A stretch of DNA of 28,191 nucleotides. Source: a virus. The stretch lies in the IMG/VR virus record IMGVR_UViG_3300046785_000036, positions 1 to 28,191 of that record, one strand, 5' to 3'. Under the pieces are notes generated by a model, which worked only from the letters and a program-made list of their open reading frames with translations, searched no databases and had not been told where the DNA came from. A program made the translations under genes and the position numbers. Position 1 is the first letter of the stretch. Every line of letters begins with the position of its first letter. This document shows, in pieces, positions 1 through 28,191 of the stretch.

Positions 1-1
1 G

Positions 2-1135
2 ATGACTATGGCGCAGGCCAGTGGGCATGAGAAGCAGCTCGAAACTCTGAACACCAACGCTGATCCGGTTCAATTCTACAACGTAGACCCAGAGTCACCT
101 GCCGTGCCACAGCAGCAGGGAGGTTCGCAGGTCAATCCCGGACTAGCGCGGATATCTGAGTCTATGCGAGCAATCATAGGTCAGACGGCTGGTATGTTCG
201 CTGCCAATATGGGCGACAATCCCGGTCTACAGTCTGGCGTTGCTATCAAGCAGTTGCAGGACCGTGGGACCAATAGCACGATGAAGTACAGTCGCGGCCT
301 AGAGATTGCGGTAGCGGCTACAGGAAGGCTCCTAAAGGATGCCATCCCTATGGTGTACGACACAGAGCGTCAGGTCAGGATACTCCGAGAGGATGAGTCC
401 TACGATATGGTGCCTATCAATCAGAAGGTGATCGACAACGCCACAGGCGAGATTGTCACCGTCAACGACCTGCAGGTTGGAACGTATGACGTTACCTGTC
501 GGGCTGGCCCTAGCTTCCGCAACCGTCAGCAGGAGACCATCGAAGCAATCACAACGCTGGCTCAAACTGATCCCAGCCTGATGCAGATTGCTGGTGATTT
601 GCTTCTGCAGAATATAGCCACTCCGGCGGCGTCACAGATTGCAGAGCGCAAGCGGATACAGATGATTGCTGCTGGATTGATCCCGCAATCCCAGATGACC
701 GAGGAAGAGCTGCAAGAGATGGCCGCTAAGATGCAGGCGCAAGGACAGCAGCAGGCTCCTGATCCGGCTATGGTGCTCGCACAGGCAGAGCAGATGAAAG
801 CTCAGGCTGACATGATGAAGGCCCAGATTGATGCCCAGAAGGTACAGAACGACACTTTGAGGATACAGCTACAAGCCCAGAACGATCAGAACGAGCTGGT
901 AGCGGAGCAAGCCAAGACGCAGGTTGATGTCTTCAACGCTCAAACCAATCGCATCAAGGCGCAGGTAGAGGCTGAGAAGGCTGGCGCTACGATAGACCAC
1001 ACCAACATCAAGGCATTTGGTGATCAGCTAGACAACCAAGAGCAGATGACCGATATGATGGATGAGCAGGAGCGCAAAGCCAGGATGGCTATGATGTCTG
1101 ATATGGACCTGATGAGGATTGCTAACGGTGGCTGA
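2..1135 (+). CDS. Portal protein (P22-like), C-terminal part
   Basis: The reading frame is open to the left edge, so this is the C-terminal 377 residues or so of a longer protein; the P22 portal is about 725 residues. The portal is the dodecameric ring at one capsid vertex through which DNA is packaged and ejected. The stretch with GDNPGLQSGVAI (near residues 71-82) and the following KYSRGLEIAV region look like the P22-type portal core. From about residue 230 the protein becomes a long Gln/Met/Ala-rich helix with repeated QAEQMKAQ-like segments, consistent with the C-terminal helical barrel of P22-type portals. The scaffold and coat genes follow after one gene, as expected. The family call is by motif and context; the true start lies outside the window. 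Confidence 0.85.
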   Translation: MTMAQASGHEKQLETLNTNADPVQFYNVDPESPAVPQQQGGSQVNPGLARISESMRAIIGQTAGMFAANMGDNPGLQSGVAIKQLQDRGTNSTMKYSRGLEIAVAATGRLLKDAIPMVYDTERQVRILREDESYDMVPINQKVIDNATGEIVTVNDLQVGTYDVTCRAGPSFRNRQQETIEAITTLAQTDPSLMQIAGDLLLQNIATPAASQIAERKRIQMIAAGLIPQSQMTEEELQEMAAKMQAQGQQQAPDPAMVLAQAEQMKAQADMMKAQIDAQKVQNDTLRIQLQAQNDQNELVAEQAKTQVDVFNAQTNRIKAQVEAEKAGATIDHTNIKAFGDQLDNQEQMTDMMDEQERKARMAMMSDMDLMRIANGG

Positions 1136-2945
1136 GCAAACATCTCTGCGCCAGTTTATTCCTGAGCCTACTACGTCATTGATGAGCGTAGAGGGCTTGT
1201 CTGGCTACACACAGCAGAATCCTTTACCAGTTGATGAGAGGGACAGACAGGAAGCCGCAAGGGAGCTGAGCCGCAGAGGCATAACAGCGCAGGCTCCTGT
1301 GCCGTCCAATCAGAGCGTGATGGCTGCGCCTAAATCAATCAATCCGTTCAATCCTGCGTTCAGAGAGACCGCAAGATCAGCTCTAAATGACTTCTTTGGC
1401 GGTAGCAATATCGCAGGCAGAGAAGGCTATCGCACAGGCCAGCTAGTAGATACTGCGGTAGGAGCGATGGACTTCATTCCCGGCGTAGGCGATGCGGTTG
1501 GTGTAGGAGACCTGCGTCAGTCTATTGGCTCGGGTGATCTGATAGGCACTGCTATAGACACCACGGCTTTGGCGGCTGGCATGATTCCCGTTGTTGGCGA
1601 TGCTGCGGCAAAGGTTATTAAAAAGATAGGCGATAAGCCTTTACGCGGCGCTCCCAGCACACCAAACATCCCAAATGTAGGGACTGTCAGGATTGGGCAG
1701 AATCCAGAGGCAGAGGCTGCTGCGGTCAGGGCAACAGAGGCGGCGGGAGTGCCTTACACTTCGTTGAGAAGATATGTTCAGGTAAACCCAGAGATAGCAA
1801 GCACTGCTGCAAGGGAATACGATATAATGCAGCACACGCCTGACGATCCAGTAGTTGCGAGCGCGTACAACAGAATGATTGAGGAAATGATGCCTCAATA
1901 TGATGCGATGCTGGAAGCTGGTGTAAACCCTTACTTTATGAAGCCGGGTGTAGACCCGTATGCAAATAGCCCATACGAAGCGCTGATAGATGTTTATGAC
2001 AATAAAAGGCTTGCGGTATTTCCTTCGGTAGAGGGATTTGGCTCAAACCCAAATTTTGATCCCGGCGGGAATCCACTATTAAGGGACTCTGGCAGGCTTC
2101 TTGGAGGGCAGCCAGCAACCTACAACGACATATTCAGGGCTGTCCACGATTATTATGGTCACGCTAAGCCCGGTGTTGGATTCAGGGCGATGGGCGAAGA
2201 GAATGCCTATCAGTCACACGCAGGTATGTTTAGCCCAGAGGCTAGAAGGGCTGTAGCCAGCGAAACAAGAGGCCAGAACTCTTTTCTGAACTTTGGGCCG
2301 TATGGCGAAGCAAACAGAACCGCAAACATAGAAGACACAATATTTGCTGACCAAAAGACAGGTTTAATGCCCAGATATGTTTCTGAGGCCGGTTTGGTAA
2401 TTAACGATGATAAGCGACAAAGATTTTTCGATACTCTGCAAGCGGGCGAGAGCGGGCTTCAAGGAGCAATCACGGACGATGGAAAGCTCAGGCTCATCCA
2501 CTACAGCCCAAGAGAGATCGAAAGAATTGACCCAGAGCGATACGGAAGAAACTTATCTGGAAGAACCCGAGCAGAACAGAACAGAGCCAGAGGAAACCCA
2601 GATTTCGTCAAAAGATCGTATTATGGTGTTCCTGCATCACAAAATCCATACAGACCCGAGAGCGGAGTAGGACGAATCAGTTATGAGATCGAGGTAGAGC
2701 CAGAACTCATGTACGATTTAAGGGCTGACCCAGATAACATCAGATCAAAAGCTAAAGGCGTTACTGAATACGAAAAGCTGATATCTAACAGCGGTTACAC
2801 TGGGTATTACATTGACGATTCAAAGCTGGGCAAGGTTGCAGCAATATTTGACCCGTATGACGTTAAGAAAGTTTATACCGTTCCTCTCGTTGCCATAGGC
2901 GCACTAGGAATGATGGGTAAGGAGGATCAACAGCCAGATTCATAA
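1128..2945 (+). CDS. Polyvalent-like protein: hydrophobic pretoxin-like region, conserved His-rich domain, ART-like C-terminus
   Basis: A 605-residue protein between portal and scaffold. I chose GTG 1128 because GAGGA (1114-1118) sits nine bases upstream; a TTG at 1119 is an alternative. Residues 108-168 are a Gly-rich hydrophobic stretch with two copies of an IPxVGDA motif, reminiscent of the pretoxin region of polymorphic toxins. Residues about 215-430 form a conserved-looking block containing HDYYGHA (340-346), GEENAY and SETRGQN, a pattern I recall from phage polyvalent proteins but cannot name. The C-terminus begins with LIHYS (456-460), then RSYYG, GYTGYY and VAAIFDPYD, arranged like the ADP-ribosyltransferase-like domains of polyvalent phage proteins. 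From its position it may be a virion-carried effector delivered with the DNA; that is inference. The ART call is moderate and the activity is unproven. Confidence 0.6.
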   Translation: MAEQTSLRQFIPEPTTSLMSVEGLSGYTQQNPLPVDERDRQEAARELSRRGITAQAPVPSNQSVMAAPKSINPFNPAFRETARSALNDFFGGSNIAGREGYRTGQLVDTAVGAMDFIPGVGDAVGVGDLRQSIGSGDLIGTAIDTTALAAGMIPVVGDAAAKVIKKIGDKPLRGAPSTPNIPNVGTVRIGQNPEAEAAAVRATEAAGVPYTSLRRYVQVNPEIASTAAREYDIMQHTPDDPVVASAYNRMIEEMMPQYDAMLEAGVNPYFMKPGVDPYANSPYEALIDVYDNKRLAVFPSVEGFGSNPNFDPGGNPLLRDSGRLLGGQPATYNDIFRAVHDYYGHAKPGVGFRAMGEENAYQSHAGMFSPEARRAVASETRGQNSFLNFGPYGEANRTANIEDTIFADQKTGLMPRYVSEAGLVINDDKRQRFFDTLQAGESGLQGAITDDGKLRLIHYSPREIERIDPERYGRNLSGRTRAEQNRARGNPDFVKRSYYGVPASQNPYRPESGVGRISYEIEVEPELMYDLRADPDNIRSKAKGVTEYEKLISNSGYTGYYIDDSKLGKVAAIFDPYDVKKVYTVPLVAIGALGMMGKEDQQPDS

Positions 2946-2950
2946 ATCTA

Positions 2951-2968
2951 TATCAAAATATTTTGATA
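2951..2968. promoter_or_regulatory. Perfect 18-bp AT-rich palindrome, possible operator
   Basis: TATCAAAATATTTTGATA equals its own reverse complement across all 18 bases. It lies six bases after the stop of the upstream gene and just upstream of the promoter-like sequence before the scaffold gene. It is too AT-rich to be a convincing terminator hairpin and is better placed as a protein-binding site. No matching protein can be named. Confidence 0.4.
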
Positions 2969-2976
2969 CAGGTATA

Positions 2977-3007
2977 TTGCTTGCAAAATCACAATATGTG
3001 GTATAGT
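2977..3007 (+). promoter_or_regulatory. Putative sigma-70-like promoter for scaffold/coat genes
   Basis: The -10 candidate is TATAGT (3002-3007). The -35 could be TTGCAA (2981-2986, 15-base spacer) or TTGCTT (2977-2982, 19-base spacer), so neither spacing is ideal. It lies in the only sizeable gap (about 140 bases) of the head module, directly before the scaffold and coat genes, which need high expression. Bases 2990-3001 carry CACAATATGTGG, which recurs with one change in the promoter at 27120-27147. Confidence 0.45.
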
Positions 3008-3021
3008 TAGGCTACAGCGAA

Positions 3022-3066
3022 CTCCACGCTTACTTGGAGGCACGGAACGTCACCGTTTATTTGACG
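3022..3066 (+). other. Two small hairpins in the scaffold mRNA leader
   Basis: CTCCA (3022-3026) pairs with TGGAG (3035-3039), and CGTCA (3048-3052) pairs with TGACG (3062-3066). Both fall between the predicted transcription start near 3014 and the scaffold start codon, and neither covers the Shine-Dalgarno sequence. They may stabilise the 5' end of an abundant transcript, but five-base-pair stems can occur by chance. Confidence 0.25.
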
Positions 3067-3084
3067 GCATTTACGGAAGGTAAG

Positions 3085-3891
3085 ATGGAACAGGAAGATA
3101 TTGTCGATGAGGCTGAAATAGAGCTTGAAGACGTAGAAACCGAAGGTCAGGAAACTGGCTCCGACTCATCACCGGATACTGAGGAGGCTCAGGAAAAACA
3201 AACCAAACCTGTCTTTGACCATAGGCAGCAAGAGGCGTTTGATAAAGCTATAGCTGAGAAAGTTTTCAAGCTCAGGGAAAAAGAGCGAGAAGCTGAAGAG
3301 CTAAAACAGCGTTTATCAAGCCTTGAGCAGCAGATGCCAAAGCAGGAAAGGCCAAACGTGCCGAAGGAGCCGGACCCGTATGCCCTGAGTGATCAGGAGT
3401 ATCAGCAACAGCTCCGAATGCGCGATGAAGCCATAGCTAGACAGGCTGCATTTGATGCACAGCAGCGCTTCCAACAACAGGAAGCACAGCGTTTGCAACA
3501 AGAGCAGGCAATGAAACAGCAGGAGGCTTTGAACGAGAAGGTATCTACCTACTCGCAGCGAGCTGTCCAGCTTGGTATTACGAATGAAGAGTTACAGGCA
3601 GCGGGTAATTCTGTTGCCGCGTTTGGCATCTCAGATGATGTAGTCAACTATATTTTAGAAGACGATCTGGGACCAGCTATAACAAAGTACCTCAGTCAGA
3701 ACGTAACCGAGCTAGACACCATCCGGTCTATGAGTCCGGCGCAAGCTGCGGTGAGGATAGCAACTCATGTACGAGAAAAGGCTGCTGCATTGAAACCTAA
3801 AGTAAATGCCGCTCCTGATCCGGTTAATCAGCCAGCAAAAGCTGGTGTTGCGCCTAAAGCGCGAGGACCGAAGGGGGCAATGTTCGAATGA
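3085..3891 (+). CDS. Scaffolding protein (P22-like)
   Basis: A 268-residue, highly charged, Gln/Glu-rich protein. It has an acidic N-terminus (residues 1-60), a long predicted coiled-coil middle (about 70-165), and a short basic, proline-containing C-terminus ending KARGPKGAMFE. This composition, and the position immediately before the coat gene, are those of a scaffold that guides procapsid assembly and then leaves. A basic C-terminus is the coat-binding part in P22. I chose ATG 3085, preceded by GGAAGG (3075-3080), over an in-frame TTG at 3034 that lies in the leader. The call rests on composition and position rather than on sequence motifs, because scaffolds diverge fast. Confidence 0.75.
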   Translation: MEQEDIVDEAEIELEDVETEGQETGSDSSPDTEEAQEKQTKPVFDHRQQEAFDKAIAEKVFKLREKEREAEELKQRLSSLEQQMPKQERPNVPKEPDPYALSDQEYQQQLRMRDEAIARQAAFDAQQRFQQQEAQRLQQEQAMKQQEALNEKVSTYSQRAVQLGITNEELQAAGNSVAAFGISDDVVNYILEDDLGPAITKYLSQNVTELDTIRSMSPAQAAVRIATHVREKAAALKPKVNAAPDPVNQPAKAGVAPKARGPKGAMFE

Positions 3892-3907
3892 ATGAGGTAA
3901 TCCGAAA

Positions 3908-5179
3908 ATGGCTAATAATCTTAATAGCAATATTACCCGGAAAGTGGCCCGTGTCTTTTTAGAGGCATTCGAGTCCAGCCGGGTTGTTACTAAAACCGTT
4001 GACACTCAACTCCTGAGTGGCAAATTCAACCCATCAAGTGGTAGCAATGTAGACTTCAAGCGTCCACACGACTACAACTCTATCCGTACTTCTGGCGGTA
4101 ATATTTCATCCGCTACAAAGTCAGACATCATTGCTGGTAAAGCAACTGGTACTGTACAGAACTACTTCACCGTAGCCACTGAGTGGGGAAACGTCGAAGA
4201 GGCTCTGGAACTCGACCAGTTGGAGCAAATCCTTAACCCAATGGCACGACGAATCGTAACCGATTTGGAGATTGACCTTGCGAGCTTTATGCTCAAGAAC
4301 GCATCTCTGAAGTATGGTGCTCACGGTCAGGCTGTTGATGCTTGGGGAGATGTAGCTGGTGCTGGTGCACTGATGGATTCTATCGGCGTACCTGCTGCTG
4401 CAGAACGCTACTACCTGATGAACCCTTTCACAACTAGCGCACTTGCTAACATCCAGCAAGGTCTGAACGCTTCAGATCAGTTGGTTCGCACCGCTTGGGA
4501 GAATGCACAGGTATCGCAGAACTTTGGTGGTATGCGAGCCCTGACATCTAACGCTCTTTCTAGCTTTACTGCTGGCACTGGTGCTGACCGTGCGGGTACT
4601 CTGTCTGCAGCTCCTGACGCAACTTATGTCACGGCTAAGGACACTATGACTCAGACTATTGCCGTTACTGCTCTCCAAGCAAATATGGTAGTGAAGGCTG
4701 GTGATATGATTACAATCGCTGATGTGAACCGTCTAAACCTAGACACTCGCACAGCTATGATTGACGCTTCTGGCGCTAATGTGCCCTGGACAGGCGTTGT
4801 AACTGCTGACGTTACTCTTAACGGCAGTGGCGCTGGTAACCTTGTTGTTGCTGGTCCTGCGATCTATGAGGCCAATGGTCAGTACAACACTGTTGACGCT
4901 GCACCTGCTAACGGTGCCGTAGTTACTGTCCTAAGTGCTTCAGCTACCCTGTACCAACCAAACTTGTTCTTCACTAAGCAAGCATTTGGAATGGGTACTG
5001 TGAAGCTGCCTAAGCTCTACTCCACTGACACTATTGCGACTACTGAAGACGGTATGAGCATTCGAGTTAGTAAGTACGCAGATGGTGATGCCAACACCCA
5101 GAAGATTCGTTTTGACTTGTTGCCTGCATACGCAACATTCAATCCGTTTATGGCTGGTCAAGGTTTCGGCGTAGCATAA
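3908..5179 (+). CDS. Major coat protein (P22 coat family)
   Basis: A 423-residue protein, close to the 430 residues of P22 gp5. It forms the icosahedral shell (HK97 fold). The N-terminal helix with KVARVFLEAFESSRVVTKTVDTQLL, followed by a segment rich in PHDYNSIRTSGGNIS, and a later ...GMRALTSNALSSFTAGTG region are the pattern I associate with the P22 coat family. An Ala/Val-rich insertion at about residues 220-340 could correspond to the inserted domain of P22 coat. ATG 3908 follows GAGG (3894-3897) at ten bases. The gene is flanked by scaffold upstream and a strong terminator downstream, which fits a highly expressed structural gene. Confidence 0.88.
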   Translation: MANNLNSNITRKVARVFLEAFESSRVVTKTVDTQLLSGKFNPSSGSNVDFKRPHDYNSIRTSGGNISSATKSDIIAGKATGTVQNYFTVATEWGNVEEALELDQLEQILNPMARRIVTDLEIDLASFMLKNASLKYGAHGQAVDAWGDVAGAGALMDSIGVPAAAERYYLMNPFTTSALANIQQGLNASDQLVRTAWENAQVSQNFGGMRALTSNALSSFTAGTGADRAGTLSAAPDATYVTAKDTMTQTIAVTALQANMVVKAGDMITIADVNRLNLDTRTAMIDASGANVPWTGVVTADVTLNGSGAGNLVVAGPAIYEANGQYNTVDAAPANGAVVTVLSASATLYQPNLFFTKQAFGMGTVKLPKLYSTDTIATTEDGMSIRVSKYADGDANTQKIRFDLLPAYATFNPFMAGQGFGVA

Positions 5180-5195
5180 CTCTCCATTGAGATTA

Positions 5196-5220
5196 AGGGA
5201 GCTTCGGCTCCCTGTTTTTT
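5196..5220 (+). terminator. Rho-independent terminator after coat gene
   Basis: GGGAGC (5197-5202), a TTCG loop and GCTCCC (5207-5212) form a perfect six-base-pair stem, extended by an A-T pair, followed by TG and six T residues ending at 5220. The next start codon begins at 5221. It probably reduces, rather than abolishes, transcription past the coat gene, since the next structural genes follow without an obvious new promoter. Confidence 0.88.
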
Positions 5221-5496
5221 ATGCCAAAACCGAGAAAGGGCAAAGCTAAAGTTAAGGTCACTAAAAGTGGCAAGCGAGTCTCCTACGGGCAGGCTGGTGA
5301 AGCTAAAGGAGGTGGTCCGAGAGTCAAGCCGGGTACAAGTAAGGGTGATTCCTATTGTGCCCGGTCTCTTGGCATCAAGAAAAGATTGCCAAAAGAAAAG
5401 CAGAACGATCCCAATACTCCTAACAACTTGAGTCGCAAGCGCTGGAAGTGTAAAGGCGCTAAGTCGATGAAGAGCAAAGGTGCTAAGTATGAGTGA
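5221..5496 (+). CDS. Small basic Lys-rich phage protein, unknown function
   Basis: A 91-residue, very basic protein. The N-terminal half is rich in Lys and Gly. The C-terminal half has a conserved-looking core with SYCARSLGI, then NDPNTPNNLSRKRWKC, ending in KSKGAKYE. I recall similar short proteins near coat genes in other podophages, but no function is known to me. The ATG directly follows the T-run of the coat terminator and has no Shine-Dalgarno at normal distance; the nearest purine-rich GGGAG is inside the terminator stem. There is an in-frame stop just upstream (5194-5196) and no other early start. Its charge suggests nucleic-acid binding, possibly inside the capsid; this is inference. 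Confidence 0.7.
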   Translation: MPKPRKGKAKVKVTKSGKRVSYGQAGEAKGGGPRVKPGTSKGDSYCARSLGIKKRLPKEKQNDPNTPNNLSRKRWKCKGAKSMKSKGAKYE

Positions 5497-5665
5497 TGGT
5501 CTATATTCCAACATCCACAAGAAGCGGAGAAGGATAAAGCGGCAAAGAGCGCAGGGCAGAACACCTGAGCGCATGAGATCGCCGGGAAGCGCTGGAGCGC
5601 CTACTGCTGGCGCATTCCGACAGAGTGCGAGTACTGCTAAGAAGAAAGGACCAACATTCGAATAA
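5489..5665 (+). CDS. Small basic phage protein, unknown function
   Basis: A 58-residue basic protein beginning MSDGLYSNIHKKRRRIKRQ and ending in a KKKGPTFE tail, with a RMRSPGSAGAPTAGAFRQSA middle. I remember similar GLYxNIHxKRxRI proteins in other phages, with no assigned role. ATG 5489 overlaps the end of the previous gene by eight bases and follows AAAGGTG (5477-5482) at about seven bases. The GTG at 5480 in the same frame is less likely because it lies within that Shine-Dalgarno. It shares high charge and a similar C-terminal ending with the preceding basic protein, so the two may work together. Confidence 0.7.
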   Translation: MSDGLYSNIHKKRRRIKRQRAQGRTPERMRSPGSAGAPTAGAFRQSASTAKKKGPTFE

Positions 5666-6147
5666 TGGCTACTGTCGCGCAGGTTGCAAAGGCATCCTTA
5701 CAAAGAATTCTAGTACAGGCCAGCGAAGCACCGCTGCAGCCTGATGAGTATAATGATTTCATATTTTCTATGAATAACTACATGACCGAGCTAGACGCTC
5801 AGGGTATCCAGTTAGGGTACACAGAGGTCTCAGACTTAGGTGATGACGTAACGATTCCCTCAGGCGCCCTGAGAGGCTTGATTGCCAATATGGCTATAGA
5901 GGTTGCGCCTGACTATAACGGCGTGATCTCTCAAGGCTTGGTGAAGGCTGCGCGGGATGGTTTTAACACAATGCGCCTGTTAGGGCAGACATTAGGTAAG
6001 AGCAAGAATCCTGCAACACTGCCGATTGGTTCAGGCAACGAAGATACGTTGTTTGGCTTTCCCGGACATTTTTACCCAGAGTCTGAAGAAGAAATATTGG
6101 CCGAATCTACTGGCGCGATAGGATTGGAGCTGAATACAAATGGTTGA
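5665..6147 (+). CDS. Head completion / tail accessory factor (P22 gp4-like)
   Basis: A 160-residue protein, close to the 166 residues of P22 gp4, which binds below the portal and closes the packaged head. The N-terminal helical part has the pattern QRILVQASEAPLQPDEYND followed by an MTELDAQGIQLGY region. IAPDY-like residues occur as VAPDYNG (near 90), and the C-terminal part has LPIGSGNED and FPGHFYPE, recalling the PTGSGN and YFPGE motifs of gp4. The start overlaps the previous stop by one base (TAATG). Its place between coat and gp10-like genes supports the call. Confidence 0.82.
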   Translation: MATVAQVAKASLQRILVQASEAPLQPDEYNDFIFSMNNYMTELDAQGIQLGYTEVSDLGDDVTIPSGALRGLIANMAIEVAPDYNGVISQGLVKAARDGFNTMRLLGQTLGKSKNPATLPIGSGNEDTLFGFPGHFYPESEEEILAESTGAIGLELNTNG

Positions 6148-6985
6148 TAGATCGCAGGGCAGGAAAAAGTCAGATTTTGTTGCGAAGACTTCGGTAGACG
6201 CTGGCGCGTTTATGGATTATTTCGTAAACGGCACAAACTACAAGATCACATACGCTAACTTTGTTGGCGGGCTCGGTGTTACAGGATCTATCACGCAATC
6301 TGGTGCAGCTACCGGGATTGCAGTATTAGACATTGATGGCTCAGTAAACAAGATCAGAAACATCGAGAGCGGCGCTGGCATATTGGCTAGCGTATCTTCC
6401 CAGAACGGTGTAGAGCTAAAGCATAACTTTTCCGCTGATTCTACTGGTAGACCTCTGCTCCTAAACACTACTGATGCTACTCCTGATATAGCCAGCATTG
6501 TTGGAGGTGACGGAATAACCGCTACTTCAACAAACAACTACGTCACGCTCTCAGCAGACGCTTTGCCGTATGCTCAGGTGCATATTCAGGGCAACTCTAC
6601 CGCAACGACCATTGGAACGGCAGGAACGCCAGTTAAAGCCGCAGGCACGTTTACGGTGGGTATACAGTCAGGTTTTACCGGAGATACTACTGGCAAGATT
6701 GTCTACAACGGAACAACGACTAGAGTAGTTGCTGTCCACGTTACCGCTACTATTAAGCCTGCGTCTGCAAACAATCAAGACTTGTTTATACAGATTGCGA
6801 AGAATGGCACGGTAGAGGCTGGATCTAAAATCGTTAGAGAAGTAGACACGGCACAAACAGCAAACTGCTCTACGTTTTTCAATGTGTCCTTAGCTCAAAA
6901 TGATTACGTTGAATTGTATGTTGGCAACGCGACCAGCACAGATAATGTGGTAGTTACTGATGCAATTCTTGGATTAGTTAATTAA
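6140..6985 (+). CDS. Head-fibre or decoration-like protein
   Basis: A 281-residue protein. The N-terminal 45 residues have a KKSDFVAKTSVDAGAFMDYF stretch. The middle is Gly/Thr/Ser-rich beta structure (VTGSITQSGAATGIAVLDIDG, later GGDGITATSTNNYVTL). The C-terminal 135 residues (YAQVHIQGN to ILGLVN) look like a trimeric jelly-roll: repeated strands with TIGTAGTPVKAAGTF, GKIVYNGTTTRVV, then NDYVELYVGNATSTDNVVV. I recall this C-terminal module from phage head fibres and adhesins. The start overlaps the gp4-like gene by eight bases, with GGAG at 6126-6129. It could instead be a neck appendage, and the function is inferred from architecture. Confidence 0.6.
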   Translation: MVDRSQGRKKSDFVAKTSVDAGAFMDYFVNGTNYKITYANFVGGLGVTGSITQSGAATGIAVLDIDGSVNKIRNIESGAGILASVSSQNGVELKHNFSADSTGRPLLLNTTDATPDIASIVGGDGITATSTNNYVTLSADALPYAQVHIQGNSTATTIGTAGTPVKAAGTFTVGIQSGFTGDTTGKIVYNGTTTRVVAVHVTATIKPASANNQDLFIQIAKNGTVEAGSKIVREVDTAQTANCSTFFNVSLAQNDYVELYVGNATSTDNVVVTDAILGLVN

Positions 6986-8412
6986 TGCCAAAAGTCATCC
7001 TGCCAATAGCTAACGGGTACTATGAGAGCGATTCTCTGCCGATATCAGCGCAGGAATGCACTAACTTATACCCAAACATAGCTCAGGCTCCTGCGTTGAA
7101 TCAGGAGACTCTCTTCGGCACTCCCGGACTTACTCAGGTTGCTAGCGCAAGTGAATTAGATAACTGCCGTGGCGCACATGAGATGAATGGTGTGCCTTAC
7201 TTTTTGATCGGCGGTCACCTGTACAGTATGGCAGAGGACTACACTCTTACAACAAGAAGCAATGTGGAGATAGGTGGTAGTGGCAGGGTGTCAATGGCTG
7301 ACAACGGAACGCAGTTATTACTGTTGGTTCCGGGCGGTGCTGGATACATCTACAATCACGTTGCTAATACTTTTGCCCAGATTACTGATTCTGATTTTAC
7401 GGCTAACGGTAATCCGCAGCAGGTTGTGTTTATTGACGGGTTTTTCTGCCTCACTACTGACACCAAGAAGTTTATTGTCAGCGCACTGAATGATGGTTTG
7501 GCGTATAACGCGCTAGACTTCGGCACTGCAGAGTCGGACCCAGATGAAATCGTTGCTCCGATAGTCTTCAAGAACCAGTTATTTATCGGCGGTTCGCAGA
7601 CGATAGAAGCATTTCAGAACATTGGCGGCGCTGACTTTCCGTTCCAGCGTACAGGGTTGTTCCTGAGCAAAGGTATATCTAGCCCGTTCAGCATTCAGTC
7701 TATTCAAGATACGTTTGTGTTTGTTGGTGCGGGTGCTAATGAGTCTCCTGCGATCTGGGCACTAAACGGTAACAGCGTAGCCAAGATATCTACCACTGCG
7801 ATAGACAAAGAGCTAAGTGCTCTTACTGAGGCCCAGATACTTGATATATATAGCTGGGCATACGCAGAAAAAGGTGCGTATTTTGTTGGCTTTGCGCTAC
7901 CCGGCACTACGTTGGTTTATGACACAATCAGCAAGCGCTGGCATGAAAGGAAGTCATTTGTTGATGGTGCTCTAGGTGCGTACCGGGTAAACGCTTTGGT
8001 CCGTGCATACAATCAATTGTGGGCTGGTGACCTGGTGGATGGAAGGGTTGGCCTGTTAGACCAGAATGTGTACACAGAATATAACACTGAGATTCGCAGA
8101 ACTATCGTAACTCAGCCGTTTCAAAACAATATGCAGTCGTTTGTCCTGCCAGAGCTAGAGCTTACAGTTGAAAGCGGTGTAGGTAATTCGTCTGCTGTGG
8201 ACCCGAAAGTGGGATTAGAACGCTCGACAGATGGTAAAATATGGTCAGATGCCAGATACCGCAGCATTGGTAAGGTTGGCGAGTACAACCGCAGGGTGAT
8301 ATGGAACCGAAACGGCAGGGCTTCACGGTTCGAGCTTTTTAGATTTACGATGAGTGAGCCTGTAAAGCCAGTATTTATACAGATGACTGCTGACATTGTG
8401 GCAACGCAATGA
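6985..8412 (+). CDS. Packaged-DNA stabilisation / tail protein (P22 gp10-like)
   Basis: A 475-residue protein, almost the same length as P22 gp10 (472), which forms a hexameric ring below gp4 and helps to close the portal channel. Visible matches to the gp10 pattern are an N-terminal MPKVILPIANGYY followed by TNLYPN, LFGTPGLTQ, GSGRVSMA (98-105), a TLVYDTISKRWHERK region, and a C-terminal RRVIWNRNGRASRFELFRF segment. The sequence between is rich in beta strands and is probably a propeller. The start shares one base with the previous stop (TAATG). It follows the gp4-like and head-fibre genes, as expected for a P22-type tail machine. Confidence 0.85.
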   Translation: MPKVILPIANGYYESDSLPISAQECTNLYPNIAQAPALNQETLFGTPGLTQVASASELDNCRGAHEMNGVPYFLIGGHLYSMAEDYTLTTRSNVEIGGSGRVSMADNGTQLLLLVPGGAGYIYNHVANTFAQITDSDFTANGNPQQVVFIDGFFCLTTDTKKFIVSALNDGLAYNALDFGTAESDPDEIVAPIVFKNQLFIGGSQTIEAFQNIGGADFPFQRTGLFLSKGISSPFSIQSIQDTFVFVGAGANESPAIWALNGNSVAKISTTAIDKELSALTEAQILDIYSWAYAEKGAYFVGFALPGTTLVYDTISKRWHERKSFVDGALGAYRVNALVRAYNQLWAGDLVDGRVGLLDQNVYTEYNTEIRRTIVTQPFQNNMQSFVLPELELTVESGVGNSSAVDPKVGLERSTDGKIWSDARYRSIGKVGEYNRRVIWNRNGRASRFELFRFTMSEPVKPVFIQMTADIVATQ

Positions 8413-8660
8413 GCTATAAGCTAAACGCGGCTCAGCCGATAGTTGATGCTAATGGCACGATGGAGCAGCCATTCAGGCAGTTTACGCAGGAGGCGGCTTT
8501 ATCTATACCGATAACGGGTGCAGGAAGCCCAGAGGGTGTAGTTGAAGCGGTACAATTTAGTTTATATCTCGACACCACTGGAAGCGCGGGATCAATTCAA
8601 TATAGAAAGATGCAGCCAGAGATCGGCGGTGACCGAAGCAAGGGCTGGATAGCGGTTTAG
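8409..8660 (+). CDS. Small virion-associated protein, unknown function
   Basis: An 83-residue protein that starts with an ATGA overlap with the gp10-like gene. The second half contains GSPEGVVEAVQFSLYLDTTG, then SIQYRKM and GWIAV. This resembles the short beta modules (GSPEGVVxAxxGxxYxDTxG) found at the ends of tail fibres and in small virion proteins of other phages. It may attach a fibre or appendage to the tail machine. I do not recognise a specific family with a known function. Confidence 0.6.
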   Translation: MSYKLNAAQPIVDANGTMEQPFRQFTQEAALSIPITGAGSPEGVVEAVQFSLYLDTTGSAGSIQYRKMQPEIGGDRSKGWIAV

Positions 8661-8670
8661 GAGAACAGAT

Positions 8671-9288
8671 ATGCCAATACCATTTATAGCTCCATTAGTT
8701 GCGGGCGCAGGGAAGCTAGCTGGCGCTCTCGGAGGCGCAAAGGGATTGGCGGCAATAGGCGGCACGGCTCTTGGCTATATGGGCCAAAGAGATGCCAATA
8801 AGATAGGCGAGGAAGCTGCCGCTCAATCTGCTCAACAGAGAGCAGAGCAAATGGCATTGATCAGAGAGTTTGGTCAAAAGGCGTTAGAGCCATTAGCTCC
8901 AGCATATCAGCGTTCTCAGGATATTCGGCAAGAAAGCGCAAACAGGGCGCTAGCTTTGGCTGGTTCTATGTTTAGACCACAGCTAGAGCAATTCCGAGAA
9001 GGTAATTATATGGCTCAGCAGCGAATCGCTGAAGCTCAGCCATTTATGCAGTCTGCAATCCTTGGAACTGGCTCTCTCGGATATATGCCGCAGGCTCAGA
9101 ATGTCGGCGGCCAGTTAGATTACGGTGTGCTTGATCCGCTTATGAATCCAGAGCCTATGCAGTTTACTCCTGTACCGGGCGGTCAGGGACAAGCCACACA
9201 ACAAGCCACACAACAAGCAGCCGCGCCAGTTGATCAAATGCAACAAGCAATGCTGACATTTCAAAGCGATGGGCAGATACCGTTATGA
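8671..9288 (+). CDS. Ejection protein candidate (P22 gp7-like position)
   Basis: A 205-residue protein with an N-terminal hydrophobic, Gly/Ala-rich stretch (residues 4-37, PFIAPLVAGAGKLAGALGG), then a long Gln/Glu/Ala-rich helical region (45-130) and a Gln-rich C-terminus with three QATQ-type repeats. The N-terminal pattern is common in phage DNA-ejection and internal virion proteins. It is the first of four consecutive genes in the ejection block, where P22 has genes 7, 20 and 16. AGGAG (8659-8663) lies seven bases upstream of the ATG. A period-12 DNA repeat near 9190-9220 encodes the QATQ repeats. The call comes from composition and position. Confidence 0.6.
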   Translation: MPIPFIAPLVAGAGKLAGALGGAKGLAAIGGTALGYMGQRDANKIGEEAAAQSAQQRAEQMALIREFGQKALEPLAPAYQRSQDIRQESANRALALAGSMFRPQLEQFREGNYMAQQRIAEAQPFMQSAILGTGSLGYMPQAQNVGGQLDYGVLDPLMNPEPMQFTPVPGGQGQATQQATQQAAAPVDQMQQAMLTFQSDGQIPL

Positions 9289-11306
9289 TGAGAGGCAAGC
9301 GAGAAGATACAGAGGGCGTAAGAGAAGCCGAGTTTATTGTTCTCGATTTCATAAAGTCTACGCCAAATGCTACGGTCCCAGAGATCGCTAGGCTTATTGA
9401 TGATGTCGGCGCTGATCTTAATTACATTGCAAATGTTATGGGTGTTGACCCAGCAGTTGCGAGACAGGCTTATGATCAGGTTATAACTGATGCGCCTCCT
9501 ATCCAGCAGGTTATTGAAAAGCAGGTCCAGTCTGAACCTGTTAATACTCCTACTCGGCCACTTGATAAGGTGATAGATACATCTCGCCCAGCATTTACAC
9601 AAGAAGATATAAACAGGGCCGTAGGTGAGCTATCAAGCGGTGCGAAGACTCCACAGCAGGTTGCTCAAGAATATGGAGTTAGCGTTGATTACGTTAATAA
9701 CAATCTCGGCAGAATACAGAATCAGGTGTTTGATGATTTGCTTTCTGGCGCAACAACTGCTCAACAGGTAGCTGACCAGTATGGTTTAGGGCTTGATTTT
9801 GTAAACAGCACGTTTGATCGCATGAGAGCAGAAAGAGTGCCGCCTCCTGCTACACAAGCGGCTGTAACGCCTCCTCCTGTAACTCCTCCTCCGGTTGTTT
9901 CGCAACCTCCCGCAGTTGCGCCGCCTCCTGCAGTTGCGCCTCCTCCGGTTGCTTCTCCTCCTGTGACTACGGTCCCGGATGCAAACAATCCCAACCTTTT
10001 AAGAAACGCACAAACAGGCGGTATGGCTGGCCCACAGCTACCTGTAGGTTTGGCAGCAGCAGAACAAGCTGCGTTAGGCGGCGCAGGAAGGGCCACAGGG
10101 CTTTTGGGAACTACCGCAGGCGCAGCAGGCAGAGAGCTAACTGCTGGCACACTGGGCGGAATAGGAGCGCTCAGAGGCGGTATGGGCCAAGCTAGACAAG
10201 ACATAATGCAGGGCACTCAAACTGGCATAGGCGCTCTCCAGCAAGCTCTGGGAGGCGCTAGGGCTGACATTGAGTCAGGATTCCAGCGAGCAGAGGGTAT
10301 GTTTGATCCATACGCTCAGGCTGGTGGTCAGGCGCTACAACAGCAACTGGCACTGTCTGGAGCGTTAGGCCCAGAAGCATTCCAGCAGGCTTATCAAGAA
10401 AGCCCACAAATGCAATTCCTACGAGAGCAGGGCGAGCAGGCAGCTCTTCGCACAGCAGCCGCTAGAGGCGGCGTGGGTGGCGGCAATGTTATGAAAGAGC
10501 TTGCCAGGTACGGTACAGGACTGGCTTCTCAAGACTTACAAAATCAGATAGGTAATCTTCAAGCGCTGTCAGCTCAAGGGCTTGGCGCCAGAGGCAGTGC
10601 TGCTAATATCGCTACAGGTGGCGCTCAGCAGCTTGCTAATTTAGGTGTGCTTGGCGGTACTTCTGGACTGCAGGCAGCTACTCAGCAAGGCACGCAGTTG
10701 GCTAACTTAGCGCAACAGTTGGGTGTCAGCGAAGCTGATTTAAGAACCGGACTAGGTGCAGGCCGATCCAATATTGCGTTAGGCATAGGTACTCGCGCAG
10801 CCGACCTTGCTGCTCAGACAGGGCTTAACGTAGCAGGCATGAGAACTCGCGCAGGCGAGCAACTTGCAGGTCAGTTTGGCACAGCATCATCTCAGCTTGC
10901 TGATCTACAGAGAGAGCAAGCTATAGGAACGCAAGGTTTAATCGCAGGTCAGACCAATTATATAAACCAGTTACAGCAGTCAGCAGCAGCGGGTGATGCG
11001 GCATCGCAGACTGAATTAGCGCAGTTGCAGGCTCAAGGCTATAGCAACATAGGTTCTCAGCTTGCTGGCACTCCGCAAGCGCAGACGTTTGTCGGTCAGA
11101 GCCCTTTGGCTGGTGCATTAGGCGGTGCTGTAGTTGGTACTCAAATAGCTGAAATGCTTCCAAGTCAGCAGCCAGCTCAAAGCACTTTTAGAATAGGCTC
11201 TGGGTTTGCTCCGGGCTATTTTTCTAACCCAATGAATAGCAGCGTAATGACTGCGCCTCAAGTTTCTCCAATGGCAAATATGTCTATGATTCAAGGATTA
11301 GCGTAA
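9285..11306 (+). CDS. Ejection (DNA transfer) protein, P22 gp20-like, with N-terminal repeats
   Basis: A 673-residue protein. The core (about 255-480) has the pattern I associate with DNA-transfer proteins: DPYAQAGGQALQQQL (341-355), SPQMQFLREQGEQAALR (373-389), AARGGVGGGN (392-401), ARYGTGLASQDLQNQ. The rest is an Ala/Gly/Gln-rich helical protein. Unusually, the N-terminus has two related segments of about 33 residues (112-144 and 148-180; both with QQVAxxYG and DxVN) and perhaps a third degenerate one (19-52), followed by a Pro-rich linker (186-230). These look like small helix-turn-helix repeats. The start overlaps the previous stop (ATGA); ATG 9288 would also serve. It probably lies inside the virion and is injected with the DNA. 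Confidence 0.72.
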   Translation: MMRGKREDTEGVREAEFIVLDFIKSTPNATVPEIARLIDDVGADLNYIANVMGVDPAVARQAYDQVITDAPPIQQVIEKQVQSEPVNTPTRPLDKVIDTSRPAFTQEDINRAVGELSSGAKTPQQVAQEYGVSVDYVNNNLGRIQNQVFDDLLSGATTAQQVADQYGLGLDFVNSTFDRMRAERVPPPATQAAVTPPPVTPPPVVSQPPAVAPPPAVAPPPVASPPVTTVPDANNPNLLRNAQTGGMAGPQLPVGLAAAEQAALGGAGRATGLLGTTAGAAGRELTAGTLGGIGALRGGMGQARQDIMQGTQTGIGALQQALGGARADIESGFQRAEGMFDPYAQAGGQALQQQLALSGALGPEAFQQAYQESPQMQFLREQGEQAALRTAAARGGVGGGNVMKELARYGTGLASQDLQNQIGNLQALSAQGLGARGSAANIATGGAQQLANLGVLGGTSGLQAATQQGTQLANLAQQLGVSEADLRTGLGAGRSNIALGIGTRAADLAAQTGLNVAGMRTRAGEQLAGQFGTASSQLADLQREQAIGTQGLIAGQTNYINQLQQSAAAGDAASQTELAQLQAQGYSNIGSQLAGTPQAQTFVGQSPLAGALGGAVVGTQIAEMLPSQQPAQSTFRIGSGFAPGYFSNPMNSSVMTAPQVSPMANMSMIQGLA

Positions 11307-12565
11307 TGGCTGACAACTTATCATTGCTAGGCGGCAGAATGCCTACACAGCAGCAAGGCCCAAAGCTAAGCACTGTATTGCAGGGATTGCAGGCTGCGTA
11401 CACAGGTCAAGGCCCGCAGTTTCAGCAGCAGATGCGAGCTGAAGAGCAACAGAGAATGCAGAATGTTATGGGCGGCTTGCAGTTAGAAGATGCGCTCACA
11501 AAATCTGCAGCTCAGGATGCTCTAAGAATACAGCAGTTGGCTAAAACCGGAGACAGCAGACAGGCAATGGATATTATTGGTGATCGGGTTCAGTTGCTGC
11601 AACAAATAGGAGCAGACACTACATCTACAATGCGCTTAGCAGATAGCCTGATGTCTGGAGGTTTTGATGCCATTTTGCCGCAGATTAACTCTACGGTAGA
11701 AATGGGTGTCAGGACGGGAATGATTGAGCCGTTTGGCGGCGAGGTTCCCGCAGCTTTTAGATCACTAGATATGCAAGCAAGGGCTGCTGGATTCCCGCCG
11801 GGAACTCCTGAATATAAAGAGTTTATGAGTTATGGAGGTTTTGAGGGCAGGCTGGGTGCTGCGAAAACCATCAACTACAAGGATGGAACATTTGTCACTA
11901 AGCCTAGAGTCGGGCCTCCTGAAGTTTATGACAGAACGGGTAGGTTGATAACTGATCCTGATGAAAAAAATCGTGTTCTTGATGCAGCAATACAGTCAGG
12001 AATTGTATACGAAGCTGATGTAGCTGCTGGAAGACAGACCGGGCAGACTGTAGCGGAAAGGCAACAAGAAGCGATTCAGGCCGGAATCGATGCTTCACAA
12101 AGAATACCTAAGCTGCAAGAAGCTATGAATATATTGAATTCAGTTGGCACTGGCGGTATGGATTCAGTTGTTTTGGCTTTCAAACAAAGGCTCGGAATTA
12201 CATCAGCAGATGAGTCAAAGCTAATTTATGAGCTGTCGAAGAATGTTCTTAGCCAATTAAAACCAACTTTCGGCGCAGCCTTTACCGCTAGAGAAGGTGA
12301 CTTGCTGCAAAGAATTGAGGCTAATACAGGAATGAGTACAGAAGGCAATAAGGCTTTACTTAAAGAGCTTATCGATGCGTTACAGCTTGATGTTCAAAGA
12401 GGCAGGCTAGAAGCAAAAGAAACGCAAGACACAAGCGCATTAAATGCTATGGAAGGTTATCTTAATCAACAATTCCAGCTAGGAACGGCTGATCTTGGCG
12501 GTTCGCCCGCAGGTGACAGGCAAGTCCTACGATTTGACGAAAACGGCAATCTAATATCGGAATAA
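11306..12565 (+). CDS. Internal virion / ejection protein candidate
   Basis: A 419-residue, Gln-rich, mostly helical protein. The N-terminal region (1-110) has a long QxxQQ-rich helix; the middle has mixed structure with YKDGTFVTKPRVGPPEVYDRTG. The C-terminal third contains LKPTFGAAFTAREGDLLQ followed by IEANTG, a pattern I recall from uncharacterised phage internal proteins. It begins with a TAATG overlap and CAAGGA (11292-11297) upstream, and sits between the gp20-like and a third candidate ejection gene. It may be a cargo protein of the virion. I cannot tie it to a specific P22 gene. Confidence 0.55.
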   Translation: MADNLSLLGGRMPTQQQGPKLSTVLQGLQAAYTGQGPQFQQQMRAEEQQRMQNVMGGLQLEDALTKSAAQDALRIQQLAKTGDSRQAMDIIGDRVQLLQQIGADTTSTMRLADSLMSGGFDAILPQINSTVEMGVRTGMIEPFGGEVPAAFRSLDMQARAAGFPPGTPEYKEFMSYGGFEGRLGAAKTINYKDGTFVTKPRVGPPEVYDRTGRLITDPDEKNRVLDAAIQSGIVYEADVAAGRQTGQTVAERQQEAIQAGIDASQRIPKLQEAMNILNSVGTGGMDSVVLAFKQRLGITSADESKLIYELSKNVLSQLKPTFGAAFTAREGDLLQRIEANTGMSTEGNKALLKELIDALQLDVQRGRLEAKETQDTSALNAMEGYLNQQFQLGTADLGGSPAGDRQVLRFDENGNLISE

Positions 12566-12568
12566 AAA

Positions 12569-14434
12569 ATGGAAGAAGATATTTTCGCAGAACTGCCAGA
12601 TGGCCGTATTTTACAGTTTCCTCCAAATACGAGCCCTGAAGTTATTCAAGCCAGAGTCAAGCGTGAGTTGGGCATAACTGATACGCCTGAACAGCCTCGC
12701 ATTGGCCCTACAGGTAGAGCGTTCCTCGGTGCTACCGAGAAAGGGTTAAAGACTCTTGCAACTAGCGAAGGGCCACGAATGCAAAATGTTAGAGAGGCTT
12801 TTGGCGCTACGTTAAGAGGCGAGCAGACACCACAGGAAGCAATATTGCAAGCCGGAAGTCAGGTTCCGGCCTATCTTGGTGATCTTATAGGAGAAGGTCT
12901 TGGGTATGTGGGAAGAGGCGTGTCTGCCATAACTCCAGACGTTTTGGAAGATGAGGTAATCAATCAGCTAGGCATATTTATGGATCAACCTCTTATGAGG
13001 TACGCCAAAAGCGCACTTCAATCAGGAGGCGAACAATATCAAGAGTTTGCTGAGCAGTATCCAAGAGCCGCAAGAAATATAGAGGCTATAGCAAACATTG
13101 GTTTGATTGGAGGAGGTAGCACTGCTGCTACAAGACAAGGAGGAAGGCTCCTCTCAGATGTTGGAACAGGCGCAGCCGAAGAAGTTGGCAGGATTAGAAG
13201 AACCGTTCAAACTCCAGCAAGAAGGCAGGCGGCGCAAGACATTGAGAGCGGAGGCATAGAAGCCATTAATGTCAGAACCGCGCCATACAGGCTAGAGGAA
13301 GATCCATCTGGAGCTACTACAACAGTTGGCCCAGAAGGCCCGGTTCAACCAAGACCGCTGATGCAGGCAGTTGTTAGTCCTACACAAACAGCTGCTTTAA
13401 GAAGCGGATGGGATGAAGGATTGGTAGCAATGATAAGAGAGTCTAGTCCTCAAGACAGGCGAAATATGCTTGAGTCTATGACTAGAATGGAAAGAGGCCG
13501 CCAAGACACCAGATCAAAAATGCTTGATAGAAGCACAGATATAGCCGGTCAGTCTATGTTAGACAGATACAAATCGGTGTTGAAAGCTAACAGGCAAGCA
13601 GGTCAAAGTATTGGCCGTTATGCAAGAAATAACCTAAAAGGAAATCGTGTTGATTTTGGCTCTGTTGTAGATAACTTTGTTGGCGCACTAGATGAGATTG
13701 GAGTAACAGTAAAGCCTGATTTAACTTTAGATTTCTCCGCTGCGGATATTGCTGGCATTTCTGGCGCGGAACGTGTCTTGAAAAATATTGTGAGAAGGAT
13801 GTCTCAAGGAAGAAACATAGACGCCTATGAGATTCACAAAATGAAGAAATATATTGATGAGCTTGTTACTTATGGTACGCAAAATTTGCAAAAGCCATTG
13901 ACAGGCGAAACATTAAATATAGTCAAAGGATTGCGGCGTGACCTAAATGAAGTTTTAAGTGAAAATTTTGAAGGATATAGGGCTGCAAATCAGCAGTATG
14001 CTGAAACTATAGACGCGCTTGATAACTTCAAGGACGCAATGGGAACTGTTAATTATGATAGCTCAAGTGCTGCTAGGGCATTAGGTACTAGATTGCGAGG
14101 ACTTGGATCAAATGCTCAATATAGAGCCCTTCTGCTTGACTCAATAGATGAAATGCAAACTCTAAGCAATAAGTATGGCGGCAAATTTGATGATGATGTA
14201 ATTAATCAAACAGCTTTTACAATAGAGCTAGATAAAATGTTTGGCACAGAGGCTCCAACTAGCTTTTCGGGTCAAATTGGTGAAGCTGTTGGTCAGTCTC
14301 AGAGTAGAGCGGGCGCATACGCAAATGTTGCAAGGGCAACGGCTAGAAGAGCCGCAGATGCAGCTCTGGGCAGGGACGAGCAATCCCAAATTAGGGCAAT
14401 GAGAGAGCTTCTGCTTAGCTTCGATCAGATATAG
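12569..14434 (+). CDS. Ejection protein candidate (P22 gp16-like position)
   Basis: A 621-residue protein, similar in length to P22 gp16 (609). The N-terminus has LPDGRILQFPPNTSPEVI (about 9-26) followed by VKRELG, a short motif I recall at the start of many phage internal proteins. Then come helical segments, an Ala/Gly-rich part near 165-200 that may be membrane-active, and a long helical C-terminal half without catalytic motifs I can identify. It follows the 419-residue gene by three bases and precedes the first fibre gene. The assignment is by size, position and composition, and direct homology to gp16 is not shown. Confidence 0.5.
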   Translation: MEEDIFAELPDGRILQFPPNTSPEVIQARVKRELGITDTPEQPRIGPTGRAFLGATEKGLKTLATSEGPRMQNVREAFGATLRGEQTPQEAILQAGSQVPAYLGDLIGEGLGYVGRGVSAITPDVLEDEVINQLGIFMDQPLMRYAKSALQSGGEQYQEFAEQYPRAARNIEAIANIGLIGGGSTAATRQGGRLLSDVGTGAAEEVGRIRRTVQTPARRQAAQDIESGGIEAINVRTAPYRLEEDPSGATTTVGPEGPVQPRPLMQAVVSPTQTAALRSGWDEGLVAMIRESSPQDRRNMLESMTRMERGRQDTRSKMLDRSTDIAGQSMLDRYKSVLKANRQAGQSIGRYARNNLKGNRVDFGSVVDNFVGALDEIGVTVKPDLTLDFSAADIAGISGAERVLKNIVRRMSQGRNIDAYEIHKMKKYIDELVTYGTQNLQKPLTGETLNIVKGLRRDLNEVLSENFEGYRAANQQYAETIDALDNFKDAMGTVNYDSSSAARALGTRLRGLGSNAQYRALLLDSIDEMQTLSNKYGGKFDDDVINQTAFTIELDKMFGTEAPTSFSGQIGEAVGQSQSRAGAYANVARATARRAADAALGRDEQSQIRAMRELLLSFDQI

Positions 14435-14444
14435 GTAACGAATA

Positions 14445-16841
14445 ATGGCTAGATTTGGCGAGATAAACGCACAATACTTTGATGACGCAGGCGATCCTCT
14501 AAGCAGCGGTAAGATATATTTCTATGAGACAGGTACAACTACTCTCAAGGACACTTTCAGCGACATCAACCAGACTATTGCTAACACCAATCCGGTCATC
14601 TTAACCGCCGCTGGTAGGCAACCAAACATATTCTTCAGTGGTACTGCTAAGGCAATACTGGTAGACAAGAATGATGTGCAGATACTGGTCCGTGACCCGA
14701 TAGGTCAGACGGCTAGTGTATTTGGTGACGGCTGGGTAGCTACGAAGATATACAGTGCTGATGCTGTGGTATTGGGTAGCGATGGTCAATACTACCGATC
14801 TCTCGCCGCAGGCAACCAGAACAACGATCCTACATCTACGTCAGGATACTGGACGCTCCTGTACTCAGTAGAATGGAACGCCGGGATAACCTATCAAACT
14901 GGCGCAGTTGTTACTTACAACAATCTCCAGTATCAGAGTCTGCAGAACAGTAATTTAAATAACAATCCCGCCAGCGTTACAGCGTACTGGGCAAGCATAG
15001 CGTTTGCGTGGTTATCTACTCGCACCTACGCTATCCACGAGAATGTGGTAGGCACAGACGGAATTCTTTATACGTCATTACAAAACTCAAACTTAAATAA
15101 GGTTCCTGCAAGCTCATCGTCTTGGTGGGTAGGTACGTCAGCGGCAGCAGCGGCGAGTGCTACGGCGGCGGCAAGCTCAGCGACAGCAGCGGCAACATCT
15201 GCAACGTCATCCGCGACATCTGCCACAGCATCGGCCACATCTGCCACAGCATCGGCTACGTCTGCCACAGCATCTGAGACTGCAAAGGACGCATCCGTTG
15301 TTGCAAAGGATGCTGCCGTTGTGGCAAAAACTGCCGCCGAGACCGCTGAGACTAACGCAGAAACAGCCGAGACTAATGCTGAGACTGCTGAGACAAATTC
15401 TGCTGCTTCCGCTGCTGCAAGTGCTACATCTGCAGCTGCTGCTCTAGTTTCTCAGAATGCAGCAGCCTCAAGCGCTACCGCCGCTGCTTCTAGCGCGTCA
15501 TCTGCATCTGGTAGCAGCTCAACCGCGACCACTAAAGCGGCAGAGTCTGCGGCAAGCGCTGCTGCTGCGTTGGTTTCTCAAAACGCTGCAAGCACTAGCG
15601 CCTCTACAGCGACGACTCAGGCTGGGATAGCAACGACTAAGGCTGGAGAATCTGCTACCAGCGCGACAGCTAGTGCGTCATCAGCCACAGCAGCGGCAGG
15701 AAGTGCCACATCTGCAGCAGCAAGCGCCACAGCAGCGGCTGCATCCTTTGATCAATTTGACGATATTTACTTAGGAAGTAAATCGTCTGCTCCCACAGTG
15801 GATAACGATGGTAATGCACTACAGGCAGGTGCTTTATATTTCAACACTACATCTAACACGATGTTTGTCTACACAGGCTCAGCGTGGACAGAGGCTGGAT
15901 CAGCCGTCAACGGTACTGCAGAGCGTCAGGAATACACAGCAACTTCCGGTCAGACCAGCTTCAATGCTACCTATGATGTGGGATTTGTTGATGTATATCT
16001 CAATGGTTCAAGGCTTGTTCCTACGGCTGACTTCACGGCGACAAACGGTTCACAAGTAGTATTGACGGCTGGCGCAACTGCTGGCGATAACATTGGTATA
16101 GTTGCTTACGGCGCATTTAGCGTAGCTGATGTGTATACACAGGCACAAAGCAATGCTCGTTACACGCAGATAGCGAATAACTTATCTGACTTAGCGTCAG
16201 CTCCTACTGCACTGACCAACCTTGGTCTATCTGCTACGGCAGCAGAGGTAAATTTACTAGATGGCTCAAGCGCAGGAACTATTGTTAATTCTAAGGGTGT
16301 TGTTTATGGCTCCTCTGGTGAGGTTAATGCAACAACACTACAGATTGCTGGTACTTCTATCACTAGCACGGCAGCTGAACTCAACCTGCTCGATGGCTGC
16401 TCGGCTTCCACGACTGAATTGAACTACGTCGATGTAACCACCCTTGGCACTACTCAGGCATCAAAGGCGGTCACAGCAGATGCCAACGGTGTAGTCACAT
16501 TTGACAATGGCAAGGTAGAGGAAAGCACAGCAATTACCTCAAGCTCAAATGCTGCCACAATTAATTTAAGAGATGGTGATAATTTCACTCATACTCTTTC
16601 AGAGAACGTGACTTACACTTTCAGCAACCCTGCTGCAAACGGGAAAGTTAGCGCATTTACGCTGAAGGTTATTCAAGACTCTTCGGCTAGAACAATCACT
16701 TGGCCGGGCAGTGTTGATTGGGCAGCAGCTACGGCGCCTACGCTTACCGCAACTTCAGGCGGTGTTGATGTTTTTGTTTTCGTAACTTATGACGGCGGCA
16801 CAACCTACTACGGATTTACTGCTGGACAGGCGATGGGCTAA
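14445..16841 (+). CDS. Tail fibre with head-binding domain, carbohydrate-binding-like repeats and Ala/Ser/Thr stalk
   Basis: A 798-residue fibre. Residues 1-90 resemble the P22 tailspike-type head-binding domain: SSGKIYFYETGTTTLKDTFSD, ANTNPVILTAAGR, IFFSGTAKAILVDK. Residues 97-228 hold three repeats with the pattern W/Y-x-G-V-x(6)-Y-x-S-L-x(5)-NNxP-x(5)-YW, like chitin-binding-type modules. Residues 232-435 are an Ala/Ser/Thr-rich low-complexity stalk with seven-residue repeats (TSATASA, then ETAETNA), consistent with a trimeric coiled coil. The C-terminal 360 residues contain DDIYLGSKSSAPTVDNDG and later fibre-tip-like beta sequence (NLLDGSSAG, TSTAAELNLLDG). TAGGTAA (14432-14438) precedes the ATG. 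It probably binds the receptor; the specificity is unknown. Confidence 0.8.
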   Translation: MARFGEINAQYFDDAGDPLSSGKIYFYETGTTTLKDTFSDINQTIANTNPVILTAAGRQPNIFFSGTAKAILVDKNDVQILVRDPIGQTASVFGDGWVATKIYSADAVVLGSDGQYYRSLAAGNQNNDPTSTSGYWTLLYSVEWNAGITYQTGAVVTYNNLQYQSLQNSNLNNNPASVTAYWASIAFAWLSTRTYAIHENVVGTDGILYTSLQNSNLNKVPASSSSWWVGTSAAAAASATAAASSATAAATSATSSATSATASATSATASATSATASETAKDASVVAKDAAVVAKTAAETAETNAETAETNAETAETNSAASAAASATSAAAALVSQNAAASSATAAASSASSASGSSSTATTKAAESAASAAAALVSQNAASTSASTATTQAGIATTKAGESATSATASASSATAAAGSATSAAASATAAAASFDQFDDIYLGSKSSAPTVDNDGNALQAGALYFNTTSNTMFVYTGSAWTEAGSAVNGTAERQEYTATSGQTSFNATYDVGFVDVYLNGSRLVPTADFTATNGSQVVLTAGATAGDNIGIVAYGAFSVADVYTQAQSNARYTQIANNLSDLASAPTALTNLGLSATAAEVNLLDGSSAGTIVNSKGVVYGSSGEVNATTLQIAGTSITSTAAELNLLDGCSASTTELNYVDVTTLGTTQASKAVTADANGVVTFDNGKVEESTAITSSSNAATINLRDGDNFTHTLSENVTYTFSNPAANGKVSAFTLKVIQDSSARTITWPGSVDWAAATAPTLTATSGGVDVFVFVTYDGGTTYYGFTAGQAMG
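15216..15278 (+). repeat. Three tandem 21-bp repeats in the fibre stalk
   Basis: Bases 15216-15236, 15237-15257 and 15258-15278 are three near-identical 21-base units encoding the heptad TSATASA (the last ends in E). A second heptad series (ETAETNA x3) follows near 15336. Such tandem coding repeats allow the stalk to lengthen or shorten in heptad steps. Confidence 0.75.
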
Positions 16842-18787
16842 TGAGTACAGCTAACAAATTGTTTCAAGCTGCCTCTGGCGGTGCTGGTGAATCCGTTTAT
16901 GTAGAGGATGTGTTTTCCACATATCTTTACGATGGCATTAATGGCGCCGAGTTAACCATAGACAATGGAATTGCTCTTGCCGATGAAGGCGGAATGATTT
17001 GGTTAAAAACAAGGAACACCACTGATGACCATTGTTTATATGACACTGAAAGAGGTGCTGGCAAAGTCATATTTCCCGACACTACAGGCGCGCAGTTAAC
17101 TAATACAGGCGTTAAACTAGGCTTCAGGTATCCGGGTGCTACTGGTTTTCAAACAGGTATTAGCTATGGCGGGTCAGAAAACGGAGCTGGTAAAGAGATA
17201 GTCTCTTGGACATTCCGCAAGCAAAAAGGTTTTTTTTCGGTAGTTACTTGGACGGGCAGCGGTTCTAATAGAACAATAAGTCACAATTTAGACTCTGTTC
17301 CTGGTGTAATGGTTGTCAAGAGAATAAGTGATAGTGAAGGGTGGCAGGTTTATCACAGAGAGTTAGCAGCCACCGAATACTTGGAATTAAATTCTACAAA
17401 CGCTAAATCAAGTTCTAATGGTACGTTGCGTTGGAATAGCACCCGCCCTACGGCCACTGAGTTTTCTTTAGGGACGCATGATTCGGTAAATGCTAACGGC
17501 TCCACATATGTAGCCTACCTATTCGCCCACGATGACCAGCAATTCGGTGATAATAGTGATGAGTCTATTATTAAGTGTGGGAGTTTTACTGAGCCTAGTT
17601 CTGGCTCTGTGTCAATAAACTTGGGTTTTGAGCCGCAGTTTGTTTTGGCAAAGCCAAGTTCAACGTCAGGTGATTGGTATCTCTTTGATACTATGCGAGG
17701 TATGCCTGTTAGTCCCGCAACAGCAAGACTAAGTGCTAACTCTGGCGCTGCTGAAGTTGTAGCAACGTCAGCAAGTGGGCCGTGGCCCTTACCAACTGCA
17801 ACGGGATTTGATTGGAAATCTGGATTTGTTGGTAATGAAACGTGGATATACATAGCAATCCGCAGACCTATGAAGACTCCTGAAGCGGGTGCTGAGGTTT
17901 TTGCTGTTGACACAGAGGGTAGCGCAGGTAGTTTGCCGGGATATAGGTCAGGTTTTCCTGTAGATATGATTATAAGACCGGAAACAGGAGGAGGGAGTTT
18001 TCCATCTGCTGCTAGGCTTATACAAGGGTCCCAACTGGTTACTAACGGCATCAATGCTGAGACGGCTTATTCATCACTAAGCACCTTTGATTACATGAAC
18101 GGTTTTAGTGCTGTAACTGGAACAGCATCTAATAGAATAGGTTATATGTTCAAACGCGCCACAGGATTTATGGATGTGGTGGCTTATACTGGTAATGCTA
18201 CAAACGGTAGAACTATTACGCACAATCTTGGTGTTGCTCCTGAAATTATCATAACCAAAAGGCGGTCTTCGTCTGACACTTGGGCTACAGGAGTAAATTT
18301 TACTGCTTCAACTTATGATTATGTAGCTTTGCAGAGTAGTGGTCAGGCTAACAATAATGCTTACGCCTTTAGATATATGTCAAAACCAACTGCTACGTCT
18401 TACACGATAGACCAAGACAGTGCAATAAACGGCAATAATGACACATACCTTGTCTATATGTTCGCAACATTAGCGGGTGTCAGCAAGGTGGGTACTTATT
18501 CGGGTACTGGTTCTGACGTAAACGTAGACTGCGGATTTTCATCAGGTGCTAGATTTATCCTGATTAAGCGCACAGATTCCTCTGGTGGCGATTGGTACAC
18601 CTACGACAGCGTTATCCAAGGCATAGTGGCTGGTAACGACCCGTATATACTCTTAAACTCCACAGCGGCGCAAGTCACTAACACAGACTACATTGACCCG
18701 TTAAACGCAGGTTTTACAGTAACATCATCTGCTCCCGCTGCATTAAATGCTAGTGGCGGTAGTTATATCTTTTTAGCAATAGCATAG
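16841..18787 (+). CDS. Fibre/adhesin-like protein with an internally duplicated module set
   Basis: A 648-residue beta-rich protein. Two blocks repeat the same order of modules: one near residues 51-127, 130-229 and 243-341; the other near 374-439, 442-541 and 548-648. The second member of each block starts GFxxVVxxTG and has HNLxxxP and ends YxxYxFA (YVAYLFA, YLVYMFA). The third ends in WIYIAI or YIFLAIA and contains DWYxxDxxxG. I recall this YDTxRG/FLAIA style from surface proteins of marine phages, with no biochemical role known to me. It starts with a TAATG overlap with the fibre gene upstream, so it is probably a second fibre or fibre-tip component. Confidence 0.65.
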   Translation: MSTANKLFQAASGGAGESVYVEDVFSTYLYDGINGAELTIDNGIALADEGGMIWLKTRNTTDDHCLYDTERGAGKVIFPDTTGAQLTNTGVKLGFRYPGATGFQTGISYGGSENGAGKEIVSWTFRKQKGFFSVVTWTGSGSNRTISHNLDSVPGVMVVKRISDSEGWQVYHRELAATEYLELNSTNAKSSSNGTLRWNSTRPTATEFSLGTHDSVNANGSTYVAYLFAHDDQQFGDNSDESIIKCGSFTEPSSGSVSINLGFEPQFVLAKPSSTSGDWYLFDTMRGMPVSPATARLSANSGAAEVVATSASGPWPLPTATGFDWKSGFVGNETWIYIAIRRPMKTPEAGAEVFAVDTEGSAGSLPGYRSGFPVDMIIRPETGGGSFPSAARLIQGSQLVTNGINAETAYSSLSTFDYMNGFSAVTGTASNRIGYMFKRATGFMDVVAYTGNATNGRTITHNLGVAPEIIITKRRSSSDTWATGVNFTASTYDYVALQSSGQANNNAYAFRYMSKPTATSYTIDQDSAINGNNDTYLVYMFATLAGVSKVGTYSGTGSDVNVDCGFSSGARFILIKRTDSSGGDWYTYDSVIQGIVAGNDPYILLNSTAAQVTNTDYIDPLNAGFTVTSSAPAALNASGGSYIFLAIA

Positions 18788-18794
18788 GTGCAAT

Positions 18795-19292
18795 ATGGAA
18801 TTTAGAGTACGTTCAAGCGGTGAGCTAAAAACTCAAGGCGAAATCCGCAAACTCAATCCAAATGTTTCTTTGCCCAAAGTGTGGAACGAAAACGTCTACG
18901 AAGCATTGGGCATTGATCCAGTATTAGAAACACCCAAACCAGCCACTACTGGTGATTACAAATCAGTGGTGCGTGACGGCGCAGAGCAGGACGCTAAAGA
19001 TAACTGGGTCCAGAAGTGGGTAGAGCGGGATATGTTTTCCGACACTACGGAAGACGGCGTTACTACCACTAAGGCAGAACATGAGGCTGCGTATCAAGCT
19101 AGACTAGATGCTGATAAGGCTGAATCAGTGCGGTCTGAACGTGACCAAAAACTTAAAGACACAGATTGGATGGGTATGTCTGACGTTACAATGTCGGCAG
19201 AGTATGCTACTTACAGACAAGCATTACGGGACGTACCTTTGCAGGAAGGATTTCCTAACACGATTACTTGGCCTGCTGAGCCAGAGGTATAA
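18795..19292 (+). CDS. Tail (fibre) assembly chaperone-like protein
   Basis: A 165-residue acidic protein. The C-terminal 50 residues contain VRSERDQKLKDTDWMGMSD, then YRQALRDVPLQEGFP and TWPAEPEV. This ERDxxLxxTDW...YRQALRDxPxQxGFPxxxxWP pattern is that of the phage tail-assembly chaperone family I know as Phage_tail_APC. The N-terminal part (1-90) is not recognised. AGGTG (18786-18790) precedes the ATG. Its place between two fibre-like genes suggests that it helps fold, trimerise or attach one of them. Confidence 0.7.
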   Translation: MEFRVRSSGELKTQGEIRKLNPNVSLPKVWNENVYEALGIDPVLETPKPATTGDYKSVVRDGAEQDAKDNWVQKWVERDMFSDTTEDGVTTTKAEHEAAYQARLDADKAESVRSERDQKLKDTDWMGMSDVTMSAEYATYRQALRDVPLQEGFPNTITWPAEPEV

Positions 19293-19294
19293 CG

Positions 19295-21109
19295 ATGAGC
19301 AAATCAAGAGACATTGGCGATAGTGCCGCCACGATTAACTTTATTGATAGCCTGACATCTAATGCTCAGACTCAGCTAAACGCCAAGCAAGCCTCTGACG
19401 CCCAACTTACAGATATTGCAGGGCTTACACCTTCGGATAGTAACTTTATAGTAGGCAATGGAAGTAATTTCATTACTGAGTCAGGAGCAACTGCTAGAAC
19501 ATCGTTAGGTGTTTCAATAGGTTCTGACGTTCAAGCGTATGACTCTAACCTGACCAGTTTTGTCGGGACTTTCACGCTACCAACTTCAGACGGAACTGCT
19601 GACCAAGTATTAACTACTAACGGCAGCGGAACTATTGCGTTTGCAGATGCTGGAGGCGGTGGAGGTCAGCTTGATATAACTGCTGGCGAAGCATTAGCGC
19701 AAGGCGATGCTCTTTTTTACAATTCTAGTAACCAAGTTACAAAGTTAGTTACGTCAATATTAAGCACCATTAGTTTAGGCTCTGAAACGAACAGCACTCA
19801 AACTATGAGCCTGGGAAGACCGACATTATTGGTTTATGCGGGAACGAATAAATTTATAATGATGTATAGGTCAAGCGGTATTCCAAAAGCAAGAGCTATT
19901 GGCTATGACCCATCTGCTGACAATTATACGTTTGGCAGCGAGCATACAATAAACACGGGTTCAATATCCTCTAATCGCAACACAATGAAGGCCGTTTACA
20001 ACCCAAAAGCAGATACTGTCGTTCTTGTTTGGTCATCTACAGACAATTACCCACGCAAGGCAATACTTACTGTAAGTAGTAGTCTTAGTATTTCATCAAG
20101 CGCCAGTTATGCAGGAGGTTCTGGTGATGGAGGCAGTGCGTGTGATGTTGCTTGCGATCCATCTACAGGAAGAATAGCAGCAGTATTTTACGGGACCACT
20201 CAGCAAGAAAGCAGAGTCTTATGTTTTACAAACGCTTCCGGCACAACTATTACCGGAGAGCAACAAGACAACGCGACGAACGATGGTGCGGCAGGTGGCG
20301 TTAGAATTGCTTATGACAAAACAAATAATTTATTTCATGTCTTGTCGGTTTACAACAATGTTGGTTCATTAGTGAAAGTATCTTATGACGGAACAAATGC
20401 TCCGACTATAGGATCAGTAAAATCAATAACTGCTTCAGGCTCATACAACGGCGATAAAATAGACAATAATATGTACAGTAATAGCTATGCAAATATGGTA
20501 TGGCATGAAGCTACTGGTACTTTAATTATGCTGGCGGGTCCAACTTCTAGCTCTTATTATTTTGTAGCTCTTGATTACGATAATTCTGCTTATACTTATA
20601 CCAACACAATGCAATACGCTATGACAGGTTTTAATAGTAATTATTATGCCGGAGGTTACAGCGATTCTACCAACATTATTGCGCCTTTAAACGACAACAA
20701 ATTTTTTACAATTGCTGGCCCTTATACTGCTATGAATAGTTGGGATGGAACAAATATCACGCAGGTTGCTAATCAAACTGGTACTGCGGGATATAATGAT
20801 TATATGGCTTACGATCCGGGAAATTTTAGATTACATAAAGCGCGAGCTACTTCTTCAAACCTTTGGATGCGAAACACGTTAGTGGCAGGAACTAATTCTA
20901 GCTTGTTCGTTGGATTTGCGTCTGCCGCAACGTCATCTGGTGCAACTTGCACAGTAAATACCACAGGATCAATTGACCCAAACAGGACTGGCCTTACTGC
21001 TGGTACAAAATATTTTATTTCTACGCAGGGAGCCTTGGATACTACAGACACAGGCACACTAGCAGGAAAGGCTCTTACCGCAACTAAGCTACTGGTGAAT
21101 GTGACATGA
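19295..21109 (+). CDS. Third fibre-like protein
   Basis: A 604-residue beta-rich protein. The N-terminal 125 residues have typical fibre repeats: LNAKQASDAQLTDIAGL, SNFIVGNGSNFITESGATAR and TSLG. A GGGGG linker (about 121-125) leads to a region of repeated strands with YDPSADNYTF, YDKTNNLFHV, YDNSAYTYT and YDPGNFRLH, spaced as in a beta-propeller or similar fold. The C-terminus reads TGLTAGTKYFISTQGALDTT and ALTATKLLV, an ending I recall from fibre tips. AGAGGT (19283-19288) is six bases before the ATG. It is a likely receptor-binding component, though the exact role relative to the other two fibres is unclear. Confidence 0.65.
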   Translation: MSKSRDIGDSAATINFIDSLTSNAQTQLNAKQASDAQLTDIAGLTPSDSNFIVGNGSNFITESGATARTSLGVSIGSDVQAYDSNLTSFVGTFTLPTSDGTADQVLTTNGSGTIAFADAGGGGGQLDITAGEALAQGDALFYNSSNQVTKLVTSILSTISLGSETNSTQTMSLGRPTLLVYAGTNKFIMMYRSSGIPKARAIGYDPSADNYTFGSEHTINTGSISSNRNTMKAVYNPKADTVVLVWSSTDNYPRKAILTVSSSLSISSSASYAGGSGDGGSACDVACDPSTGRIAAVFYGTTQQESRVLCFTNASGTTITGEQQDNATNDGAAGGVRIAYDKTNNLFHVLSVYNNVGSLVKVSYDGTNAPTIGSVKSITASGSYNGDKIDNNMYSNSYANMVWHEATGTLIMLAGPTSSSYYFVALDYDNSAYTYTNTMQYAMTGFNSNYYAGGYSDSTNIIAPLNDNKFFTIAGPYTAMNSWDGTNITQVANQTGTAGYNDYMAYDPGNFRLHKARATSSNLWMRNTLVAGTNSSLFVGFASAATSSGATCTVNTTGSIDPNRTGLTAGTKYFISTQGALDTTDTGTLAGKALTATKLLVNVT

Positions 21110-21372
21110 AGCTACTGATACATAAAGAATCTAAAATTGTAGTCAGAATTATTAGTGATGATGACCTTGTTGATCTGCACTCAGACAGAACTCAGATATA
21201 CGGCCCGCAAAGAGAAATCATTCTTGATTTGATGTCCTCTAATGCCGAAGTCGTAACCACAACTGTGGTGCAACCAGATGATTGGGCTGCAAATGCTTAC
21301 AAGATAAACCAAGTAGAGGGACAAGATGACACTTGGGTTGCAAACAGCGATTATGTTGCTCCTGAAGATTAG
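21106..21372 (+). CDS. Small protein after fibre gene, unknown
   Basis: An 88-residue acidic protein whose ATG overlaps the stop of the fibre gene (ATGA). It begins MKLLIHKESKIVVRIISDDD and ends in a DDTWVANSDYVAPED tail. I do not recognise a family. Translational coupling to the fibre gene suggests that it acts with it, for example as a chaperone or cap; this is inference. Confidence 0.6.
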   Translation: MKLLIHKESKIVVRIISDDDLVDLHSDRTQIYGPQREIILDLMSSNAEVVTTTVVQPDDWAANAYKINQVEGQDDTWVANSDYVAPED

Positions 21373-21393
21373 GGTTGCTTAAAGGAAAAGACA

Positions 21394-21594
21394 ATGATTG
21401 CAAACGGAGAGGCAACAACCATTAAGGCAATGGTGACAGGAGTGTCTACCGTTTCTGTTTGGGGCATAAACCTAAACGTGGAGGAAGTATCTTTCTGGTT
21501 TACGATATTGGCAGATTTTGGCGTATTTGCTGGCGGCGTAACTACGGTTGTTTTAGGTGTAAAGTCTTTACGAGAAAGCCGGGAAAATAAGTGA
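21394..21594 (+). CDS. Putative holin (small membrane protein)
   Basis: A 66-residue protein. Residues about 33-56 (SFWFTILADFGVFAGGVTTVVLGV) form one clear membrane segment. The C-terminus is short and charged (KSLRESRENK), as in holins, and the N-terminal region has a weakly hydrophobic VSTVSVWGI stretch. AAGGA (21382-21386) is seven bases before the ATG. It opens the lysis block, with the lysozyme gene about 2 kb downstream. Holins are too diverse for a family call, so the evidence is size, topology and position. Confidence 0.6.
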   Translation: MIANGEATTIKAMVTGVSTVSVWGINLNVEEVSFWFTILADFGVFAGGVTTVVLGVKSLRESRENK

Positions 21595-21968
21595 GTCATT
21601 TTGTTACGCAAAGTTTATTGATGGAGCCTGTAGATAAAGGCTGGAGATTACTGTCTTCTTTTGAGTATCACAGCGATACATTGAACCAAACTATTACTGT
21701 TCCTCACGGATTCTTTACTGACCTGGCTAGTGTGCCAAGGTTAATGAGATGGCTTGTCCCAGTTGCAAATGCCAAGAATCGTAAGGCTGCAATAGTGCAC
21801 GACTACTTATGCTGTGAGGCTGTACAGAATATGTATGGCATAGACCAGAGAATGGCAGACAAGATATTCAGAGAAGCATTGGCAGTTTGTAATGTACATA
21901 CTGTAGGCCAGTGGGTTATGTGGACTCCCGTAAGAGCTTATCAGTGGACAAAAGGGTTATTGAAGTGA
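21591..21968 (+). CDS. DUF1353 family protein
   Basis: A 125-residue protein with TVPHGFFTDLASVPRL (about 37-52) and AAIVHDYLCC (about 66-75), the two signatures of DUF1353: GFxTDLASVPR and HDYL. DUF1353 proteins are common in phages near lysis or tail genes, and their activity is not known to me. The start is GTG 21591, overlapping the holin stop (GTGA), which suggests coupling. An in-frame ATG at about 21621 would remove little of the domain and is a less likely start. The C-terminal WVMWTPVRAYQWTKGLL is amphipathic and may touch the membrane. Confidence 0.75.
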   Translation: MSHFVTQSLLMEPVDKGWRLLSSFEYHSDTLNQTITVPHGFFTDLASVPRLMRWLVPVANAKNRKAAIVHDYLCCEAVQNMYGIDQRMADKIFREALAVCNVHTVGQWVMWTPVRAYQWTKGLLK

Positions 21969-22177
21969 CGTTAAGAGTTACACTTAGTTTTGTTATTCTA
22001 TTTGCTTTTACCAGCTGCGGTTCATTCAACGCGGCTGAGGTGGGGCAAAAGGCGAGAGAATTGGAAGAGTCTTTATGTCCGTTACAGACTGCTAAAAATA
22101 TAGATGCAACGGTAGACAATCTTTTATCACTTGTTCCGATAATATCTTGGAACAGAGTCTGCCAATCTGATGAGTAA
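21965..22177 (+). CDS. Short phage lipoprotein, possible o-spanin-like
   Basis: A 70-residue protein from GTG 21965, which overlaps the upstream stop (GTGA). An in-frame upstream ATG at 21911 would place the signal far inside the protein and is rejected. The N-terminus MTLRVTLSFVILFAFTSCGS is a lipoprotein signal peptide with a lipobox-like FTSC, giving a lipidated Cys near residue 18. The mature part is about 53 residues, with a helical segment and a modestly hydrophobic LLSLVPIISW. Its position between holin and lysozyme suggests an outer-membrane lysis factor (Rz1-like). No Rz partner is seen, so the spanin role is tentative. Confidence 0.55.
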   Translation: MTLRVTLSFVILFAFTSCGSFNAAEVGQKARELEESLCPLQTAKNIDATVDNLLSLVPIISWNRVCQSDE

Positions 22178-23360
22178 ACCTAGACACTGGGGCCGAGAGT
22201 CCGCTAGAGTTAAAATAGACCCGTCGATAATTCCATACGCTTCGAGCAGAAGGCAGAGAGAGGTCGTTGAGGCGGTGATCATGCACGGCTGCGACAGCAG
22301 GGCAGCTGCAGATGATTTGGGAATAGATGTGCGCGGTGTTCAAAAGCATGTATCTAACATTAGGGCGGAGGCTGCGGCTAGAGGTTACAAAGAAAATACT
22401 ACCGATATCCCTGACGGCTTTAGATTGAAGGGTAGGTCCACGCTTTTAGATGCAGATGGCAATATGAAAGTTGAGTGGATAAAGACCGAGGCCGATAAGC
22501 AGCGCCAGCTCGACATAATGAAAGATGTCACCGAGTCATTGGCTGAAAGCATTAAGCCCTGGCCGCGGGTAAAGTCTCCGAAAAATGCCAACAAAGATCT
22601 CTGCAGTGTTTACACCATTACGGACTACCACATAGGCGCATATTCGACCAATCGTGAAACCGGGGAGTCGTGGGATTTACAAATAGCTGAGGATACATTG
22701 CACCGCGGGATAAACGCTATGATGGGCGGGTGCCCGGATTCGGAGCAGGCGGTTTTTGTTCAGATGGGAGACTTCCTCCACTTTGACGGTCTGCAAGCAG
22801 TTACTCCGATGAGTAAGCATTCGCTAGACGCAAGCGGTAGATATAGTGAGCTTGTAGAGATAGCGGTAAAAACTTGCGTCAAGTCAGTAGAGATGCTGTT
22901 GCATAAGCACAAGAATGTGCACGTTGTAATGTGCGAGGGCAATCACGATATGGCTGGCTCTGTGTGGCTGCAGGCCATTATGAAAATGGCGTTTGCTAAA
23001 AATCCAAGAGTTACGATTGATGACTCCGGGATGCCATATTATCAGTTTAAGTGGGGCAACGTATTCTTAGGTTGGCACCACGGGCACTTGACGCGAATTA
23101 AGAATTTATCTGGCAAGTTTTTCTCCGAACCAGGATTCCGAAAAAATATGGCGTCCTGCAAGCATATATACATATCAACCGGACATCTCCACACAAGGGA
23201 GGTGATAGAAAGCTCTGGCGCGGTCATTGAGCGACATCCAACTTTAGCTGCGAGAGATGCCTATGGTGCTCGTGGATTTGAGCATTCACACAGGGGCGCA
23301 CTAGCAATCACTTACGACAAGGAAAGAGGTGAAATTGCCCGGGTTACCGCAACGCCGTGA
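22170..23360 (+). CDS. Metallophosphoesterase with N-terminal helix-turn-helix
   Basis: A 396-residue protein. Residues about 26-70 (SRRQREVVEAVIMHGCDSRA, then LGIDVRGVQKHVSNIRAEA) look like a helix-turn-helix of the sigma-4/LuxR type. The rest has the calcineurin-like metal-binding motifs in order: DYH (D152, H154), GD (200-201), GNHD (257-260), HHGH (303-306) and GHLH (338-341). Such enzymes hydrolyse phosphoesters using two metal ions; here the substrate could be nucleic acid, but none is known. The start overlaps the lipoprotein gene by eight bases, and the C-terminus overlaps the next gene (GTGA). HTH-phosphoesterase fusions occur in other phages as I recall, but their function is unclear. 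Confidence 0.82.
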   Translation: MSKPRHWGRESARVKIDPSIIPYASSRRQREVVEAVIMHGCDSRAAADDLGIDVRGVQKHVSNIRAEAAARGYKENTTDIPDGFRLKGRSTLLDADGNMKVEWIKTEADKQRQLDIMKDVTESLAESIKPWPRVKSPKNANKDLCSVYTITDYHIGAYSTNRETGESWDLQIAEDTLHRGINAMMGGCPDSEQAVFVQMGDFLHFDGLQAVTPMSKHSLDASGRYSELVEIAVKTCVKSVEMLLHKHKNVHVVMCEGNHDMAGSVWLQAIMKMAFAKNPRVTIDDSGMPYYQFKWGNVFLGWHHGHLTRIKNLSGKFFSEPGFRKNMASCKHIYISTGHLHTREVIESSGAVIERHPTLAARDAYGARGFEHSHRGALAITYDKERGEIARVTATP

Positions 23361-23551
23361 GCAATGTGATCGATCTTCCAGTGTTATCTGCTGAGAAGCT
23401 CGAAGAGCTTGCTGTTGAGGCCGATGAGCAGCTGAGCGGATGGGTAGAAATGAAGCTATGTGCTGGTCTTAGTCCATATACAATACTCGGCATTCTTTCA
23501 CTCAATCAATCGTGGCTCGCAGGGCAACTTACTGATGAACAAGCTGACTGA
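23357..23551 (+). CDS. Small protein upstream of lysozyme, unknown
   Basis: A 64-residue protein starting at GTG 23357, overlapping the phosphoesterase stop (GTGA); a second GTG at 23366 is also possible. The sequence is helical (VLSAEKLEELAVEADEQL, then GWVEMKL) with a modestly hydrophobic LSPYTILGILSLNQSW. No family is recognised. Its 3' end overlaps the lysozyme start by 17 bases, so it may couple lysozyme translation. It could have a minor lysis role, which is inference. Confidence 0.5.
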   Translation: MSNVIDLPVLSAEKLEELAVEADEQLSGWVEMKLCAGLSPYTILGILSLNQSWLAGQLTDEQAD

Positions 23552-23951
23552 TTTACTCATAAAGCACGAGGGGCTGCGCCTGAGACCCTACGAGTGCACT
23601 GCGGGCAAAACAACTATCGGGGTAGGGCGTAACCTTACAGATAACGGGATTACCGAGAAAGAGGCTATGATGCTTCTCCAGCGTGATATCAACGTCTGCA
23701 TCCAAGAGCTAGGTCATTATCAATGGTTTAATACGCTGGACGGCGCCCGCCGTGATGCTATTATAGATTTGTACTTCTGCGTTGGTGGTCCTTCTTTTTC
23801 TCACTTTCGTAAATTGATGTGGGCAATCCAGAATGGGAATTGGGAGGACGCTGGCGCAGAAGTGCTTGATTCCAAATTCGCTAGACAGACCGGAAACCGG
23901 GCGGTAGAGCTTGCTGATATGCTTGTCAGCAACAACTACACAAAAAGCTAG
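23535..23951 (+). CDS. Endolysin, T4-type lysozyme (GH24)
   Basis: A 138-residue muramidase that cleaves the peptidoglycan glycan chain. Starting at ATG 23535, the N-terminus MNKLTDLLIKHEGLRLRPYE aligns with T4 lysozyme (MNIFEMLRIDEGLRLK) with an offset of one. The catalytic triad is E12, C21 and T27, matching E11-D20-T26 of T4 with the Cys substitution seen in several phage enzymes; spacings of 8 and 5 residues are kept. TIGVGRNL follows. The ORF opens further upstream (23460), but the extra residues have no lysozyme character. There is no signal peptide, so it relies on the holin. This is the best-supported enzyme in the window. Confidence 0.93.
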   Translation: MNKLTDLLIKHEGLRLRPYECTAGKTTIGVGRNLTDNGITEKEAMMLLQRDINVCIQELGHYQWFNTLDGARRDAIIDLYFCVGGPSFSHFRKLMWAIQNGNWEDAGAEVLDSKFARQTGNRAVELADMLVSNNYTKS

Positions 23952-23977
23952 CAATACAACATCACCTGCATTACAAT
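23949..23977 (+). promoter_or_regulatory. Weak promoter candidate before recombination cluster
   Basis: TACAAT (23972-23977) is a good -10, but the -35 at 17 bases (TAGCAA, 23949-23954) matches only three of six consensus bases. It sits in the gap between the lysozyme and the annealing-protein gene, where the functional module changes. Confidence 0.25.
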
Positions 23978-23980
23978 CTA

Positions 23981-23999
23981 TCTCCAGATTCATTGGAGA
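23981..23999 (+). promoter_or_regulatory. Hairpin overlapping the Shine-Dalgarno of the Rad52-like gene
   Basis: TCTCCA (23981-23986) pairs perfectly with TGGAGA (23994-23999) across a seven-base loop. The right arm contains the GGAGA that serves as Shine-Dalgarno for the ATG at 24006. When folded, the hairpin would hide the ribosome-binding site, which could limit translation. Confidence 0.4.
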
Positions 24000-24005
24000 A
24001 TTGTT

Positions 24006-24764
24006 ATGTACGAAAAACTAAAAATACCATTAAAAATAAGCGAAGTAGAATTTAGGCAAGGCCGACAGTTTAAAAACAAACTCAGCTACTTAGCCTACAA
24101 GGATGCTCGCGTTGATCAAAACCGCTTAGATTCTGCAGTCGGTCCCGGCTACTGGCAGCGCCGCCACGATGTTATTGACGGCAACCTTTACTGTTCCGTA
24201 GGAATTTATAACCCAGAGATCAAGGAATGGGTGTGGGTCCAGGACGTGGGTACTCCTTCCAACTTCGAGTCCGAAAAGGGCGCAGCATCTGATGCGTTCA
24301 AGCGGGCCTGCTTCAATCTCGGCATAGGCCGGGAGCTGTACGACTATCCCAATATTGTTATTGAGCTGAAAGACGGCGAAGATGCCAAATATTTGAAACT
24401 CAGATGGGAAGGCTTGACTGACGATAAGGGCGTTGTTGAGCTTCGTGCCTATGACAACCAACAGATCCGCTACAGCTACACCAGAGAAGAAGGATTCAAG
24501 CTAGAAGAGATTATGGAAGATCAGACGCAGTGCATTCTGGAGCACATTCGTTTGATAGAGGACATCAAGGAAGCTATTGACAGGTACTCTCGCGAAGAGA
24601 ACCTTGAAGAGCTTTATCAGGTTGCTGAGCGCTGGTATGACATACCTGTAAGAGATCAACATCTTCTTAACCGGGCTCCATCAAAAGGCGGCCCATTCAC
24701 CACAGCCGAGAGAAAAGTAATCAAAGAGAAGTTTGTCCCGGCACTCAATCAGGAGAGTTACTAA
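24006..24764 (+). CDS. Single-strand annealing protein, Rad52 family
   Basis: A 252-residue protein. Residues about 25-112 show the Rad52/Rad22 pattern: LSYLAYKDARVDQNRLDSAV, GPGYWQRR (46-53), LYCSVGIY, WVQDVGTPSNFESEKGAASD (77-96) and FKRACFNLGIGRELYDYP (98-115). Such proteins bind single strands and anneal complementary DNA, acting in phage recombination and replication restart. The C-terminal 135 residues are acidic and helical, without a recognised domain. GGAGAA (23995-24000) precedes the ATG and lies within a hairpin. The SSB-like gene follows by a one-base overlap, which fits a recombination module. Confidence 0.82.
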   Translation: MYEKLKIPLKISEVEFRQGRQFKNKLSYLAYKDARVDQNRLDSAVGPGYWQRRHDVIDGNLYCSVGIYNPEIKEWVWVQDVGTPSNFESEKGAASDAFKRACFNLGIGRELYDYPNIVIELKDGEDAKYLKLRWEGLTDDKGVVELRAYDNQQIRYSYTREEGFKLEEIMEDQTQCILEHIRLIEDIKEAIDRYSREENLEELYQVAERWYDIPVRDQHLLNRAPSKGGPFTTAERKVIKEKFVPALNQESY

Positions 24765-25015
24765 TGCCATACGATAATTCTAACCGCGGAGCTGTTTGGA
24801 AGAACGACAGAAGGTCTTCCGAAAAGCACCCGCACTTGACTGGAACTTGCGATATTGACGGGACCGAGTATTTTGTAAATATTTGGAAAAATGATGTTTC
24901 TGAAAATCCTAAAAAACCGATACTCAGTTTGTCATTTGCCAAAAAACAACAGAAAGCACCCGCAGAACCGCAAGCCAAATCTCTTGACGTTGACTTTGAG
25001 GATATTCCGTTTTGA
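24764..25015 (+). CDS. Small ssDNA-binding-like protein with SSB-type acidic tail
   Basis: An 83-residue protein. The N-terminal NRGAVWKNDRRSSEKHPHLT, then CDIDGTEYFVNIWKND and ILSLSFAKKQ, suggests a small beta-barrel; I recall this NRGAxWKN...W pattern from other phages. The C-terminus ends in DVDFEDIPF, very close to the acidic DFDDDIPF tip through which bacterial SSB recruits partner proteins. It begins with a one-base overlap (TAATG) after the Rad52-like gene. It probably binds single strands or recruits host SSB partners. The tail resemblance is direct; the DNA-binding role is inferred. Confidence 0.65.
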   Translation: MPYDNSNRGAVWKNDRRSSEKHPHLTGTCDIDGTEYFVNIWKNDVSENPKKPILSLSFAKKQQKAPAEPQAKSLDVDFEDIPF

Positions 25016-25242
25016 AAATTGCCAACAGAAAAATTCCAGAAAACGGCCATTATCTAAAAAGTGATTGCGTGGCAGCCTTTCTTGATCTCAAGAAGGGCAG
25101 CAGCGAATGCCTGCTGTACGATGAGCAGGAAGAGATGCGTAAGGAGCTGAGCAACATCCACAGCTACTGCCGTAGGCACGATTTGGATTTTAGACCCAAG
25201 AGCCGAAAGGTAGAAGATGGATTTGCTATCTGGAAAACCTAG
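25012..25242 (+). CDS. Small protein, unknown
   Basis: A 76-residue protein from TTG 25012, overlapping the previous stop (TTGA) with GAGGA (24998-25002) nine bases upstream. It contains GHYLKSDCVAAFLDLKKG, then a helical EEMRKELSNIHSYCRRHDLD and ends KVEDGFAIWKT. The ending resembles short phage proteins with a basic helical core. I recognise no function. Operon context suggests a role in DNA metabolism. Confidence 0.6.
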   Translation: MKIANRKIPENGHYLKSDCVAAFLDLKKGSSECLLYDEQEEMRKELSNIHSYCRRHDLDFRPKSRKVEDGFAIWKT

Positions 25243-25438
25243 ACAAATGGCGGCATATATCATGTCGCTAGAAACTAAAAAAGAGCGCAGGGAGGCTCTG
25301 GGAAGAGTCCCGGAGCACTTCCGAGCGCTTGTTAGGGCTCATGTGGAGATCAGTTATGAGAGAAGAAAGCTGGCTAAAGATAGAGCAGCTAACAAAAGAC
25401 TACGCGAAAGCGGAGGCCAACCGAGCCTATTTGAGTGA
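25217..25438 (+). CDS. Small helical phage protein (ERREALxRVPEHFR type), unknown
   Basis: A 73-residue basic helical protein with MAAYIMSLETKKERREALGR followed by VPEHFRALVRAHVE. I remember this LxTKxERRxALxxVPExxRxLV motif from several small phage proteins with no assigned role. ATG 25217 follows AAGGT (25207-25211) at five bases; ATG 25247 is an alternative start. The GKPRQMAAYIM stretch before the second Met looks conserved, favouring 25217. It overlaps the upstream gene by 26 bases and the downstream gene by 83 bases. Confidence 0.6.
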   Translation: MDLLSGKPRQMAAYIMSLETKKERREALGRVPEHFRALVRAHVEISYERRKLAKDRAANKRLRESGGQPSLFE

Positions 25439-25682
25439 ATTCCGAAAGTCTAAAAAAGCTATGCTAATGGCCGATGCAGAGGCTAATGAGCCAGGATTAG
25501 CCATTGCCAAACAGGAAAGGGAGGCATACTCTAATCCTGAGTATCAACAATTGCTAGAAGGCATCAAGGAAGCCGTAGAGCAGGCTACAGCCTTACGGTT
25601 TCAAATTGAAGTCTTCAAAATGAGGTTTGAAACGTGGCGGAGCAAGCAGGCAACGAGCAGGGCGGAAATGAACTTGAGATGA
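25356..25682 (+). CDS. Small helical phage protein, unknown (overlapping reading frames)
   Basis: A 108-residue helical protein from ATG 25356, preceded by GGAGAT (25344-25349). It contains KAEANRAYLSEFRKSKKAML, AKQEREAYSNPEYQQLLEGI, KEAVEQ and an ending with RFETWRSKQATSRAEMN. I recall similar KxxAxLM...EREAYxxPEY proteins in other phages, without function. The first 83 bases also code for the end of the previous gene in another frame. It may be a structural or recombination accessory. Confidence 0.6.
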   Translation: MREESWLKIEQLTKDYAKAEANRAYLSEFRKSKKAMLMADAEANEPGLAIAKQEREAYSNPEYQQLLEGIKEAVEQATALRFQIEVFKMRFETWRSKQATSRAEMNLR

Positions 25683-25882
25683 GCTATGTGGTTCGGCGCG
25701 AGATCAAGGAAATCTTGCGTCATCATCCGCTGATGAATAAAAAATCGAGCATTGAGATGATCAAATTTTATAGCGAGCACATGAAGCCAGACGTTCAGAA
25801 ACGTGCTATCTGGACCATCCAGTGCCTTAAATATAATTTAGCGTGGGATATCAAAACCGATGCGATTAAAAGCTTCAGATAG
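25679..25882 (+). CDS. Small basic protein, unknown
   Basis: A 67-residue protein starting with an ATGA overlap at 25679; a GTG at 25634 in the same frame would add 15 residues rich in Gly, Glu and Gln. The core VVRREIKEILRHHPLMNKKS, then EMIKFYSEHM and KRAIWTIQCLKYNL, is helical and basic. No family is recognised. It overlaps the following NinG-like gene by 23 bases, so it belongs to the same transcript. Confidence 0.55.
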   Translation: MSYVVRREIKEILRHHPLMNKKSSIEMIKFYSEHMKPDVQKRAIWTIQCLKYNLAWDIKTDAIKSFR

Positions 25883-26276
25883 TTGGTTTAGTAAATGCGT
25901 TAGGGAGAGGGCTAACTGGACCTGTGAGCATTGCGGAAAAGCATATCCGCAGAACAGTCAAGGGCTCCACTGCAGCCACTATTTCGGGCGCCGGGCTAAG
26001 GCTGTTAGATGGGACCCGGACAATGCTTTCGCGCATTGCATGAGCTGCCATATGTTGCTTGGCAGTAATCCGCACGACTTTCAAAGATGGGCAGAGGAGC
26101 GTCTTGGACCGGGAACAGTAGAGATTCTGAACGAAAAGCGGAACGACACCAATCTGGCGAAGACTATGCACAAAGCGGAGAAGGAGATCGCCAAGCATTA
26201 CAAGCTGGAGTATGAGACTATGCTCTCCCGCCGGGCTGCGGGCGAGTCTGGCCGATTAGAATTTACAGGATTTTGA
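25860..26276 (+). CDS. NinG/Rap-like zinc-HNH nuclease
   Basis: A 138-residue protein. It has a zinc pair CEHC (C22, C25) and a second pair CMSC (C60, C63) followed by H64. Between them are LHCSHYFGRR (36-45) and a VRWDPDNAFAHC stretch (49-60) with the aligned Asn and His of an HNH-type nuclease. The HxSHYxxRRxxxxRWDxDNxxxxCxxCH pattern resembles lambda NinG (Rap), a Holliday-junction endonuclease, and related phage proteins. The C-terminal part has a KEIAKHYK helix. It would resolve or cut recombination intermediates, matching the Rad52-like and SSB-like genes upstream. NinG versus general HNH is uncertain. Confidence 0.65.
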   Translation: MRLKASDSWFSKCVRERANWTCEHCGKAYPQNSQGLHCSHYFGRRAKAVRWDPDNAFAHCMSCHMLLGSNPHDFQRWAEERLGPGTVEILNEKRNDTNLAKTMHKAEKEIAKHYKLEYETMLSRRAAGESGRLEFTGF

Positions 26277-26277
26277 G

Positions 26278-26487
26278 ATGAAAAAAGAAGAAGAGATTAC
26301 CTTCCAAATTATGACCCCAGATGAGCTAAATGAGTGGTTTATTAAGAGCCACAGCAGGTTCTCTGGAAAGGATCACGATGCGATTAATACAATGAACTTT
26401 TTCTTGAAAATGATAGAAAACTGGTTCGACGACAACGAGCAGTACATTGATAGCTATGAAGAGTACGTCACCCGGGAGTTGCATTAA
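26278..26487 (+). CDS. Small acidic protein, unknown
   Basis: A 69-residue acidic helical protein with MTPDELNEWFIKSHSRF and HDAINTMNFFLKMIENWFDD. AGGA (26267-26270) precedes the ATG. No family is recognised. It ends the recombination cluster directly before the long structured non-coding stretch. Confidence 0.55.
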   Translation: MKKEEEITFQIMTPDELNEWFIKSHSRFSGKDHDAINTMNFFLKMIENWFDDNEQYIDSYEEYVTRELH

Positions 26488-26507
26488 ACTGCGCCCAGGC
26501 TTAAGAT
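26479..26507 (+). promoter_or_regulatory. Tentative promoter for the structured region
   Basis: TTGCAT (26479-26484) and TAAGAT (26502-26507) are 17 bases apart. Both are imperfect, but the spacing is ideal and a start near 26514 would fall at the first stem of the structured region (GTCGG, 26514). The -35 overlaps the end of the preceding gene. Confidence 0.3.
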
Positions 26508-26891
26508 TGGAAAGTCGGTCTGGGTAACGAGCCCAGCAAAAGCCGACAGAGATAAGGGGGAAAGATGTCAACTGCCCGACTGGGTAGTATTGTAACACCT
26601 CTCCCTACTTTCTCAAACTGGCAGGCATATGCGTTGGTCCGCTTCGGCGTCTCCCGGCATATAAAATCTGAGGGAATCTGAGAAAGCCCTGTCATTAGCG
26701 TTATGAGTGGCTAAATACGCGCTCCGATTGGGATAACCTTCGGCAGTACGCACATTTGGCGCAGTAGAACGCTCTCAGGCGGCGCGTAAGGGCCGTAATC
26801 TACTGAGAAGGGCAGACCTACCTCTGGCCCTTTCCCTGTCTTCGACGGCGACTGACGGCGGCATATCACTAAACCGGGGCTTCGGCTCCGG
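26508..26891 (+). ncRNA. Candidate structured non-coding RNA
   Basis: The stretch 26488-26952 holds no credible protein gene but has many perfect stems. Seen by eye: GTCGG (26514-26518) with CCGAC (26543-26547), enclosing CTGGG/CCCAG; AGGGGGA (26555-26561) with TCTCCCT (26600-26606); CTTTCTCA (26608-26615) with TGAGAAAG (26679-26686); CAGTAGA (26762-26768) with TCTACTG (26799-26805), enclosing ACGC/GCGT; AAGGGCAGA with TCTGGCCCTT (26808-26832); and CCGGGGC-TTCG-GCTCCGG (26874-26891). TGGCAGG (26619-26625) can also pair with CCTGTCA (26688-26694), which would cross the third stem as a pseudoknot. The ends are guesses. It may be a phage RNA, a long leader or a replication-associated element; no known RNA family was identified. 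Confidence 0.42.
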
Positions 26892-26952
26892 CTAGGGTGA
26901 GTATTGCCCTGTAATCTCTCCGGCTCCTAACAGCAGCATAATAAGGATATAT

Positions 26953-27105
26953 ATGAATGAATTAACAAAACCGTGTAAATGCGGATCGGATATGCAGCAA
27001 GTCATTGGATTTGATGATAAAAATAGCCCATTCAGGCAGGGATGGTACTGCCCAGAGTGTAAGGCGTGGGACAAGGCTATTCTCCGGGAAAGAAATGTAA
27101 AATAA
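26953..27105 (+). CDS. Small zinc-ribbon protein, Lar-like
   Basis: A 50-residue protein missed by longer ORF cut-offs. AAGGA (26943-26947) precedes the ATG by five bases. It has KPCKCGS (C8, C10) and YCPECKAW (C33, C36), giving a CxC...CxxC zinc ribbon. The LTKPCxCGS start resembles the Lar family of small phage zinc proteins (LKPCPFCGS), which relieve host restriction, though the first pair here has one residue between the cysteines. The function is inferred at best. Confidence 0.65.
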   Translation: MNELTKPCKCGSDMQQVIGFDDKNSPFRQGWYCPECKAWDKAILRERNVK

Positions 27106-27119
27106 ATGTTGTGAAATTG

Positions 27120-27147
27120 TTGACACCATATGTGGCTAGCGTAGAAT
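27120..27147 (+). promoter_or_regulatory. Strong sigma-70 promoter
   Basis: TTGACA (27120-27125) is a perfect -35, and TAGAAT (27142-27147) is a near-consensus -10 with a 16-base spacer. It lies between a zinc-ribbon gene and a 97-residue gene. Transcription would start near 27154. The spacer contains CACCATATGTGG (27124-27135), which recurs with one change before the scaffold gene. Confidence 0.8.
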
Positions 27148-27193
27148 ACGAAGTGTGGGGAGGCGGCGGGCCAAACCGAAACGGAGAAAACGA

Positions 27194-27487
27194 ATGACTA
27201 ATCCAGCAAACATCCAAACGGTACAAGCTAAACAACTTAAGAATGGCAAGTATAAATTCACTGCAATCCTCGAAGATGGCTCGCAGGAAATCATCAAAAA
27301 GGCTGGAGCTTTCAAGCCTGTCGTAAATGTCTACTCCGTGATAGTAAACGGAAATTCTTACGGAAATGTTGGCGAACACTGCACTTACAACAATAAAGCA
27401 GGTGGAAGACAACTTAGCTACTGCGAAACCGCAGGTTATAGCATCTATCACTCGCCCATCAAATCAATCGAAGTCGAATTGATCTAA
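27194..27487 (+). CDS. Small protein under strong promoter, unknown
   Basis: A 97-residue protein from ATG 27194, with GGAG (27183-27186) seven bases upstream. An upstream in-frame ATG at 27155 lies at the predicted transcription start and lacks a leader, so it is rejected. The protein is basic in its first third (VQAKQLKNGKYKFTA), then has a VVNVYSVIVNGNSYGN beta region and NNKAGGRQLSYCE. No family is recognised. It is the first gene behind the strongest promoter seen, so it is likely an early or regulatory gene. Confidence 0.6.
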   Translation: MTNPANIQTVQAKQLKNGKYKFTAILEDGSQEIIKKAGAFKPVVNVYSVIVNGNSYGNVGEHCTYNNKAGGRQLSYCETAGYSIYHSPIKSIEVELI

Positions 27488-27511
27488 TCAAAAACTGACA
27501 ACCAAGCCCAG

Positions 27512-27533
27512 ACCCGCTTAACTGCGGGTTTGT
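27512..27533 (+). terminator. Weak terminator or attenuator hairpin
   Basis: ACCCGC (27512-27517) pairs with GCGGGT (27524-27529) across a TTAACT loop, followed by only TTGT. It lies between two genes in the same direction. The short T-run makes it a partial terminator or attenuator at best. Confidence 0.45.
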
Positions 27534-27564
27534 AGGTAGAAACATAACTCAATCGGAGAATAAA

Positions 27565-27783
27565 ATGACAAATTTAAACTTGCATAGAACTGTTGCTATT
27601 AACCTGACGGCAAGCGATAGCTGGATAGAGCTAGCCATCGAATCAGACGATGGATCAATAGAAGTAAATACATTTTTTGGCGGTTATGGCGACAGCGATG
27701 AAAACAAAAAACTGATGGTCAGGAACGCACTGGTAGACCTTAGCAACCAAATTGTTAATATTCTGCAGGAGGAAGAGGCATGA
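27565..27783 (+). CDS. Small acidic protein, unknown
   Basis: A 72-residue acidic protein with SDSWIELAIESDDGSIEVNT, then FFGGYGDSDE and a helical ending LVDLSNQIVNILQEEEA. GGAG (27555-27558) lies six bases before the ATG. No family is recognised. It overlaps the next gene by four bases (ATGA). Confidence 0.6.
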   Translation: MTNLNLHRTVAINLTASDSWIELAIESDDGSIEVNTFFGGYGDSDENKKLMVRNALVDLSNQIVNILQEEEA

Positions 27784-28127
27784 GAAGCATATATAACATT
27801 GTGATGGATAACCTGGATTCTTGCATCCGGTTTGGGGAGTGGGATCCTACGGAGCGAGTGCTAAATCTTGTTATTGAGGCGCTCGTTGAGGACGAATCTG
27901 CGAGTGTAATCGTCAATGAGGCTCACGATGGCGATGATCAGTTAGCTGATATAGCCGTACGCATGCTTTGGGCAAAGGGTGAAGAGATCGAATTATTAGA
28001 GAAAAAGTACCGCAAGCGCAGCAATCACCTGCTCAGAGAACATGCTAAAGGTTACATTGATGGGTACGAGGGAGATGCTTGGGGTGAGTGGGATAGCATG
28101 TGCGTACCAATGAGGGTGGAGGCATGA
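27780..28127 (+). CDS. Small acidic protein, unknown
   Basis: A 115-residue protein with an acidic first half (VLNLVIEALVEDESASVIVN) and a basic helix (LLEKKYRKRSNHLL), ending in a GYIDGYEGDAWGEWDSM segment. AGGAGG (27767-27772) is a strong Shine-Dalgarno at seven bases; the ATG overlaps the upstream stop. No family is recognised. It shares an operon with its neighbours. Confidence 0.6.
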   Translation: MRSIYNIVMDNLDSCIRFGEWDPTERVLNLVIEALVEDESASVIVNEAHDGDDQLADIAVRMLWAKGEEIELLEKKYRKRSNHLLREHAKGYIDGYEGDAWGEWDSMCVPMRVEA

Positions 28128-28191
28128 AAGAATTCACTGCATTTGTCGGAAGCTGCGCGATTGTCACCTTGATGATGCTAATCGTGCTAGC
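28124..28191 (+). CDS. Small membrane protein, 5' part only
   Basis: The first 22 codons of a protein cut by the window edge, starting MKEFTAFVGSCAIVTLMML. Residues about 6-22 form a hydrophobic segment (a signal anchor or the first membrane helix). The ATG overlaps the upstream stop (ATGA), and GAGGGT (28112-28117) is six bases upstream. Nothing more can be said. Confidence 0.55.
   Translation, partial: MKEFTAFVGSCAIVTLMMLIVL

Follow-up and report, generated by a model that had tools for sequence, protein, structure and literature searches.

Few large structured RNAs are conserved across divergent phages, and two of them are GOLLD and ROOL, which build cages of RNA only. Both are large phage-borne RNAs with kissing loops and pseudoknots, and their function is unknown (PMC12286853). 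At a much smaller scale, HK022 put is an RNA-only antiterminator of ~70 nt with two stem-loops, and it shares with the RNA described here its phage origin and its place close to a sigma70 promoter where an operon begins (PMC9378689). Our RNA lies in a 28,191-nt stretch of viral DNA (the window) and resembles GOLLD and ROOL in being large and phage-borne and in its predicted pseudoknots and kissing loops, but it is shorter (~430 to 520 nt), has no Rfam match to either and does not lie near tRNAs in the window, its place being between recombination and helicase/terminase genes; the resemblance is one of style, not of membership. An identity with put-type RNAs of ~70 nt and two stem-loops was ruled out, as both size and fold differ. 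In many carriers the position is comparable to the lambda region that holds the Q gene, pR' and the 6S RNA: both follow nin genes, have a host-type promoter and precede the genes that lead on to packaging. The locus differs from that region in holding an RNA instead of a recognized Q gene, in lacking a terminator at the RNA end, and in its deviating gene order in one lineage (L149).

The window, a fragmentary virus record from IMG/VR, comes from a podovirus-like phage and encodes portal, scaffold, coat, head-tail connector and ejection genes, followed by an exonuclease, an Erf-like annealase and NinG. Positions 26488 to 26952 are flanked by ORFs of 69 amino acids (26278 to 26487; no PHROG match) and 50 amino acids (26953 to 27105) with no credible gene between them. 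The preliminary description of this interval as gene-free was borne out by its relatives: internal open frames are not common to the homologues, indels in the RNA region are frequently not multiples of 3, and no conserved protein-coding frame is shared. By comparison of sequences, positions 26513 to ~26941 are very probably a gene for a folded RNA of ~430 bases, a large structured phage RNA of a new family. The locus comprises the following features, the 5' end of the RNA being placed from the promoter and helix P1 and its 3' end from conservation.

25860 to 26276, + strand: NinG/Rap-like endonuclease gene, upstream neighbor (phrog_5034, E 6.6e-27)
26479 to 26507, + strand: sigma70-like promoter TTGCAT-17-TAAGAT (-35 at 26479 to 26484, -10 at 26502 to 26507)
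26513 to 26941 (end ~26941), + strand: structured RNA; homologues occur in the window's own clade and in eight divergent lineages, and the core model R1 scores the tested members
26953 to 27105, + strand: Zn-ribbon-like ORF of 50 amino acids, directly downstream; other lineages carry a different gene there

Relatives were found by a protein scan with NinG, and twelve of them (L002 to L013) carry the RNA at 79 to 100% identity. Conserved-motif scans and profile searches of fetched loci yielded eight divergent IMG/VR lineages (L106/L107; L069; L047; L076; L052/L089; L109 with L111, which are close to each other and counted as one; L145; and L149), so that the carriers are nine divergent lineages of uncultivated phages and one fold is common to 13 distinct sequences from them. 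A final homologue scan added zero further lineages. The core model R1 recovered ten tested members at E values of 1e-20 to 1e-31, all ten having been in its own alignment. R1 had no match in 369 genomes of one class (under strict filters and with no positive control among the genomes), in the distant NinG phages L015 to L027, or in isolated phages carrying a related helicase; BLASTN gave no homologue for five family sequences against INPHARED (L149 gave a match of 28 nt, E 0.1) or for the window RNA against PLSDB. Pattern matches in GTDB contigs (11, judged from their sequences) and in IMG/VR (L038 to L040, L110, L112, L113 and L177 to L189) were rejected as chance. Conservation relative to the neighboring gene varied, the RNA being 91% conserved versus 74% for the upstream ORF in L011, with the order reversed in L004. 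Vibrio phage 1.233.A has ~670 nt without annotated genes after NinG (L196:10605-11275), with no R1 match. By eye, an ORF upstream of the RNA in L145 (~5474 to 5630, - strand) resembles the window's 69-amino-acid ORF, and the two may travel with the RNA.

No RNA family in Rfam accounts for the locus. Rfam gave no relevant match at the gathering threshold, nor did the window RNA or the L047 homologue find one when the cutoff was relaxed to E 10, and the GOLLD and ROOL covariance models were silent at both settings. The earlier failure to match tRNA, tmRNA, group I intron or RNase P was upheld: ARAGORN found no tRNA or tmRNA fold, and no model for group I intron, RNase P, HEARO/omegaRNA or other Rfam families matched. 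A literature search did not find the RNA described; the library compared was Rfam alone, outside which recent or unpublished families are possible. Of the two readings first offered, an undescribed phage RNA is supported by the multi-pseudoknot fold, the covariation, the dedicated promoter and the lack of an Rfam family, and an origin-like element gained no positive support.

The stretch had been characterized as packed with stems, and the 8-bp stem 26608 to 26615/26679 to 26686 and the pair 26619 to 26625/26688 to 26694 are present as described. Stems in one sequence would not by themselves have been convincing: the minimum free energy of the single-sequence fold was only modestly better than that of shuffles (z of -2.15 on the + strand and -1.99 on the - strand), a value of about -2 on both strands that would suit chance folding. 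Because the single-sequence fold was only slightly better than shuffles, the case is made by comparison. The predicted fold has three parts, namely the P1/P3 pseudoknot at the 5' end, the arm M1 to M3 in the middle, and a core (P6 to P11) that a kissing loop and an H-type knot close; behind them comes a conserved 3' stem.

26513 to 26518 with 26576 to 26581, + strand: helix P1, 5' strand AGTCGG with CCGACT, compensated by eye
26521 to 26535, + strand: hairpin P2, with compensatory versions in the ten members checked
26555 to 26561 with 26600 to 26606, + strand: helix P3, 5' purine tract with a pyrimidine tract, crossing P1 in a putative 5' pseudoknot
26619 to 26625 with 26688 to 26694, + strand: helix M1, TGGCAGG with CCTGTCA
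26627 to 26662, + strand: M2/M3 hairpin inside M1 (ATATGC:GCATAT; inner CGC:GCG)
26698 to 26701 with 26769 to 26772, + strand: helix P6, 5' strand GCGT with ACGC, crossing P9 in a putative H-type pseudoknot
26710 to 26760, + strand: P7/P8 arm (GCTAAAT:ATTTGGC; inner CCGA:TCGG)
26762 to 26805, + strand: helix P9 (26762 to 26768 with 26799 to 26805), enclosing P10
26781 to 26783 with 26792 to 26794, + strand: hairpin P10, inside P9
26786 to 26791 with 26817 to 26821, + strand: predicted kissing loop, P10 loop GTA-A-GG with P11 loop CCTAC
26808 to 26832, + strand: hairpin P11
26866 to 26900, + strand: 3' stem P12 (TCAC:GTGA), with a UUCG-capped hairpin

When the core was aligned by MAFFT from sequence alone (A3), 91.9% of cells were paired versus 68.5% in shuffles, 33 of 42 pairs showed a double compensatory change, and double-change cells numbered 160 versus 49.5 in shuffles. 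The covariation score was 0.728 versus 0.255 in shuffles, none of 500 shuffles equalled it, and slid structures, a control that matters because shuffles ignore relatedness, scored 0.06 to 0.17. The core structure had been drawn by eye from the same sequences, and RNAalifold provides a more independent check: unaided on the same alignment, it returned the same nested core helices with 28 of 35 pairs compensated. An earlier RNAalifold run on the close clade alone gave a CTCAG/CTGAG pairing, a mispairing that the divergent set corrected to P9. The middle domain was likewise supported, both by scoring on alignment A4 and de novo. The covariation across homologues that the preliminary description had proposed to look for is therefore present in the core and middle domain beyond shuffled and slid controls, and by the criterion of such compensatory changes this is an RNA structure. 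Chance folding or a missed protein-coding gene has next to no probability and is refuted at the level of comparative sequence analysis by these changes across lineages, which 0 of 500 shuffles reach, and by the lack of a shared reading frame. That the RNA is real and conserved as a family is as firm as comparative data allow, and since folding was preserved while the letters changed, it almost certainly does something for the virus.

Three pseudoknots appear to be conserved: the 5' knot P1/P3, the H-type knot P6/P9, and the kissing loop between neighboring hairpins. P1 is compensated by eye as TGTTCCGG:CCGGAACA (L047), TGTGCCGG:CCGGCACA (L069), ATACCGG:CCGGTAT (L111) and GAGTCGG:CCGACTC (L149), and is weak in L106. 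For the 5' domain with the linker, in regions longer than P3 itself, duplex energy was -26.8 kcal/mol for a member's own strands versus -20.0 kcal/mol for mismatched members (reached by 0 of 20,000 permutations); no convincing version of P3 was found in L145. In the middle arm, a crossing pair had been noted in advance, and its two halves fared differently. TGGCAGG/CCTGTCA (M1) has 98.9% of cells paired, with double changes in five of seven pairs, and was also found de novo. The 8-bp stem that it was said to cross, CTTTCTCA/TGAGAAAG (26608 to 26615 with 26679 to 26686), is present in the window but was rejected as a conserved element, with 50% of cells paired on A4 versus 34 to 42% for the slid whole structure; visual inspection shows it kept in the window clade, displaced by a few positions in L012 and L004, and no equivalent was found in other lineages. 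The strand CTTTCTCA can alternatively pair with the P3 purine tract (in L004, ATTGAGAAA:TTTCTCAAT). M2 and M3 have 88% and 86% of cells paired, with double changes in all pairs.

Within the core, double changes affect all seven pairs of P7 (also found de novo), all seven of P9 (100% paired) and all eight of P11 (94% paired). P6 is 100% paired with a single double-change pair (C:G in L149), its others being one-sided or invariant, and it crosses P9 with zero bases between the helices; P6/P9 is the least well supported of the putative knots. The kissing loop forms six of six standard pairs in eight rows (L149, L106, L047, L069, L109, L111, L076 and L052), none of them from the window clade or L145, and each of the six pairs shows a double change (e.g., TGATGA:TCATCA, TAATGA:TCATTA, AAGCAA:TTGCTT, CGTTAA:TTAACG and TGTTAT:ATAACA). 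Judged by eye, the window clade and L145 use a shifted register of five pairs, with one bulged base in the window clade. P12 is compensated by eye (ACTCAC:GTGAGT and ACTTAC:GTAAGT), less firmly, and is overlapped by a motif, TAGGGTRAGTATT (26893 to 26905), that is exact in all members reaching it (L069 is cut there). The 3' part in several lineages also contains two loose copies of a (C)CNATNGGCAYAA-like element ~70 to 110 nt apart (~26855 to 26869 and ~26926 to 26941 in the window; ~66 to 150 in L047, for example).

A promoter-like sequence with a 17-base spacer had been suspected before the first stem, and it proved real: a -35/-10 pair with a 17-nt spacer, ending 4 to 8 nt before P1, is kept in 12 of 13 members (e.g., TTGACA-17-TAGAAA in L069, TTGACA-17-TAAAAA in L111, TAGACA-17-TATTAT in L076 and TTGCAA-17-TAGAAT in L149; the -10 elements of L069 and L111 were read directly from sequence). 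In 11 members the mean score was 8.5 of 12 matches versus 5.14 (sd 0.36, max 6.09) at other offsets, a result somewhat favored by P1 starts having been picked by the author. L076 has a terminator hairpin ahead of the promoter, and L052 a similar stem. Scanning of carriers past the end of the RNA gave no strong terminator, only a weak candidate immediately behind the RNA in L149, and the next gene usually starts 40 to 80 nt past the 3' motif.

Upstream genes in the lineages checked are an annealase, a RecE/YqaJ-type exonuclease, NinB and NinG; in L149, NinG, NinB and the annealase are on the opposite strand. The downstream side is readable in some carriers. In L007, L106/L107, L109, L111 and L052/L089 the RNA is followed by a ResIII helicase gene and, as far as the contig extends, by primase-like, terminase and portal genes. 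The window record stops before any helicase, the L145 contig is short, and those of L069 and L149 break off at the RNA or shortly past it. Recombination genes on one side and a helicase on the other would suit a replication-priming (R-loop) RNA or an origin element, yet what is constrained is pairing between RNA bases, and neither iterons nor origin features were seen, which makes this very improbable. Structural modules vary between carriers, with portal families phrog_156 (window), phrog_21 (L089) and phrog_145 (L107), and so do the genes adjacent downstream; in L004 an additional ORF (~5096 to 5480) sits directly after the RNA 3' motif, before the downstream Zn-ribbon gene. Because the downstream neighbors differ and L004 has this extra ORF, the RNA is not tied to one gene. 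A 5' UTR sensor or riboswitch for the adjacent gene, as a location just ahead of a same-strand start codon might suggest, is accordingly improbable, and no expression platform was recognized.

The own promoter, the changing adjacent genes, the ORF inserted in L004 and the elaborate knotted fold point instead to an autonomous RNA, the reading that we tentatively favor. A host-type promoter would start the transcript at P1, processing would release the RNA from a longer transcript, and the compact tertiary fold would act in trans while the phage grows lytically, by itself or together with a protein, in a GOLLD- or ROOL-like manner. Against this, the lack of a strong terminator and the 40 to 80 nt to the next start fit a leader equally well. 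The missing terminator and the genome position point to an operon-level cis leader, analogous to lambda Q but made of RNA, or in style to an HK022 put of far greater size, whose nascent RNA would stay with RNA polymerase and promote read-through of the operon. Such a leader comes close behind in probability: the transcript would begin with the RNA, most carriers have no terminator before the next genes, and those readable downstream are helicase, primase-like, terminase and portal genes. YA3 and OS31, two lambdoid isolates whose helicase is related, have a Q gene directly after NinG, whereas neither a PF03589 Q (window and twelve carrier contigs) nor a PF06530 Q (twelve carrier contigs) was found, in fragments where a divergent Q would be missed. 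Put is a precedent for an RNA-only antiterminator (PMC9378689), but one of ~70 nt and two stem-loops; few strong terminators are visible downstream, and the strand switch in L149 means that the Q-like position is not universal. It is doubtful that, in phages with differing structural modules, a ~430-nt multi-pseudoknot RNA stands in for the antiterminator Q where the packaging operon begins; if so, phage late transcription would be controlled by RNA alone, and on a far larger scale than by put. Whether as an autonomous RNA machine or as an RNA-based late-gene switch, the family combines three putative conserved knots with its own promoter where lambdoid phages switch to late genes, and the covariance model and promoter allow direct tests between the two.

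Two related phage groups contain a similar sequence of ~150 nt that ends in GGTAGGGTRAGTATTCCC-AAAAC, like the family 3' motif, and has no core; sharing the 3' motif only, they were not counted as members.

L126:~5250-5430, with L131, L135 and L163: core-less 3'-motif sequences, first group
L146:~690-870, with L147 and L171: core-less 3'-motif sequences, second group

These are possibly another small RNA and possibly chance.
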